Origin: Streptomyces sp. WM4235
GTDB lineage: Bacteria; Actinomycetota; Actinomycetes; Streptomycetales; Streptomycetaceae
NCBI RefSeq assembly: GCF_001279725.1
Contig: NZ_LGDE01000226.1
Coordinates: 1-64,000 of the forward strand
Length of the DNA stretch: 64,000 bases
Direction of reading: 5' to 3'
Part shown: piece by piece, positions 1 through 64,000 of the stretch
Layout of the letters: every line of letters begins with the position of its first letter
Numbering within the stretch: the stretch's first letter is position 1
Translations under genes and position numbers: made by a program
Notes under the pieces: generated by a model
Told to the model about the DNA's origin: nothing
Seen by the model: the letters and a program-made list of their open reading frames with translations, nothing else
Database searches by the model: none

Positions 1-60
1 ACCCCCACCCCCCAGCCCCGCCGGCACTTGAGGCGCCCGGCGCAGCCGGGACCGGCAGCA

Positions 61-160
61 ACCAACCGCAAGACGGCAACGCGGCGAGACGGCAACGCGG
101 CAAGACGGCAACCACCACCGCCCGGCCAGGGCAACGGCCAAGGCAACGGCCAAGGCAACG
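61..160. repeat. short tandem repeats downstream of the coiled-coil gene
   Basis: Two adjacent simple-repeat tracts lie just after the stop codon of the coiled-coil gene on the minus strand. The first has three copies of a unit beginning AGACGGCAACGCGGC (about 71-110). The second has nearly three copies of the 12-mer GCAACGGCCAAG (about 130-160). No gene is supported in the first 160 bases. The tracts could be the low-complexity tail of a gene beyond the window edge. Confidence 0.6.
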
Positions 161-161
161 A

Positions 162-1052
162 CTACGCCGACGCCCTCCCCGTAAGCGCCGCCAGGCTAGC
201 CCGCACGTGGTTCATGTGCGCCCGCATCTCGTCCTGCGCCTCCCCGTGCTCCCGCAGGATCCGTTCCGTCTCGCGCCCGACCCGTTCCTCCCGCACCCGC
301 GCCTGCGCCAGCACCTCGGACGCCCGTGCTTCGGCATCCTCCTGCCCGTGCCGCGCCGACTCCTCCGCTTCGGCGAACGCCCGCCGCGCGTCGGCCAACC
401 GCCCTTCGGCCTGGCGCTCCAACTCCGCTTGCCGGGCTTCCAGTTCGGCTTCCCGTGCCGCCAGTTCCCGTTCGGCCGCGTCCCGGCGGTCCGCGTGTTC
501 CTGCTCGCGTTCCGCCAGCAGCTCGTCCGACCGGCGGCGCGTCTCGACCAGGGCCGTGTGCGCCTCCGACCGCCAGGCCGCCGCGTCGTCCCGGGCCTCC
601 GCCCGGGCGTCGTCCGCTTCCCGGCGTGCCCGCAGCAGCCCCTGTCGGGCCCGTACCTCGGTCTGTTCGCGCACCGCTTCCGCGTCCTGCCGCGCCAGCT
701 CGGTCACCCGGTCCGCGTGCGCCTCGGCGGCGCCCTGGGTGGTGAACACGTCGGCGCGCGCGTCCGCGCGTACGCAGTCCGCCTCCTCCTGCGCGAGCAG
801 CAGGATTCGCCGGGCCCGTTCGCTCAGCTCGTCGTACGTCTGGGGGGCGAGCGAGGCGACCCGCTCGCGCAGCCGCTCCGCCTCCGCCTCCATCTGCTTG
901 GCCAGGACGGTCAACCGTGCCACTCGCTCCCAGGCCTCGTCCCGGATTTCCGAGAGGCGCACGAGGTACCGGTTCACCTCGTCCGGCCGGTAACCGCGGC
1001 CGCGCACGGTCGCGAAACCCTGGGGACCGTGAGGTGACATGGGTGCACTCAT
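162..1052 (-). CDS. DivIVA/FilP-like coiled-coil protein (often annotated cellulose-binding protein)
   Basis: 296 residues. After a short N-terminal segment with the motif GFATVRGRGYRPDEV, which resembles the start of DivIVA-type proteins, almost the whole chain is charged heptad-like helix rich in Ala, Glu and Arg (about residues 35-285). Such proteins in Streptomyces are usually labelled cellulose-binding, but they belong to the Scy/FilP/DivIVA-like cytoskeletal coiled-coil group. A scaffold or polarity role is therefore inferred rather than cellulose binding. There is no signal peptide or membrane segment. The ATG at 1052 is preceded by a weak purine stretch, and a second in-frame ATG lies four codons later. 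It is co-directional with the toxin/immunity-like genes upstream but separated from them by a terminator-like hairpin, so it is probably its own unit. Confidence 0.75.
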   Translation of the reverse strand: MSAPMSPHGPQGFATVRGRGYRPDEVNRYLVRLSEIRDEAWERVARLTVLAKQMEAEAERLRERVASLAPQTYDELSERARRILLLAQEEADCVRADARADVFTTQGAAEAHADRVTELARQDAEAVREQTEVRARQGLLRARREADDARAEARDDAAAWRSEAHTALVETRRRSDELLAEREQEHADRRDAAERELAAREAELEARQAELERQAEGRLADARRAFAEAEESARHGQEDAEARASEVLAQARVREERVGRETERILREHGEAQDEMRAHMNHVRASLAALTGRASA

Positions 1053-1118
1053 CCTGGAAGCGCCTCTCTCGCGGGGATTCCCGTCAAGGATGCGTCATTT
1101 GCGACCAGAAGCCGGAAT

Positions 1119-1157
1119 GGCCGGGCCGGAACCCCGTTCGAGGGTTCCGGCCCGGCC
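1119..1157 (-). terminator. hairpin terminator after the deaminase/SUKH-4 gene
   Basis: A perfect 16-bp GC-rich inverted repeat (1119-1134 with 1142-1157) with a 7-nt loop lies just past the stop codon of the 877-residue gene. This is typical of Streptomyces terminators, which often lack a U-tract. Confidence 0.7.
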
Positions 1158-1176
1158 CATCACACGGACCCGCGGG

Positions 1177-3810
1177 TCAGAGCAGTCCGTCCCACATCTG
1201 TTCCAGCAGCACCGACCACCAGCTCTCCGGCGACGCCAGCGCCGCGCTGTCGAGGCCGGCCAGATTCGTCTGGAAATCGACCGTCCAGCGGCCAGCCTGC
1301 TCCGGCGTCAGGTGCTGCCGCAGCCGCCACATGTGCCCCAACATCGCCAGCGACCGCACGAATTGCGGCAGGCTGGAGTTCACGAACTGCGGCGGTACCG
1401 GAGCACCGCCCGGCCCGGCCTCCACCGGGACCGCCACTATGTGCGCCGTCCCGTACTGCACGCAGAGCGCCTTGCCGAAGTCGCTTCCGACGACGAGGTA
1501 CGAGCCCGCGTCCGATGCCGGCTGCACCTGCCGCTGCGCCGCCAACTCGGCCAGTGTCGGCACCGGTTGGCCGGGCACGGCCTGCGCCCAGAAGAACGGA
1601 CCGAAGTCCACCGGCAGCCCCGACCACATCAGGGTCTGGGCCACGATCTCCGGCACGCCCTGCCGGGACACGGCCCGCTGGTCGAAGCGGAACACGCCCT
1701 GCGGGCCGAACGCCCCTGCCAGCTCCTGCGCGATGGCCTCCAACGGGATCGCCGGCTGGAGGGGGACCTGCGGCAGCGGCGCGCGTACCGGCGCGGGACG
1801 CGCCGGACCGTCCGCCACCTGATGGAGTTCGCTCTGGTGGGTGATCAGGTGTCGCATGCCCTGCTGACGGCTCGCGTGATCCGTCCCGTACGGGGCCACG
1901 CTGGTGATCCGGACCTGGGGCCAGGTCTCGCGGATCATCCGCGCGCAGTAGCCGCCGGGCAGCTCGCAGGACCCCAACTCGGTGTGCAGCTCCAGTACCT
2001 GCTGCGGCGGCACGTTCATGGCGCGCAGCTCGTGCAGGATCTGCCACTCGGGGTGCGGGGTGCCGGGCGCCGAGCGGCGGATCAGCTGCTGCTCGGAGCC
2101 GTCGGGCGCGCGGTAGCGCAGCACGGCCTGGTAGCCGGGGCCGACGGTGGGCACGCCGGACGCGGCCGGCGCCGGTGCCATGGGCTGCGGCACCGGAGCG
2201 GCGGGCGCGCCGGGCGGACCGGGCGGTTGGGGTACGCCGGGGCCGGCGAGCATCGTCGCGGCGTGGTGCGGCGTCCCACCCCCGGGAGTACCGGGAGTAC
2301 CAGGAGCCCCGGGCGCGCCGGGGGGCCTGGGCGGCTGCACGACGGACGGGCCCGCGAGCATCGTCGCGGCGTGATCGATCCCGCCACCGGGAGCACCGGG
2401 AGCACCGGAGCCACCGGGCGCACCCGGAGCCCCGGGCGGACCGGGAGGCGTCGGCGCACCGGGACCCGCCGGACCCACGCCCGAACCCACACCCGGACCC
2501 GCGAGCATCGTCGCCGCATGATCCACCCCACCACCGGGCACACCCGGCGGACCGGGCGGCTGCGGCGCACCGGGCGAACCCGGCGGCCTGGGCGGCTGCA
2601 CCACGGACGGGCCCGCCAACATCGTCGCGGCATGATCGATCCCACCACCGGAAGAGCCGGCGGAACCGGAGCCACCGGGCGCACCCGGAGCCCCGGGCGG
2701 ACCGGGAGGCGTCGGCGCACCAGGACCCGCCGGACCCACACCCGAACCCACACCCGGACCCGCGAGCATCGTCGCCGCGTGATCCACCCCACCACCGGGC
2801 ACACCCGGCGGTCGGGGCGGTACGGGCGGCTGCCCCGGAGCGGAGGCTCCGGGCGCACCGGGCGGACCGGGCGGACCGGGCGGACCGGGCGGGCTCACGG
2901 AAGCGCCCGACCCCGGCCGGGAGAGCTGGGCCTTGCTCGTCGGCGCGTCGGCGATGTCGCCCGCGTCCGAGCCGTGCCCCAGGGCGGGCACGACCGCGGT
3001 CCGCGGCAGCCGGCTGCCGCCGGCCATGAGCTGGGTCTGCGCGTCGGGGGCCGCCGCGGCCGGCGCGTCCTCCAGGTCCGACCCGGACAGCGGCGGCGCG
3101 AACACCGTCGCCGGCAAGGGCACGGAACCCTCGTCCGCGCCGGAGTTCACATCGGTCCCGGCCCAAGGCGTGGCACCGATCGGGAACCCGTCGTTGGCGG
3201 TCGGCTCGTACGGGATCTCGCCGCCGCGCCGCAGCGGTACGACGTCACCCGGGGCATCGGCCGTGCCGGGCGCCGGGGTGGCGGGAGCGGGAGGGCCGCC
3301 GACCGGGACGGCGGGCTCCGCCGAAGCGGCCCCCGAGCCGGAACCGGAACCCACACCCGCGGCCTCACCGGACGACGATCCCGCGTCGGACGACAGGGCC
3401 GCGGCCGACGAGTCCGCGGCCGGGGCCCGCGGGATCCCCGCACGGTCCGCCGCCTCCTGCAACCACTCGGGCGGACTCAGCATGAACGAGGTCTGTTCCG
3501 AGTCGATCCGCGGCGGCGGAACCGAGGCCTCGGAGCCCGCCGGAGCGGTCGCGGCCCCGTACTCCTCCTCGTACCGCCGGATCACCTCACCCACCGGCAG
3601 CCCCGGCCACAGCGTCACCTCACCGCTGTCCCGCGCGATGACCAGCCGCTGCCGGCCACCACCGGACACCGGACCGGCCGCCCGGTCCTCGGCCCACACC
3701 ACGAAGCCCAGCCCGAACTCCCGCACCCGCACCTCACGGTGCTGGTACGCGGGCACGTCCCCGTTGATCCACTCCTCGGCGCGTTCCTGCGCCTGTGCGA
3801 AGGTCACCAT
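1177..3810 (-). CDS. Imm35 - proline/glycine linker - nucleic-acid deaminase-like - SUKH-4 protein
   Basis: 877 residues in four parts. Residues 1-85 look like an Imm35 immunity domain (EFGLGFVVWAE and LPVGEVIRRYEEEYG). Residues about 86-560 are a disordered Pro/Gly/Ala linker with collagen-like GPPGAPG runs and five copies of HAATMLAGP. Residues about 570-650 carry deaminase-like zinc motifs: HPE at 586-588, then C615 and C622 within an E-x3-C-x6-C arrangement like the XOO_2897 toxin-deaminase family. Residues about 670-877 look like SUKH-4 (GSYLVVGSDFG, FVNSSLPQFVRSL). Domain names are from memory of these families, not a search. There is no secretion signal or toxin-export domain. It sits 7 bp behind the WHH-nuclease/SUKH-1 gene and is probably co-transcribed with it. 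Toxin-type and immunity-type modules in one chain suggest a domesticated intracellular role; that is inference. Confidence 0.75.
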   Translation of the reverse strand: MVTFAQAQERAEEWINGDVPAYQHREVRVREFGLGFVVWAEDRAAGPVSGGGRQRLVIARDSGEVTLWPGLPVGEVIRRYEEEYGAATAPAGSEASVPPPRIDSEQTSFMLSPPEWLQEAADRAGIPRAPAADSSAAALSSDAGSSSGEAAGVGSGSGSGAASAEPAVPVGGPPAPATPAPGTADAPGDVVPLRRGGEIPYEPTANDGFPIGATPWAGTDVNSGADEGSVPLPATVFAPPLSGSDLEDAPAAAAPDAQTQLMAGGSRLPRTAVVPALGHGSDAGDIADAPTSKAQLSRPGSGASVSPPGPPGPPGPPGAPGASAPGQPPVPPRPPGVPGGGVDHAATMLAGPGVGSGVGPAGPGAPTPPGPPGAPGAPGGSGSAGSSGGGIDHAATMLAGPSVVQPPRPPGSPGAPQPPGPPGVPGGGVDHAATMLAGPGVGSGVGPAGPGAPTPPGPPGAPGAPGGSGAPGAPGGGIDHAATMLAGPSVVQPPRPPGAPGAPGTPGTPGGGTPHHAATMLAGPGVPQPPGPPGAPAAPVPQPMAPAPAASGVPTVGPGYQAVLRYRAPDGSEQQLIRRSAPGTPHPEWQILHELRAMNVPPQQVLELHTELGSCELPGGYCARMIRETWPQVRITSVAPYGTDHASRQQGMRHLITHQSELHQVADGPARPAPVRAPLPQVPLQPAIPLEAIAQELAGAFGPQGVFRFDQRAVSRQGVPEIVAQTLMWSGLPVDFGPFFWAQAVPGQPVPTLAELAAQRQVQPASDAGSYLVVGSDFGKALCVQYGTAHIVAVPVEAGPGGAPVPPQFVNSSLPQFVRSLAMLGHMWRLRQHLTPEQAGRWTVDFQTNLAGLDSAALASPESWWSVLLEQMWDGLL
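2332..2853. repeat. tandem 261-bp coding duplication in the linker
   Basis: Two adjacent copies of a 261-bp (87-codon) unit run from about 2332-2592 and 2593-2853. The spacing is fixed by matching anchors at 2342/2603 and 2501/2762. Each unit encodes two HAATMLAGP motifs embedded in Pro/Gly repeats. The high identity suggests recent expansion and likely length variation between strains. Confidence 0.8.
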
Positions 3811-3817
3811 CGCGCCG

Positions 3818-4813
3818 TCACCCCTCCACCGGCGCGGAACCCGCCACCGGAACCGAACGAGCGAATCCGCCGTCCACCATCAGACCGGCCACCGTCTCCA
3901 GCTCCGGCGGGTTACCCGCCAAGCGTTCGAGAAAGGCGTCGAAATCGGCACCGCACGGCAGCAACAGCCGCTCCACGCGCTCCTGCACCGACCAGCCGTC
4001 CCGGTCGCGCGCGTCGTCGTACGGGGAGAACCACACGGAGCCGATCCCCTCGCCCTTCACCTTCACCGCGAGCAGCCCGCCCTGTGCGAAGGCCACGCAC
4101 AGGTAGTCCTTCGTCAGGTGGTCCCGCAGACACTTGTTGACGTAGACGAGGTCGTTGACCGCCGCTTCCTCGCGCACCGTGAAGAACGGCTGGTCGACCA
4201 GCACCCCGAGGTCCACGTCCAGGCCCGCGCCGACCGGCGCGCAGCCGCCCGCCGCCTTCAGGAACGCCCGGTACGCCTCCGGCAGCCGGTAGCCGAGGTC
4301 CTCCTCGACGCCCTGCACCTGCTGCTCGGACACCGACACCACCGACTTCGGCAGTCCCAGGTGCGCCGGGCGCACTTCCTGGAGGGGGCGCGTGCCGCGC
4401 TTCTCGTGGTCCACGGGCGCCGTCGTCAGTCCGGCGTGGTGCCGCAGCAGTGCCTTCACCTCGACGGGGACCAGTTCCATCCGCCGCGTCCCGGCCACGT
4501 GGTGCCAGGTCCATCCGTGCGGGGTCGCCACCGGGCCGACGGTGTCCCACAGCTCGTGGCCCGCCTCCCGCATCGCCGCGTTGGCGGACACGTAGTCCGT
4601 CAGGCGCAGCTCGTCCACGCCGAAGCCCTCCGGCGGCTCGGCGATCTCCACCGCGGCGCGCGCGTAGGGCGAGAAATCGGGATGCCCGTCCCCGCTGATC
4701 CGTACTCCGTGGGGATGCCGAGCGGCCCGGACCGGGTCCGGGAAATGCACGACCTGCCCCGAGTAAGCGGCGTTGGGTGGCGCGGCCTGCTGCCCGAGCC
4801 GACCTGTCGTCAT
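3818..4813 (-). CDS. WHH-type HNH/EndoVII-like nuclease domain fused to SUKH-1 (SMI1/KNR4)
   Basis: 331 residues. The N-terminal half has the hallmark of WHH nucleases of the HNH/Endonuclease VII superfamily known from polymorphic toxins: WTWHH at 101-105, then MELVPVEVK and a second HH at 125-126. The C-terminal half (about 157-310) resembles an SMI1/KNR4 (SUKH-1) immunity domain: LGYRLPEAYRAFLKAAGG, then the acidic/aromatic core and VWFSPYDDARDRDG. Toxin-like and immunity-like domains are therefore joined in one cytoplasmic protein without export signals. The gene is first in a two-gene unit with the deaminase/SUKH-4 gene (7-bp gap) and divergent from the YwqJ gene. A SUKH protein with a decayed nuclease is possible, but the histidines are present. 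Confidence 0.75.
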   Translation of the reverse strand: MTTGRLGQQAAPPNAAYSGQVVHFPDPVRAARHPHGVRISGDGHPDFSPYARAAVEIAEPPEGFGVDELRLTDYVSANAAMREAGHELWDTVGPVATPHGWTWHHVAGTRRMELVPVEVKALLRHHAGLTTAPVDHEKRGTRPLQEVRPAHLGLPKSVVSVSEQQVQGVEEDLGYRLPEAYRAFLKAAGGCAPVGAGLDVDLGVLVDQPFFTVREEAAVNDLVYVNKCLRDHLTKDYLCVAFAQGGLLAVKVKGEGIGSVWFSPYDDARDRDGWSVQERVERLLLPCGADFDAFLERLAGNPPELETVAGLMVDGGFARSVPVAGSAPVEG

Positions 4814-5054
4814 GGCGGTAGCCCCCTGCTGGATCTGGCTGGTTCACCACAGCCTATGTGCTCGGGCAAGGGGCTCACCCGCAGCCGAAGCAGCATGCCG
4901 GCCACACCCCCTCACGTGGGGCGGGAAGAGCCGAATTGATACGAATATTCGACCCCGCTTCCCCACCACAGGGGACATTTGACAGGCTGTCCCCGCAGCA
5001 CGGGGGCGTGCGCGACAGCGGCCCGCACCGCCGCCACGGGAGGGAACACGCAGC

Positions 5055-5585
5055 ATGCAGAACACGGCAACACGCACAGACCGGACGGAACCGACGGAAG
5101 CCGGCCCCGCCGGCGATCCCCGTCTGCGCTGGAGCAGCGCCGACGGCCCCGCCGTCCCCGTGCTCCGCTTCCGGCGCGACGGCATCCTCCCCACCGTCGC
5201 CGCCGCCCTGTCCGTACGCGGGGAGACCCTCACCGGCACCGCCGGGAAGGCCGACCAGCCACCCGTGCTGCACCCGCTCGTACAGGACTTCCTCGACACC
5301 CTCACCAGCGGACAGCGGGAGCGGTTCACCGGCCGATGTCCGGAAGCGATGCTCCTCTCCCGCCACCTCGCCGGCGTCGAGGGCGCCCGCAGCAAGCGCG
5401 CCTCCCGCAAGCCGCTGACGGCGAGCGAGGCGCGCCGTTCCCTCAAACAGGCCAGGATCACCGCCCGTCGCATCCGCGAGGACGGCGACCCGCTCCACGG
5501 GACCTACGCGCCCCCGTGCCGCTCCTGCGACGCCCTCCTCGCCCACTTCGGCGTACGTTCCGTCGACCTCACCCACTCCGAGTAG
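5055..5585 (+). CDS. YwqJ-family nucleic-acid deaminase-like protein
   Basis: 176 residues. The zinc-deaminase signature is explicit: C95-P-E97 in FTGRCPEAMLLSRHL, and PPC155-R-S-C158 near the C-terminus. The pair matches the CxE...PCxxC pattern of YwqJ-like deaminases described in bacterial toxin systems. The first 70 residues are variable and there is no leader peptide or export domain, unlike secreted toxins. The ATG at 5055 has GGAGGG about 10 bp upstream. It is followed after 5 bp by the SUKH-3 gene, the usual immunity partner class, so the two are almost certainly co-transcribed. Substrate (RNA, DNA or nucleotide) cannot be told from sequence. Confidence 0.8.
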   Translation: MQNTATRTDRTEPTEAGPAGDPRLRWSSADGPAVPVLRFRRDGILPTVAAALSVRGETLTGTAGKADQPPVLHPLVQDFLDTLTSGQRERFTGRCPEAMLLSRHLAGVEGARSKRASRKPLTASEARRSLKQARITARRIREDGDPLHGTYAPPCRSCDALLAHFGVRSVDLTHSE

Positions 5586-5590
5586 CCGCC

Positions 5591-6109
5591 ATGAGCACCT
5601 CGTCCCCCTCGTCCGCCTCCTACGACCGTTCCTCGGCGACCCGTTTCCCGGGGCCGGTGGACTCCGCGCTGCGCACCGCCGGTTGGGAGCCGGGCCGCTG
5701 GGACATCAAGCAGGCCGAGTACTGGGCCGACGCGCTGCGCGACCACACCACCCCCGCCGGGCACCGGCACACCGTCTTCCCGGCGGCCGTCGAGGCCTGG
5801 GCCGAGTTCGGCGGCCTGACCGTCGCCGGCTCCGGGCCCGGCCGTCAGATAGCCCCCGCCCGCGTGCGCCTGGACCCGCTCACCGGGCTCCACCTGGCCC
5901 GCACCTTCTGCGACCTCGGGCGCGCCCTGTCCACCGAGCTGAGCCCGCTCGGCGCCGAGACCGACGGCGGCTCGCACCTCGCCATCGACCGCGAGGGCCG
6001 CGTCTACGGCATCGACCACACCGGCGACTGGTTCCTCGGCGCGAGCCTCGACGATGCCCTGGCCCTGCTCCTGACGGGTCTCCAGCCGGCCCGTCTCACG
6101 ACGGGCTGA
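5591..6109 (+). CDS. SUKH-3 family immunity-like protein
   Basis: 172 residues from the ATG at 5591, 5 bp after the YwqJ deaminase stop. The N-terminal LRTAGWEPGR and the later GSHLAIDREGRVYGIDHTGDWFLG-like segment are characteristic of SUKH-3 domains found beside YwqJ deaminases. In such systems SUKH proteins bind and neutralise the cognate toxin, so this is the natural antidote or partner of the preceding gene (inference from family and linkage). No enzyme motifs, signal peptide or membrane segment are visible. Confidence 0.8.
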   Translation: MSTSSPSSASYDRSSATRFPGPVDSALRTAGWEPGRWDIKQAEYWADALRDHTTPAGHRHTVFPAAVEAWAEFGGLTVAGSGPGRQIAPARVRLDPLTGLHLARTFCDLGRALSTELSPLGAETDGGSHLAIDREGRVYGIDHTGDWFLGASLDDALALLLTGLQPARLTTG

Positions 6110-6176
6110 CCCCGGTCGGAGGTCGGGGGCCCGCCCCCGACCTCCGACGGCCGTCTGCGGGGAGCCGAGCCGCCTC

Positions 6177-7433
6177 CTACCGCTCGCGCGGCAGGACCGC
6201 CGACACCTTGAAGCCGCCGTCCTCCGTCGACCCCGAGACGAACACCCCGCCCAGTCCGAGCACCCGCTCCCGCATCCCCACCAGCCCGTTGCCGCCGCTC
6301 GGCAGTCCCGGTTCGGCGGCCTTGCCGTCACACGGCCCGTTCTCCACCTGCATGGCCACCTCGGCGTCCCGGTGGGCGAGCCGTACGACGACCTTCGCGC
6401 CCGGCGCGTGCTTGTGGCAGTTGGTCAACGCCTCCTGCACCACCCGGTACGCGGTCTGTTCGACCTCCGCCGGATAGTCGGGGCACTCGCCCCGCACGTC
6501 CAGCTCGACGACCATCCCCGCCGTGCGGGACTGCCCGACCAGCGCCTCCAGCTCGCCGATCGACGGCCCGTCCTCGAAGATCCCCACCAACGCAGGCCGG
6601 GCCAGGGAGGCACTGGCCGGCTTCGGCGACTCGGCCCGCAGCACGCCCAGCATCTCGCGCAGTTCCGTCAGCGCCTGCCGCCCCATGTCACCCACCAGGG
6701 CCGCGTTCCTCACGGCCTTCACCGGGTCCTTCGCGGCCACCGCCTGTAGAGCCGCCGCGTGCACCACCATCAGCGACACCCGGTGGGCGACCACGTCGTG
6801 CATCTCCCGCGCGATCCGCGTCCGTTCCTCCGTGCGGGCCCACTCGGCCCGCTCCTCGGCCCGGTCCGCCAACAGCGACAGTTCCCGTTCCAGCGAGTCC
6901 GCGCGCTCGTGGAGGCTCTCCATCAACCGGCGGCGCGCCCCGATGTACAGCCCGAGGAGCACCGGCGGCACGGTCAGCGCCACCGCCACGAACACGGACA
7001 GCACGATCACGAGGGTCCCGTCGGCCTCCACGTCCCCGCGCGTCCGCATGTACATCACGACGAACGTCCCGGCCAACGACATCGACGCGAGCGTGGCGGT
7101 GATCCGCCGGGGCACGTCGGAGGAGGCCAGCGTGTACAGGCCCACCACCGCGAGGAGGAACCCCATCGCGGCGGGCGTCACGGCGATGGCCACCAGCACC
7201 ACGGCGATGGGCCACCTGCGCCGCAGCACGAGCGTGGCCCCCACCACGATCCCGAACAGCACCCCGAGGGCCACGGGAATGCCGGCTTCGTGGGCGAAGG
7301 GCACCCCCTCGACGGCGCACTCGGCGGCGGACACCACGCCGAGTCCCACGTCCAGTGCGGCGCTCCGCCGCCTCTCCCACCACCAGGGGCCGTCGCGCCC
7401 CATCCCGTCCCGCTCTTCCCCCGTACTGGTCAT
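6177..7433 (-). CDS. NarL-type sensor histidine kinase, orphan
   Basis: 418 residues. Several N-terminal membrane helices span about residues 28-165, followed by a short coiled coil. A HisKA_3 dimerisation domain carries the phospho-acceptor in REMHDVVAHRVS (H212). The C-terminal HATPase region has the N-box QEALTNCHKHAPGA and G-box NGLVGMRERV. These kinases normally pair with a LuxR-type response regulator encoded next to them. None is adjacent here; the nearest regulators are about 13 kb away, so its partner is unknown. The membrane region has little extracellular sequence, so it probably senses membrane or intracellular state. Confidence 0.9.
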   Translation of the reverse strand: MTSTGEERDGMGRDGPWWWERRRSAALDVGLGVVSAAECAVEGVPFAHEAGIPVALGVLFGIVVGATLVLRRRWPIAVVLVAIAVTPAAMGFLLAVVGLYTLASSDVPRRITATLASMSLAGTFVVMYMRTRGDVEADGTLVIVLSVFVAVALTVPPVLLGLYIGARRRLMESLHERADSLERELSLLADRAEERAEWARTEERTRIAREMHDVVAHRVSLMVVHAAALQAVAAKDPVKAVRNAALVGDMGRQALTELREMLGVLRAESPKPASASLARPALVGIFEDGPSIGELEALVGQSRTAGMVVELDVRGECPDYPAEVEQTAYRVVQEALTNCHKHAPGAKVVVRLAHRDAEVAMQVENGPCDGKAAEPGLPSGGNGLVGMRERVLGLGGVFVSGSTEDGGFKVSAVLPRER

Positions 7434-7501
7434 GCCGTCCAGCGTACGCAGGGGCCCCGGGCGGGAGGCGAGCGAAATTCCCGGGGGCGAAGGTGCGCGA
7501 C

Positions 7502-7545
7502 ACCCCTCACGCGCGTCGCGCGCGACCCCTCACGCGCGTCGCGCG
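7502..7545. repeat. 21-bp direct repeat upstream of tRNA-Gln
   Basis: A unit starting ACCCCTCACGCGCGTCGCG occurs twice (7502-7522 and 7525-7545). The GCGCG-rich halves are themselves self-complementary. It lies between the divergent histidine kinase gene and the tRNA. No regulator is known to match it; it may be promoter-associated or simple-repeat expansion. Confidence 0.65.
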
Positions 7546-7660
7546 ACGCGCGTACCGCAAGGCACCGATGCATACCGTCGCGATGAGGGGTGGTGGTGCG
7601 GCATAGTAGGTCTCGTCGACTCGACCACCAGGGAGTAATGTCCGGTCAAGTCACGATTGA

Positions 7661-7732
7661 TCCCCTGTGGTGTAATTGGCAGCACTGAGGCTTTTGGTGC
7701 CTTATGTCCGGGTTCGAGTCCTGGCGGGGGAG
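7661..7732 (+). tRNA. tRNA-Gln (anticodon TTG)
   Basis: The 72-nt cloverleaf folds fully. The acceptor is 7661-7667 with 7725-7731. The D arm is GTG/CAC, and the anticodon stem GAGGC/GCCTT encloses loop TTTTGGT with anticodon TTG. The T arm is CCGGG/CCTGG around TTCGAGT, with discriminator G7732. CCA is not encoded. It stands immediately upstream of glmU. Confidence 0.95.
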
Positions 7733-7840
7733 CTTTCACACATGCGGGTCCCGATCTCCGGTCGGGACCCGGCTTCGTTTCCGCCCTCCCGCCCCCGGCT
7801 ATCCTTCACGGGTCCACCCCCGAAGCCGAAGGGCACCCCC

Positions 7841-9286
7841 GTGAGCGCAACCCGCCCGGCAGCCGTCGTCGTACTCGCAGCGGGTGAAGGCACCCGCATG
7901 AAGTCGGCCACACCGAAGGTTCTGCACGAGATCAGCGGGCGTTCGCTCGTCGGTCACGTCGTCGCCGCCTCGCGCGAGCTCGACCCCGCACACCTCGTGG
8001 TCGTCGTCGGCCACGCACGCGAGCAGGTCACCGCGCACCTCGCCGACATCGACGCCGATGTCCGCACGGCCGTCCAGTACGAGCAGAACGGCACCGGACA
8101 CGCCGTCCGGATGGCCCTCGAAGAACTCGGCGGCGAGCAGGCCGGCACCGTGGTCGTCGTCTGCGGCGACACCCCGCTGCTGACCGGCGAGACCCTCGCC
8201 GAACTCACCGCCACGCACGAGGCCGACGGCAACGCCGTCACCGTGCTGACCGCCGAGGTGCCCGACTCGACCGGCTACGGCCGCATCATCCGCGGTGCCG
8301 ACGGCGCCGTCACGGCGATCGTCGAGCACAAGGACGCCACCGACGCGCAGCGCGCGATCCGTGAGATCAACTCGGGGGTCTTCGCGTTCGACGGAGCCCT
8401 GCTGAGCGACGCGCTGGGCAAGGTCCGCACGGACAACAGCCAGGGCGAGGAGTACCTCACCGACGTGCTCGGCATCCTGCGCGAGGCCGGCCACCGCGTC
8501 GGCGCGGCGGTCGGTGCCGACCACCGTCAGATCCTCGGGATCAACAACCGGGTGCAACTGGCCCAGGCCCGGGCCCTGCTGAACGCGCGCCTGCTGGAGA
8601 ACGCGATGCTGGCCGGCGTGACCGTCGTCGACCCGGCGAGCACGCTGGTGGACGTCACGGTCACCTTCGGGCAGGACGCGATCATCCACCCCGGTACGCA
8701 GCTCCTGGGGAACACGCACGTCGCGGAGGGCGCCGAGGTCGGCCCCAACACCCGCCTCAAGGACACCCGGGTCGGCCCCCGGGCGCGCGTCGACAACACG
8801 GTGGCGGACACGGCCGTGATCGGTGAGTCGGCGTCCGTCGGCCCGTTCGCGTACCTGCGTCCGGGAACGAACCTCGGCCTGAAGGCCAAGGCCGGCACGT
8901 ACGTCGAGATGAAGAACGCGACCATCGGCGAGGGCACCAAGGTGCCGCACCTCTCGTACGTGGGCGACGCGACCATCGGCGAGTACACGAACATCGGCGC
9001 GGCCAGCGTGTTCGTGAACTACGACGGCGAGAACAAGCACCACACGACCATCGGTTCACACTGCAAGACGGGCTCCGACAACATGTTTGTGGCGCCCATC
9101 ACCATCGGGGACGGCGCCTACACGGCGGCCGGCTCGGTGATCACGAAGGACGTCCCGGCCGGCGCGCTGGCCGTGGCCCGTGGCCAGCAGCGGAATATCG
9201 AGGGCTGGGTGGCCCGCAAGCGTCCGGGGAGCGCCGCGGCGACGGCGGCCCAGTCGGTGGCCGCGGAGGACTCCGACGGTCGTTGA
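7841..9286 (+). CDS. glmU: bifunctional GlmU (GlcN-1-P acetyltransferase / GlcNAc-1-P uridylyltransferase)
   Basis: 481 residues from the GTG at 7841; longer in-frame starts would run into the tRNA-Gln. It makes UDP-N-acetylglucosamine for peptidoglycan and other glycans in the cytoplasm. The N-terminal uridylyltransferase has the nucleotide-binding loop LAAGEGTRMKSATPK. The C-terminal half is a left-handed beta-helix with hexapeptide repeats (TIGEGTKV, ATIGEYTNIGA) and the acetyltransferase segment VNYDGENKHHT. Length is normal for actinobacteria. The tail after about residue 450 is Ala/Ser-rich. prs follows after 134 bp, a conserved actinobacterial pairing. Confidence 0.97.
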   Translation: MSATRPAAVVVLAAGEGTRMKSATPKVLHEISGRSLVGHVVAASRELDPAHLVVVVGHAREQVTAHLADIDADVRTAVQYEQNGTGHAVRMALEELGGEQAGTVVVVCGDTPLLTGETLAELTATHEADGNAVTVLTAEVPDSTGYGRIIRGADGAVTAIVEHKDATDAQRAIREINSGVFAFDGALLSDALGKVRTDNSQGEEYLTDVLGILREAGHRVGAAVGADHRQILGINNRVQLAQARALLNARLLENAMLAGVTVVDPASTLVDVTVTFGQDAIIHPGTQLLGNTHVAEGAEVGPNTRLKDTRVGPRARVDNTVADTAVIGESASVGPFAYLRPGTNLGLKAKAGTYVEMKNATIGEGTKVPHLSYVGDATIGEYTNIGAASVFVNYDGENKHHTTIGSHCKTGSDNMFVAPITIGDGAYTAAGSVITKDVPAGALAVARGQQRNIEGWVARKRPGSAAATAAQSVAAEDSDGR

Positions 9287-9420
9287 GGTGAACTGACCGG
9301 AAACGGGTACGCCCTGGACGGCGTACCGTGATAGGTGCACGCAATTCGGCTGGCTCACCGTGTGCGGGACGGACGCGCACGGGGGCGAGCAGCTTTCCAC
9401 ACGTCTGAGGAGACAGTGCT

Positions 9421-10398
9421 GTGACCGGGATCAAGACGACCGGCGAGAAGAAGCTGATGCTCTTCTCCGGCCGCGCCCACCCCGAGCTGGCCGAGGAGGT
9501 CGCACACCAGTTGGGTGTCGGCCTCGTGCCGACCAAGGCTTTCGACTTCGCGAACGGTGAGATCTACGTCCGTTTCCAGGAGTCGGCTCGTGGCGCGGAC
9601 TGCTTCCTGATCCAGAGCCACACGGCTCCGATCAACAAGTGGATCATGGAGCAGCTGATCATGATCGACGCGCTGAAGCGCGCGTCGGCCCGCTCCATCA
9701 CCGTGATCGTCCCGTCCTACGGGTACGCCCGCCAGGACAAGAAGCACAAGGGACGCGAGCCGATCTCGGCGCGCCTGGTCGCGGACCTGCTGAAGACGGC
9801 GGGTGCGGACCGCATCCTGACCGTCGACCTGCACACCGACCAGATCCAGGGCTTCTTCGACGGCCCGGTCGACCACCTGTCCGCCCTCACGGTCCTCGCG
9901 GACTACGTCGGCGCCAAGGTGGACCGCACCAAGCTGACGATCGTCTCCCCGGACGCCGGCCGCGTGCGCGTTGCCGACCGCTGGTGCGACCGTCTGGACG
10001 CGCCGCTGGCCATCGTGCACAAGCGTCGCGACAAGGACGTCGCCAACCAGGTGACCGTCCACGAGGTCGTCGGTGAGGTCAAGGGCCGCGTCTGCGTCCT
10101 GGTCGACGACATGATCGACACGGGTGGCACCATCTGCGCCGCCGCCGACGCGCTGTTCGCGCACGGCGCGGAGGACGTCATCGTGACGGCCACGCACGGC
10201 ATCCTGTCCGGCCCCGCGGCCGACCGCCTGAAGAACTCCAAGGTCAGCGAGTTCGTGTTCACGAACACCCTGCCCGATCCGTCGGACCTGGAGCTCGACA
10301 AGATCACGGTGCTGTCGATCGCCCCGATGATCGCGCGCGCCGTGCGCGAGGTCTTCGAGGACGGCTCGGTCACCAGCCTGTTCGAGGAGCAGCAGTAG
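9421..10398 (+). CDS. prs: ribose-phosphate pyrophosphokinase
   Basis: 325 residues from GTG at 9421, with GAGGAGA just upstream. It converts ribose-5-phosphate and ATP into PRPP, feeding purine, pyrimidine, histidine, tryptophan and NAD synthesis. Visible motifs are DLHTDQIQGFFDGPVDHL (catalytic and allosteric flag region), SYGYARQDKKHKGREPIS (ATP loop), and the PRPP loop VLVDDMIDTGGTI. The class I enzyme is full length. A small hairpin with the 8-bp arms GGTACGCC/GGCGTACC (9306-9327) lies in the gap after glmU, so prs may have its own promoter or be partly insulated. Confidence 0.97.
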   Translation: MTGIKTTGEKKLMLFSGRAHPELAEEVAHQLGVGLVPTKAFDFANGEIYVRFQESARGADCFLIQSHTAPINKWIMEQLIMIDALKRASARSITVIVPSYGYARQDKKHKGREPISARLVADLLKTAGADRILTVDLHTDQIQGFFDGPVDHLSALTVLADYVGAKVDRTKLTIVSPDAGRVRVADRWCDRLDAPLAIVHKRRDKDVANQVTVHEVVGEVKGRVCVLVDDMIDTGGTICAAADALFAHGAEDVIVTATHGILSGPAADRLKNSKVSEFVFTNTLPDPSDLELDKITVLSIAPMIARAVREVFEDGSVTSLFEEQQ

Positions 10399-10427
10399 CC
10401 GCTCCCGCCCCCGCGCGGTAGATCCTT

Positions 10428-10487
10428 TTGGGTACGGCCTCCCGGCCGGGTAGACTCCACGAGTTGCTCGGCGAGGGAGGCCGTACC
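10428..10487 (+). promoter_or_regulatory. rplY promoter embedded in a 13-bp inverted repeat
   Basis: A near-consensus vegetative promoter is visible: -35 TTGGGT (10428-10433), a 17-bp spacer and -10 TAGACT (10451-10456). Around it lies a perfect 13-bp inverted repeat, GGTACGGCCTCCC (10431-10443) and GGGAGGCCGTACC (10475-10487), spaced by 31 bp that contain the -10 and expected start site. The promoter is well supported. The repeat could be an operator, or the right arm could act in the leader RNA. Confidence 0.7.
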
Positions 10488-10590
10488 TGTTCACACGGGT
10501 GCCGGCACTCCGTTATCGACGCGCTCTTCGTAGCAGGCCGTTCCGGCCGGGTGACTGTCGTCCAATTCCGTCACCCCACGAGGAGTGAGC

Positions 10591-11172
10591 ATGTCCGAGG
10601 TCAAGCTTTCCGCCCAGCTCCGTGACACCTTCGGCAAGGGCTCTGCCCGTCAGGCCCGTCGCGACGCCCTGACCCCCGCCGTCATCTACGGCCACGGCAC
10701 CGACCCGAAGCACGTCAACGTCGACGCCCACGCCCTTCAGCTGGCGCTGCGCACCCCGAACGTCCTGCTCTCCCTGGACCTCGGCGACGCCGGCACCGAG
10801 CTGGTCATCCCGAAGGCCGTGCAGAAGCACCCCCTGAAGCGCACGATCTCCCACGTCGACTTCCTGATCGTCAAGAAGGGCGAGAAGGTCACCGTCGACG
10901 TCGCGATCGTCACCGAGGGCGAGCTGGCCGCCGGCGGCAACATGCTGGAGACCCTCCAGAACACCATCTCCGTCGAGGCCGAGGCCACCCACATCCCGAC
11001 CGAGGTCACCGTCTCCATCGCGGGCCTCGAGGCCGGCGCCACCATCCACGCCAAGGACCTGGTCCTCCCGAAGGGCACCACCCTGGCCGTCGACGGCGAC
11101 ATCGCCGTCCTCCAGGTCGTGGCCCCGCAGGCCGAGGAGCCGGCCGCCGACGCCGAGGACACCGAGGTCTGA
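10591..11172 (+). CDS. rplY: 50S ribosomal protein L25 (Ctc/TL5 family)
   Basis: 193 residues from the ATG at 10591, chosen because AGGAG sits 5 bp upstream; a GTG six bases earlier overlaps that site. It is a 5S rRNA-binding protein of the long L25/general-stress Ctc type. The N-terminal L25 domain starts [23 protein letters not shown], followed by the TL5 C-terminal beta domain ([28 protein letters not shown]) and an acidic AEDTEV tail. It lies between prs and pth, a conserved order in high-GC Gram-positives. It has its own promoter and is followed by a hairpin. Confidence 0.96.
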
Positions 11173-11202
11173 GCCTCGCGCTCCCCTCTCGGCACTTGCT
11201 GA

Positions 11203-11243
11203 ACGACCGCCGTCCGGCTCCACTGGAGCGGGACGGCGGTCGT
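11203..11243 (+). terminator. hairpin between rplY and pth
   Basis: A perfect 13-bp stem, ACGACCGCCGTCC with GGACGGCGGTCGT, has a 15-nt loop and is followed by TTCGTT. It sits between the rplY stop and the pth ribosome binding site, so it is likely a partial terminator rather than a full block. Confidence 0.65.
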
Positions 11244-11263
11244 CTTCGTTAAGGAGCTTTTTG

Positions 11264-11854
11264 ATGTCGGACGACACGGCCCCCTGGCTGATCGTCGGTC
11301 TCGGGAACCCCGGGGCGGAGTACGCGGGCAACCGTCACAACATCGGGTTCATGGTCGTGGACCTGCTGGCGGAGCGGATGCGCGGCAAGTTCAAGGCGCA
11401 CAAGGCGCGCGCGCAGGTGGTCGAGGGCCGCATCGGCCCGCCCGGCCCGGCGAACCGTCGGGTGGTGCTGGCCAAGCCGATGTCGTTCATGAACCTGTCG
11501 GGCGGCCCGGTGACGGCGCTGCGCGACTTCTACAAGGTTCCGTTGGACCGGATCGTCGCGGTCCACGACGAGTTGGACATCGACTACCCGACGCTGCGGC
11601 TGAAGCTGGGCGGCGGGGACAACGGCCACAACGGTCTGAAGTCGATGACGAAGGCGATGGGCCCGGACTACCACCGGGTCCGCTGCGGCATCGGTCGGCC
11701 CCCGGGCCGAATGCAGGTGGCGGACTTCGTGCTGAAGGACTTCTCGTCCACGGAGCGCAAGGAACTGGACTGGTTCGTCGACCGGTCGGCGGACGCGGTG
11801 GAGTGCCTGATCCAGGAGGGTCTGGAGCGCGCGCAGTCCACCTACAACTCCTGA
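11264..11854 (+). CDS. pth: peptidyl-tRNA hydrolase
   Basis: 196 residues from ATG 11264, with AAGGAG at 11251. It releases tRNA from drop-off peptidyl-tRNAs in the cytoplasm. Family signatures are clear: [20 protein letters not shown] (catalytic His), [39 protein letters not shown], and RCGIGRP. Length is normal. It ends before a strong bidirectional terminator shared with convergent ppc. Confidence 0.97.
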
Positions 11855-11867
11855 CGCGGACCCCGTA

Positions 11868-11906
11868 CGAAGGAAGCCCCCGCCGATCCGGCGGGGGCTT
11901 CCTTCG
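11868..11906. terminator. bidirectional terminator between pth and ppc
   Basis: A perfect 17-bp inverted repeat (11868-11884 with 11890-11906) with a 5-nt loop sits between the convergent ends of pth and ppc and can serve both strands. Confidence 0.85.
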
Positions 11907-11919
11907 TGTGCGGGGTGCG

Positions 11920-14691
<2,772 letters not shown>

Positions 14692-14930
14692 AGGTGCGGC
14701 TCCTTGCAGTGTTCGAGCGCTACTGGGCGGTGGGCTCCCGGCCGTGCGCCGCGGCGCCTCCCCGGATCTCGTCCGGGGGTGTCCCCGCTGGTGCGCAGCT
14801 CGGGCTGCCCGTGCGGACCGCGCTGTCCGACGTGACCAGGATAGGTGTCCCGTGCCGGTGCCCCGGCAGAGCCGTGCGTACCGGTCGGTAGCGGCGGTTT
14901 GTCCGACTCGACCGTCGACCCGTGGTCCTC

Positions 14931-14985
14931 TTGCCCCGCACGGGACCTTTGCCATACTTACGATGCCGTAACTTACGGGTCCGTA
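14931..14985 (+). promoter_or_regulatory. desaturase promoter with overlapping TTACGG dyads
   Basis: A plausible -35 TTGCCC (14931-14936) and -10 CATACT (14953-14958), spaced by 16 bp, are followed immediately by nested inverted repeats. These are TTACG-4-CGTAA (14958-14971), CCGTAA-C-TTACGG (14966-14978, perfect) and TACGG-GT-CCGTA (14974-14985). The arrangement over the start site is that of a repressor operator. The TetR-type regulator encoded two genes on is the obvious candidate ligand (inference). Confidence 0.75.
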
Positions 14986-15036
14986 GGGTGCCGCGTAAGG
15001 GCACCTGCCGTCTCCCTCACCCCCCAGGGGATCACT

Positions 15037-16017
15037 GTGACCATCAGTCCCGATCTGATCGAGGACGCGTCCGCGCCCTCAGATACGCCCGAACCGTCGG
15101 CGACGCTCGGCGGCGAGAACAAGCGGTCCGTCGAGCAGATCGCCCTGCTGCTGTTCATCACCGTCCCCTTCGTGGCCCTGCTGGCGGCGATTCCGCTGGC
15201 CTGGGGCTGGGGGGTGAGCCTGCTGGACGTCGGCCTGATGGTGTTCATGTACTTCCTGGCCTGCCACGGCATCACCATCGGGTTCCACCGCTACTTCACG
15301 CACGGTTCCTTCAAGGCGAAGCGGCCGCTGCGGATCGCGCTGGCGATCATGGGCTCGATGGCGGTGGAGGGTCCGCTGGTGCGCTGGGTGGCCGACCACC
15401 GCAAGCACCACAAGTTCTCCGACCACGAGGGCGACCCGCATTCGCCGTGGCGGTTCGGGGAGACGCTGCCGGCGCTGATGAAGGGCCTGTGGTGGGCGCA
15501 CATCGGCTGGCTCTTCGACGAGGAGCAGACCGACCAGCAGAAGTACGCGCCCGACCTGATCCAGGATCCGGCGATCCGGCGGATCTCGCGCGACTTCATC
15601 TTCTGGACCATGTTCTCGCTGGCGCTGCCGCCGCTGGTCGGCGGTCTGGTGACGATGTCCTGGTGGGGCGCGTTCACGGCGTTCTTCTGGGGCTCGCTGG
15701 TGCGCGTGGCGCTGCTGCACCACGTGACGTGGTCGATCAACTCGATCTGCCACGCGGTGGGCAAGCGTCCGTTCAAGTCGCGGGACCGCAGTGGCAACGT
15801 GTGGTGGCTGGCGGTGCTCTCGTGCGGCGAGTCCTGGCACAACCTGCACCACGCCGATCCGACCTCGGCCCGGCACGGTGTGCTGCGCGGCCAGGTGGAC
15901 TCCAGCGCCCGGCTGATCCGCTGGTTCGAGCAGTTGGGCTGGGCCTCTGACGTGCGGTGGCCGTCCGAGGCGCGCATCGACGCCCGGCGCAAGGAAAAGT
16001 CCTCGAACGCGGCATGA
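15037..16017 (+). CDS. membrane fatty-acyl (delta-9 type) desaturase
   Basis: 326 residues from GTG 15037, with AGGGGA upstream. It is an integral-membrane di-iron desaturase inserting a double bond into saturated acyl chains. The three histidine boxes are intact: HRYFTH (84-89), HRKHH (121-125) and HNLHH (268-272). Hydrophobic helices flank them (about 35-57, 62-80, 195-235). It resembles acyl-CoA delta-9 desaturases of actinobacteria. Its stop overlaps the start of a TetR regulator (ATGA), so the pair forms an operon and membrane fluidity is probably under feedback control. No electron-transfer reductase gene is adjacent. Confidence 0.92.
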
Positions 16018-16688
16018 TGGGGGACGTGGCGATCGACGGCAGCAGTTCCAGCAGCGACAAGCCCCGGCGCGGCCGCCGGGTCCGGATGACGGGCGCCGAA
16101 CGGCGTCAGCAACTGCTGGACATCGGCCGCACCCTGTTCGCCGAGAAGGGCTTCGAGGGCACGTCGGTGGAGGAGATCGCGGCGAAGGCCGGGGTGTCCA
16201 AGCCGGTGGTGTACGAGCACTTCGGCGGCAAGGAGGGCCTGTACGCGGTCGTCGTGGACCGGGAGATGCGCCAGTTGCTGGACGGGGTGACGGGCGCGTT
16301 GACCGCCGGGCATCCGCGGGAGCTGCTGGAGCAGGCGGCGTTCGCGCTGCTGGACTACATCGAGAACTACACGGACGGTTTCCGGATCCTGGTCCGGGAC
16401 TCGCCGGTGGCGCAGTCGACGGGCACGTTCGCGTCGCTGATCAGCGACATCGCCACGCAGGTGGAGGACATCCTCGGGTTGGAGTTCAAGGCCCGGGGCT
16501 TCGATCCGAAGCTGGCGCCGCTGTACGCGCAGGCCCTGGTGGGCATGGTGGCGCTGACCGGGCAGTGGTGGTTGGAGACGCGTCAGCCGAAGAAGGCCGA
16601 GGTCGCGGCGCACCTGGTGAACCTGTCCTGGCACGGACTGGAGAACCTGGAGGCGAAGCCCCGACTGGTGGGCCATCGCAAGAGCTGA
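16014..16688 (+). CDS. TetR-family regulator coupled to the desaturase
   Basis: 224 residues from ATG 16014, overlapping the desaturase stop by 4 bp. A GTG at 16026 is an alternative start. The N-terminal helix-turn-helix is typical (TSVEEIAAKAGVSKPVVYEHFGGKEGLYAVV). The C-terminal ligand domain is helical. By position it is probably a repressor sensing acyl-CoA or fatty-acid state and acting on the TTACGG dyads upstream of the desaturase, including its own transcription. This parallels fatty-acid TetR regulators elsewhere, but the ligand is not deducible. Confidence 0.9.
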   Translation: MMGDVAIDGSSSSSDKPRRGRRVRMTGAERRQQLLDIGRTLFAEKGFEGTSVEEIAAKAGVSKPVVYEHFGGKEGLYAVVVDREMRQLLDGVTGALTAGHPRELLEQAAFALLDYIENYTDGFRILVRDSPVAQSTGTFASLISDIATQVEDILGLEFKARGFDPKLAPLYAQALVGMVALTGQWWLETRQPKKAEVAAHLVNLSWHGLENLEAKPRLVGHRKS

Positions 16689-16710
16689 TCGCACCCGCCG
16701 CGCGGCGGGT

Positions 16711-16738
16711 GGTGCCCGGGCCTCGGGGCCCGGGCACC
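16711..16738 (+). terminator. hairpin after the TetR gene
   Basis: A 10-bp stem, GGTGCCCGGG/CCCGGGCACC, has an 8-nt loop. It is preceded by a second small palindrome, CACCCGCCGCGCGGCGGGTG (16692-16711). Together they form a likely terminator of the desaturase-regulator operon. Confidence 0.7.
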
Positions 16739-16919
16739 GTGCGTTCTGAACGTGATCAAAACAGGGCCGCAAATGGCTACTGCCGTGCGCTTCCCGGCTG
16801 TACTGTTCGGTTACTTCCCGGGGGGGAATGAGACCTCACGTGCGATGCGGCGCGCTTCAGCGCGCCTCCGCGCGGGTACATTCGACCCGGTTTCGCCTGC
16901 TTTTTTACAGGGAGACCTC

Positions 16920-18677
16920 TTGTCTTTCATGCGCTTCTCGCGCTCCGGTCGCCTCGCGGCCTGCACCGCCACCGCCCTCGCCACGGGCATGCTGATGGCC
17001 TCCGCGGCCTCGGCGACCGGGCTGCCGAAGCCCGTCACCCCGACCCCGAAGGTCACCGCCGACGAGCGCGTCGTCGGGCACCTGCCCGGGGGCAAGCCGA
17101 AGGCCGCCACGCAGCAGAAGCAGCGCCTGGCCGCCGGCGCGAACGCCGCCGGCACCACCTCGACCCTGTTCGACGTGAACGGTGACGGCGTCGACGACTT
17201 CCTGTACCGCGGCCGGAGCGGCACGTCCTACCTCAAGCTCTCGGGCTCCAGCGAGGCGGACACCACCTTCGACGTCTGGAAGACGGACTCCGCCGAGGAC
17301 TTCAAGGACGTCATCCCCGTCGGCGACCTCGACCACAACGGCCGGCCCGAGCTGCTGCGCCTGACGGTCACCGGCCGCCTGTCCCTCACGGAGGCGGGTA
17401 CCACCGGCACCGGTTCGCCGGCGTGGAGCGGTGGCGGCTGGAACATCTACAACAAGGTGTTCGGCGCCGGCGACCTGACGGGCGACGGCAACGCCGACCT
17501 GCTCGCGCGCACCAACGACGGCCAGCTGTACCTGTACCCGGGCACGGGCAAGGCCGGCTACGACGTCCCCTTCGGCAACCGGGTCCTGCTCGGCGCCGGC
17601 TGGGGCGCGTTCACCCAGCTCATCGGTGGCGCGGACTACAACGGCGACGGCAAGACCGACGTCGTGGCCACCACGGCGACCGGCGTCATGTACTTCTACA
17701 AGGGCACCGGCTCCGCCGCCGCGCCCTTCGGCGACAGCGTCCAGACCGGGACCGGCTGGAACGGTTTCAACCAGCTCGTCCCGCTCAATGGCAGCGGTGG
17801 CCGCGGCGTGGTGCTGGCCCGCACGGTGAGCGGTCAGGGCTACATGTACAGCGGCGACGCGAGCGGGGTGCTCGGCAACCGCTTCGAGTTCGGCAAGGGT
17901 TGGCAGTCCGTCGACCTGTTCTCGGGTCAGGGCGGCATCCCCGCGCACGGCAAGGCCGCGATGTGGGGCCGCACCGGCGACGGCACGCTGTTCGGCTACG
18001 GCGGCCACGGCGACGGTACGTTCGGGGATCGCAAGCAGATCTCCGACCCCGGCGGCTGGCCGCTGTCCGTGGTCGACATCGCGCTGACCTCCTCGCTGAC
18101 CACGGCGTCCCGCGCGGACATGCTGTACCGCGTCGAGGGCGACATGTACGACGGCGAGTACCCGCTCGGCGGCGGCTGGGACATCTACAACGCTTTCGCG
18201 GGCGTCGGTGACCTCACCGGCGACGGTTACGGCGACCTCCTCGCGCGGGACAAGTCCAACGTCCTGTGGCTCTACCCGGGCAAGGGCGGCAACGGCCAGG
18301 GCTTCGCGAACCGCGTGAAGCTCGGCGCCGGCTGGGGCATCTACAACAAGCTGATCGGCGCGGGCGACGTGACCGGCGACGGGCGCGCGGACCTGCTGGC
18401 CCGCGGCACCGACGGCGCCCTGTGGGCCTACCCGGGCACCGGCAACACCGCCGCCCCCTTCGGCGACCGCGTCAAGATCGGCGACAGCGGCTGGAACGGT
18501 CTCGGCAAGCTCACCGCGGCCGGCGACGTCAACGGTGACGGCCGCACGGACCTGGTGGGCGTGGACTCCGCCGGTGTCGCCTACCTCTACTCGGCGAGCG
18601 GTGAGAAGGGTCTGAACACCTTCAAGGGCCGCACCAGCCTCGGTGGCGGCTGGAACACGTACGCGGAAATCCTCTGA
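16920..18677 (+). CDS. secreted FG-GAP/VCBS repeat protein
   Basis: 585 residues from TTG 16920 (GGGAGA 5 bp upstream), or 582 from the ATG at 16929. It has a signal peptide: FMRFSRSGRLAACTATALATG then a hydrophobic run ending ASAASA. The mature part holds seven or so calcium-binding-like loops of the D-x-N/T-G-D-G type (DVNGDGVDD, DLTGDGNAD, DYNGDGKTD, DLTGDGYGD, DVTGDGRAD, DVNGDGRTD). These alternate with WG/GW motifs (GAGWGIYNKL) in an integrin-like beta-propeller. No catalytic domain is visible. Many Streptomyces secrete such proteins, and function is unknown. It is monocistronic, followed by a strong terminator. Confidence 0.9.
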   Translation: MSFMRFSRSGRLAACTATALATGMLMASAASATGLPKPVTPTPKVTADERVVGHLPGGKPKAATQQKQRLAAGANAAGTTSTLFDVNGDGVDDFLYRGRSGTSYLKLSGSSEADTTFDVWKTDSAEDFKDVIPVGDLDHNGRPELLRLTVTGRLSLTEAGTTGTGSPAWSGGGWNIYNKVFGAGDLTGDGNADLLARTNDGQLYLYPGTGKAGYDVPFGNRVLLGAGWGAFTQLIGGADYNGDGKTDVVATTATGVMYFYKGTGSAAAPFGDSVQTGTGWNGFNQLVPLNGSGGRGVVLARTVSGQGYMYSGDASGVLGNRFEFGKGWQSVDLFSGQGGIPAHGKAAMWGRTGDGTLFGYGGHGDGTFGDRKQISDPGGWPLSVVDIALTSSLTTASRADMLYRVEGDMYDGEYPLGGGWDIYNAFAGVGDLTGDGYGDLLARDKSNVLWLYPGKGGNGQGFANRVKLGAGWGIYNKLIGAGDVTGDGRADLLARGTDGALWAYPGTGNTAAPFGDRVKIGDSGWNGLGKLTAAGDVNGDGRTDLVGVDSAGVAYLYSASGEKGLNTFKGRTSLGGGWNTYAEIL

Positions 18678-18695
18678 TCTCCGCGCACACCCGTG

Positions 18696-18742
18696 CACGA
18701 CGGCGCCCCGCCACCGGTCTCCGGTGGCGGGGCGCCGTCGTG
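18696..18742. terminator. bidirectional terminator
   Basis: A 22-bp perfect stem with a TCT loop (arms 18696-18717 and 18721-18742) separates the convergent FG-GAP and glyoxalase-like genes. It is the strongest hairpin in the window. Confidence 0.9.
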
Positions 18743-18758
18743 TCGGGTCGGCGCGCGG

Positions 18759-19148
18759 TCAGCCCGCGGCCTCCAGGCAGGGTTCCGGGTGGTGCGGTTC
18801 CAGGAATTCGAGCCGGTTGCCGACGGGGTCGGTCGAGAAGAAGCGGCGGTACCCGGGCAGGTCGTCGTCCCAGACGACCTCGGCCCCGTGCTCGCGCAGG
18901 CGGCGCGCGTACGCCTCGATGTCGGTGACCCGCAGTCCCGGGTGGGCCTTGCGCGCGGGCCGGAAGTCCTCCTCGACACCCAGGTGCAGTTGTACGGCGC
19001 CGGCGGCGAACCAGCAGCCGCCCCGGCCGGCGAGGACGGGCGGTTTGGGCAGCTCGGACATGCCGAGGGCGTCGGAGTAGTACGCCCGGAGCAGGTCTTC
19101 GGCGCCGGGTGGTACGGCGAGTTGGACGTGGTCGACGGCGGTGAGCAC
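18759..19148 (-). CDS. VOC (glyoxalase/bleomycin-resistance fold) protein
   Basis: 129 residues from GTG 19148. Its ribosome binding site AAGGAGG lies inside the end of the Tam-like gene, whose stop is 2 bp away, so translation is coupled. The single VOC domain has the metal-site residues expected: H in VDHVQLAV, H in QLHLGVE, and E in NRLEFLEP. The substrate is unknown. Linkage with a TamR-controlled methyltransferase suggests a role in metabolite repair or detoxification under oxidative stress (inference). Confidence 0.85.
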   Translation of the reverse strand: MLTAVDHVQLAVPPGAEDLLRAYYSDALGMSELPKPPVLAGRGGCWFAAGAVQLHLGVEEDFRPARKAHPGLRVTDIEAYARRLREHGAEVVWDDDLPGYRRFFSTDPVGNRLEFLEPHHPEPCLEAAG

Positions 19149-19150
19149 GG

Positions 19151-20008
19151 TCAGGCCTCCTTGCGGGCGACGGCGAAGATGCGGCGGAACGGGAAGACGG
19201 TGCCGCGCGGGCCGGGCGGGTAGGCCTCGCGCAGCGCCTCGCGGTATTCGTCGAGGAACAGGTCCACGGCGGCCCGGTCGTCGCCGAGCCGGGTGAGCAC
19301 CGGGCGCAGGGCGGTGCCCTTGACCCAGTCGAGCACCGGATCGGTCCCGGTCAGCAGCTGATGGTAGGTGGTCTCCCAGACGTCGACGGTGCAGCCGAGT
19401 TCGATCAATCGGGCGAGATATTCGGCGGGGTCCAGCACATGGACGTAGCGCGCGCCGTGGCCGGCGAGGCGGTCGCGCCAGCGCGGGGTGTCGCAGAGTT
19501 CGGCGAGGAGGCGGTGGCTGGGGGCCGTGAAGTTGCCGGGGACCTGGAAGGCGAGGGTGCCACCGGGCCGCAGTCCGTTGATCCAGGGACCGAAGGAGCC
19601 CGGGTGGCCGGGCACCCACTGGAGGGCGGCGTTGGAGACGATCAGGTCGTACGTCTCCTCGGGGAGCCAGTGCGCGAGGTCGCCGTGGCGGAAGTCGAGC
19701 CGGCCGCCGCCGATGGTGGGACCGGCGTACTCCTCGCCGGCGCGGCGGAGCATCTCCGGGGAGAGGTCGAAGCCGGTGATGTGGGCTTCGGGCCAGCGTT
19801 CGGCGAGCAGTGCGGTGACGTTGCCGGGGCCGCAGCCCAGGTCGGCGATCCGGGCCGGGCGGGCGGGGAGCTCGGGTATGCGGTTCAGCAGGTCCAGGAA
19901 GGGTTGGGCGCGGTGCCCGGCGTGGCGCAGGTACTGCCGGGGGTCCCAGGTCGGTGCGGAGGAGGGGGCGGGGGCGGGGGTCCGGGCCGGCGCGGTGTCG
20001 GAATGCAT
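19151..20008 (-). CDS. tam: trans-aconitate 2-methyltransferase
   Basis: 285 residues from ATG 20008, with AAGGAGG 8 bp upstream; a longer frame to 20077 lacks such a site and crosses the operator. It is an S-adenosylmethionine methyltransferase with motif I IADLGCGPGNVTALLAERW and the Tam hallmarks TWDPRQYLRHAGHRAQPFLDLL and SNAALQWVPGH. Tam methylates trans-aconitate, an inhibitor of aconitase formed from cis-aconitate. It is divergent from a MarR regulator with the palindrome in between, matching the TamR-Tam arrangement known in Streptomyces coelicolor. Confidence 0.92.
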   Translation of the reverse strand: MHSDTAPARTPAPAPSSAPTWDPRQYLRHAGHRAQPFLDLLNRIPELPARPARIADLGCGPGNVTALLAERWPEAHITGFDLSPEMLRRAGEEYAGPTIGGGRLDFRHGDLAHWLPEETYDLIVSNAALQWVPGHPGSFGPWINGLRPGGTLAFQVPGNFTAPSHRLLAELCDTPRWRDRLAGHGARYVHVLDPAEYLARLIELGCTVDVWETTYHQLLTGTDPVLDWVKGTALRPVLTRLGDDRAAVDLFLDEYREALREAYPPGPRGTVFPFRRIFAVARKEA

Positions 20009-20087
20009 GTGCGAGCCTCCTTGCTGGTGGGGCGATCGGAAGCGGAAGGGTTCCGGCCCCTCCCTTCCCATCGTCACCCCATTTATA

Positions 20088-20101
20088 TCTTGACGTCAAG
20101 A
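20088..20101. promoter_or_regulatory. TamR-type operator palindrome
   Basis: The perfect 14-bp palindrome TCTTGACGTCAAGA lies between divergent tam and the MarR gene. It fits the TTGACGTCAA-type site reported for TamR. Looser CTTGAG and CTTCACGTCGAC segments follow at 20124 and 20149 and might be weaker sites. Confidence 0.85.
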
Positions 20102-20181
20102 GACATGGTCGCAAGATATCCAGGCTTGAGATTCTCGAACTGAAGAGACTTCACGTCGACAGACCCCTTACACTGATCGAC

Positions 20182-20679
20182 ATGGAGGACGAGGTCGATC
20201 GACTGGTCGCGGCATGGCGGCGAGAGCGCCCTGACCTCGACGTGGAACCGCTTGAGGTCCTGAGTCGCGTGAGCAGGCTCGCGCGTCACCTCGATCGCGC
20301 CCGCAGGCTCGCCTTCTCCGAGCACGGCCTGGAGCCGTGGGAGTTCGACGTACTGACCTCGTTGCGGCGCGCCGGCGCGCCCTACCAGCTCTCCCCCGGC
20401 CAGCTCCTGACGCAGACCCTCGTCACCTCGGGCACCATGACCAACCGCATCGACCGGCTCGCCAAGAAGGGCCTCGTCGAGCGACTGCCCGACCCCAACG
20501 ACCGGCGCGGCGTCCTGGTCCGGCTCACCGCCGAGGGACGTGACCGCGCGGACCAGTCGCTCGCCGGACTGCTGGCCCAGGAGCGGGCGATCCTCGCCCA
20601 GCTCTCCCAGGGCCAGCGCGGTGACCTCGCCGGACTGCTACGCCGGCTGACCGCTCCGTTCGACAACATCCCCGGCTAG
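20182..20679 (+). CDS. tamR: MarR-family regulator TamR
   Basis: 165 residues from ATG 20182; no good ribosome binding site precedes it. It has an N-terminal extension (MEDEVDRLVAAWRRERPDLDV) typical of the UrtR/TamR subgroup. A winged helix follows, with recognition segment TQTLVTSGTMTNRIDRLAKKGLVERLPDPNDRRGVLVRLT. TamR of S. coelicolor binds citrate, cis/trans-aconitate and isocitrate and derepresses tam and aconitase during oxidative stress; the same role is expected here. Its last 42 bp overlap, on the opposite strand, the end of the next gene. Confidence 0.92.
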   Translation: MEDEVDRLVAAWRRERPDLDVEPLEVLSRVSRLARHLDRARRLAFSEHGLEPWEFDVLTSLRRAGAPYQLSPGQLLTQTLVTSGTMTNRIDRLAKKGLVERLPDPNDRRGVLVRLTAEGRDRADQSLAGLLAQERAILAQLSQGQRGDLAGLLRRLTAPFDNIPG

Positions 20680-21411
20680 TTCGGCCGGTCGCACGCCGGC
20701 CCGCCGGGCCAGGGCCACCGCCGCCAGCGTGGAGTGCACCCCCAGCTTGCCCAGCACGTTCTGCATGTGGGTGCGGACGGTGTGCGGGGACAGGAACAGC
20801 CGCGCGGCCACGTCCTTGCGGCCCAGCCCCGCGACCATGCAGCGCAGCACCTCGTGCTCGCGCGGTGTGAGGGACTCCACCAGGCGTTCGCTGTCGGTGC
20901 GGTGCTTGCGCGCCGCCGTCAGCTCACGGAGCACTCCGGTGAGCAGCGCCGGCGGCAGGTGCGTCTCCTCGCGGAGCACCCCTCGGATCACGGCCAGCAG
21001 CCGCGACAGCGAACAGTCCTTCGCCACCCAGCCGGAGGCCCCGGCCTGGAGCGCCAGCGCGGCCCGGCGGGGGTCGTCGCGTTCGGCGAGGACCACCGTG
21101 CGCACCCCCGGATGGGCCACCCGGACGTTCGCGACCAGCGCGATGCCGTCCGCGCCGGGCCCGGGCGCGGGCGGACCGGAGCCCGGTACGCGCTGCGTGG
21201 GCACGGCTCCGACGGCGGCGCCGAGGTCGGCGTCCACCAGCAGGACGTCGAAGCGACGGCCCTCGGCCGCCGCGCGTTCGAGGCAGCGCGAGGCGGCCGG
21301 ACCGCTGCCCGCCGCGGACACGTCCACGTCGGGCTCGGCCGCGAGCGCGGCTGCGAGAGATTCGGCGAAGATGCGGTGATCGTCGACCACGAGAACCCGG
21401 ATACGAACCAC
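20638..21411 (-). CDS. NarL/LuxR-family response regulator, canonical receiver
   Basis: 257 residues from GTG 21411. The receiver domain has the acidic pocket D10-D11, phospho-acceptor D60 (DVLLVDADLG) and conserved K131. A Pro/Gly-rich insertion (about 70-88) follows the acceptor loop. The C-terminal LuxR HTH (LTPREHEVLRCMVAGLGRKDVAARLFLSPHTVRTHMQNVLGKLGV) binds DNA. No kinase is adjacent. Its 3' end overlaps the convergent tamR by 42 bp. With D and K retained, it is probably phosphorylated, in contrast to the second regulator 1.5 kb away. Confidence 0.9.
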   Translation of the reverse strand: MVRIRVLVVDDHRIFAESLAAALAAEPDVDVSAAGSGPAASRCLERAAAEGRRFDVLLVDADLGAAVGAVPTQRVPGSGPPAPGPGADGIALVANVRVAHPGVRTVVLAERDDPRRAALALQAGASGWVAKDCSLSRLLAVIRGVLREETHLPPALLTGVLRELTAARKHRTDSERLVESLTPREHEVLRCMVAGLGRKDVAARLFLSPHTVRTHMQNVLGKLGVHSTLAAVALARRAGVRPAELAGDVVERSGQPA

Positions 21412-21911
21412 AAAACCCCCAAGGGTCGGGGAACGGACGACGGCGGGTACGGCGCCCGGACCGGGTGATCCGCAGTCGCCGCGGCCGCCGCCGAGACATC
21501 TCTGCACTACCCAGACCGGACGTCGTACCCGACTTGTCTCGACCCCTGAATCAACACCGGCCCCCACCGGCGTCACGCTCAGCGTAGAGCCGGCACGGTC
21601 TCGCGGTTGGCCGAATAGCAGAAGTTTTTCCAGCGATTTTCCGGCGGGCTCGTCCAGAACAGCCCCTGCCGTGGCTTGTTTTCTACCATCGGGTCGGTTC
21701 GGAATCGGCTTTCCACGCGGGCTCGTGCCACGGGCAGTTGCACGGGGTGCGTTTCACCCGGCTCGCGCACGCCGGGCGCCCGCGCGGAGCGCCCGTACAC
21801 GGCGCCCGCCCGCACACGCGCACGCCCCCCGCACCGTTGAGGCGCGAGGGGCGTGGACCACGCGGACGGGCGGAAGCGGCGCCGGTGCCGGTCGTCGGTG
21901 CCGGCCGCCGG
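21412..21911. other. 500-bp non-coding interval
   Basis: Between the response regulator start and the galE stop there is no convincing gene; a minus-strand frame (21579-21815, 78 codons) has no ribosome binding site or recognisable motif. The middle part (about 21600-21700) is noticeably A/T-richer, with runs such as AGAAGTTTTTCC and TTGTTTTCTACC. It may hold the regulator promoter or a small RNA. No stable terminator is obvious. Confidence 0.5.
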
Positions 21912-22871
21912 TCAGGCGCTCCGCTCGCGGGCGAAGTTCCAGGCGTCCGTGACGATGTTGGTGAGGTCCGAACGGGTCGGGGTCCAGCCCAGCCGCTCGC
22001 GGGCCGTGCGCGCCGAGGCCACCAGGACCGCCGGGTCCCCCGGGCGGCGCGGGGCGACGACCGCGGGGATCTCGCGGCCGGTGACCCGGCGGACGGTTTC
22101 GACGACCTCGCGGACGGAGAACCCCGTGCCGTTGCCGAGGTTGCAGATCAGGTGCTCGCCCTCGGTGGCGACGCGCAGCGCCGCGAGGTGGGCGTCCGCC
22201 AGGTCCGCGACGTGGATGTAGTCGCGCACACAGGTGCCGTCGGGGGTCGGGTAGTCCTCGCCGTACACCGCGATCGACTCGCGTTCGCCGAGGGCGACCT
22301 GGAGGACCAGCGGGATCAGGTGGGTCTCGGGGTCGTGGCGCTCGCCGAGCCCCCGGTAGGCGCCCGCCACGTTGAAGTAGCGCAGCGAGACCGCGGCGAG
22401 GCCGTGGGCGACGCACTCCCCCGCGATCATGTGGTCGACGGCCAGCTTCGAGGCGCCGTACGGATTGCTGGGGGCCGTCACCGAGGCCTCGGTCAGCGGG
22501 CCGTCGACCGGCTCGCCGTAGGTGGCGGCGGTGGAGGAGAAGACCAGCCTGCGCACGCCGGCGTCGCGCATCGCGGTCATCAGGGCGAGGGTGCCGCCCA
22601 CGTTGTTGTCCCAGTACTTGCCGGGGTCGGCGACGGATTCCCCGACCTGTGAGGAGGCCGCGAAGTGCAGGACGGCGTCGAAGGACGGGTCCAGGTACTC
22701 GGCGGCGTCCTGGATCCGCCCGTTGATCAGGGTGGCGCCCGCCGGGACGCCCTCTCCGAAGCCGGTGGACAGGTTGTCGAGGATCGTGACCTCGTGGCCC
22801 GCCTCCAGCAGGTGGGCGGCCACGACGCTGCCCACGTATCCGGCTCCACCCGTGACCAGGTACTTGCTCAC
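21912..22871 (-). CDS. galE: UDP-glucose 4-epimerase
   Basis: 319 residues from GTG 22871. It interconverts UDP-glucose and UDP-galactose using tightly bound NAD. The Rossmann motif TGGAGYVGS is at residues about 7-15, the catalytic region is SSTAATYGE followed by YGASK, and the substrate-binding region is [11 protein letters not shown]. It is full length for the extended SDR family. It lies alone, without galK/galT, so it probably serves cell-envelope or exopolysaccharide sugar supply rather than galactose catabolism. Confidence 0.95.
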
Positions 22872-22966
22872 TCGTCTGCCGCCTCTCGCCGGGAACGCAC
22901 GCGGGAACACGTGCTGTCCCCGGCTTACCCGATCCGCGCGCTCCGGGGAAATCCCCGGCCCGTCCC

Positions 22967-23668
22967 TCAACCGCGTTCGGAGGGCGGGTGGATGGATCGC
23001 GCCGGTGGGATCGCCCGGTCCAGCAGGCCGGTACGGGCGGCCAGCGCGGCGGCCTCCAACCGGGAGCCCACGCCCAGTTTCATCAGCACCCGCTGCACGT
23101 GCGTGCGGGCGGTGCTCGGCGCGATGGCCATGCCCGCCGCGATGAGCCGGGTGTCCTCGCCCTCCGCGACCCGGACGAGCACCTCGATCTCGCGGGGGGT
23201 GAGCAGGCGCAGCAACCGGCTTCCCTCGTCGTCGGGTTGGGCGGCGGGATTGAGCAACTCCCCGAACGCGCCCTGGAGCAGCTGCGGGGAGATCGCGACC
23301 TCCCCCGCCCGCGCCTTGGCGAGGGCCCGTTCCACGCCCTCGATGCGCTCGTCGTGGCGTACGTACCCACAGGCGCCGGCGGCGAAGGCGGCGGCGATCC
23401 CCCGCGGGCTCGGCACCGGTCCGAGGACCACCACCGCGATCTGGGGGCGCTCCCGCTTGATGCGGACGACGGGCTCGAAGACCCCGGGCTCGGCGGGGGT
23501 CGCGGTACCGAAGAGACAGACCTCCGGGGACCGGTTGATGACCAGTTCGGCCGCGCCGACGGCCGGCGCGGCCGCGGCGAGCACCCGGTGGCCGCGCAGT
23601 TTCAGGGCCGAGGCGAGCGCCTCGGCCAGCAGGCGGTGCTCGTCGACCACCATGACCCGTACGCCCAT
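22967..23668 (-). CDS. atypical LuxR-type response regulator lacking the phospho-aspartate
   Basis: 233 residues. The fold is that of a NarL receiver plus LuxR HTH ([45 protein letters not shown]). Alignment by eye to the neighbouring regulator puts glycine 54 where the acceptor aspartate should be (PEVCLFGTA against FDVLLVDA), and histidine 105 in place of the conserved lysine. It is therefore probably phosphorylation-independent, like the atypical regulators of Streptomyces antibiotic clusters that respond to ligands or protein partners. It is 95 bp upstream of galE on the same strand and may be co-transcribed with it. Confidence 0.88.
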
Positions 23669-23743
23669 GAGGGCACCCTCCCCCGCTCCTTCTGCCCCGG
23701 CAAGCTACACGCTTGTTCGACGGGGCGTCCTCGTTACCGCGCA

Positions 23744-23778
23744 GAAGCCCCCGGAAGGGCGGACCTTCCGGGGGCTTC
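23744..23778 (-). terminator. terminator of the beta-propeller gene pair
   Basis: A 15-bp perfect stem, GAAGCCCCCGGAAGG/CCTTCCGGGGGCTTC, with a GCGGA loop lies 20 bp beyond the stop of the second beta-propeller gene. Confidence 0.85.
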
Positions 23779-23798
23779 GGGGTGGCGCGGTGGCGGGA

Positions 23799-25523
23799 TC
23801 AGCTCGCGCTGAAGGACACGAACAGGTAGTCCGGGTCGCCGCCGGAGCGCGGCTTGCTCACCGATCGGCGCGAGATGAAGAGCTTCCCGTCGTGGTAGCG
23901 GTACTCGGAGAACTCCGGCGAGAAGTCACCGGTCTCGGCGCGCTGGGTCTCCTTGTCCGCCGGGTTCTCCATGAGGAGGGTTTCCTTCATCGTCTTGCCG
24001 TCGATGCTGACGATCTGGCCGCCCTTGTCGTACGGGGGCTCCTTGTAGGCGATGATGTTCGACCCGTCCATGCGCAGCGGGTACAGCTGGTACTTCTCGC
24101 CGGCGTCGGCGCGGTCGCTGGTCTGCTTGCCGGTCTCCAGGTCGAAGGAGAGCAGCTCGTTGGTACGGCCGTAGGACGACTGGCCCTGGTGCTCGTAGGA
24201 GGGCAGGTAGATCTTGCCGTTGCCGACGAGCATGCCGGTGCACTTCTCGACCTCGGTGCTGCCGCACTTGCCGGCGAAGTTGCCGGAGTTGAGCGCGATG
24301 CGGGCCTTCAGCTCGCCCTTGGGGTCGACGACGAAGAGGTCGCTGACGCCCGTGGCGTTCTTGGCGGTCTTGCCGACGTCGGCGCCGATGATCAGGGGCT
24401 TCGTGGACACGATGGAGGCCCACTCGATGCCCTCGGAGAGCTTGTACGAGGAGGTGGGCGCGCCGGTGGCCGGGTCGAGGGTCTGGGCGATCAGGTTCTG
24501 TTCGCCGCTGCGGCCGCACTTGCGGATGACGGCGAGGGCCTCGCCGCCCGCGTAGCCGTAGTCGTAGCAGCCTTCGGCGTCGACCTTGGGGGTCCACAGG
24601 GACTTGCCGTCGGCGAGGTTCCAGGCCGCGCCGCCGTTGGTTCCGCCGGCGGCGACGGTCTGGCCGCTGAGGGTGACCTCGTCGAAGGAGGCGGGCTTGT
24701 CGCCGGAGGTGGCGCCCTTGGCGTTACCGGACCACAGGAGCTTGCCCGCGTTCAGGTCGATGACGCCGACCTGGGTGCAGGGCGGGTACTTGCTCTCCGC
24801 CGTCGGCTGGGTGGGCCGGAAGAGGATGGCCGACTTGTTGTCGCTGACGTGGTGGGTGGCGGCGCAGATCTCGCCGGGAAGGGGCACCTCCCACTTCTTG
24901 CCGCCGTCGACGAGGTTGTAGCCGACGATCTTGCCCACGTCGGACTTGGCGTACGTGGTGTCGGTGATCCAGGAACCCGGGACCTGGACGGTGTCGGCCG
25001 GCTTCGGGCTCGGCAGGTTCAGCAGCACCTTCGACTTGGGGTTGCCGGGCGCCTTCTCCTTGCCGCCGGCGCCGACCGCCGCCTTGTCGTCGCCCGGGCT
25101 CGCGGTCGGGTCGCCCTTCGCGATGGGCGTGGAGCCGCCGTCGTCGCCGGAGACGTACCAGAAGCCGCCGCCGATGATGAGGACGATGGCGAGCAGGGCC
25201 GCACCCACGATCATCAGCTGGTTGCGCTGGTCACGGTTGCCGCCGGGGGCGCCGCCGGACGGGGCCGAGGCCGCGTGCATGGGGGCGGTGGGGTGTCCGA
25301 AGGCGGGCGGCGGGGTGCCGGCGCCGGGCTGCTGCGGGTAGCCGTACGAGGGCGCGCCGGGCGGCTGCTGCGGGTAGCCGTACGAAGGCGCGCCGGGCGG
25401 CTGCTGCGGGACCGACGGCGGTGCGGACGGCAGCGGCGGGGTGGAGAACCCGCCGGGCGGGGGGTTCTGCGGGGCGCCGAAGCCGCCGGACGGCGGCTGA
25501 CTGGGGGGCGGCGGGGTACTCAT
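23799..25523 (-). CDS. membrane-anchored PQQ-like beta-propeller protein (second of a tandem pair)
   Basis: 574 residues. The cytoplasmic N-terminus is Pro/Gly/Tyr-rich, with an exact PPGAPSYGYPQQ duplication at about 42-65. One transmembrane helix follows (about 103-124, LMIVGAALLAIVLIIGGGFWYV). About 440 extracellular residues then form WD/PQQ-like blades (AAWNLADGKSLWTPKV, LLSFDLETGKQTSD). There are no PQQ catalytic residues, so it is likely a structural or binding propeller. The paralogue lies 58 bp upstream on the same strand. Function is unknown; proteins of this shape are common in Streptomyces near kinase or envelope genes. Confidence 0.85.
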   Translation of the reverse strand: MSTPPPPSQPPSGGFGAPQNPPPGGFSTPPLPSAPPSVPQQPPGAPSYGYPQQPPGAPSYGYPQQPGAGTPPPAFGHPTAPMHAASAPSGGAPGGNRDQRNQLMIVGAALLAIVLIIGGGFWYVSGDDGGSTPIAKGDPTASPGDDKAAVGAGGKEKAPGNPKSKVLLNLPSPKPADTVQVPGSWITDTTYAKSDVGKIVGYNLVDGGKKWEVPLPGEICAATHHVSDNKSAILFRPTQPTAESKYPPCTQVGVIDLNAGKLLWSGNAKGATSGDKPASFDEVTLSGQTVAAGGTNGGAAWNLADGKSLWTPKVDAEGCYDYGYAGGEALAVIRKCGRSGEQNLIAQTLDPATGAPTSSYKLSEGIEWASIVSTKPLIIGADVGKTAKNATGVSDLFVVDPKGELKARIALNSGNFAGKCGSTEVEKCTGMLVGNGKIYLPSYEHQGQSSYGRTNELLSFDLETGKQTSDRADAGEKYQLYPLRMDGSNIIAYKEPPYDKGGQIVSIDGKTMKETLLMENPADKETQRAETGDFSPEFSEYRYHDGKLFISRRSVSKPRSGGDPDYLFVSFSAS

Positions 25524-25539
25524 CGGGTGCCATTGCCTC

Positions 25540-25574
25540 TCGGTGGGCGGCTCGGTGGGCGGCTCGGTGGGCTG
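25540..25574. repeat. three copies of a 12-bp unit between the paralogues
   Basis: GGGCGGCTCGGT is repeated in tandem in the 58-bp gap between the two beta-propeller genes, right before the ribosome binding site of the downstream gene. It is probably replication slippage, but its position could affect translational coupling. Confidence 0.7.
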
Positions 25575-25581
25575 GGCTCGT

Positions 25582-27219
25582 TCACTTGCCGAAGACCATC
25601 AGGAGCTTCTCGTCCTTGCCCTTGGCGAGCAGGTGGGTCACGGAGATGTACAGCCGTCCGTCGACGTAGTCGATCCTGGGCTTGTAGAAGGAGTTCTCGA
25701 CGGCGGACGCGGGCCCGGACGGGTTGCGCAGGGTCGCGGCGGGTTCGCCGCCGCCGGCGGGATAGGTGAGGATCTCGCCGCCCTTGTCCTGCTCCGCGGC
25801 GCGGTAGGCGACCAGTTGTCCGTTCACGGCCGTGACGGGGGTGAGGGTCCGCTTCTCGCCGGCCGGGGCGCGCCACTTGACCTTGCCGGTGCCGAGGTCG
25901 AAGGCGACGACTTCGTTGCCCGTGCCGGCGGCCGGGGTGGTCGGCAGGTAGAGGGTGTTGGAGTCGACCACGGCGCCGCGGCACACCTGGATGGACCCGA
26001 AGAGGCCGCCCCCGCACTTGTTGGCGAAACTGCCCTCGCCGGAGACGCCGGTGCGCTGCTTGCCGTCGGGTCCGACGACCACGATGCCGCGTTCCTTCTT
26101 GTCCTTGTCGCTGATGTCGAGGACGAGCGGGTCCAGCGAGTAGACGCTGGTCACCTCGTGGTTCTTGGCGAGTCGGTAGTTCCAGGTCGACTTGCCGGTG
26201 ACCGGGTCGACGTCGTGGACCTCGACGGTGTGGTCGTCGTCGTAACAGGTCGCGATGGCGATCATCTTGTTGTTGCCGGCGATGTAGCTGCCGGGTTTGC
26301 ACCCCTCGGCCTGGGCGCTGCCGAAGAGCTTGTCGCCGGTGCTGACCTTGAAGGCGCTCGCGGTGGTGGACCGGCTGACGCCGACGGTGTCCCCGGTGAT
26401 GGACAGGGTGGGGCTGGTCATGATGTCGAAGAGGCCCTCCTTGGGCACCTCCTTCGTCCAGCCCGCCTTGCCCGTCTTGAGGTCGACCAGTCGCATCTGG
26501 TTGCAGGTGGAGCTGTCCGACTCGCCGTCCTTGAACATGACGACGGTCTTGCCGTCGGCGGTGGTGTCGGGGGTGACGCCACACAGCTCGGTGGGGAAGG
26601 ACAGCGTCCACTTCTCCTTGCCGTCGGCGACGGCGAAGGCCGTGAGGGACTTCCACACGCTCTTGACGACGGTGTCCCCGACGATCCACTGGCCTTCGCT
26701 GTCGACGCCGGCGCCGGGCCCGTCCACCTTGCTGCTCTTGAGCCAGAGGACCTTGTCCTCGCCCTGCTTGCGGCCGGCGTTGAGGTCTTCCTGGTCACCG
26801 CCGCCGTTGCCGCTGCCGTCGCCCTTGTCCACGGAGGCCGAGGCGGAGGGCTTGGCGTCGGCGGGCGTCGAGGCCTGCGCGACGGGCTTCCCGGCCTCGT
26901 CGTCCCCCTTGCCGAAGGCGAACCAGGCGCCGGTGCCGAGGATGAGCACGCCCGCGACGGACGCGGCGATGACGATCAGCAGCTTCTGCCGGCGCTGCCC
27001 GTCGGGCCCCGCGGGGCCGCCCGGCGGCGGGCCGGGCGGCATGGGCGGCGGGTATCCGTAGCCGGGGTGCGCCTGTTGCTGCGGGACGGTCGGCGGCTGT
27101 TGGGCGTACGGGTTCGCGCCTTGGGGCGGGAACCCGTAGCCGGGCTGCGGCGGGCCGGGGAGGTGTCCGTAACCGGAAGGTGTGGGTGGCTGGTTCGGCG
27201 GCTGGGGCGGCTCGGTCAT
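25582..27219 (-). CDS. membrane-anchored PQQ-like beta-propeller protein (first of a tandem pair)
   Basis: 545 residues. Same plan as its neighbour: a Pro/Gly/Gln/Tyr-rich cytoplasmic tail (1-75), a single transmembrane helix (about 79-102, KLLIVIAASVAGVLILGTGAWFAF), a charged stalk, then a beta-propeller ectodomain (DVDPVTGKSTWNYRL, AFDLGTGKVKWRAPAGEKRTLTPV). The two share order and spacing of blades, so they arose by tandem duplication. No enzymatic residues are evident. A promoter is expected upstream of 27219, where the sequence becomes locally A/T-richer (CTTTCTATCACTGACACCG). Confidence 0.85.
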   Translation of the reverse strand: MTEPPQPPNQPPTPSGYGHLPGPPQPGYGFPPQGANPYAQQPPTVPQQQAHPGYGYPPPMPPGPPPGGPAGPDGQRRQKLLIVIAASVAGVLILGTGAWFAFGKGDDEAGKPVAQASTPADAKPSASASVDKGDGSGNGGGDQEDLNAGRKQGEDKVLWLKSSKVDGPGAGVDSEGQWIVGDTVVKSVWKSLTAFAVADGKEKWTLSFPTELCGVTPDTTADGKTVVMFKDGESDSSTCNQMRLVDLKTGKAGWTKEVPKEGLFDIMTSPTLSITGDTVGVSRSTTASAFKVSTGDKLFGSAQAEGCKPGSYIAGNNKMIAIATCYDDDHTVEVHDVDPVTGKSTWNYRLAKNHEVTSVYSLDPLVLDISDKDKKERGIVVVGPDGKQRTGVSGEGSFANKCGGGLFGSIQVCRGAVVDSNTLYLPTTPAAGTGNEVVAFDLGTGKVKWRAPAGEKRTLTPVTAVNGQLVAYRAAEQDKGGEILTYPAGGGEPAATLRNPSGPASAVENSFYKPRIDYVDGRLYISVTHLLAKGKDEKLLMVFGK

Positions 27220-27381
27220 CAGCGCATACCTTCGGCGTCAGGAGGTCAGGGAGGGTGGAGGATGCCCTTTCTATCACTGACACCGTTCTTATGCCGGGCC
27301 GGTCCGGCCCCTGTTCCCAAGGGCGGACCGGCCTGTGACTCGGCCGTTATCGGGCCGGGCGGTGTGGCTGGAAGACGACGA

Positions 27382-29178
<1,797 letters not shown>

Positions 29179-29206
29179 CAGACGCGCTCCAGGGAAGGGG
29201 TGTGGA

Positions 29207-30526
29207 TCAGCCCCTCAGCCTAACCCTCCGGGGGGAGGCGGACCGTTCCACCAGCAGCCACCCGCCGAGCGCCATCGCGATGGCGGCGGGCGCGGTGACC
29301 GGAAGGGCGATCAGGGTGGCGCTGTGGCCCTCCAGCAGACCTCCGAGGCCGGTCGTCGACAGGCCGAGGATCCCGAGGAGGCAGAGGGTGATGCCGAGGG
29401 CGGCGCGGGGCCCGGATCCGGGGCCGGCGCCGCCGCGCACGGGCGCCTCGAAGTGGCGGAAGGCGGCCACGAGCACGCCGGTCAGCGCGGCGGCGAGGAG
29501 CAGCCGGACGGGGACCTGCGCCCACCAGGCGGCGCCGGCGGGCTCGGGGAGCGGGAGACCGAGGCCGATCTGGGCGGCGTACACGGCCAGCATGGCGGTG
29601 AGGTGCCAGAGGAAGGCGGTCATGGCGATCCCGTTGGCGGCGACGACGCCCCGCCAGACACGGGGCCGGGCCACCCAGGCGGCGGCGGGCCGGGCGAGGA
29701 GCTGCACGGCGCCGACCAGCCACATGCCGTGGCAGAGCAGGGCGAGGGTGGGCGGGGCCATGTTGGACACCTTCTCGCCGGGCATCCCGACCATGGAGAG
29801 CGGGTACGGCCCGTACGCGACGAGGAGCGCGGCGCCCGCGAGGCCGGCGGCGGCGAGGACGGCGGGGCGGGTGAGTCGCCCGTCGGCGCGCAGGAAGCCG
29901 AGCTGGTGGACGGCGAGCCAGACGAAGGCGAAGTTCAGGAACTCGACGTAGGGGACGCCGAGCGCGAAGCGCAGCACGTCGGTGAGGGCGGCGGCCCCGG
30001 CGAGGCCGGCGAAGGCGGCCCAGCCGCGGCGCTCGTGCAGCCTCAGCAGCGGCGGGGTGAAGGCGACCATGGCGAGGTAGATCCCGATGAACCACAGCGG
30101 TTGCGTCACCAGGCGCAGCGCGGCGCCGGCGAGCGGCCCGCGGTCGGCGCCGGCGAGCTGCACGACGAGGGCGCAGGCGGTCCACACGCCGACGAAGACG
30201 AGGGTGGGGCGCAGCAGCCGCTGGAGCCGGGCGCGCAGGAACGCGGCGTAGACCGGGCCGTCCGTCGTGCGGGTGAGGGAACGGTACGAGAGGGCGTGCG
30301 AGAAGCCGCCGACGAAGAAGAACACCGGCATCACCTGGAACGCCCAGGTGAGCGGCTGGAGGGCGGGCACGATCCCGAGCAGGTTCCCCATGCCGTCGGG
30401 GCCGACGGCGGCCATCAGCCAGTGCCCGAGGACCACGGTCGCGAGCGAGGCGACCCGCAACAGGTCGACGTACCGGTCCCGAGTGGCGGGCGTGGCCGCG
30501 GCCATTTCGCTTGCGGTGGCTGTCAT
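29207..30526 (-). CDS. acyltransferase-3 family membrane protein
   Basis: 439 residues, about ten to twelve transmembrane helices. The N-terminal RDRYVDLLRVASLATVVLGHW contains the conserved R and H of the acyltransferase-3 (OafB/OatA-like) family, and FFFVGGFSHALSYRSL is also typical. Such enzymes O-acylate cell-surface glycans or secondary metabolites using acyl-CoA from the cytoplasm. No SGNH domain is attached. The acceptor is unknown. Upstream is the ispE terminator-like hairpin, so it begins a new transcription unit with the ABC-F gene. Confidence 0.88.
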   Translation of the reverse strand: MTATASEMAAATPATRDRYVDLLRVASLATVVLGHWLMAAVGPDGMGNLLGIVPALQPLTWAFQVMPVFFFVGGFSHALSYRSLTRTTDGPVYAAFLRARLQRLLRPTLVFVGVWTACALVVQLAGADRGPLAGAALRLVTQPLWFIGIYLAMVAFTPPLLRLHERRGWAAFAGLAGAAALTDVLRFALGVPYVEFLNFAFVWLAVHQLGFLRADGRLTRPAVLAAAGLAGAALLVAYGPYPLSMVGMPGEKVSNMAPPTLALLCHGMWLVGAVQLLARPAAAWVARPRVWRGVVAANGIAMTAFLWHLTAMLAVYAAQIGLGLPLPEPAGAAWWAQVPVRLLLAAALTGVLVAAFRHFEAPVRGGAGPGSGPRAALGITLCLLGILGLSTTGLGGLLEGHSATLIALPVTAPAAIAMALGGWLLVERSASPRRVRLRG

Positions 30527-30592
30527 GGGGCCACGGTCGCCCGCCGCACGGGGGCCCCGACAGAGTGCGGGTACTCATGTCCGGTCTGGGTA

Positions 30593-30639
30593 CCCGCCCC
30601 GCCGGCGGGGCCGGTACACGGCCGCGCCGGCGGGGCGGG
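30593..30639 (-). terminator. hairpin after ispE
   Basis: A 15-bp perfect stem, CCCGCCCCGCCGGCG/CGCCGGCGGGGCGGG, with a 17-nt loop that itself holds a GGCCG/CGGCC mini-stem lies 5 bp past the ispE stop. Confidence 0.75.
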
Positions 30640-30644
30640 ACGGG

Positions 30645-31613
30645 TCAGAGCAGGGTCGCGCCGGGGGCGGGGGAGGAGGCCACGCGGGTGGCGCGGCAGA
30701 GCCCGGAGGCGTCGAGGACGGCGGCGACCTCGGCCGCCGCCTCGGGGTCGCGGACCAGGAACGCCGTCGTGGGCCCGGAGCCGGAGACCAGCGCGGCGAG
30801 CGCCCCGGCCCCGGTGCCCGCGGCGAGGACGGCCGCGAGCCGCGGGCGCAGCGACAGGGCGGCGGGCTGGAGGTCGTTGACCAGGGTGGGGGCGAGGGCG
30901 TCGGGGTCGCCGGAGGCCAGGGCGGCCAGCAGTGCCGGGGACGCCTGGGGGGCGGGGAGGTCGCGGCCGGCGGTGAGCCGGTCGAACTCCCGGAAGACGG
31001 CCGGGGTGGAGAGTCCGCCGTCCGCGACGGCGAAGACCCAGTGGAAGGTGCCGGCGGGGACGGGGGTGAGGATCTCTCCCCGTCCGGTGCCCAGCGCGGC
31101 GCCACCGACCAGGCTGAACGGCACGTCGCTGCCGAGTTCCGCGCAGATGTCGAGGAGTTCGGTCATCGGGGTGTTCAGGCCCCAGAGGGCGTCGCAGGCC
31201 ACCAGGGCGGCGGCCCCGTCGGCGCTGCCGCCGGCCATGCCGCCCGCGACGGGGATGTTCTTCGCGATGTGCAGGTGCACGTCGGGGGAGAGCCCGGCCC
31301 GCCGGGCCAGGGTCTCGGCGGCGCGCGCGGCGAGGTTGGTGCGGTCCAGGGGGACCTGGTCGGCGTCGGGTCCCTCGCAGGTCACCTTGGTCCCCGCGGC
31401 CGGGGTCGCGGTGACCTCGTCGTACAGGGACACGGCCAGGAAGACGTTGGCGAGGTCGTGGAAGCCGTCGGGTCGGGCGGCGGCGACCGCCAGTTGGACG
31501 TTGACCTTGGCGGGGACCCGTACGGTGACGGACCGGGCCGCGGAGTCGGTCGCCCGCCCGGTCGGGTACTCGGTCGGGTTCTCGGTCGGGTTCTCGGTCG
31601 CGTGCTCGCTCAC
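30645..31613 (-). CDS. ispE: 4-diphosphocytidyl-2-C-methyl-D-erythritol kinase
   Basis: 322 residues from GTG 31613, whose GTGA overlaps the ksgA stop. It phosphorylates CDP-ME in the MEP isoprenoid pathway. GHMP-kinase motifs are visible: [24 protein letters not shown] (substrate Lys/Asn), and [18 protein letters not shown] (ATP loop). The first 25 residues are an unusual [17 protein letters not shown] repeat encoded by a slipped 12-bp unit (31561-31600), absent from typical IspE and probably disordered. Co-translation with ksgA is conserved in actinobacteria. Confidence 0.95.
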
Positions 31614-32512
31614 AGTGCGGGCCTCTGCGCGGCGGGCTTGTTCTCGGCGATGGCCGCGAACTCCTCGACCGTCAGGGACTCCCCGCGGGCCTGCGGGGAG
31701 ACGCCGGCGGCGACCAGGGCGGCCTCGGCGGCCGCCGCCGAGCCGGCCCAGCCGGCCAGCGCGGCGCGCAGGGTCTTGCGGCGCTGCGCGAAGGCGGCGT
31801 CCACGACGGCGAAGACCTCGGCCTTGGAGGCGGTCGTCTTGATCGGTTCGGCGCGGCGGACCAGCGAGACGAGTCCGGAGTCGACGTTCGGCGCGGGCCA
31901 GAAGACCTTGCGGCCGATGGAGCCCGCGCGCTTGACGTGGGCGTACCAGTTGGCCTTGACGGAGGGCACTCCGTACACCTTGTTGCCGGGCTCGGCGGCG
32001 AGCCGGTCGGCGACCTCCGCCTGCACCATGACGAGGGTCCGCTCGATGGTCGGGAACCGGTCGAGCATGGTCAGCAGCACCGGGACGGCCACGTTGTAGG
32101 GCAGGTTCGCGACGAGCGCGGTCGGCGCCGGGCCGGGCAGCTCGGTGACGAGCATCGCGTCGGAGTGCACGAGGGAGAAGCGGTCCTTGCGGGCCGGCAT
32201 CCGTGCCTCGATGGTGGCGGGCAGGGCGGCGGCCAGGATGTCGTCGATCTCGACGGCGACGACCCGGTCGGCGGCCTCCAGCAGCGCGAGCGTCAGCGAG
32301 CCCAGGCCCGGGCCGACCTCCACGACCACGTCGTCGGGCCGCACCTCGGCGGTGCGGACGATCCGACGGACCGTGTTGGCGTCGATGACGAAGTTCTGAC
32401 CCTTCTGCTTCGTCGGCCGGACGCCGAGTACGGCGGCCAGCTCCCGGATGTCGGCCGGGCCGAGAAGGGCGTCAGGGGTCGTGCTCTCAGGCTGCTGCTC
32501 TGCGGTGCTCAC
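31610..32512 (-). CDS. ksgA: 16S rRNA dimethyladenosine transferase
   Basis: 300 residues from GTG 32512, overlapping the rpfB stop by 4 bp. It dimethylates A1518 and A1519 of 16S rRNA during 30S maturation. Motifs are [21 protein letters not shown]-binding [15 protein letters not shown] and catalytic [12 protein letters not shown]. The C-terminal rRNA-binding helical domain is intact. It is translationally coupled in the middle of rpfB-ksgA-ispE. Confidence 0.97.
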
Positions 32513-34341
32513 CGGTAAAGCCTACGGCCGCAGTGCGGCCACGGAGTCGCCCCCCGCTGCACGTAGAGCTTCTTGGCCCGGTACGTCTGCTCCGTCCCCG
32601 GCGCGTCCTGCGGGCGTCCGCTGCCGCCGAGGGCCTGCCAGGTCCGTACGTCGAACTGGTACAGCCCCCCGTACGTCCCCGACGGGTCGGTGGCGGCCGG
32701 CCGGCCGCCGGACTCGCACTGGGCCAGCGCCCCCCAGTCGAGGCCGTCGGCCCCGGCGACGGAGTCGGGCAGGGCCTTCGTGCCGACCTTCACGAGCCGG
32801 TTGACGGGTGCGCGGACGATCTCGTCGGCGAGCCGGCGGGGCTTCTGGCGGACCCCGTTGACGATGCGCCGGCCGTAGGTGACCCGGCGCGTCCCCGGTC
32901 GGCCGACCCGTTCGACGACCTCGGTGCCGGCGAACAGGTCGTCGTCCCTGACCCACTCGATCTCGTACGGGATGCGCTCCTCGCGGACCTCGCGGGTACC
33001 GGTGATGCGCAGGACGGTCACGATCTGGCCGTCGCGCGGGAAGGCGGTCGGCGGGACGGAGGTGCTGTCCTGGCCGTGCAGGCTGATGCCGGCCTGGTCG
33101 AGGGCCTCCTGGATGGTGGCGGCGTTGGTGCGGACGGTGGTCTCGCGGCCGTCGGCCAGGAAGGTGACCCCGCGTTCCGTGCGGACGTCGAGGGTGAGGC
33201 CGCTGCGCGGCACGGGGGTGGCGCGGGGGGCGGAGAGGTGGGCGCCCTCGGCGCGGATGCCGAGCTGGCGCAGCGCGCCCTCGACGGTGCGGGAGGTGGT
33301 CCACACCTGGCGGCGTTCCCCGTCGAGGGTCAGGCGCAGGGGCCGCCCGTAGCGGACGACGACGTCCTCGCCGTCGTCGAGGGCGCTGCCGCGGGCCGGG
33401 GCGACGAGGTCGTGGGGGCCGACGCCGAGGCCTTCCGCGGCGAGGAGTTCGTCGACCCCGTCGGCGAAGGTGTGCAGGGACCTCGGGACTCCGTCGACGG
33501 TGAGCCGAACCGATTTGTCTGCGGCGACGAACGCGGTGGTGCCGCCGGCGAGGAAGGCGACGACGAGCGCCTGCGGGACGATCCGCCGCCAGGTGTCGGC
33601 CGCGGTGCCGGTGGAGCGGCGGGACCGGGCGGGCGCCGGCTCCGCGACGGCGGGGACCGGACCCGCACCCGCCGGACCCGCGCCGACCGTGCCCGCACCC
33701 GCCGTGCCCGCGCCCGCCGTTCCCGCGCCTGCCTGGACGGTGGTGGGGAGTGTCCGTCTACGGCGGCCGGCGGCCGGCTCCCCCGGCGCCTCGGGGGCGG
33801 CGACCGATCCCCGGCGCCGTCCCGAGCCGGGGAGCACCGGGTTCCCCCGGGTGTCCGGGGCTCCGGTGAACCCCGTCGGGGCGGGTCCGGGCGCGGTGTC
33901 CGGGCGGCGTCGACGTCCCGGGCCCGCGGGTTCCCCGGACGGTGGTTCGTGGGGCGGCCGGAGCTTTTCGGCGCCTCGTTCGCGCCCCCGGGCCCACCCG
34001 GGCTCGGGGGACGTGCGGCGGCGCACCGACCTCGGGGCGGGCACACCCGGCACGGGCGCTCCGGGGAGATCGGCCGCCGCGACCGCGGGCTCCGCCGGGT
34101 CCGCGACGCCGGGGCCCGCGAAGGGCTCGGGCCACGGCGGTTCGGGGTCCCACCGGGTGGCGAACGCGCCTCCCGACGACCCCGACGACGACCCCGATGC
34201 CCCCGATGCCCCCGGCGGCCCGGGAGGTTCCGGATCCCAGGGCTCCGGTTTCACCCCGGGCCGGATCGGCGGCGCCGGGTACGCCTCCGGGACGGGACCG
34301 ACGGGACCGCCACGGCGGTGACTGCCCTGGGTATCGCTCAC
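32509..34341 (-). CDS. rpfB: resuscitation-promoting factor RpfB with long disordered N-terminus
   Basis: 610 residues from GTG 34341, with GGAG 8 bp upstream. A muralytic enzyme that loosens peptidoglycan during spore germination or regrowth. From the C-terminus: lysozyme-like Rpf domain (about 535-610) with catalytic E543 in ALAQCESGG and paired cysteines; G5 domain (about 445-525); three DUF348 repeats (about 320-430); and one membrane-anchor helix (about 288-310, [19 protein letters not shown]). The anchor is preceded by some 280 residues rich in Pro/Gly/Ala/Arg, including GAGTAGAGTAGAGT. That cytoplasmic extension is far longer than in the usual 350-430-residue RpfB. Coupled to ksgA by a GTGA overlap. 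Confidence 0.93.
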
Positions 34342-34453
34342 GACGCTCGCTCCACTGGTCCGGCCCCGCTGGTTCGGGCAGGGCACCCTAACGGGAACGA
34401 CCGTCACACACCAAAGTCGTTCGGTCACGCAGCGTGTCAGGCGAACGGGTGTG

Positions 34454-35356
34454 TCAGAGCGCGGCGCCGGGGGTCGGCGGGACGTAGTCGAAGGCGCGCG
34501 CCGTGTTGGCGGCCAGGGCGGTCGCCATGGCGTCCTCGTCGAGGCCCCGGACGGCCGCCATGGCCCGCACGGTGAGCGGGATCAGGTACGGGGCGTTGGG
34601 TCGGCCGCGGTAGGGCGCCGGGGTGAGGTACGGGGCGTCGGTCTCCACGAGCACCAGTTCCAGCGGGGCCACGGCGAGGGCCTCGCGCAGCGGGGCGGCG
34701 TTCTTGAAGGTGACGGTCCCGGCGAACGACATGTAGTAGCCGGCGGCGGCGCACTCGCGGGCCATCTCGGCGTCCCCCGAGTAGCAGTGGAAGACGGTGC
34801 GTTCGGGCGCGCCCTCCTCGCGCAGGATGCGCAGCACGTCGGCGTGGGCCTCGCGGTCGTGGATGACCAGGGCCTTGCCCCGCCGCTTGGCGATCTCGAT
34901 GTGGGCGCGGAAGGAACGCTCCTGCGCCGCCGTGCCCTCGGGGCCGGTGCGGAAGAAGTCGAGGCCGGTCTCGCCGACCGCCTTCACGTGGTCGAGCGCC
35001 GCGAGGGCCTCGATCTCGGCGAGCGCCTCGTCGAGGGCGCCGTCGCCGCCGCCGGGCCGGGCTCCCTGCCGGGACCAGCCGTCCGGATCGCCGTGGACGA
35101 TGCGGGGGGCCTCGTTCGGGTGGAGGGCGACGGCCGCGTGGACGTTCTCGTACGCGGCGGCGGTCTCGGCGGCCCAGCGCGAGCCCTTCACGTCGCAGCC
35201 CACCTGCACGACGGTGGTCACGCCCACCGAGGCGGCCTTGGCGAGGCCCTCCTCGACGGTGCCCGACTGCATGTCCAGGTGGGTGTGGGAATCGGCGACC
35301 GCCACCCGCAGCGGTTCGGGCGGCGGGGGCGGTGCGTCGTTGGCGGTACGGCTCAT
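34454..35356 (-). CDS. tatD: TatD-family metal-dependent hydrolase/DNase
   Basis: 300 residues. Metal-binding motifs are complete: DSHTHLD near residue 24, ALHPNEAP, VGETGLDFFR, VIHDREAH, FHCYSGD and VETDAPYLTP. TatD enzymes are 3'-5' exonucleases or deoxyribonucleases in DNA repair and RNA quality control. It lies 112 bp upstream of rpfB on the same strand; tatD-rpfB-ksgA-ispE is a recognised actinobacterial order. The start ATG at 35356 could be later, since the first 15 residues are a poly-Pro stretch. Confidence 0.94.
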   Translation of the reverse strand: MSRTANDAPPPPPEPLRVAVADSHTHLDMQSGTVEEGLAKAASVGVTTVVQVGCDVKGSRWAAETAAAYENVHAAVALHPNEAPRIVHGDPDGWSRQGARPGGGDGALDEALAEIEALAALDHVKAVGETGLDFFRTGPEGTAAQERSFRAHIEIAKRRGKALVIHDREAHADVLRILREEGAPERTVFHCYSGDAEMARECAAAGYYMSFAGTVTFKNAAPLREALAVAPLELVLVETDAPYLTPAPYRGRPNAPYLIPLTVRAMAAVRGLDEDAMATALAANTARAFDYVPPTPGAAL

Positions 35357-35416
35357 ACGGCCGATCCTATGACCGGGGCTCCGGGACGCCTCCCCGCGTC
35401 CCGTGCGGGGGCGGGC

Positions 35417-35932
35417 TCAGGACCGGCGCAGCCGCCGCGTCAGCCGGGCCAGCAGTCCGGGGCGCTCCTCCCCGTCGGTCACGGCCACCGGCCCCGGGGC
35501 GGCGTGCGCCGGGGGCGACTTGCGGGGCTTGGGCGTGCGCGGGGTGTTCGCCCCGGCCGGGACGGGTCCGGCGATGCCGGGCGCGACGGGGTGGTGATAG
35601 AGGCGGTCGAGCGTACCGAGTACCGACTTGACCTGACCCTCGCGCATGATGCGGACCACGTGGCCGCCGCAGTTCACGCACGTCGGGTTGGAGAGCGGGG
35701 ACGGGACCCGTTCACCCTGGACCGTGTAGACGATGACGGGCCGGCCCTCGCCGTCGACGTGGTGTTCTATCTCGTAACCCTGCTCCCAGCCGTACCCGCA
35801 CTTCATGCAGGCGAACGAGTACGCCTCGTGCACGGTCTGGACGTTGCGCTTCGAGGGCGCCGGGACGACGGGGGATTCGGCGGTGGCGGCGACGACGGGT
35901 CCGGGTACCGGGGTGTCTGCGATCTCTGTCAT
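35417..35932 (-). CDS. small zinc-ribbon protein of unknown function
   Basis: 171 residues from ATG 35932, chosen for AGAGGAG 5 bp upstream rather than the longer frame to 35992. The central part has two knuckles, FACMKCGYGWEQGYEIEHH and PTCVNCGGHVVRIM (CxxC...CxxC), so it likely binds one zinc. N- and C-terminal parts are Pro/Ala-rich and end in the basic LLARLTRRLRRS. I do not recognise a named family. It sits between rsmI and tatD in a run of translation, RNA and cell-wall genes, so nucleic-acid or ribosome-related binding is a guess only. Confidence 0.8.
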   Translation of the reverse strand: MTEIADTPVPGPVVAATAESPVVPAPSKRNVQTVHEAYSFACMKCGYGWEQGYEIEHHVDGEGRPVIVYTVQGERVPSPLSNPTCVNCGGHVVRIMREGQVKSVLGTLDRLYHHPVAPGIAGPVPAGANTPRTPKPRKSPPAHAAPGPVAVTDGEERPGLLARLTRRLRRS

Positions 35933-36069
35933 GCCAGCTCCTCTGTTCCACTGGTGCATAGCCAGTGGACGCCTCTTGAGGCGGGAGCGCATCAGGCCCT
36001 GTCGACTGTTGGACGGCCTTTGGCCGAGTCATGCCCAAAGTGCCCGATGCACGGTCTGAGCTTTGCTTT

Positions 36070-36987
36070 TCAGGCCCGGTCTTTACCGATTCCGGGCGCC
36101 TTTTGTGCCGCGTTCTTTGCCGCGACAACCGCGTCGAAAACGTCCCGCTTGGGTACGCCCGCCTCGGCGGCGACGGCGGCGATGGCCTCCTTGCGACGCT
36201 CCCCCGCCTCCTCGCGCACCCGCACCCTGCGCACCAGCTCCTCGTCGTCCACGTCGCCGGGTCCGGCGGCCGGGGCCCCCTCGACGACGACCGTGATCTC
36301 CCCGCGCACGCCCTCGGCGGCCCACGCCGCCAACTCGCCCAGCCCGCCGCGCTTGACCTCCTCGTACGTCTTGGTCAGTTCGCGGCAGACGGCCGCCCGC
36401 CGGTCGGCGCCGAAGACCTCCGCCATGGCGGCCAGGGTGTCGTCGAGCCGGTGGGGCGCCTCGAAGTAGACGAGGGTGCGGCGCTCCGCCTCGACCTCGC
36501 GCAGCCGGCCGAGGCGCTCGCCGGCCTTGCGCGGCAGGAAGCCCTCGAAGCAGAACCGGTCCACGGGCAACCCGGACAGGGCGAGCGCGGTCAGCACGGC
36601 GGAGGGCCCCGGCACGGCGGTGACCTTGATGTCCTTCTCCACGGCGGCGGCGACCAGCCGGTAGCCGGGGTCGGACACCGAGGGCATGCCGGCGTCGGTG
36701 ACCAGCAGCACCCGCTTGCCGGCCTCCAGGGCCTCGACGAGTTCGGGGGTGCGGGCGGACTCGTTGCCCTCGAAGTACGACAGGACGCGCCCGGTGGTGT
36801 GCACACCGAGCCCCTGGGTCAGCCTCCGCAGCCGCCGGGTGTCCTCGGCGGCGATCACATCGGCCCGCTCCAGCTCGGCCCCGAGCCGGGGCGGGGCGTC
36901 GGCGAGATCGCCGATCGGGGTGCCGGCGAGCACGAGCACACCGGTGGAAGGGGAGGTCTCGGCGCCGCGGGGCTGGTCAGTCGTCAC
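36070..36987 (-). CDS. rsmI: 16S rRNA 2'-O-methyltransferase RsmI (C1402)
   Basis: 305 residues from GTG 36987. It is a SPOUT-unrelated tetrapyrrole-methylase-fold enzyme modifying the ribose of C1402 in the 30S P-site. Signatures are VLVLAGTPIGDLADAPPR, IAAEDTRRLRRLTQGLG, LLVTDAGMPSVSDPGYRLV, VTAVPGPSAVLTALALSGLP, and RELTKTYEEVKRG. It is full length. The 88-bp gap to the divergent pmt gene holds both promoters. Confidence 0.96.
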   Translation of the reverse strand: MTTDQPRGAETSPSTGVLVLAGTPIGDLADAPPRLGAELERADVIAAEDTRRLRRLTQGLGVHTTGRVLSYFEGNESARTPELVEALEAGKRVLLVTDAGMPSVSDPGYRLVAAAVEKDIKVTAVPGPSAVLTALALSGLPVDRFCFEGFLPRKAGERLGRLREVEAERRTLVYFEAPHRLDDTLAAMAEVFGADRRAAVCRELTKTYEEVKRGGLGELAAWAAEGVRGEITVVVEGAPAAGPGDVDDEELVRRVRVREEAGERRKEAIAAVAAEAGVPKRDVFDAVVAAKNAAQKAPGIGKDRA

Positions 36988-37075
36988 CCGCCCATCCTCT
37001 CAGGAGCCCCACCCGGCACGCCCCGGGCCGCCCCGGCGCTGGGGTTCCCGCGGACGCGTTCCCTACGATGACCCG

Positions 37076-38842
37076 GTGACCAGTACCGCGACGCCGCCGC
37101 CCAGCCCCGCGGGGGCCCCGCCCGCCCCCTCGGGCGGACGCGACTCCGAGCCCGAGCCGTCCGTCTGGCTCCGCCGTCTGCGGGGCTTCGGCTACGCGCC
37201 GCGGACCCCGGACGCGGACGTCCGTACCCGCCTCGTGCCCCCGTACGCCCGCCCCTCCGCACAGTTGTGGACGGCGCTCGGCGTGCCGGCCGCGGCGGCG
37301 GTCACCTGGCAGCGGGTCCTGGCGTGGGCCGGGCCGCTGCTGGTGGCCCTGGTCGCCGGGGTGCTGCGGTTCGTGCACCTGGGCAGCCCCAAGGCGGTGA
37401 TATTCGACGAGACGTACTACGCCAAGGACGCCTGGGCCACGATCCGACAGGGCTACGAGGCGAGTTGGCCCAAGGACATCGACAAGTCGATCCTGTCCGA
37501 CCCGGACGGGGTGGCGCTGCCGCTGGACCCGGGCTACGTCGTGCACCCGCCGGTCGGCAAATGGGTGATCGGCATCGGCGAGTGGATGTTCGGCTTCGAT
37601 CCGTTCGGCTGGCGGTTCATGACCGCCGTGCTCGGCACGCTGTCCGTGCTGATGCTGTGCCGGATCGGCCGCCGGCTCTTCCGATCCACCTTCCTCGGCT
37701 GCCTGGCGGGCGCGCTGCTGGCGGTGGACGGCCTGCACCTGGTGATGAGCCGCACGGCCCTCCTCGACCTGGTGCTGATGTTCTTCGTCCTGGCCGCCTT
37801 CGGGGCGCTGGTCGTCGACCGGGACAAGGCCCGGGCGAAACTCGCGGCGGCGCTCCCCGTGGACGAGGACGGACGCACCCGCCCCGACCTCGCCGTCGCG
37901 GAGACGCTGCGGCTGGGCCTGCGCCCGTACCGGATCCTGGCGGGCGTCTGCCTGGGTCTGGCGTTCGGCACCAAGTGGAACGGCCTGGTGATCCTGGCCT
38001 TCTTCGGGATCCTGACCGTCCTGTGGGACACGGCCGCGCGCCGCACCGCCGGCGCGGGCGCCCCGTACGCGGCGATGCTGCGCAAGGACGCGCTGCCCGG
38101 CTTCCTCTCCACGGTGCCGGTGGCGATCGGCGTGTACCTGGCGTCGTGGACGGGCTGGATCCTCAGCCCGGACAACGGCAAGGGCGGCTACTTCCGCGAC
38201 TGGGCCGCCAAGAACGACCAGCACAGCTCGCTGTCCTTCCTGCCGGAATGGCTGCGGAGCCTGTGGCACTACGAGACCGAGGTCTACAAGTTCCACGTGG
38301 GCCTGACCTCGGGCCACACCTACGAGTCGAACCCGTGGAGCTGGCTCGTGCTCGGCCGGCCCGTCTCGTACTTCTACGAGTCCCCCGCACCCGGCACGGA
38401 CGGCTGCCCGGCCACGGAAACCGCCAAGTGCGCCCGCGAGGTACTGGCCCTGGGCACGCCCCTGCTGTGGTGGGCCGGCTGCTTCGCGCTGCTGTACGTA
38501 CTGTGGCGGTGGCTGTTCCGCCGCGACTGGCGGGCGGGCGCCATCACGTGCGCGCTGGCCGCCGGCCTGCTGCCCTGGTTCAACTACCAGGAGCGGACCA
38601 TCTTCTTCTTCTACGCGGTGGTCTTCGTCCCGTACCTGTGCCTGGCCGTGGCGATGATGATCGGCGCGATGCTCGGCCCGGCGGGCTCCTCGGAACGCCG
38701 CCGCGCGATCGGCGCGATCGGCGCGGGCGTACTCGTCCTGCTGATCGTCTGGAACTTCATCTACTTCTGGCCCATCTACACGGGCCAGTCCCTCCCGATG
38801 GACTCCTGGCGCGGCCGCATGTGGCTGGACACCTGGGTCTAG
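37076..38842 (+). CDS. pmt: protein O-mannosyltransferase
   Basis: 588 residues from GTG 37076. It is a GT39-family integral membrane enzyme transferring mannose from polyprenyl-phosphate-mannose to Ser/Thr of exported proteins. The catalytic acidic pair is in VIFDETYYAKDAW (first extracellular loop), and VMSRTALLDLVLMFF and FNYQERTIFFFYAVVF (PMT 4-helix C-terminal domain) are characteristic. About eleven helices are predicted by eye. In S. coelicolor Pmt with Ppm glycosylates surface proteins and is needed for phiC31 infection. Divergent from rsmI, an order typical of Streptomyces. Confidence 0.93.
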   Translation: MTSTATPPPSPAGAPPAPSGGRDSEPEPSVWLRRLRGFGYAPRTPDADVRTRLVPPYARPSAQLWTALGVPAAAAVTWQRVLAWAGPLLVALVAGVLRFVHLGSPKAVIFDETYYAKDAWATIRQGYEASWPKDIDKSILSDPDGVALPLDPGYVVHPPVGKWVIGIGEWMFGFDPFGWRFMTAVLGTLSVLMLCRIGRRLFRSTFLGCLAGALLAVDGLHLVMSRTALLDLVLMFFVLAAFGALVVDRDKARAKLAAALPVDEDGRTRPDLAVAETLRLGLRPYRILAGVCLGLAFGTKWNGLVILAFFGILTVLWDTAARRTAGAGAPYAAMLRKDALPGFLSTVPVAIGVYLASWTGWILSPDNGKGGYFRDWAAKNDQHSSLSFLPEWLRSLWHYETEVYKFHVGLTSGHTYESNPWSWLVLGRPVSYFYESPAPGTDGCPATETAKCAREVLALGTPLLWWAGCFALLYVLWRWLFRRDWRAGAITCALAAGLLPWFNYQERTIFFFYAVVFVPYLCLAVAMMIGAMLGPAGSSERRRAIGAIGAGVLVLLIVWNFIYFWPIYTGQSLPMDSWRGRMWLDTWV

Positions 38843-38859
38843 CGCCACGGAAGCACCCG

Positions 38860-38891
38860 ACGGGCCCGACACCTGACGGTGCCGGGCCCGT
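38860..38891 (+). terminator. terminator after pmt
   Basis: A 14-bp stem (38860-38873 with 38878-38891) with one mismatch and a TGAC loop lies 17 bp past the pmt stop. Confidence 0.8.
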
Positions 38892-39089
38892 GGTGGTTGT
38901 TGGTGGTGGTCGCCGGCCGTCCTGGGCCGCCCCTCGACGGCCCACAGACGGCCCAGATCTACTGGCTGGCGGATTTACAGACCCCTCCCGAGCCCGCAGC
39001 AAAAGGCCTTTTGACCTGCTGCGGAGATCAGCAGCGGCGGGCGCACCGAGTCCCCCGTCCACACCACGTCCTGATCTTGTTTGGCGCCG

Positions 39090-39683
39090 TTAGGCCGCGG
39101 GAACCGCCCACTCGATCGGTGAGGGGTGACCGATGGGGGCGTAGACGATCTTCGTGGGGCGCTGGTCGCCGGGAACCGGAAATGGGATCTTGCCGCGCAC
39201 ACAGTCGCCGGCCTTGACCACCGTGGGCATCGTCGGAAACTCGGGCTTCGGCAAGTCGCCACCGTTCAGACCTGTCACTTGAAATCGGGCCCCATCGGCG
39301 TAGGCGAGAGACCAAGGCTCTTGATTCGTTGAGATGTCCGGGCCCTGTGTGTTGCACACCTTCACGTCGACTGCGGCCCATACTCCCTTGCCGTCAACCC
39401 CCAACCCCTCTCCAGGCGGAGTGACTCCCTTGACCGGTTGCTCATAACTCAGCACAACGGTGGTGCCGATGGCCTGCCCCCGGGCCGCGTCTCCCCAACT
39501 CGTGGGTTGGCCAACCTTGAGTACTGCGGCTAGGGCGCTCCGCTCTGGGCTCGGCGTAGAAGCAGGAGCCGGGGTCGCCGGCGACGACGCGCTCCTCTTG
39601 GCTGATGGATCACCGTCACCACCCGAGCAGGCCGTCACCCCCACGAGGATGGATATGCCGAGAGCAGCCGTGCGAGTGCGCAT
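39090..39683 (-). CDS. secreted lipoprotein, DUF4352-like
   Basis: 197 residues. The lipoprotein signal is MRTRTAALGISILVGVTAC with lipobox VTAC at residue 19, then a Ser/Pro/Ala linker (20-50). A beta-rich domain includes GTTVVLSYEQPV, WAAVDVKVCNTQGP and KAGDCVRGKIPFPVP, and looks like the DUF4352/immunoglobulin-like fold of extracellular proteins. Two cysteines (about 110 and 163) could pair. It is the first gene past pmt with reduced GC and marks the left side of the accessory patch. It is divergent from the FokI-like nuclease with 285 bp between. Function is unknown. Confidence 0.8.
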   Translation of the reverse strand: MRTRTAALGISILVGVTACSGGDGDPSAKRSASSPATPAPASTPSPERSALAAVLKVGQPTSWGDAARGQAIGTTVVLSYEQPVKGVTPPGEGLGVDGKGVWAAVDVKVCNTQGPDISTNQEPWSLAYADGARFQVTGLNGGDLPKPEFPTMPTVVKAGDCVRGKIPFPVPGDQRPTKIVYAPIGHPSPIEWAVPAA

Positions 39684-39968
39684 GTTTCTCCCCCACTAGA
39701 CGGACGCAAGGCGATCATGCCGGGTGCGCGCCAGTACGTCTTCCGAGTCACAAAAAATGCGTCTCAGTGCCCGCGTCTGCGGCCCGCAGCCCTGGGGCGT
39801 CCCGGTCGCTATAGAACCCAGAGGGGTGGCCCTTGGCGGGCCACTCACAAGCGTTGAGTCATACGTCCGCGCCTGATGTCACGAGATCCTTCGTTTCCCC
39901 TCCACGGCGGATAGAGGTAGATACGATTCGCGCAGGGAAGGGCAAAATCTCCAGCGGGGTGGGATCTA

Positions 39969-41996
39969 GTGAGCGTGAGTAGCGGATTTCGGGCCTGGCG
40001 GGACCGAGCTAACACTATTGGCTACATTTCTGGCGGCACAGAGGTGCAGGCCTTCATGCTCCGTCAAGTATTGAGTCAACTTCCATGCATGGCGGACGAA
40101 AACCTGTCGCTACTGACTCCTGACGGAAAAGAAGTGAGCACTAATTGCGAAACGCTATGCGCCACGCAGCTTTCGACGTCTGGCTTGGTCGAGCGTCGAG
40201 GTAAGGGTGAGTGGGCGCCCAGTAAGTTCGCGGTCGAATGGCTGAAGTCTGATGACGCATCATCTTTGGCTACACATTTCCAGAATCACGTGAAGTTTTT
40301 CGGTGAGCTACTCGACTCCATCGGGGTTGACACGACCCATGCAGATCTTCTCGAAATCGCCAAGTCATCCTACGGCCTCGCCTGGAATAGTCTCGACCAG
40401 GTTCGCCGCCGTACAGGCTGGCTCAGAAGCCTGGGAATGGTTGAGCTTTGGGGACAAAAGGTCGTGCGCACGGCCGACGGCGACGCACTGTTGACATCCC
40501 TCCCCCTCTGCCTGCCAGAAGAGGCACTCGGCGGCGGGGAGGAAAATATGGAAAACGTCCCGAAGAGTGTTACCGACTTTCTCTCGCAGCACACGAAGAT
40601 TGACCAGGACGAACTCCGTAGGAGGCGGCCGCTAATTGGCTATATTCCGAGGGGAACCAAGGGTACGGCTCGCGATGATGACGCTTCCCTGACACCGATT
40701 GGCGCCATCAGGAAAATTGTCGGAGTACTTGGCACCGGTATGACCGTCGAGGACTTCAGAGAGAGCTGCCGGAGCGAGTTGGGGATCAGCAAGTCCTCGC
40801 TTGAATCAACGCTTCACACTCTGCGCCACATGAAAATTATCGAGCAGTCGGCGTTCAATTTCTATTCCCCCACCCAGGAGGCCACTCGCCTCACCGGCCA
40901 GGGAATGGAGGTTGAGCTAGTCGCATTCCTCCACACCAGGTACGCGTTCTTCGGCGAGATTCTCAACCATCTGGACACACCCACCTCAACCTCGTCTTTG
41001 ACGGGTCTAGCTCGGGAGAGCTACGGATACACGCAGGCCTCTAATGGAGAAATCCGCTTGCGCCTTGGATTTCTCCAGGATGCCGGTCTGGCCGAACGGG
41101 TGGACTGGCAAAGGTTTCGCATTACGGGGTCAGGCAAATCGATTAGATCGCTGCTGAGTATGCAGACCCAAGGGACCGAGAGCGAGATCTCAGTACAGCA
41201 GAGCACACAAGCCGACAAGGATTTGGCTCTCACTCAAGTTATCGAAGCGTTGGGTCGCCACAGCAGAGACGGGAACGAGAGCAGAGAATTTGAAATTGCC
41301 GTCACCGAGGCCTTCAGAATTCTCGGATTCCTGACCGAGCACTTGGGTGGCCCCGGCAATACTGACGTACTGAGCCGTGCAGAACTTTCACCTTCGGACC
41401 GATATAGTGTAATCATCGACACTAAGAGCTCCGGCACGGGTGTGGTTGCGGAGTCGAGTGTGAAGTTCGACGCCCTGCGCGAACACAAGAGGAAGCATGC
41501 AGCCGATTACGTCATCGTTATCGGCCCTAGCTTCGCGAACCGCCTAAAGAATTGGGCGATCGAAAACAGCGTACTCCTGATCGAAGTTGCCGAACTTGTA
41601 TCGATCTTGGAGCGCCATGTCATTAACCCGCTACCCCTGATGGAATTTCGGGAGATCTTCGCGCGCGTCGACGCACCTAAAGACGAGCTGATGGAGCGAT
41701 ACGACCATTTGCAACGCCGCTCCTCCCTATTGCGGAAGATTTTGGATCTCGCCTTCCAAGAGGCCACCGACGAAGACCCCATTGCTGCCGGGTATATCAG
41801 TGTGGAAAACATGGCCTATGCGCTGAGGAAAGAAGTCGCGCCACGGCCGTCAGCGAACGAAATCCGCGAATCACTTGAATTCCTATCCAACCCGATGATT
41901 GGAGCGCTAGAGGAGGATAAGGGTCGCTACAAACTGGCCGACTCTACCGGGAATATCGCCCTCAGGCTTTCCGGTCTCAGCATCTCGCTCTCGTAG
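39969..41996 (+). CDS. solitary FokI-like PD-(D/E)xK restriction-type nuclease with duplicated DNA-binding modules
   Basis: 675 residues from GTG 39969 (a second GTG lies at 39975). Residues about 15-180 and 215-395 are two copies of one module: IGYI(S/P)xGT at the start, then FFGE(L/I)L, a segment ending (K/R)(S/E)SYG, then LRSLGMVE or LQDAGLAE, and a TxxG-x-LL end. Both look like winged-helix DNA-binding units. Residues about 440-570 form the cleavage domain: GFLTEHLGG, D466 (NTDVL), D484 and K486 (SVIIDTKSSG), very close to FokI GKHLGG...PDG...GVIVDTKAYSG. A C-terminal helical tail follows. It is markedly A/T-richer than its neighbours. No methyltransferase is adjacent, so self-protection is unexplained. 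It is probably a mobile defence nuclease (inference). Confidence 0.85.
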   Translation: MSVSSGFRAWRDRANTIGYISGGTEVQAFMLRQVLSQLPCMADENLSLLTPDGKEVSTNCETLCATQLSTSGLVERRGKGEWAPSKFAVEWLKSDDASSLATHFQNHVKFFGELLDSIGVDTTHADLLEIAKSSYGLAWNSLDQVRRRTGWLRSLGMVELWGQKVVRTADGDALLTSLPLCLPEEALGGGEENMENVPKSVTDFLSQHTKIDQDELRRRRPLIGYIPRGTKGTARDDDASLTPIGAIRKIVGVLGTGMTVEDFRESCRSELGISKSSLESTLHTLRHMKIIEQSAFNFYSPTQEATRLTGQGMEVELVAFLHTRYAFFGEILNHLDTPTSTSSLTGLARESYGYTQASNGEIRLRLGFLQDAGLAERVDWQRFRITGSGKSIRSLLSMQTQGTESEISVQQSTQADKDLALTQVIEALGRHSRDGNESREFEIAVTEAFRILGFLTEHLGGPGNTDVLSRAELSPSDRYSVIIDTKSSGTGVVAESSVKFDALREHKRKHAADYVIVIGPSFANRLKNWAIENSVLLIEVAELVSILERHVINPLPLMEFREIFARVDAPKDELMERYDHLQRRSSLLRKILDLAFQEATDEDPIAAGYISVENMAYALRKEVAPRPSANEIRESLEFLSNPMIGALEEDKGRYKLADSTGNIALRLSGLSISLS

Positions 41997-42251
41997 CGCC
42001 ACCTCTCACGCTTTCCAGCATGCTTTCGCCGTCACTGTTCTGTGAGGCGTCCACGAGCGGGACGGTCGGACAGACGCGGCAGCCGTTCGGGCGAGGGCAG
42101 AGGGCAGAACCTCCGCAGGATTTGCTGCGTACGGGGCAGTTCAAGGCCCCCGTCGGCTGAGACGTTCAGCGCGCGTTCCCATGCTCCGGCTCGCAATCCG
42201 GCGGTTCTGGCCCACGTCTGGCCCACCGAGCCCCAACACGGCCGACGGAGG

Positions 42252-42638
42252 TTAGACCCTTCTGCGCTGACTCGGAACGGCGATGTACAACTGCTGGAGA
42301 CCGTGCAGAGCGGCATGGAAGCCAGCCGCGATCTCGCGGGCCCTCTCCTCAGTCTCGATCGGGTACAGGGAGATGTAGTCAGGTGCAATGTTGGCCTGCG
42401 TCACCGTGCCAGCGAGTACCAATGCTTCAGCAGCGGACCGAAGGACTGTCATTGCTTCGTCCGGGATCCTGGGCCCGCTGCTAGTCATAGCGTCGAGCTC
42501 CACCTTCCAGCGCCGGCCCTGACGAGCGACGCATACAAAGATCGCGTTGTTGGTCTTGGCGCTTCGATAGGCCGCGTGGTGAGCTTCCGGATCGGTGCAG
42601 TCGAGGATGAGTGCAGCTGGGAGAGGCGTTCCGAGCAT
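42252..42638 (-). CDS. small hypothetical protein in the accessory patch
   Basis: 128 residues from ATG 42638; GTG 42668 would add ten residues, and neither start has a good ribosome binding site. The sequence reads as a real alpha/beta domain: PLPAALILDC, NAIFVCVARQGRRWKVELDA, then helices IPDEAMTVLRSAAEALVLAG and ERAREIAAGFHAALHGL. I do not recognise a family. It is convergent with the FokI-like nuclease gene, 255 bp beyond its end, and has mixed base composition typical of transferred DNA. It may be an intact cargo gene or the remainder of a longer one. Confidence 0.55.
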   Translation of the reverse strand: MLGTPLPAALILDCTDPEAHHAAYRSAKTNNAIFVCVARQGRRWKVELDAMTSSGPRIPDEAMTVLRSAAEALVLAGTVTQANIAPDYISLYPIETEERAREIAAGFHAALHGLQQLYIAVPSQRRRV

Positions 42639-42799
42639 CGGTATGCACCCATCGTCGCAGGCGCTCACCCCAGAAATCAGGCAAACAGGAGGTCGGCCAC
42701 AGCCCTGATCGTTCGGAATGTCATCCGTCGCCGTCAGGCCGCGAGCATCTACCGCCTCCGCGCACACCCCGCCTGAGGCCGGGCCGGCCGGGCAACGCA

Positions 42800-42833
42800 G
42801 AAGGCCCCGGCCGGTTTCCCGGTCGGGGCCTTC
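42800..42833 (-). terminator. hairpin beside the tRNA-Ser fragment
   Basis: A 15-bp stem (one G-T pair), GAAGGCCCCGGCCGG with CCGGTCGGGGCCTTC, lies 18 bp beyond the CCA-side end of the tRNA-Ser fragment when read on the minus strand. It looks like the former tRNA or element terminator. Confidence 0.75.
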
Positions 42834-42851
42834 AAGTGCCCGGTGAGGCAC

Positions 42852-42907
42852 TGGCAGAGGATACGAGATTCGACTCGTGAGGGGTTGCCCCCCAACACGC
42901 TTTCCAA
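42852..42907 (-). other. degenerate 3' half of a tRNA-Ser (candidate att remnant)
   Basis: Read on the minus strand, these 56 bases match the 3' part of tRNA-Ser (GGA) from the anticodon loop to CCA: TTGGAAAGCGTG, a long variable arm GGGGGGCAACCCC, a T arm CACGAG/CTCGTA-like and the acceptor end ATCCTCTGCCA. The 5' half is absent, and the T loop has lost one T of TTCGAA. It therefore cannot fold as a tRNA. Starting in the anticodon loop and ending at CCA is the usual extent of an att core left by tyrosine-integrase elements. Confidence 0.8.
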
Positions 42908-43046
42908 CTGTCCGCGTGGCCGTTCACGGGGGTTCGCGGCGTCCGCGCAGCAGCCCAGACAGCGCGCTTGCACGGCGGTGAAGCCAGGCGGCCGTCCGCG
43001 CACTGGACAAAGACCGGGACAACGGATCTGGCATGGCGGGCCCGCA

Positions 43047-43136
43047 TTGCCGTTCCCGGAGTTGCGGGGAGCAGCCGCGGACCTGGGCGTTGAAAAGCGC
43101 GGCCGGAGGTTCATCCCCGCGCGTGCGGGGAGCAGG
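43047..43136 (-). CRISPR. relic type I-E CRISPR array, two repeats and one spacer
   Basis: An intact 29-bp repeat (43108-43136, core CCCCGCGCGTGCGGGG followed by AGCAG) is the Streptomyces type I-E form. Exactly 61 bp away lies a second copy (43047-43075) identical over the 12-base TGCGGGGAGCAG end but decayed in the rest, enclosing a 32-bp spacer (43076-43107). On the minus strand the decayed copy is the leader-distal repeat with a degenerate 3' half, as expected of terminal repeats. There are no cas genes in the window. Confidence 0.8.
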
Positions 43137-43458
43137 CTTGCTGAGCTGGGACGGTATCCGGCTCGGCCGGCACTTTGCAGTACTTTCGCCGATTCCGGCG
43201 TACCGGGCGAAGGCCACAGACCCCCGGCCGGCATCTGGCGCGGCTCGCGCCCACCGCATGACGCGGCGCCCCGGGTGAGCGGCCCGCGGCCCGCCCGTGC
43301 CGGCGTCACCTGGACACCCGGAGTCGCGCGCAACCGCGCCCACCCCCAACGCTCCACCCCCGTCGCCGCGTTCGGCGTGTGACGGGCGGCACGTTCCGGT
43401 CCGGTAACAACACGCGCAACACGCGCTCGCTCAGCGTAATGTCCACACCAGGGGTTCT

Positions 43459-43470
43459 TGAACATGTTCA
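43459..43470. promoter_or_regulatory. palindrome TGAACATGTTCA upstream of the PBP gene
   Basis: A perfect 12-bp palindrome lies 31 bp before the PBP start, within the likely promoter or leader. Two bases separate the GAAC/GTTC half-sites, so it does not fit the actinobacterial LexA box, which needs four. The binding protein is unknown. Confidence 0.45.
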
Positions 43471-43501
43471 GAGAACCGTGGCTCCTGGGGAGGGGACGCA
43501 A

Positions 43502-45187
43502 GTGAACGGGGCGGCGAAGGGTGCCATCATCGGCGGGGTGTTCCTCGCGATGGTCGGCGGTGCCGGGTACGGCATGTACTCACTGGTCGGCGACACCGGC
43601 GGGGAGAAGGACGACACGGTTGCCGGCAAGACGGCGACCGGCGCGTCGAGGGGCGAGGGCCCGGTCACCGAGAAGGAGACCGCGGAGGCCGCGAAGGGCT
43701 TCCTGACGGCATGGGCGGCCGGGGACGAGCGCACGGCGGCCGACTGGACGAACAACGCGTCCGAGGCGCTGTCGGCGGTCGCCGACTTCAAGACCAGGGC
43801 CTACGTGTCCAAGGCGGTGATCACCCCCGGCACCCCGAGCGGCACGACCGTGCCCTTCAAGGTCGAGGCCGAGGTCACCTACGAGGGCACGACCAAGCCC
43901 CTCGCGTACGAGTCCCGGCTCACCGTGGTCCGCGGACTCAGCACCGGGAAGGCCCTGGTCGACTGGCAGGCCTCGGTGATCCATCCGGACCTCAAGCGCG
44001 GCGAGCGGCTGCGCGCGGGCACGCCGGCCAGTCCCCCGGTCAAGCTGGTGGACCGCAACGACCAGGAACTGACCCCGGAGAAGTACCCGTCGCTGCGGCC
44101 CGTGCTGGCCCAACTGCGCGAGGCCTACGGCAGCAAGGCCGGCGGCAAGGCGGGAGCGGAGCTGTGGATCGAACCGGCCACCGCCACCGCCACTACCGCC
44201 ACCACCGCCCAGGACGGTGACGCCGGGCAGGACGGCGGCGGCAGACGCACGCTGTTGACCCTGGTGGCGGGCGAGCCGAGCACGCTCAAGACGTACCTGG
44301 ACGCGAAGGTGCAGGCGGCGGCGGAGCAGGCGGTGGCCAAGTACCCGGAGTCCTCGGTGGTGGCCGTCAAGCCGAGCAACGGCCACATCCTGGCAATCGC
44401 CAACCACCGCAAGGACGGCTACAACGCGGCGATGACGGGCACGCGCGCACCCGGCTCGACGATGAAGATCGTCACGGCGGCGATGCTGCTCGACCGGGGC
44501 AAGGTGGCCGCCGACAGCCCCGCCCCGTGCGACAAGACGGTCTCCTGGGGCGGCCGTTCCTTCCACAACCTGAGCAACTTCCAACTGCCGGCGGGCACGA
44601 ACTTCGCGACGAGCTTCGCCAAGTCCTGCAACACCGCCTTCATCAAGCAGATCAAGGAGGTCGACGAGGACGCCGCGCTGTCGAAGGAGGCCACGGAGGT
44701 CTTCGGCATCGGCCTGGACTGGAAGACGGGCATCAAGTCCTTCGACGGCAAGGTTCCGGTGACGACCGGAGCGGAGTCGGCGGCCGAGTACATCGGGCAG
44801 GGCCAGATCACCATGAACCCGCTGAACATCGCGTCCATCACGGCGACGGCACGCAGCGGCCGGTTCCACCAGCCCCTGCTGGTCTCCCCCGAGCTGGACG
44901 GCCGGCCGACCGCGACGGCGGCGCGCACGATGAAGTCGTCGGTGCGCGGCCAACTCGTCTCCATGATGCGGCTGACGGCGACCAGCGGTACCGGCGCCGA
45001 CGCCATGGCCTCGGTCGGCGGCGACAAGGGCGCGAAGACCGGTTCGGCGGAGGTGGACGGCGCGGCGAGCCCGGACAGTTGGTTCACGGGCTTCAGCGAC
45101 GACGTGGCCGCGGCGGCGATGGTCGAGGGCGGCGGCCACGGCGGTGCCGCGGCGGGCCCGATCGTGGCGGCGGTCCTGCGTTCCTGA
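43502..45187 (+). CDS. class B penicillin-binding protein (MecA-N-like domain plus transpeptidase)
   Basis: 561 residues from GTG 43502, with AGGGG upstream. A single N-terminal membrane anchor (about 6-26, GAIIGGVFLAMVGGAGYGMYSL) precedes an NTF2/MecA_N-like domain (about 55-165). A penicillin-binding transpeptidase follows with all three motifs: S319-TMK322, S375-C-N377 and K512-T-G. The dimerisation region is shorter than in FtsI-like PBPs. Such PBPs in Streptomyces cluster near pmt and are linked to sporulation-septum or envelope growth. A 20-residue Thr/Ala and Gly/Asp-rich insertion (about 222-245) precedes the catalytic domain. Confidence 0.93.
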   Translation: MNGAAKGAIIGGVFLAMVGGAGYGMYSLVGDTGGEKDDTVAGKTATGASRGEGPVTEKETAEAAKGFLTAWAAGDERTAADWTNNASEALSAVADFKTRAYVSKAVITPGTPSGTTVPFKVEAEVTYEGTTKPLAYESRLTVVRGLSTGKALVDWQASVIHPDLKRGERLRAGTPASPPVKLVDRNDQELTPEKYPSLRPVLAQLREAYGSKAGGKAGAELWIEPATATATTATTAQDGDAGQDGGGRRTLLTLVAGEPSTLKTYLDAKVQAAAEQAVAKYPESSVVAVKPSNGHILAIANHRKDGYNAAMTGTRAPGSTMKIVTAAMLLDRGKVAADSPAPCDKTVSWGGRSFHNLSNFQLPAGTNFATSFAKSCNTAFIKQIKEVDEDAALSKEATEVFGIGLDWKTGIKSFDGKVPVTTGAESAAEYIGQGQITMNPLNIASITATARSGRFHQPLLVSPELDGRPTATAARTMKSSVRGQLVSMMRLTATSGTGADAMASVGGDKGAKTGSAEVDGAASPDSWFTGFSDDVAAAAMVEGGGHGGAAAGPIVAAVLRS

Positions 45188-45293
45188 CCCCGCCGTACGA
45201 GCGTGCGTCCGGCACCCGCCGTACGAGCGGGCGCACGGGACACGGGGGCACCCGCCATACAGGCGTGCGCACGGCACCCGCCGTACGCACCCA
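45187..45293. repeat. imperfect repeats of a CCGCCGTACGAGCG unit
   Basis: Four imperfect copies, at about 45190, 45217, 45257 and 45282, follow the PBP stop, with a GTGCGCACGG-type filler. No gene fits the 193-bp gap to the convergent hydrolase gene. It may act as a diffuse terminator. Confidence 0.6.
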
Positions 45294-45380
45294 CCCCCGG
45301 ATCCCCGGATCCCCGCGCCCCGACCCCGCACGCCCCCGCCGACCCGCACGCCCCGACCCGCGCCCGCGGCAAGGCCCCGC

Positions 45381-46649
45381 TCAGAGGGACGCGCGTACCG
45401 CCCGGACCAGGGCCTGTGCGCGGGGGTCGGCGGTGACCGACTTGGCCAGGGAGTTGGTGACGTACCCGAAGCCGATGCCCGCCTCCGCGTCGGCGAAGGC
45501 CAGCGAACCGCCGCGTCCCGGGTGCCCGAAGGAGGCCGGGGACAGCAGCGGGGAGGCCGGACCGTGCAGCATGTAGCCGGGGCCGAAGCGGGTGTTGACG
45601 ACGAGTACCCGGTCCGGTCCCGAGGACAGTTCCGAGGACGCCAGGGCCGCGGTCTCGGGGGTGAAGAGGCGGGTTCCGTCCTCGGTGTCGCCCAGCAGCG
45701 CGGCGTAGAAGCCGGCCAGGGCCCGGGCGGTGCCGATGCCGGCCGAGGCGGGCAGTTCGGCGGCCCGGTAGGCGGGGTCGTTCTCGTCGGGCAGGGGGTC
45801 GATGGCCGCGAAGGCGCGTCGGGTCGGCGAGTGCGGGTCGGCGTAGGCCTCCGAAACGTTTCTGCGCGGCCGGGTGCGCAGCGCTCCCGCCGACGCCGGC
45901 GGCTCCACCGGTCCGACCCTGCCGACCCGTCCCGCCTCGGCGTCGGGCAGCCCGATCCAGAAGTCCAGTCCCAGCGGGCCCGTGACCTCCCGCGCGAGCC
46001 ACTGCCCCACCGACATCCCGGTCACCCGGAGCACCAGTTCCGACAGCAGCCAGCTGTACGTCTGCGCGTGGTAGCCGTGGTCCGTGCCGGGCTGCCAGAA
46101 GGCGGTCTGTTCGGCGACGGCCCGCGGCCCGCTCTCGCCGTCCGCCGCCTGGGCCGGCGTCAACGGTCGGTCCAGCGCCGGGACGCCCGCACGGTGTGCC
46201 AGCAGGTCGCGGACCCGTGCCCGCTCCTTGCCGCCCGCCTTGAACTCCGGCCAGTGGGCTCCGACCGGCGCGTCCAGGTCCAGCAGCCCCCGCTGGTGGA
46301 GAAGCAGCGGGACGGCCGCGGCGACGCCCTTGGTGGCCGAGCGCACGACCTGCGCCGTGTCCGCGGTCCAGGGCGCGCCGCCGCCCGAGCCATCGGCCCC
46401 GCCGCCCGAGCCATCGGCTCCGGCGCCCGAGCCATCGGTCCCGGCGCCCGGTCCGCCGGTCGCGGATCCGCCCGGGCCCCGGGGGTCGCCGCCGTCCACG
46501 TCCTTCGTGCCGGCCCACAGGTCCACGACCTTGCGGCCGTCGCGGTACACGGCCACGGCCGCGCCCCGGTCCCCGAGCACCTCGAAGTTGCGCGCGAACG
46601 CGTCCCGGACGGCCTCGAAGCCCTCCGTCACCTCACCATGGATCTCCAC
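45381..46649 (-). CDS. class C beta-lactamase-like serine hydrolase/esterase
   Basis: 422 residues from ATG 46649. The catalytic SxxK is in VVRSATKGVAA, the tyrosine motif in HAQTYSWLLSELV, and the third motif in FGHPGRGGS. No signal peptide is visible, so it is cytoplasmic, like EstB-type esterases rather than a true beta-lactamase. A Gly/Asp/Ser-rich insertion, about residues 53-92 with GSGAGADGSGGGADGSGGG-type repeats, interrupts the region before the nucleophile and is encoded by slipped repeats; it is likely a surface loop. Substrate is unknown. It follows nikO on the same strand by 28 bp and may be read from the nickel operon. Confidence 0.88.
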   Translation of the reverse strand: MEIHGEVTEGFEAVRDAFARNFEVLGDRGAAVAVYRDGRKVVDLWAGTKDVDGGDPRGPGGSATGGPGAGTDGSGAGADGSGGGADGSGGGAPWTADTAQVVRSATKGVAAAVPLLLHQRGLLDLDAPVGAHWPEFKAGGKERARVRDLLAHRAGVPALDRPLTPAQAADGESGPRAVAEQTAFWQPGTDHGYHAQTYSWLLSELVLRVTGMSVGQWLAREVTGPLGLDFWIGLPDAEAGRVGRVGPVEPPASAGALRTRPRRNVSEAYADPHSPTRRAFAAIDPLPDENDPAYRAAELPASAGIGTARALAGFYAALLGDTEDGTRLFTPETAALASSELSSGPDRVLVVNTRFGPGYMLHGPASPLLSPASFGHPGRGGSLAFADAEAGIGFGYVTNSLAKSVTADPRAQALVRAVRASL

Positions 46650-46677
46650 GACGGTTCCAACAACCGACCGCGGGCGC

Positions 46678-47508
46678 TTATGCCGCCGGGGCCGGGGTCC
46701 CGGGGCCCGGCGCGGCGGTCGTCGGCGTCGGCGTCGGCGGTGTCACCGAACGCGGATCGAAGCCGAAGGGGAGTTCCAGCCGGTGGGCGCCCATCAGTTC
46801 CTCGTCGCACAGCAGGTCCTGCGTCCGCCCGTCGGCGGTGATGACCCCGTCGCTGAGGATCACCGCGCGCGGGCACAGTTCCAGCGCGTACGGCAGGTCG
46901 TGCGTGACCATGAGCACCGTCACGTCCAGCGAGCGCAGGATGTCGGCCAGCTCGCGCCGCGAGGCGGGGTCGAGGTTGGAGGAGGGCTCGTCCAGGACCA
47001 GGATCTCGGGCCGCATCGCCAGTACGGTGGCCACCGCCACCCGTCGGCGTTGACCGAAGGACAGGTGGTGCGGCGGCCGGTCCGCGAAGGCGGCCATGCC
47101 GACCTGTTCCAGCGCCTCCCGGACCCGCCGCTCCAGTTCCGCGCCCCGCATGCCGGCGGCGGCGGGGCCGAAGGCCACGTCCTCGCGCACGGTGGGCATG
47201 AACAACTGGTCGTCGGGGTCCTGGAAGACGATGCCGACCCGGCGGCGGATCTCGGCGAAGTTCCGCTTCTCCACGGGCAGCCCGGCCACGGTCACGGTGC
47301 CGACCCCGCCGGCGAGGATGCCGTTGAGGTGAAGGACGAGCGTGGTCTTCCCCGCGCCGTTGGGGCCGAGGAGGGCGACGCGTTCCCCCTGCCCGACGGT
47401 CAGGTTCACGCCGAAGAGGGCCTGGTGTCCGTCCGGGTAGGCGTAGGCGAGGCCGGAGACGTCCAGCGAGGGCGGTGCGGGGGTCGAGGGGGCGTTCACG
47501 GCGTCCAT
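46678..47508 (-). CDS. nikO: nickel/cobalt ECF transporter ATPase (NikO/CbiO)
   Basis: 276 residues. ATP-binding subunit of an energy-coupling-factor transporter: Walker A LLGPNGAGKTTLVLHLNGIL, Q-loop VFQDPDDQLFMPTV, signature LSFGQRRRVAVA, Walker B ILVLDEPSSNLD and switch MVTHDLPYALEL. The FQDPDDQ motif is specific to CbiO/EcfA-type ATPases. It is last of nikMN-nikQ-nikO. Nickel is favoured over cobalt because of the Nur-like box upstream of the operon. The C-terminal Pro/Thr tail (about 252-276) is low complexity. Confidence 0.93.
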   Translation of the reverse strand: MDAVNAPSTPAPPSLDVSGLAYAYPDGHQALFGVNLTVGQGERVALLGPNGAGKTTLVLHLNGILAGGVGTVTVAGLPVEKRNFAEIRRRVGIVFQDPDDQLFMPTVREDVAFGPAAAGMRGAELERRVREALEQVGMAAFADRPPHHLSFGQRRRVAVATVLAMRPEILVLDEPSSNLDPASRRELADILRSLDVTVLMVTHDLPYALELCPRAVILSDGVITADGRTQDLLCDEELMGAHRLELPFGFDPRSVTPPTPTPTTAAPGPGTPAPAA

Positions 47509-47617
47509 CCCATCACGTCCACGGTGTCCATCCCACCCGGCACGTCCACCCCACCCGGCACGTCCATCACGTCCACGGCATCCACCTCACCCATCCCACC
47601 CATCCCACCCATCACGT
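47509..47617. repeat. low-complexity repeat between nikQ and nikO
   Basis: About 109 bp made of imperfect units such as CCCACCCGGCACGTCCA and repeated CCCATCCCAC fill the gap between nikQ and nikO. It is non-coding on the operon strand and unusually pyrimidine/purine-biased. It could modulate the relative expression of the ATPase. Confidence 0.65.
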
Positions 47618-48379
47618 TCACAGCGTCCACCCCGTCACGCAGACGGCGAGCGCCGCCAGCGGGAGCACGGCCGCGTACGCCCACTGGGCGCGCGTGGCCG
47701 CGACGTCGTCGATCACCGGCATCGAGCCGGAGTAGCCGCGGCTGACCATCGCGAGGTACACGCGCTCGCCGCGCTCGTAGGAACGGATGAAGAGCGCTCC
47801 GGCCGTCTTGGCCAGCACCCCCCAGTGCCGGATCCCGCGCGCCTCGAACCCGCGCGAGCGGCGGGCGATCGACATCCGGCGGAGTTCGCCGCCGATCACA
47901 TCGCCGTACCGGATCATGAAGGAGGCGATCTGGACCAGCAGTGGCGGCAGTTTCAGCCGCTGGAGGCCGAGGAGCAGCGCCCGCAGTTCGGTCGTCGAGG
48001 CGAGCAGGACGGAGGCGGCCACGCCGAGGGTGCCCTTGGCGAGCACGTTCCAGGCGCCCCACAGGCCGGAGACGCTCAGCGACATGCCGAGCACCTCGAC
48101 CCGCTCGCCCTCCGCCACGAAGGGCATGAGTACGGCGAAGGCGACGAACGGCACCTCGATCAGCAGCCGGCGCAGCACGAAGGCGGCCGGGATCCGGGCG
48201 ACGGCCGTGACCGCCGCGAGCAGGAGGGCGTACAGGCCGAAGGCCCACATCGCCTCCCGCGGTGTGGACACGACGACCAGCACGAACGCGAAGGTCGCGG
48301 CGAGCTTGCAGTGCGGCGGCAGGGCGTGGATGGGCGAGTGCCCGTGCCGGTAGAGCTTGTGGATGTGGCCGGCCCCCAT
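47618..48379 (-). CDS. nikQ: nickel/cobalt ECF transporter transmembrane subunit (NikQ/CbiQ)
   Basis: 253 residues from ATG 48379, one base beyond the nikMN stop, so translation is coupled. It is the EcfT-type scaffold linking substrate protein and ATPase. The N-terminal HSPIHALPPHCKL motif and the two Arg-containing coupling helices (ARRSRGFEARGIRHWG and SYERGERVYLAMVSRGY) are characteristic of CbiQ. About five or six membrane helices are seen. Confidence 0.93.
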   Translation of the reverse strand: MGAGHIHKLYRHGHSPIHALPPHCKLAATFAFVLVVVSTPREAMWAFGLYALLLAAVTAVARIPAAFVLRRLLIEVPFVAFAVLMPFVAEGERVEVLGMSLSVSGLWGAWNVLAKGTLGVAASVLLASTTELRALLLGLQRLKLPPLLVQIASFMIRYGDVIGGELRRMSIARRSRGFEARGIRHWGVLAKTAGALFIRSYERGERVYLAMVSRGYSGSMPVIDDVAATRAQWAYAAVLPLAALAVCVTGWTL

Positions 48380-48380
48380 G

Positions 48381-49436
48381 TCAGGCGGTGGGCACTGCGG
48401 TGGAGGTGGCGGTCAGGTCCTCGGCGCGGCGGCGCCGGACCACCCAGAAGATGCCGGTGCCGACGACGACGGTCACGCCGACGCCGATGATCCCGGCGAG
48501 GCCGCCGGAGAGTCGGGCGTCGCCGACGCCCTTGACGCTGTAGTCGGCGACGGGGGAGTTCGCGGAGGCGTGCTCCTCGACGTGGGCGTCGATGCCCTTG
48601 TCGGCGGCGACCTTCTCCAGCCCGTCGGGGCTGGCGGAGGCGTAGTAGGAGACGACACCGGCCAGCACGAGGGCGGTGGCCAGGCCGGTGATCCACACGG
48701 GCTTGGTGGAGCGGGCGGCGGCGACGGGCACGGGGGCGGCGGTCGGGACGTCGACGAGTTCGCCGTCGACGCGCAGCTTCAGCGGCGTGGCCAGTCCGCG
48801 CGCGCCGTGGACCAGGTCGGGGCGGACGGCCAGGACGGCGCCCACGGTCGCGGCCGTGATGACGGCCTCGCCGATGCCGATGAGGACGTGTACGCCGACC
48901 ATGGCGGTGAACACCTTGGCCACCGGGATGTCGGTCGTCCCTCCGACGGCGTAGATCGCGGTGAAGGCGGCGGCCGCGCCGGGCACCGAGAGCAGCGCTC
49001 CGAGGAAGGCGGCGGTGGTGATCGAGGCCCGGCCGGTCGGCAGCACCTTGACCAGGCCGCGGAAGATCGCGTAAGCGATCACCACGGTGACGACGCCCAT
49101 GACGGTGATGTTCACGCCGAGGGCCGTCAGACCGCCGTCGGCGAAGAGGATGCCCTGCATGAGCAGGACCACGGACACGCAGAGCACGCCCGTGTAGGGG
49201 CCGACGAGGATCGCGGCGAGGGCCCCTCCCAGCAGGTGGCCGCTGGTGCCGGCGGCGACCGGGAAGTTGAGCATCTGCACGGCGAAGATGAAGGCGGCGA
49301 CCAGGCCGGCGAGCGGTGCGGTGCGCTCGTCGAGCTCGCGGCGGGCGCCGCGGAGGCTGACCGCCACCGCGCCCGCGGCGGCGACGCCCGCGGCTATGGA
49401 GACGGGGGCGTCGATGAAGCCGTCGGGGACATGCAT
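48381..49436 (-). CDS. nikMN: nickel/cobalt ECF substrate-binding protein, NikM-NikN (PDGLE) fusion
   Basis: 351 residues. The N-terminal CbiM/NikM domain (1-230) starts with MHVPDGFI, whose first residues and H2 form the metal site in this family. FPVAAGTSGHLLGGALAAILVGPYTG is the core signature. After a short linker, a C-terminal region (about 245-340) carries the PDGLE motif (SPDGLEKVAADKG) and two further helices, a fused NikN-type component. It is first in the operon and preceded by a Nur-like box, so nickel uptake for Ni-superoxide dismutase, urease or hydrogenase is likely. Confidence 0.93.
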   Translation of the reverse strand: MHVPDGFIDAPVSIAAGVAAAGAVAVSLRGARRELDERTAPLAGLVAAFIFAVQMLNFPVAAGTSGHLLGGALAAILVGPYTGVLCVSVVLLMQGILFADGGLTALGVNITVMGVVTVVIAYAIFRGLVKVLPTGRASITTAAFLGALLSVPGAAAAFTAIYAVGGTTDIPVAKVFTAMVGVHVLIGIGEAVITAATVGAVLAVRPDLVHGARGLATPLKLRVDGELVDVPTAAPVPVAAARSTKPVWITGLATALVLAGVVSYYASASPDGLEKVAADKGIDAHVEEHASANSPVADYSVKGVGDARLSGGLAGIIGVGVTVVVGTGIFWVVRRRRAEDLTATSTAVPTA

Positions 49437-49557
49437 GTGTCTGCTCCGCTTCCTGCGGTAAGGCTCACGGCGGTAAGGCTCATGGCAGTGGGGCGCATGG
49501 GGGCTCGGGCCGGTGTTGCGCTGACAAAATCTTTAACCGTTCAAGAATAGTGCCCAC

Positions 49558-49574
49558 TTGCAAACCATTGGCAA
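49558..49574 (-). promoter_or_regulatory. Nur-like box upstream of nikMN
   Basis: TTGCAAACCATTGGCAA is a 6-5-6 inverted repeat matching the Streptomyces Nur box (TTGCAA-N5-TTGCAA) with one mismatch. Read on the minus strand it precedes a -10-like TATTCT (49545-49550 complement) and lies about 120 bp upstream of nikMN, overlapping its likely -35. Nickel-loaded Nur (a Fur homologue) would repress there. Confidence 0.8.
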
Positions 49575-49673
49575 GAGCGTACGCGCCTCGAATAGTGGCG
49601 CGCGGATTCGTGGGAATGTGCGACGCTGGGGTCAATACAGACGCATATGTTCCGATTTGTAGGAGCCGTGTCG

Positions 49674-50093
49674 ATGTCAGCGACCGCCGATGATCCCCGC
49701 GTGACCGAGGTGACCACCGCCGTGGAGGAGCGCGTCCGCGCCCGTGTGATCACGGACGATCCGCTCTACCGGGCGATTCCGGTCCTCCTGCGGTTCACCT
49801 CCGCCGAGCCGCTGGCGGTACGGATCGTCTTCCCCGCCGACCTGTCCCCCGAGGGCACGGACAACGAGTGGGTCTTCCCCCGCGCCCTCCTGGAGGCGGG
49901 CCTGACCGCCCCGACCGGGACCGGTGACGTACGGGTCTGGCCGTGCGGCCGGGTACAGGCGATCGTCGAGTTCCACTCCCCCGAGGGCGTCGCCGTGGTG
50001 CAGTTCGACCTCTCGGCGCTGCGTCGTTTCCTGCGCCGTACGTACGCCCCAGCCCCCGCCGCGACGCCCGCCGTCGAGCACGCCACCCGTTAG
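49674..50093 (+). CDS. ssgE: SsgA-like sporulation/cell-division protein
   Basis: 139 residues from ATG 49674 (GGAG 8 bp upstream); ATG 49647 would add nine. It belongs to the SsgA-like family restricted to morphologically complex actinobacteria. Family features are TTAVEERVRARVITDDPLYRAIPVLLRFTSAEPLAVRIVFP, then WVFPRALLEAGL and DVRVWPCGRVQAIVEFHSPEGVAVVQF. Members steer septum placement and spore separation. The location beside the pmt/PBP/nik genes matches ssgE in S. coelicolor as I recall it; assignment to ssgE rather than another paralogue rests on that synteny. Confidence 0.88.
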   Translation: MSATADDPRVTEVTTAVEERVRARVITDDPLYRAIPVLLRFTSAEPLAVRIVFPADLSPEGTDNEWVFPRALLEAGLTAPTGTGDVRVWPCGRVQAIVEFHSPEGVAVVQFDLSALRRFLRRTYAPAPAATPAVEHATR

Positions 50094-50130
50094 GCCCAAC
50101 GCCACCGCACCCACCGGCGGGCGCGAACGC

Positions 50131-50169
50131 GGCCGGCCCCGCACCCGGTGTTCGGGTGCGGGGCCGGCC
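50131..50169. terminator. bidirectional terminator after ssgE
   Basis: A 17-bp perfect stem (50131-50147 with 50153-50169) with a GTGTT loop separates convergent ssgE and the MMPL gene. Confidence 0.88.
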
Positions 50170-50246
50170 TCTCGTACGCGACCGCGCCGGTCGGGCGCCG
50201 TCGGTCAGGCACTGACGGTCAGATGTCGACGGTCAGACGCCGACAG

Positions 50247-52454
50247 TCAGGCGTTGACCAGCTCGCGGTCCTTGTCCGGACCGTCCGAGGAGTCGCCGGA
50301 GTCGCCGAGGTGCTTGCGCAGGCTCTCGCCCTCCACATCCACGTTCGGCAGGAGCCGGTCGAGCCACTTCGGCAGCCACCAGGCCTTGTGGCCGAGCAGC
50401 GCCAGTACCGCCGGGACGATCGCCATGCGGACCACGAAGGCGTCGAAGAAGACGGCGACGGCCAGACCGAAGCCGATCATCTTGACCATCTGCTCACTGG
50501 CTCCGATGAAGCCCGCGAACACGGCGATCATGATGACGGCGGCGGCCACGACCACCCGCGCGCTGTACTGGAAGCCGGTCACGACGGCCTGGCCCGGCCG
50601 CTCGCCGTGGACGTACGCCTCCCGCATGCGGGTGACCAGGAACACCTCGTAGTCCATGGCCAGGCCGAAGACCACGCCCACCATGAAGATCGGCATCATC
50701 GACATGATCGGACCGGTCTGCTCCACCCCGAAGAGCGAGCCGAGCCAGCCCCACTGGAAGACCGCGACGACCGCGCCGAGGGCCGCGACGACCGACAGCA
50801 GGAAGCCGAGGGCCGCCTTGAGCGGGACCAGGATCGAGCGGAACACCAGCATCAGCAGCAGGAAGGCGAGGCCGACCACGAGCGCCAGGTAGGGCAGCAG
50901 CGCGTCGTTCATCTTCTGCGAGAAGTCGATGTTCATCGCGGTGGCGCCGGTGACGAGGACGTCGTCGCCGCTGCCGTCGCGGATCTCGTGGACCAGGTTC
51001 TCGGTCTCGACCGAGGAGGGCCGGTCCTTCGGGATCACGTTGATGATCGCCGCGTCGCCGTCCTTGTTCGGCATCGGCGGCATGACCGCCACGACGCCGT
51101 CCAGACCCTTGATCCGGTCGACCGTGGAGTCGGCGAGCGCCTTGTCGCCGTCTACGACGATCATCAGCGGGCCGTTGAAGCCGGGGCCGAAGCCGTCGGA
51201 CAGCAGGTCGTACGCCTTGCGCTGGGTGGTGGAGACCGGCTGGGCGCCGTCGTCCGGCAGGCCCATCTCCAGCTTGCTCGCCGGGATGGCGATCACGCCG
51301 AGGCCGATCACACCGACCAGCAGCACCATGATCGGGCGGCGCAGGACGAAGCGGGCCCAGCGGGTGCCGCCGTTGGCCTTGGGCTCGGCGCCCTCGACCT
51401 TCGGCCTGCCCTTGCCGAACAGCTTGCTCTTGGCGCCGGCCGGCAGGACCTTCTTGCCGGCGAAGCCCAGGATGGCCGGGACCAGGGTCAGGGCCACGAG
51501 GACCGCGATGACCACCGTGCCGGCGGCCGCGACGCCCATCTTGGTCAGCATCGGGATGTTGACGACGGCCAGGCCCACCAGGGCGATGACCACGGTCAGA
51601 CCGGCGAAGACGACGGCGGAGCCGGCGGTTCCGGCGGCCCGGCCGGCGGCCTCGTCGCGCTCACGGCCCTCGGCGAGCTCCGCGCGGTAGCGGGAGACGA
51701 TGAAGAGGGCGTAATCGATGCCGACGGCGAGGCCGATCATCATCGCGAGCGTGGAGGTGGTGGAGCCGAGGTCCAGCACGTTGGCGAGGGCCGTGATGCT
51801 GGAGACACCGATGCCCACGCCGATCAGCGCGGTCAGCAGCGGCAGTCCGGCCGCGATCAGCGAGCCGAAGGTGATGACCAGGACGATCGCCGCGATGGCG
51901 ATGCCGATGATCTCGCCGGAGCCCGTCTCGGGCGCGGCCATCAGCGCGTCGCCGCCGATCTCGACGGTGAGCCCGGCGTCCTGGGCGGCCTTGCCGGACA
52001 CCTTCAGGGCGTCGCGGGCGTCGTCCTTCAGCTCCATGCCGCTGACGTCGTACTTGACGCTGACGTAGGCGGTGGAACCGTCCTGGCTGACGGCCTTCAC
52101 CTGGTAGGGGTCGTCGATCTTGGCGATCTGCTCGGCGCCGGGGCCGTTCTGCAGACCGGAGATGATCTTCTCGACCTCGGTCTTGGTGCCCGGGTCGGTG
52201 ACCTTGGCGCCCGCCGGCGCCTTGACGACGATACGGGCGGTGGCGCCGTCGGCGGCCATGCCCGGGAAGCGCTGCTCCAGCAGATCGAAGGCCTTCTGGG
52301 CCTCCGTGCCGGGTATCGAGAAGGAGCCTGAGGTGGGTGCGGACGCCGAGGCCGCGCCGAAGCCGGCGACGAACAGCAGCGCCACCCAGACGAGGGCGAC
52401 GAGGCGCCGGCGCCGGAAGGCGCCCTTGCCGAGGCGGTAGAGGAAGGTGGCCAC
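50247..52454 (-). CDS. MMPL-family (RND-like) exporter
   Basis: 735 residues from GTG 52454. Two repeats, each of one helix, a large extracellular domain, then five helices. The proton-relay Asp-Tyr pairs are present in GLAVGIDYALFIVSRYR and VFGLAMDYEVFLVTRMREAY. Actinobacterial MMPL proteins export lipids, siderophores or drugs using proton motive force. It lies directly downstream of a TetR gene on the same strand (106-bp gap), which probably represses it until a toxic ligand appears. The substrate is unknown. Confidence 0.93.
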   Translation of the reverse strand: MATFLYRLGKGAFRRRRLVALVWVALLFVAGFGAASASAPTSGSFSIPGTEAQKAFDLLEQRFPGMAADGATARIVVKAPAGAKVTDPGTKTEVEKIISGLQNGPGAEQIAKIDDPYQVKAVSQDGSTAYVSVKYDVSGMELKDDARDALKVSGKAAQDAGLTVEIGGDALMAAPETGSGEIIGIAIAAIVLVITFGSLIAAGLPLLTALIGVGIGVSSITALANVLDLGSTTSTLAMMIGLAVGIDYALFIVSRYRAELAEGRERDEAAGRAAGTAGSAVVFAGLTVVIALVGLAVVNIPMLTKMGVAAAGTVVIAVLVALTLVPAILGFAGKKVLPAGAKSKLFGKGRPKVEGAEPKANGGTRWARFVLRRPIMVLLVGVIGLGVIAIPASKLEMGLPDDGAQPVSTTQRKAYDLLSDGFGPGFNGPLMIVVDGDKALADSTVDRIKGLDGVVAVMPPMPNKDGDAAIINVIPKDRPSSVETENLVHEIRDGSGDDVLVTGATAMNIDFSQKMNDALLPYLALVVGLAFLLLMLVFRSILVPLKAALGFLLSVVAALGAVVAVFQWGWLGSLFGVEQTGPIMSMMPIFMVGVVFGLAMDYEVFLVTRMREAYVHGERPGQAVVTGFQYSARVVVAAAVIMIAVFAGFIGASEQMVKMIGFGLAVAVFFDAFVVRMAIVPAVLALLGHKAWWLPKWLDRLLPNVDVEGESLRKHLGDSGDSSDGPDKDRELVNA

Positions 52455-52560
52455 GTCGGTGGTTCTCCCGTTCGGGTCGTGGGATGGGACAGGGCGTGGT
52501 GAGCCGGCCCGACGACGAGAGCGGCGTGTCAGGAGCAGCGATACGGGTCGTGCGTGGAAC

Positions 52561-53151
52561 TCAGACGCCGAGGGCGGGGAAGACCACGGCGTCCAGGAAC
52601 TGGCCGAGGAACGTCCGGTCGACCGACCGGTCCTCGATCAGCGGGAGCGCGATGAACGCCCCGATGAGCATGTGCGGTACGAAGTCGAGCGCCGGACAGT
52701 CAGGGGCGATCTCGCCCCGGTCCACCGCGCGCTGCAACATCATCTGGAGCCCGTTGATCTCGGGATCGACCAGCAGGTCGCGCAGTGCCTGGTGGAGTTC
52801 CGGGCTCTCGTGGACGGCATGGGCCAGACCCCGCATCAGCGCGGTGTCCTTGGCCATCTGCGTGTCGTCGGAGTGCTCGACCATCAGGGCGAAGTCCCCG
52901 CGCACGCTGCCCGTGTCGATCTCCCGGAGGGAGACCGGCTGGGTGCAGCGCAGGGCCTTGGCCACCAGCTCGGGCTTGCTCCCCCACTGGCGGTAGAGCG
53001 TGGCCTTGCTGGACTTGGTGCGGGCGGCGACCGCGTCCATGGTCAGCGCCTCGTACCCGACCTCGCGGAGAAGGTCGAGGACCGCCCCGTGGAGTTCGGC
53101 TTCCCGCTCGGGGGTGATCCGGCTGCGCCGCGACGCGACCTCTTCGGGCAT
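52561..53151 (-). CDS. TetR-family repressor of the MMPL exporter
   Basis: 196 residues from ATG 53151 (GGAGG 7 bp upstream; ATG 53166 is an alternative). The HTH is MDAVAARTKSSKATLYRQWGSKPELVAKAL, and the C-terminal domain has the TetR_C-like LIGAFIALPLIEDRSVDRTFLGQFLDAVV. It is upstream of and co-directional with the MMPL gene. Two related 15-bp dyads lie 20 and 67 bp before its start, in the shared upstream region with the divergent tricorn gene. Autorepression and exporter control are inferred. Confidence 0.92.
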   Translation of the reverse strand: MPEEVASRRSRITPEREAELHGAVLDLLREVGYEALTMDAVAARTKSSKATLYRQWGSKPELVAKALRCTQPVSLREIDTGSVRGDFALMVEHSDDTQMAKDTALMRGLAHAVHESPELHQALRDLLVDPEINGLQMMLQRAVDRGEIAPDCPALDFVPHMLIGAFIALPLIEDRSVDRTFLGQFLDAVVFPALGV

Positions 53152-53170
53152 CTCCGGTCCTCCCATCCGA

Positions 53171-53236
53171 ACGAAACGGTTTCGTACTCCTTCGAGCCTA
53201 CCCTCCCTCCGAACGAAACGAAACCGTTCCGTTTCG
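53171..53236. promoter_or_regulatory. twin ACGAAAC-GTTTCGT operators
   Basis: Site 1 (53171-53185) is ACGAAAC-G-GTTTCGT, a perfect dyad. Site 2 (53218-53232) matches it at 13 of 15 positions, and the extended CGAAAC/GTTTCG arms span 53219-53236. They are 47 bp apart between the TetR gene and tricorn. This is the expected place for TetR binding. Confidence 0.8.
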
Positions 53237-53303
53237 CTTCGGTGAGTGTCATGGATCACCTGTACGAGTTGCCAGGGCCCTCCTGCGCGGAAAGCATTGG
53301 GGG

Positions 53304-56300
53304 GTGAGTCACGACGTCGCGTACCTCCGGTTCCCGCACCTGCACGACGACCTGCTGTGTTTCGCCACCGAGGACGACCTCTGGGTGGCACCTCTGGCCC
53401 CGCCCGACGGCCCGGCCGGCCGCGCCTGGCGGATCACCGTCGACCGGACCCGGGTCGGCCACCCGCGGTTCTCCCCCGACGGCCGGCACATCGCCTTCAC
53501 CACCTGGCGCAGCCTCGACCCCGAGATCCACCTCGCGCCCGTGGACGGCGGTCCGGCCCGCCGGCTCAGCCACTGGGGCTCCACCGACACCCGCGTCTGC
53601 GGCTGGACCCCGCCCGACAAGGACGGCCGCAGCGACATCCTGGCCGTCTCCTCGCACGCCCAGCCCTTCTCGTACTACTCCTGGGCCTACAGCCTGCCCA
53701 CCGACGGCAGCCCCGGCGGCAAGCTCCCCTGGGGCCCGGTGTCCGACATCGCCGTGCGGGAGGAACCGAACGGCGAACGCCGGACCCTGCTGCTCACCGG
53801 CAAGCCCCCGCACGAGCCCGCCGCCTGGAAGCGGTACCGCGGCGGCGCCACCGGCCGGCTCTGGCTGCACGGCCGACGGCTGCTGGAGGACGTCGAGGGC
53901 CACCTCGACTCGCCGATGTTCGTGGCCGGCCGGATCGCCTTCCTCTCCGACCACGAGGGCATCGGCAACCTCTACTCCTGCCTCCCCGACGGCACCGACC
54001 TGCGGCGCCACACCGACCACGCGGAGTTCTACGCCCGGCACGCCTCCAGCGACGGCTCCCGGGTCGTCTACCAGTGCGCGGGCGACCTCTGGCTCGTGGA
54101 CTCCCTCGCCCCGGACGCCGTCCCGCGCAAGCTGGAGGTCCGCCTCGGTGGCCCCCGCGCCGGCCGGCGCAGCTATCAGATCCCGGCCGCCAACCACGTC
54201 GACTCCCTCTCCGTCGACGCGACCGGCCGGGCCAGCGCCGTCGTCGTGCGCGGCAGCCTGTACTGGCTCACCCACCGCGACGGCCCGGCCCGCACCATCG
54301 CCGACACCCCGGGCGTACGGGTCCGGCTGCCGGAGATGCTCGGCAGCGGCGGGCAGGTGGCGTACGTGACCGACGCGGAGGGCGAGGACGCGATCGAGAT
54401 CGCCTACCTGCCCCGCGCCTCCGGCGACCGCGAACCCCGCCGGCTGGCCTCGGGCCGGCTGGGCCGCGTACTGGAACTGCTCTCCGACCCGGACGGGGAG
54501 CGGCTCGCCGTCGCCTCGAACGACGGCCGGCTGCTGCTGATCGACGCCACCGAGGAGTCCGACGGGGAGGTCACCGAGCTCATCCGGTCCATCAACGGGC
54601 CCGTCACCGACATCGCGTTCTCCCCCGACGGCTGTTGGCTGACCTGGTCGCACCCGGGCATCGGACGCTCGCTGCGCCAGATCAAGATGGCCCGCATCGC
54701 CGGCCCCGGCACCCGCACGGTCGTGGACGTCACCAACGGCCGCTTCGACGACGAGAACCCGGTGTTCACCCGGGACGGCCGGTTCCTCGCGTTCCTGTCC
54801 TGGCGCGGCTTCGACCCGGTGTACGACGTCCACACCGGCGACCTGTCCTTCCCGCTGGGCTGTCGCCCGTACCTGGTGCCGCTGTCCTCCGCGACCCCCT
54901 CGCCCTTCGCCTTCTCCCCCGACGGCCGCCCGGCGGCGGGCGGACTCGACCCGGTGGAGGGCGAGTCCGGCGACGGGGACGGCTCGGTGACCGTGGAAGT
55001 GGAGGGGCTGGAGAGCCGGGTCACGCCCTTCCCCGTGACGGCGTCGAAGTACTCGGCCCTGTACCCGGTGAACGGCGGCGGCCTGGTGTGGCTGCGCTGG
55101 CCGATCTCGGGGGCGCTCGGCGAGACCTTCGCCAACCCCTCCGACACCAGCGGCAAGCCGACGCTGGAGCACTACGACATCTCCAAGGCCCGCAAGAGCG
55201 AACTCGCCTCCGGACTGGACTGGTTCGCGGTCAGCGGCGACGGCACCCGGCTGGTGATCAACGACGACGGCGACCTGCGGGCCGTCCCGTCGACCGAGTC
55301 GGGCGACGGCGACTCCACCGTCTACCTGGACCTGCGCCGCATCCTGCACGAGGTGGACCCGGCGGCCGAATGGCGCCAGGCGTACGAGGAGGCCGGCCGG
55401 CTGATCCGCGCCTACTTCTGGGAGCCCGACATGTGCGGCATCGACTGGGACGGGGTGCTGCGCCAGTACCGCTCCCTGGTCGAACGCGTCGCCTCCCCCG
55501 ACGAGTTCGCCGACCTGATGCGCGAGGTCCTCGGCGAACTGGGCACCTCGCACGCGTACGTGTCCCCCGCCCGCCGCAACGAGGGCCCGCCCCACTACCA
55601 GCGGGCCATCGGCCTGCTCGGCGCCAACCTGGTGTGCCGGGACGGCGCCTGGATGATCAAACGGATCCTGCCCGGCGAGTCCTCGGACTCCAAGGCCCGC
55701 TCCCCACTGGCCGGCACCGGCATCCGCGAGGGCGCCGTGCTCACGCACATCGACGGCCGCCCGGTGGACCCGGTGACCGGCCCGTACCCGCTGCTGGACG
55801 CGGCGGGCGGCACCACCGTCGAGTTGACCTTCGAGCAGGAAGGCGAGGGCCGGGCCCGCCGTGTCGCGGTCGTCCCCCTGATCGACGAACGGCCGCTGCG
55901 CTACCAGGACTGGGTGTCCAAACGCCGGTCGGTGGTCCGCGAACTCAGCGGCGGCCGGTGCGGCTACCTCCACATCCCCGACATGGGCGGCTCGGGCTGG
56001 GCGCAGTTCAACCGGGACCTGCGGATGGAGATGTCCCGGCCCGCGCTGATCGTGGACGTGCGCGGCAACGCCGGCGGTCACATCAGCGAGTTGGTCGTGG
56101 AGAAGCTGACCCGCTCGATCCTCGGCTGGGACCTGACGCGCAACGCCCAGCCGGTGTCGTACGCCTCCAACGCGCCCCGGGGCCCGATCGTGGCCCTGGC
56201 CGACGAGGCGACCTCCTCCGACGGGGACATGATCACGGCGGCGTTCAAGCTGCTGGGGCTGGGCCCCGTGGTCGGCCAGCGCACCTGGGGCGGGGTGGTC

Positions 56301-56591
56301 GGCATGACCGGCCGGCACGTCCTGGGCGACGGCACGGTGATCACGGTGCCGATGAACGCGGCCTGGTTCCCGGAGTACGGCTGGTCGGTGGAGAACAACG
56401 GCGTCGAGCCCGACCTGGCGATCCTGCGCACGCCGCTCGACTGGGCGGAGGGCCGGCACGCGGTACTCGACGACGCCGTCCACCTGGCGTTGGAACTGTT
56501 GGAGCAGGACCCGGCGGCGGTACCCCCGGGCTACGCGGACGCCCCGGACCTGCGACGCCCGAAGTTGCCGCCGCGCCCGGCCGGTTCGTAG
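53304..56591 (+). CDS. tricorn protease homologue (S41 family)
   Basis: 1095 residues from GTG 53304. A large cytosolic peptidase that trims peptides released by the proteasome. Order: a six-bladed then a seven-bladed beta-propeller (about 1-680, with repeated FSPDGRHIAF/FTRDGRFLAFLSWRG motifs), a helical C1 domain, a PDZ domain (about 780-860, GTGIREGAVLTHIDGRPV), and the S41 catalytic domain. Likely catalytic residues are H750 (LGTSHAYVSP) and S972-D973 (ATSSDGD), equivalent to H746 and S965-D966 of archaeal tricorn. Length is normal. Streptomyces have a 20S proteasome, so a downstream role is reasonable. Confidence 0.94.
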   Translation: MSHDVAYLRFPHLHDDLLCFATEDDLWVAPLAPPDGPAGRAWRITVDRTRVGHPRFSPDGRHIAFTTWRSLDPEIHLAPVDGGPARRLSHWGSTDTRVCGWTPPDKDGRSDILAVSSHAQPFSYYSWAYSLPTDGSPGGKLPWGPVSDIAVREEPNGERRTLLLTGKPPHEPAAWKRYRGGATGRLWLHGRRLLEDVEGHLDSPMFVAGRIAFLSDHEGIGNLYSCLPDGTDLRRHTDHAEFYARHASSDGSRVVYQCAGDLWLVDSLAPDAVPRKLEVRLGGPRAGRRSYQIPAANHVDSLSVDATGRASAVVVRGSLYWLTHRDGPARTIADTPGVRVRLPEMLGSGGQVAYVTDAEGEDAIEIAYLPRASGDREPRRLASGRLGRVLELLSDPDGERLAVASNDGRLLLIDATEESDGEVTELIRSINGPVTDIAFSPDGCWLTWSHPGIGRSLRQIKMARIAGPGTRTVVDVTNGRFDDENPVFTRDGRFLAFLSWRGFDPVYDVHTGDLSFPLGCRPYLVPLSSATPSPFAFSPDGRPAAGGLDPVEGESGDGDGSVTVEVEGLESRVTPFPVTASKYSALYPVNGGGLVWLRWPISGALGETFANPSDTSGKPTLEHYDISKARKSELASGLDWFAVSGDGTRLVINDDGDLRAVPSTESGDGDSTVYLDLRRILHEVDPAAEWRQAYEEAGRLIRAYFWEPDMCGIDWDGVLRQYRSLVERVASPDEFADLMREVLGELGTSHAYVSPARRNEGPPHYQRAIGLLGANLVCRDGAWMIKRILPGESSDSKARSPLAGTGIREGAVLTHIDGRPVDPVTGPYPLLDAAGGTTVELTFEQEGEGRARRVAVVPLIDERPLRYQDWVSKRRSVVRELSGGRCGYLHIPDMGGSGWAQFNRDLRMEMSRPALIVDVRGNAGGHISELVVEKLTRSILGWDLTRNAQPVSYASNAPRGPIVALADEATSSDGDMITAAFKLLGLGPVVGQRTWGGVVGMTGRHVLGDGTVITVPMNAAWFPEYGWSVENNGVEPDLAILRTPLDWAEGRHAVLDDAVHLALELLEQDPAAVPPGYADAPDLRRPKLPPRPAGS

Positions 56592-56611
56592 CCGCAGCGC
56601 GGGAACCTCGA

Positions 56612-56643
56612 AGGGGCGGGACCGCGCTCGCGGTCCCGCCCCT
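56612..56643. terminator. terminator after tricorn
   Basis: A 15-bp perfect stem, AGGGGCGGGACCGCG/CGCGGTCCCGCCCCT, with a 2-nt loop lies 21 bp past the stop codon. Confidence 0.85.
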
Positions 56644-56687
56644 CGTCACACGGTCCTCGTCCCACCGGTCCCGACCCGCCCCTCGGC

Positions 56688-56861
56688 CTACTTCTCGAAG
56701 GGCCCGTCGAGCGTGTCACCGGGTCTGGCGGCCTGGTCCCGTACCGCCGACGGCATCGGGTCCCCCGGCGCCGCCTTCACCTCGTCCCTCGCTTCCCGGG
56801 CCTTCGCGGCCCTGCGTTCGAGTTCTCTCGCCTTGACCTGGAACTGCTCCCTGATAGACAT
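56688..56861 (-). CDS. 57-residue charged helical protein
   Basis: A small frame, MSIREQFQVKARELERRAAKAREARDEVKAA..., ends with DTLDGPFEK. The first 32 residues are a strongly amphipathic charged helix. The remainder is Pro/Asp-rich and unstructured. Codon third positions are G/C-biased, which supports coding, but the ribosome binding site is poor. Similar short helical proteins occur across Streptomyces; function is unknown. It is convergent with tricorn and separated from the SDR operon by 116 bp. Confidence 0.5.
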   Translation of the reverse strand: MSIREQFQVKARELERRAAKAREARDEVKAAPGDPMPSAVRDQAARPGDTLDGPFEK

Positions 56862-56977
56862 GCGCCCAGACTTCCACGCGCCCGTTAAGTGCGCATTTCG
56901 GACACTTAACGGTCGAGGTTCGGTCCGGATTCGGTCGAGGTCCGGCCGTATCGGCCCCTTCGTGACCATCGGCATGA

Positions 56978-57862
56978 TCAGCGGGACGCGCTGCGCCCCT
57001 GCTCGTCCGCGGCCCCGCCGGCCCCGACGAGCCCCTTGGAGACGCCGCCGAGCCTCGGTTCGAAACGCGCCATCTCGCGCTGCCCGACGGTCGCGATGAT
57101 CCCCGGCAGGTAGCCGCGCATGCCCTGCATGCCCCGCAGCCACCACTGCGCGTACACGTGCGGCGAACGCCGCTCGATGCCGGCCACGATCCGGTCGACG
57201 GCCGGCCCCAGCGGGTACGTGCGGTTCGAGGGCCACGGCAGCCGTTGCCGGAGCTCCCGCATGACCTCGTCCTGGTCGGCGCCGCGCACCATGTCGGTGT
57301 CGGTCCAGGAGAGGTAGCCGACGCCGACCTTGACGCCCTTGTACCCGACCTCGGCGCGCAGGCAGTGCGCGAAGGCCTCGACACCGGACTTGGAGGCGCA
57401 GTACGCCGTCATCATCGGCGCCGGGGTGATCGCGGCGAGCGAGGCGATCTGGAGGAAGTAGCCGCGGCTCTCCATCAGCACGGGCAGGAAGGCCCGGGCG
57501 GTGACGGCCCCGCCGATCAGGTTGACCTCGATCACCCGGCGCCACGCGTCGGGGTCGGAGTCGACGAACGGCCCGCCGGCGGCGACGCCCGCGTTGGCGA
57601 CGACGATGTCCACCTTGCCGAAACGCTGCTTGACCTCCTGCGCGACCCGGGCCATCGCCTCGTGGTCGGTGACGTCGGCGTGCCAGTGGTCGCTCTCGGT
57701 GTGGAGCCGCTCGGAGACCTCCTTGAGGGCCTCCGGCTCCAGACCCACCAGGGCCACCTTCGCCCCGCGCGCGGACAGCTTGCGGGCGAGGAGTTCACCG
57801 ACCCCGCGGGCGGCGCCGGTGACGACGGCGACCTGGCCTTCCAGACTCCTGCGAGCGCTCAC
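56978..57862 (-). CDS. short-chain dehydrogenase/reductase
   Basis: 294 residues from GTG 57862 (AAGGAG upstream), overlapping the hydrolase stop by 4 bp. It is a classical SDR with cofactor motif VVTGAARGVGELLARKL, NAG in VVANAGVAAGG, catalytic S (QIASLAAITPAPM) and YCASK. The C-terminal half is extended (about 200-294, WWLRGMQGMRGYLPGIIATVG), as in SDRs encoded next to flavin monooxygenases. The cofactor motif with no basic residue after the second strand does not decide NAD or NADP. Third gene of the monooxygenase-hydrolase-SDR operon. Confidence 0.92.
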   Translation of the reverse strand: MSARRSLEGQVAVVTGAARGVGELLARKLSARGAKVALVGLEPEALKEVSERLHTESDHWHADVTDHEAMARVAQEVKQRFGKVDIVVANAGVAAGGPFVDSDPDAWRRVIEVNLIGGAVTARAFLPVLMESRGYFLQIASLAAITPAPMMTAYCASKSGVEAFAHCLRAEVGYKGVKVGVGYLSWTDTDMVRGADQDEVMRELRQRLPWPSNRTYPLGPAVDRIVAGIERRSPHVYAQWWLRGMQGMRGYLPGIIATVGQREMARFEPRLGGVSKGLVGAGGAADEQGRSASR

Positions 57863-58815
57863 GGCGTCTTCTCCTTCGGGAATGTGTCGTGGTCGTGCCG
57901 GTCGCCGGCGCTTCCCGCGTACAGGGCGGTCAGCTCGCGCACGGCACGGGTGACGGCCTCGGGGGCCTCGATCGGGGTCATGTGTCCCATGCCGGTCAGC
58001 TCGGTGAGCCCGCGGCAGTCGGGCAGCGCGGCGGCCAGGCGGCGGGCGTGAGCGATGGGCGTCAGGCGGTCGCCGGTACCGGCGAGGACGGCGGTGGGCA
58101 CGGTCAGCCGGGCCAGATTCCCGCCCAGGTCCAGGTCGGCCAGGACCTGGGACCAGGCGTACCGGACGGCCGCGGGGCAGCCGTGCACGATGCGGGCGAC
58201 GGCCTCGACCCGGTCGGGCGCGGTACCGGGCCCCATCGTGGCGTACTTGAGCACCTTGCTCGCGACGGGCGTGACCGGCCCGAGCGGGGCGCGGGAGCCG
58301 AGCACCGCCCTGGTGATCCTGGTCCGCACGCGTCCGGCGCGCACCGGCAGCACCAGCGCCTCGGCGACCAGCCCCCCGCTGCCGGTGCTGCACAGCAGGG
58401 TGGCCGCGACGTGTTCGGTGAACTCGGGCCGCCCGGCGGCGGCCATGACCGTCATGCCGCCCATCGAGTGCCCGGCGACGACGGCCCGTTCACCGGGCGC
58501 GAGGGTGGCCTTGAGCACGGCCACCAGGTCGTCGGCGAGGGCGGTCGTGCTGTGCCGGAGCCCGACGGGGCTGCGGCCGTGGCCGCGCTGGTCGTAGGCG
58601 ATGACCCGGTGGTCGCGGGCCAGGTCCCGTGTCTGGGCGGCCCAGAAGGCGGTGGAGCAGGTCCAGCCGTGGGCCAGCACCACCGCCGGGGCGCCCGCCT
58701 CGCCGTGTACCTCCACGTGCAGCCGGGCCCCGTCGGCGGAGACGGCGGTGAGTTCCCGGCCGGCGACCGGGGGCGCGTAGGGCCCGGACGTGACGTGGGC
58801 GGGGCGCCGGCTCAC
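57859..58815 (-). CDS. alpha/beta-fold hydrolase
   Basis: 318 residues. Oxyanion segment LAHGWTCSTAFWAAQ, nucleophile elbow VVAGHSMGGMT, acid in LAGTGDRLTPIAHAR and histidine in LTGMGHMTPIEAP are all present. With a Baeyer-Villiger-type monooxygenase before it and an SDR after it, overlapping both by 4 bp, it would fit ester or lactone hydrolysis in a ketone/alcohol degradation path (SDR makes ketone, monooxygenase makes ester, hydrolase cleaves it). The pathway is inferred from gene order. Confidence 0.92.
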   Translation of the reverse strand: MSRRPAHVTSGPYAPPVAGRELTAVSADGARLHVEVHGEAGAPAVVLAHGWTCSTAFWAAQTRDLARDHRVIAYDQRGHGRSPVGLRHSTTALADDLVAVLKATLAPGERAVVAGHSMGGMTVMAAAGRPEFTEHVAATLLCSTGSGGLVAEALVLPVRAGRVRTRITRAVLGSRAPLGPVTPVASKVLKYATMGPGTAPDRVEAVARIVHGCPAAVRYAWSQVLADLDLGGNLARLTVPTAVLAGTGDRLTPIAHARRLAAALPDCRGLTELTGMGHMTPIEAPEAVTRAVRELTALYAGSAGDRHDHDTFPKEKTP

Positions 58816-60491
58816 GCGGCGCTCCCGTCGGCCGTGACGGCCGCCGCCGGGGCGCCCTCGGGCACGGCGGCCCCGGGCGCGCCCACCTCGGCCTCACCGG
58901 CGCGGGAGGCCGGGGCGGACGGGGCGATCGGGGCGGAGGGGGCGATCGGGGCGCTCCCCGACACCGACCCCGCGGCGACCCGCTCGGCTCGCGGTATCCC
59001 GCCCTTGCGGACGACCTCGTACTCGGCGAGGTCGACGGTGCGGGTCTCGCGGCGGAACGCGCCGGTGGTGCCCGGCCAGACCGTCGTGTTGAGCCCGTTG
59101 GCGTCCAGGTACCAGCTGGTGCAGCCGCCGGTGTTCCAGACGGTGCGTTCCATCCGCGACTGCACCTGCCGGTTCCACGCGTTCACCGCGGAGGGCCTGG
59201 CCGCCAGCGCGGTCCGGCCTCCCAGGGTGTCCAACTGCCGCAGGTAGTCGGCCATGTAGTTCAGCGCCGACTCGATCATGAGGATCATCGAGCTGTTCCC
59301 GAGACCGGTGTTCGGTCCGATGATCGTCATCCAGTTGGGGAAGCCGGCGGCCGTCGCGCCGCGGAGCGACTTCATGCCGTCCTTCCACGCGTCCGCGAGG
59401 GTCTGGCCGTCGGCGCCGACCACCCGGTCGGCGATCGGCATGTCCGTCACGTGGAACCCGGTGCCGAAGACGATCGCGTCCACCTCGGTCTCGGTCCCGT
59501 CGGCGGCGACCAGAACCGAGCCCCGGATCTCCTTGAGCCCGGAGGCGACCAGATCGACATTGGGCCGAGCCAGCGCCGGGTAGTACTCGCTGGACAGCAG
59601 GATGCGCTTGCAGCCGATGCGGTACGAGGGCGTCAGCTTGGCCCGCAGGCCCGGGTCCTTGATCGAACGCGCCATGTTGGCCTTGGCCAGGGACTCGACC
59701 AGGCCGAGCTGGTTCGGCCGCTTGGTGAAGGCGCTGACCTGAAGTTCGCGGATCCCCCACAGCAGCCCGCGCCGGGCGGCCTGGGTGAAGGGCAGCTGCC
59801 GGTGCAGCCGGCGCTCGAAGGCGGAGACAGCCCGGTCGGTGCGCGGCATCACCCACGGCGGGGTGCGCTGGAAGAGCGTGAGGCGGTCCACGTCGGGGGC
59901 GATGGCCGGCACGATCTGGATGGCCGAGGCGCCGGTGCCGATCATGGCGACGCGCTTGCCGCGCAGGTCGTAGTCGTGGTCCCAGCGGGCCGAGTGGAAG
60001 ACCTTGCCGGGGAACTCGGCGAGCCCGGGGATCTCGGGCATCTTCGGGTCCGACAGCGGCCCGGTCGCGGAGACCACCACGTCGGCGGTGAGGTTCCCGG
60101 TCGAGGTCTCGATCTCCCACCTCAGCTCGTCGGCGTCCCAGCGCATCAGCCGGACCTCGGAGTTCAGCCGGATGTGCGGCCGCAGCCCGAAGGTGTCGGC
60201 GACCTGCTCCAGGTAGGCCCGGATGTGCGGCTGGCCCGAGAAGGTCCGGGGCCAGTCGGGGTTGGGCGCGAAGGAGAAGGAGTAGAGGTGCGAGGGCACG
60301 TCGCAGGCGCACCCCGGATAGTTGTTGTCGCGCCAGGTGCCGCCCACGGAATCGGCGCGCTCCAGCACGACGAAGTCCGTGATCCCCTCGCGGCGCAGTC
60401 GTACGGCGGCACCGAGCCCGCCGAACCCGGACCCGATCACCGCCACCCTCACGTGCTCGCGCCCGTCCACGCCGTCACCCATGCCACCCAT
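58812..60491 (-). CDS. flavin-containing monooxygenase, Baeyer-Villiger type
   Basis: 559 residues from ATG 60491 (GGAGG 8 bp upstream). The FAD-binding motif VAVIGSGFGGLGAAVRL is near the N-terminus, the NADPH-binding motif is MIGTGASAIQIVP, and between them sits the Baeyer-Villiger fingerprint FPGKVFHSARWDHD (FxGxxxHxxxW). The C-terminal 55 residues are Ala/Pro/Gly-rich with an APIAPSAPIAPSAP repeat and probably disordered. It is first of a three-gene coupled operon and divergent from a MerR regulator, with a dyad between. Confidence 0.93.
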   Translation of the reverse strand: MGGMGDGVDGREHVRVAVIGSGFGGLGAAVRLRREGITDFVVLERADSVGGTWRDNNYPGCACDVPSHLYSFSFAPNPDWPRTFSGQPHIRAYLEQVADTFGLRPHIRLNSEVRLMRWDADELRWEIETSTGNLTADVVVSATGPLSDPKMPEIPGLAEFPGKVFHSARWDHDYDLRGKRVAMIGTGASAIQIVPAIAPDVDRLTLFQRTPPWVMPRTDRAVSAFERRLHRQLPFTQAARRGLLWGIRELQVSAFTKRPNQLGLVESLAKANMARSIKDPGLRAKLTPSYRIGCKRILLSSEYYPALARPNVDLVASGLKEIRGSVLVAADGTETEVDAIVFGTGFHVTDMPIADRVVGADGQTLADAWKDGMKSLRGATAAGFPNWMTIIGPNTGLGNSSMILMIESALNYMADYLRQLDTLGGRTALAARPSAVNAWNRQVQSRMERTVWNTGGCTSWYLDANGLNTTVWPGTTGAFRRETRTVDLAEYEVVRKGGIPRAERVAAGSVSGSAPIAPSAPIAPSAPASRAGEAEVGAPGAAVPEGAPAAAVTADGSAA

Positions 60492-60551
60492 GCCCGCCGC
60501 CTCCGCTTCCGCAGTCCCAGCCCAGCCCAGTCACAACCACCAGTGCAACAC

Positions 60552-60569
60552 TGCCAGCAATCACTGGCA
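60552..60569. promoter_or_regulatory. dyad TGCCAG-6-CTGGCA between monooxygenase and MerR genes
   Basis: TGCCAGCAATCACTGGCA is a perfect 6-6-6 inverted repeat in the 201-bp divergent region. A flanking CCAGTGCAACAC (60538-60551) partly repeats it. MerR proteins bind such dyads in promoter spacers; assignment to the adjacent MerR is inference. Confidence 0.7.
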
Positions 60570-60692
60570 CAATCGGGAGAGTAGAGCAGCCCCGTACTCA
60601 TGGGTAGGGGTCGCGCCCGGAAAGTTACCGCGGGTACGACCCGGGCGCCCCGAGCCCGGCCCGATCGACAGGACACCGCCTAGGCTGCGCAC

Positions 60693-61415
60693 GTGGCCGA
60701 CAACGAGACGGAAGCAAGGACGACGACCGTGCCGAGAACCGTGCGCGAATACCGTACGGAGGAGCTGGCCGAGGCGGCCGGCATCCCGGTGCGCACCCTG
60801 CGCTTCTACCGCGAACGCAAGCTGCTGCCGCCACCGCGCCGCGAGGGCCGGATCGCCTGGTACGACGACCACCACCTGGCCCGCCTGCGCACCATCGCCG
60901 GCCTACTGGAACGCGGCCACACCCTCGGCGGCATCGCGGAGCTGACGGCCGCCTTCGAGAACGGGCGCGACGTCGGCCAACTCGGGGAACTGCTCGGCAT
61001 CGGCTGGTCGGAGGAGACCCCGGTGCGCATGTCGCCCGAGGCCCTGGCCGACTACTTCGAGGGCGAGGTCACCCCGGAGAACCTGGCGGCCTCGCTGGAC
61101 CTCGGCTACCTCGCCATCGACGGCGACGCCATCGTGCACGTCAGTCGCCGCCTGTTGGACGTCTCCTCGGCGCTGGTCCGCGAGGGTGTCCCGCTCGCGG
61201 CGGTGCTGGAGACGGGCCGCCGGGTCCGCGAGCACGCGGACGCCATGGCGGCCCTGTTCACCGAGCTCATATCCACGCACATCACGGACGACGCCGTCCC
61301 GCGCCTGCGCCCGCTGGCCAAGAGCGTGGTGGAGGCCGAGCTGACGATGGCCATGGACCGGCTGCACCAGCAGCGGGAGCAGCCGGAGCAGCGCCCTCAG
61401 ACGCCGAGTTCGTAG
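60693..61415 (+). CDS. MerR-family regulator
   Basis: 240 residues from GTG 60693. The winged HTH is at residues 18-85 (YRTEELAEAAGIPVRTLRFYRERKLLPPPRREGRIAWYDDHHLARL) with the usual antiparallel coil after it. The long C-terminal domain (about 100-230) is helical with no metal-binding cysteines, so it is an organic-ligand MerR. It is divergent from the monooxygenase operon and probably controls it. Its final 19 bp overlap the end of convergent xth. Confidence 0.92.
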   Translation: MADNETEARTTTVPRTVREYRTEELAEAAGIPVRTLRFYRERKLLPPPRREGRIAWYDDHHLARLRTIAGLLERGHTLGGIAELTAAFENGRDVGQLGELLGIGWSEETPVRMSPEALADYFEGEVTPENLAASLDLGYLAIDGDAIVHVSRRLLDVSSALVREGVPLAAVLETGRRVREHADAMAALFTELISTHITDDAVPRLRPLAKSVVEAELTMAMDRLHQQREQPEQRPQTPSS

Positions 61416-62200
61416 ACGACGGTCACCGGCGCGTGGTCGGACCAGCGCTCGGGGTGGGTCTCCGCACGCTCCACGAAGGCCTTCACGGCCTTGCCGGCCA
61501 GTCCCGGGGTGGCGACCTGGAGGTCGATCCGCCAGCCGGCGTCGTTGTCGAAGGCCCGGCCCCGGTAGGACCACCACGAGTACGGACCCTCGGCGTCCGG
61601 GTGCAGCGCGCGCACGACGTCCACGTACCCGGCCTGCTCGTACACCTTCCCGAGCCACTCGCGTTCCTCGGGCAGGAAGCCCGCGTTCTTGCGGTTCGTC
61701 TTCCAGTTCTTGAGGTCGGCTTCCCGGTGGCAGATGTTCCAGTCGCCGCAGACGACGACCTCGCGCCCGTCGGCGGCGGCCCGCTCCTTGAGTCGGGCGA
61801 GGTGATCGAGGAACTCGGCCATGAAGCGGTACTTCTCGTCCTGCTTCTCGGTTCCCGCCTCGCCGGACGGCAGGTACAGGCTCGCCACGGTCACCCCGGG
61901 GAGGTCGATCTCCAGGTAGCGGCCGGCGGCGTCGAACTCGTCGCTCCCGAAGCCGACCCGCACCGCCTCGGGCGCCCTGCGCGTGTACACCGCGACCCCG
62001 GCCCGCCCCTTGGCCGCCGCCGGCGCGAAGGCGGTGTGCCAGCCCTCGGGCTCCCGGGCCTCGACCGGAATCTGCCCTTCCTCGGCCCGCACCTCCTGGA
62101 GGCACACGACGTCGGCGTCGGATCCCGCCAGCCATTCCACGAAGCCCTTCTTCGCGGCGGCCCGGATCCCATTCACATTCACGGAGGTCACGGTGAGCAT
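61397..62200 (-). CDS. xth: exodeoxyribonuclease III
   Basis: 267 residues. AP endonuclease/exonuclease of base-excision repair. Catalytic motifs are VNVNGIRAA, CLQEVRAEEG, GDWNICHREADLKNW and the terminal WSDHAPVTVVYEL, all intact. It is similar to ExoA/ExoIII. It overlaps the MerR gene by 19 bp tail to tail and is divergent from the GNAT gene (38-bp gap), leaving little promoter space. Confidence 0.96.
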   Translation of the reverse strand: MLTVTSVNVNGIRAAAKKGFVEWLAGSDADVVCLQEVRAEEGQIPVEAREPEGWHTAFAPAAAKGRAGVAVYTRRAPEAVRVGFGSDEFDAAGRYLEIDLPGVTVASLYLPSGEAGTEKQDEKYRFMAEFLDHLARLKERAAADGREVVVCGDWNICHREADLKNWKTNRKNAGFLPEEREWLGKVYEQAGYVDVVRALHPDAEGPYSWWSYRGRAFDNDAGWRIDLQVATPGLAGKAVKAFVERAETHPERWSDHAPVTVVYELGV

Positions 62201-62238
62201 CCCAGCACCTTAGCGGGACCGTTCCGTACGATGTTCGG

Positions 62239-62733
62239 ATGTCTCATGGGATAACCCTGCGCACCGTCGCCTACGACCACCCCGACGCGGCGAAACTCGA
62301 CGCCCAGGTACAGATCGAATACCAGGAGCGCTACCAGGGGGAGGGCGACGCCACCTTCCTCGACCCGGCGATGTTCGTCCCGCCGAACGGCCTCTACCTC
62401 CTCGCCTACGACGCCTCGGACAGCCCGGTGGCCAGCGGCGCCTGGCGCCGCCAGGACCACGGCGAGGAGGGCTACTCGGACGGTGACGCCGAGATCAAGC
62501 GGATGTACGTGGTCCCCGGGGCCCGCGGCCTCGGTCTGGCCCGGCGCATCCTGGCCGTGCTGGAGGACGACGCCCGGGCGGCGGGTCGCAGCCGCATGGT
62601 CCTCGAAACGGGCGACCAACAGCCGGAGGCCATCGCCCTCTACGGCTCGTCGGGCTACACCCTGTCGGAGAAGTTCGGCCACTACCGCTTCCACGACTCC
62701 AGCCGCTGCATGACGAAGCCGCTGCGCCCCTGA
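62239..62733 (+). CDS. GNAT-family N-acetyltransferase
   Basis: 164 residues. The acetyl-CoA-binding segment is IKRMYVVPGARGLGLARRILAVLEDDARAAG (R/Q-x2-G-x-G/A form), followed by MVLETGDQQPEAIALYGSSGYT, typical of GNAT motif B. The substrate is unknown. The ATG at 62239 has no clear ribosome binding site and lies close to the xth start, so it may be leaderless or have a short leader. Confidence 0.9.
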   Translation: MSHGITLRTVAYDHPDAAKLDAQVQIEYQERYQGEGDATFLDPAMFVPPNGLYLLAYDASDSPVASGAWRRQDHGEEGYSDGDAEIKRMYVVPGARGLGLARRILAVLEDDARAAGRSRMVLETGDQQPEAIALYGSSGYTLSEKFGHYRFHDSSRCMTKPLRP

Positions 62734-62741
62734 CAGAAGAA

Positions 62742-63186
62742 AGATCCCGCCCGATCTTCCGACCGGACGGGATCTCTTGCCCGTGGGTCGTTCACGAGCG
62801 CCGCTGACCAGGCACTCGAGCGGCGAACGAAGAATCAATGACGCGATGGACCAGATGGAGCAAGCGCAGCGCAACGGCGAGAACGTCCCGCAGGTCAGGA
62901 ACCGGAAGTGACGCGGGGGCAGTGGGGCTGCGTGGTCGCCCCCGTGGCCGGTCTGGCCACGGGTGTGCTCGGGTCGGTACTGCCGGCAGCCGCCTGGCGG
63001 GCGTGCGACGTTGGTGTGAACGGCGCGGCCAACGGGTTCGCATTGACCCCGGAAACGACGGAGATCCCGCCCGATCTTGCGATCGGACGGGATCTCGTCA
63101 ACGTCCCTGAGAGCTACTCAAGAACTGTCGTTTGTGGGCTGTTCACGAGTACCCCTGACCAGGCACTCCGGAGGCGAATAAAGATC
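62742..63186. repeat. diverged direct duplication flanking a gene remnant
   Basis: Two blocks recur in the same order. Block A is a hairpin element starting AGATCCCGCCCGATCTT (62742-62775 and 63062-63095). Block B contains GTTCACGAG and CTGACCAGGCACTC (62790-62832 and 63141-63186). The period is about 320-350 bp and the copies differ at several positions. Each block A is terminator-like (AGATCCCG...CGGGATCT). This 535-bp stretch has no intact gene. Confidence 0.75.
62846..62911 (+). pseudogene. C-terminal remnant of a former coding region
   Basis: An in-frame tail, MDQMEQAQRNGENVPQVRN plus two residues, ends at a TGA that overlaps a GTG (GTGA), the usual Streptomyces coupling. After the GTG (62908) a frame, VTRGQWGCVVAPVAGLATG..., reads as a hydrophobic N-terminus but runs into the second repeat copy. 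Both look like pieces of a decayed two-gene unit inside the duplication. Confidence 0.4.
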
Positions 63187-63268
63187 GCTTCCCAGACTGA
63201 CGAAGATCGTTTCCCGCCCCAGCGACAGGTGTCCTCCGCTGTCAGAGGCAGAGGCGAGGATGTGCGGC

Positions 63269-63874
63269 ATGACGAAGACCGGAGCGGACTACGCGTGGTT
63301 CGAAGACGACTTTCCAGACATCGCCGAGGCATACTGCTTCACCTTGGTGCGGGACCTCTCGCCTGCTGAGCTAGTGTCCCGGCTTGCGGGACGACCGGAA
63401 GCGCCCCTGCAGGGCATCGCCGCAGTCGTCGACGCCGCCTTCGCCCAGTACGACCTGGAGGATGGCGACCGTCAGATGGTCGCCATGACGACTGTGGGCG
63501 CCTGGACGCTGATGATCGAACCCAACGGGTACATCGGAGTCACCGAAGATCGAGCCTTGCCGGCCTCGGCCGGGGCGAGCTGGGTCTCTCACTTCGTCAA
63601 CATCAATGTCGTCGGCACGTTCCTCTGGGCGGAGGACCAGGTCCTGCGACTCTGCTTCGACCCCATGTTCCCGGAGGATCGGTGGGGCACCGCACCGGAC
63701 GAGCTGCTGGACGTCATGGTGCGGATCGGCTTCCACCTCGAGGACGAGACTCCGGAAACGGATCTGCCCTCACCAGCGGCCTTCCCTCTGGCAGAGCACC
63801 TGACCGGCGTGGCCATCAGTCCGGCGCTGCTCCAGGACACGACCTTCACCTGCGCCACTGTCCAGGTCCGATGA
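63269..63874 (+). CDS. DUF6461-like protein
   Basis: 201 residues from ATG 63269 (GAGG 9 bp upstream); ATG 63260 abuts the purines and is less likely. The sequence ADYAWFEDDFPDIAEAYCFTLVR, TVGAWTLMIEPNGYIGVTED, SHFVNINVVGTFLWAED and RLCFDPMFPEDRWG matches what I recall of DUF6461, a family abundant in actinobacteria and often beside other small unknown or immunity-like genes. No enzymatic motif or membrane segment. Function is unknown. It follows the decayed duplication, suggesting an accessory locus continuing off the right edge. Confidence 0.75.
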   Translation: MTKTGADYAWFEDDFPDIAEAYCFTLVRDLSPAELVSRLAGRPEAPLQGIAAVVDAAFAQYDLEDGDRQMVAMTTVGAWTLMIEPNGYIGVTEDRALPASAGASWVSHFVNINVVGTFLWAEDQVLRLCFDPMFPEDRWGTAPDELLDVMVRIGFHLEDETPETDLPSPAAFPLAEHLTGVAISPALLQDTTFTCATVQVR

Positions 63875-63932
63875 CATCGCGCGACCACCCTCCCCGGGTC
63901 TGCCCTGTGAATGCGGTGTGGATGATGGCGCG

Positions 63933-64000
63933 GTGACGAACATCAGTGACGCCCACGTGAAGGTCCACTTCCGGATGGACGTAGATGAGGATGGCTGGCC
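63933..64000 (+). CDS. partial gene, DUF4265-like N-terminus
   Basis: From GTG 63933 the frame stays open to the window end: VTNISDAHVKVHFRMDVDE then DGW. The HVKVHFRM...DEDGW pattern resembles the start of DUF4265 proteins, small unknown proteins common in Streptomyces accessory loci. It is incomplete, so the call is tentative. It lies 58 bp after the DUF6461-like gene on the same strand. Confidence 0.5.
   Translation, partial: MTNISDAHVKVHFRMDVDEDGW

Follow-up and report, generated by a model that had tools for sequence, protein, structure and literature searches.

The window, a 64,000-nucleotide stretch of DNA from Streptomyces sp. WM4235 (contig NZ_LGDE01000226.1), holds a nuclease gene that lies within a 4.5 kb interval bordered by a mannosyltransferase-like gene (protein mannosyltransferase, named by eye) and a penicillin-binding-protein gene (Table 1). 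The nuclease gene has a GC content of 55.7%, as opposed to 73.3% in the flanks, in agreement with the A/T-rich insert claimed when the stretch was first read. In an empty-site comparison that involved eight relatives, one of which was left out (L072, incomplete anchors), the same pair of anchor genes was found in the other seven at distances of 0.1-2.6 kb (102-2583 bp when measured from one match end to the next), with no nuclease between them. The simplest reading is that a gene was inserted into a variable spot, loss from the relatives being the alternative, and the nuclease gene was probably acquired horizontally. Within the family at large, the nuclease gene displays a GC content at least 0.05 below that of its flank in 10 of 27 loci.

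Table 1. Features of the nuclease locus, in window coordinates and protein residues
Feature	Residues	Position	Strand	Details
Window nuclease gene		39969..41996	+	675 aa, GTG start, TAG stop
Reader module A, two winged helices	12-182	40002..40514	+	
Reader module B, duplicate of module A	222-398	40632..41162	+	
FokI-type PD-(D/E)XK nuclease domain	414-569	41208..41675	+	profile and fold
Catalytic stretch D466 ... D484-T-K486		41364..41426	+	alignment
C-terminal winged helix (fifth)	570-675	41676..41993	+	after nuclease domain
Nuclease-holding interval, 4.5 kb		38843..43378	.	mannosyltransferase-like gene to penicillin-binding-protein gene
Mannosyltransferase-like gene		36686-38842		left neighbor of interval
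Penicillin-binding-protein gene		43379-45187		right neighbor of interval; Pfam

The interval also contains a lipoprotein-like gene with a weak match to DUF4352 (39090-39683, minus strand) and, on the other side of the nuclease, an ORF with no Pfam family (42252-42851, minus strand); no link between either of these and the window nuclease was seen. In addition, two copies of a stretch that ends in GCGGGGAGCAG are located at 43047-43138, 61 nt apart and with cores at 43064 and 43125. These stretches recall a type I-E CRISPR repeat, a full repeat being recognizable by eye in the second copy only, and an Rfam search of 43047-43138 returned no CRISPR match; they are possibly the remnant of a mini-array or the product of chance.

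FokI is the top match to the window nuclease by the profile of its relatives, by Foldseek and by VIA (AlphaFold2 model), as the original prediction of a solitary FokI-type enzyme would have it. Residues D466, D/E484 and K486, all intact in the window protein, are present in 107 of the 108 aligned rows that cover the motif (111 rows in all) and are retained even in relatives that are only about 20% identical to the window protein, so that nuclease activity is probably under selection. Judged from alignment and from the modeled fold, the window protein is a FokI-type nuclease with intact catalytic residues. As to the Mrr family, for which a comparison had also been proposed, 28 of 58 rows match Mrr_cat (PF04471) at E <= 0.01, and the window protein is not among them. 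The generic REase_II model of PADLOC recognizes 14 of 58 relatives at E 1e-5, and the window protein at 3.8e-4.

The region ahead of the nuclease domain, where DNA-binding modules had been anticipated, is formed by two modules that are duplicates of each other (hhalign 99.9%, E 1.4e-34). Module B is similar to the parts of FokI, Nt.BspD6I and BpuJI that recognize DNA, and the N-terminal half of the protein carries, in tandem, two copies of a FokI/Nt.BspD6I/BpuJI-like reader composed of two winged helices; winged-helix regulators, PadR and MarR among them, are likewise similar to the modules. Among the stretches compared, the most conserved is the helix of module A that spans residues 143-154 (DQVRRRTGWLRS), whose mean entropy is 1.13, versus 1.96 for the nuclease, a degree of conservation unlike that expected of a site specificity that has diversified. 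The conservation of R148 and W151 may reflect packing, since W-x-x-x-L-G segments of FokI align there in very weak profile matches. A search for a modification-binding pocket in the window protein identified none, and DpnI, which reads 6mA through its winged helix, was absent among the profile and structure matches listed. Structural matches to FokI stop at residue 574, and the winged helix that closes the protein has no counterpart in them.

Protein searches identified 53 and 90 relatives, in overlapping sets. The distribution of the family is sporadic: the nuclease is carried by 13 of 392 Streptomyces genomes, that of the host included, and it also occurs in other actinobacteria, in Bacillota and on haloarchaeal plasmids. 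Ten plasmid records match, of which five do so across most of the length (Gordonia, Priestia and three from Staphylococcus), and the five haloarchaeal records match the C-terminal half of the window nuclease or less. In three of the latter (L013, L014 and L015) the match is limited to the nuclease and the C-terminal part, and the Halorubrum relative (L013) begins with a different domain, for which phrog_14240 is a match at E 6.7e-20. No relatives were found in phage records or in viral-contig scans. Some copies are broken or incomplete, including one split over two frames in Streptomyces katrae (L007, 6959-9012), a shortened frame in [Actinomadura] parvosata (L006, 9821-11635) and a fragment in genome G312 (L047, 9872-10765). 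According to its annotation, the Priestia plasmid (L009, 1-9980) carries its relative in an apparent defense island, with another restriction endonuclease, ABC-three-component genes and an AbiH-family gene upstream and an integrase downstream. The word undescribed, applied at first reading to this candidate defense system, is apt in part: the architecture is new, but 12 of the 53 relatives already bear the source name restriction endonuclease, and REase_II matches were noted above.

Complete ORFs of at least 100 aa were scanned by motif around 27 loci, two of which are near-identical Staphylococcus plasmids, over 1.5-18 kb beyond 1 kb from the gene, a procedure that recognized 6/6 known methyltransferases. 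No methyltransferase was detected within the flanks examined in 26 of the 27 loci, in bacteria as well as archaea, so the lack of an adjacent methyltransferase that had been remarked upon for the window extends to the family. The sole exception is Halorussus (L015), in which a gene for an Eco57I-type methyltransferase lies in the flank in opposite orientation; eight other motif-matching ORFs in the flanks had no Pfam family at E 0.01. The same survey of homologues, proposed at the outset, brought no clearly recurrent partner to light: the widest neighbor cluster, ABC-type ATPases (by eye) located 2.9-8 kb from the nuclease, occurs in four of the 27 loci, two clusters occur in three, and the rest in two. 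On the Staphylococcus, Priestia and Gordonia plasmids, no DNA methyltransferase is annotated within the 11-18 kb examined per plasmid; a type II enzyme without protection would presumably be hard to transfer.

A nuclease that enters new hosts by plasmid without a protecting methyltransferase must spare self DNA by some other rule, and the best-known rule that requires no methyltransferase is that of type IV restriction, where only DNA carrying a modification that the host lacks is cut. The reading that we place first, and to which we give an even chance, is that of a type IV-like restriction nuclease that acts alone and whose doubled reader responds to a feature missing from host DNA, likely a modification; a modification-dependent enzyme was one of the options raised at the outset. 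The duplicated winged-helix reader would bind this feature on incoming DNA, most likely a base or backbone modification introduced by a phage or by the methyltransferases of a donor, and the FokI-type domain, probably as a dimer, would make a double-strand cut nearby, both dimerization and cut position being extrapolated here. Host DNA would be spared because it lacks the sensed feature, and not because it is methylated. Since the host possesses type I, C5 and Eco57I-like methyltransferases, the feature, if these enzymes are active, would not be simply any methylated base. A precedent is offered by winged-helix readers fused to nucleases that were shown to follow this rule for 6mA (PMC11037411). 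Against the reading stand the lack of an identified modification-binding pocket and the nature of the closest structures, namely FokI, which is named in PMC11037411 as not methylation-dependent, and the nickase Nt.BspD6I.

Sensing of base composition or DNA shape ranks second, followed by an unlinked partner and a triggered nuclease. In the former, which is distinctly less probable than modification dependence, the readers would recognize A/T-rich or un-host-like DNA and the high-GC host would be spared by its composition. The clearest case in its favor would be provided by 17 relatives that carry a C-terminal Lsr2 DNA-binding domain (PF23359), positioned past the place of the C-terminal winged helix: P0066, P0068, P0069, P0071-P0074, P0077, P0095-P0101, L019 1459-3696 and L022 1450-3738. 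The Pfam Lsr2 domain was encountered in 8 of 90 proteins by annotation and in 8 of 58 rows by our own scan, the Lsr2 tail of P0074 employed as a query yielded seven further fused relatives, and the domain was confirmed here with Pfam in 12 of the 17, the other five relying on precomputed annotation. In a 64-row tree, which was built without P0053, P0088 and the short haloarchaeal rows and from which P0095-P0101, found afterwards, are absent, the 10 fused rows (eight plus two genus-survey loci) form a single clade with support of 100/99. Lsr2 binds A/T-rich foreign DNA in actinobacteria via its RGR motif and is not known to have a nuclease of its own; the fused clade thus hints at a nuclease that is directed to A/T-rich DNA. 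Of the 17 fused relatives, 16 retain all five of the nuclease residues that were checked and 15 the RGR motif; in P0101 (749 aa) the Lsr2 domain is retained but all five residues are lost, and by its sequence this protein has possibly turned into a pure binder. Several of the fused relatives were automatically named 'Lsr2 family DNA-binding protein', which left the nuclease unnoticed, and no description of Lsr2-nuclease fusions was found in the open-licence literature, judged by titles and abstract openings, although one Druantia paper among those listed mentions Lsr2. A bolder form of the proposal, which we consider unlikely, holds that the whole family distinguishes self from foreign DNA by physical make-up and not by a methylated site: the doubled readers, aided in one clade by the Lsr2 domain, would direct FokI-type cutting to DNA that is A/T-rich or un-host-like, and Lsr2, a reader for xenogeneic silencing, would thereby have been converted into a cutter. 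However, the window protein occupies a separate branch of the tree and no Lsr2 domain was found in it, relatives exist in the low-GC genera Staphylococcus and Priestia, where A/T-richness cannot mark foreign DNA, and Lsr2 could merely tether the enzyme to DNA.

An ordinary type IIS enzyme, protected by a methyltransferase encoded elsewhere in the genome, would be in keeping with FokI and Nt.BspD6I being the closest solved structures, and a published study (PMC3488263) predicts that, of 272 solitary RE genes, 57 have such an unlinked partner. A cognate methyltransferase elsewhere is also what the original prediction had named as its own counter-evidence, and a search with five family models revealed six methyltransferase genes in the host, three of which lie beside restriction genes of their own. 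The type I enzyme adjoins HsdR and the Eco57I-like enzyme adjoins an XhoI-type nuclease; two others are situated in a stretch that is prophage-like by eye, and these two, together with a C5 methyltransferase (C459) for which no partner was recognized, keep the idea alive. The third of those with restriction genes alongside is another C5 methyltransferase, which lies in a row with Vsr, an intervening 781-aa ORF and an Mrr/helicase gene elsewhere in the host (C79 62000-76000, L078), in what is a separate restriction-like locus. D12 is the class of the FokI-type methyltransferase, and no D12 enzyme was found in the host genome. Each of the 13 nuclease-bearing genomes has at least one methyltransferase gene, which speaks for an unlinked partner, but none of the five families searched is common to all of them (PF01555 in 5, PF00145 in 8, PF02384 in 10, PF02086 in 1 and PF07669 in 12); among these families, G389 has PF01555 only and G276 has PF07669 only. 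The latter genome had appeared free of methyltransferases with four families, until the PF07669 match ruled this out. Seven host queries, namely the XhoI-type nuclease and all six methyltransferases, were aligned to 11 stretches chosen in 7 of the remaining 12 genomes that bear the nuclease; a single close relative was identified, that of an N6/N4 enzyme from the prophage-like stretch (85%, in G227). Because no family is shared by all 13 genomes and close kinship is limited to this one pair, a conserved unlinked cognate methyltransferase is unlikely on these sequence comparisons, and, with no linked enzyme found in 26 of 27 loci, we hold the chance of a type IIS system of this kind to be slim. 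Similarly doubtful is a triggered or abortive nuclease, which would attack DNA once a winged-helix module is occupied by a phage product or ligand and would be inactive before that; the likeness to PadR and MarR and the additional C-terminal winged helix are compatible with it, but such winged-helix resemblance is generic and no partner or sensor gene clearly recurs. Finally, the broken or partial copies in L007, L006 and G312 and the loss of catalytic residues in P0101 could be taken to mean that the acquired gene is decaying or silenced, or that it serves regulation rather than defense, a reading that is very improbable in view of the 107 of 108 rows that retain the catalytic residues and of the full-length window copy.

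FokI-type enzymes are generally regarded as requiring a protecting methyltransferase. The association of an intact FokI nuclease and a doubled reader with no linked methyltransferase in 26 of 27 loci, among plasmids and chromosomes that range from actinobacteria to Staphylococcus, points to a different means of leaving self DNA uncut. One such means, base composition, could be tested directly in one protein of the Lsr2-fused clade. In Streptomyces, DNA that is foreign or methylated meets resistance; if the window nuclease depended on modification, type IV restriction would gain a FokI-type member, which might help to explain this resistance and would also provide a new reader for tools.

Comparison with characterized systems places the protein closest to FokI (type IIS, 1fok/2fok), which has one reader whereas the window protein has a doubled one, with a further winged helix after the nuclease and no linked cognate methyltransferase. 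Nt.BspD6I (2ewf, 5liz, 5lhc) is, by entry title, a site-specific nickase, whereas the window enzyme is a single protein. The recognition domain of BpuJI (2vla, 5hnh), SspB (6lb9) and BrxA are also among the closest known systems, but SspB and BrxA each work within a multi-gene system, unlike the window family, which has no clearly recurring partner genes. Lsr2, an actinobacterial nucleoid protein, shares its DNA-binding domain with one clade of the family and not with the window protein. The 6mA-dependent type IV nucleases (DpnI, HhiV4I, FcyTI and others) are similar in that winged helices are fused to a nuclease, including PD-(D/E)XK, and in that they mostly lack a neighboring methyltransferase, but they combine one winged helix with a PD-(D/E)XK, HNH, GIY-YIG or PLD nuclease. 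The study that characterizes such winged-helix-fused endonucleases as 6mA-dependent type IV systems covers over 1,000 cases, in 87% of which none of the three flanking genes on each side encodes a methyltransferase, and it names FokI as not methylation-dependent (PMC11037411). The window protein represents a new architectural variant of the FokI-type restriction enzymes, within a widespread family in which a linked methyltransferase was found at one of 27 loci.
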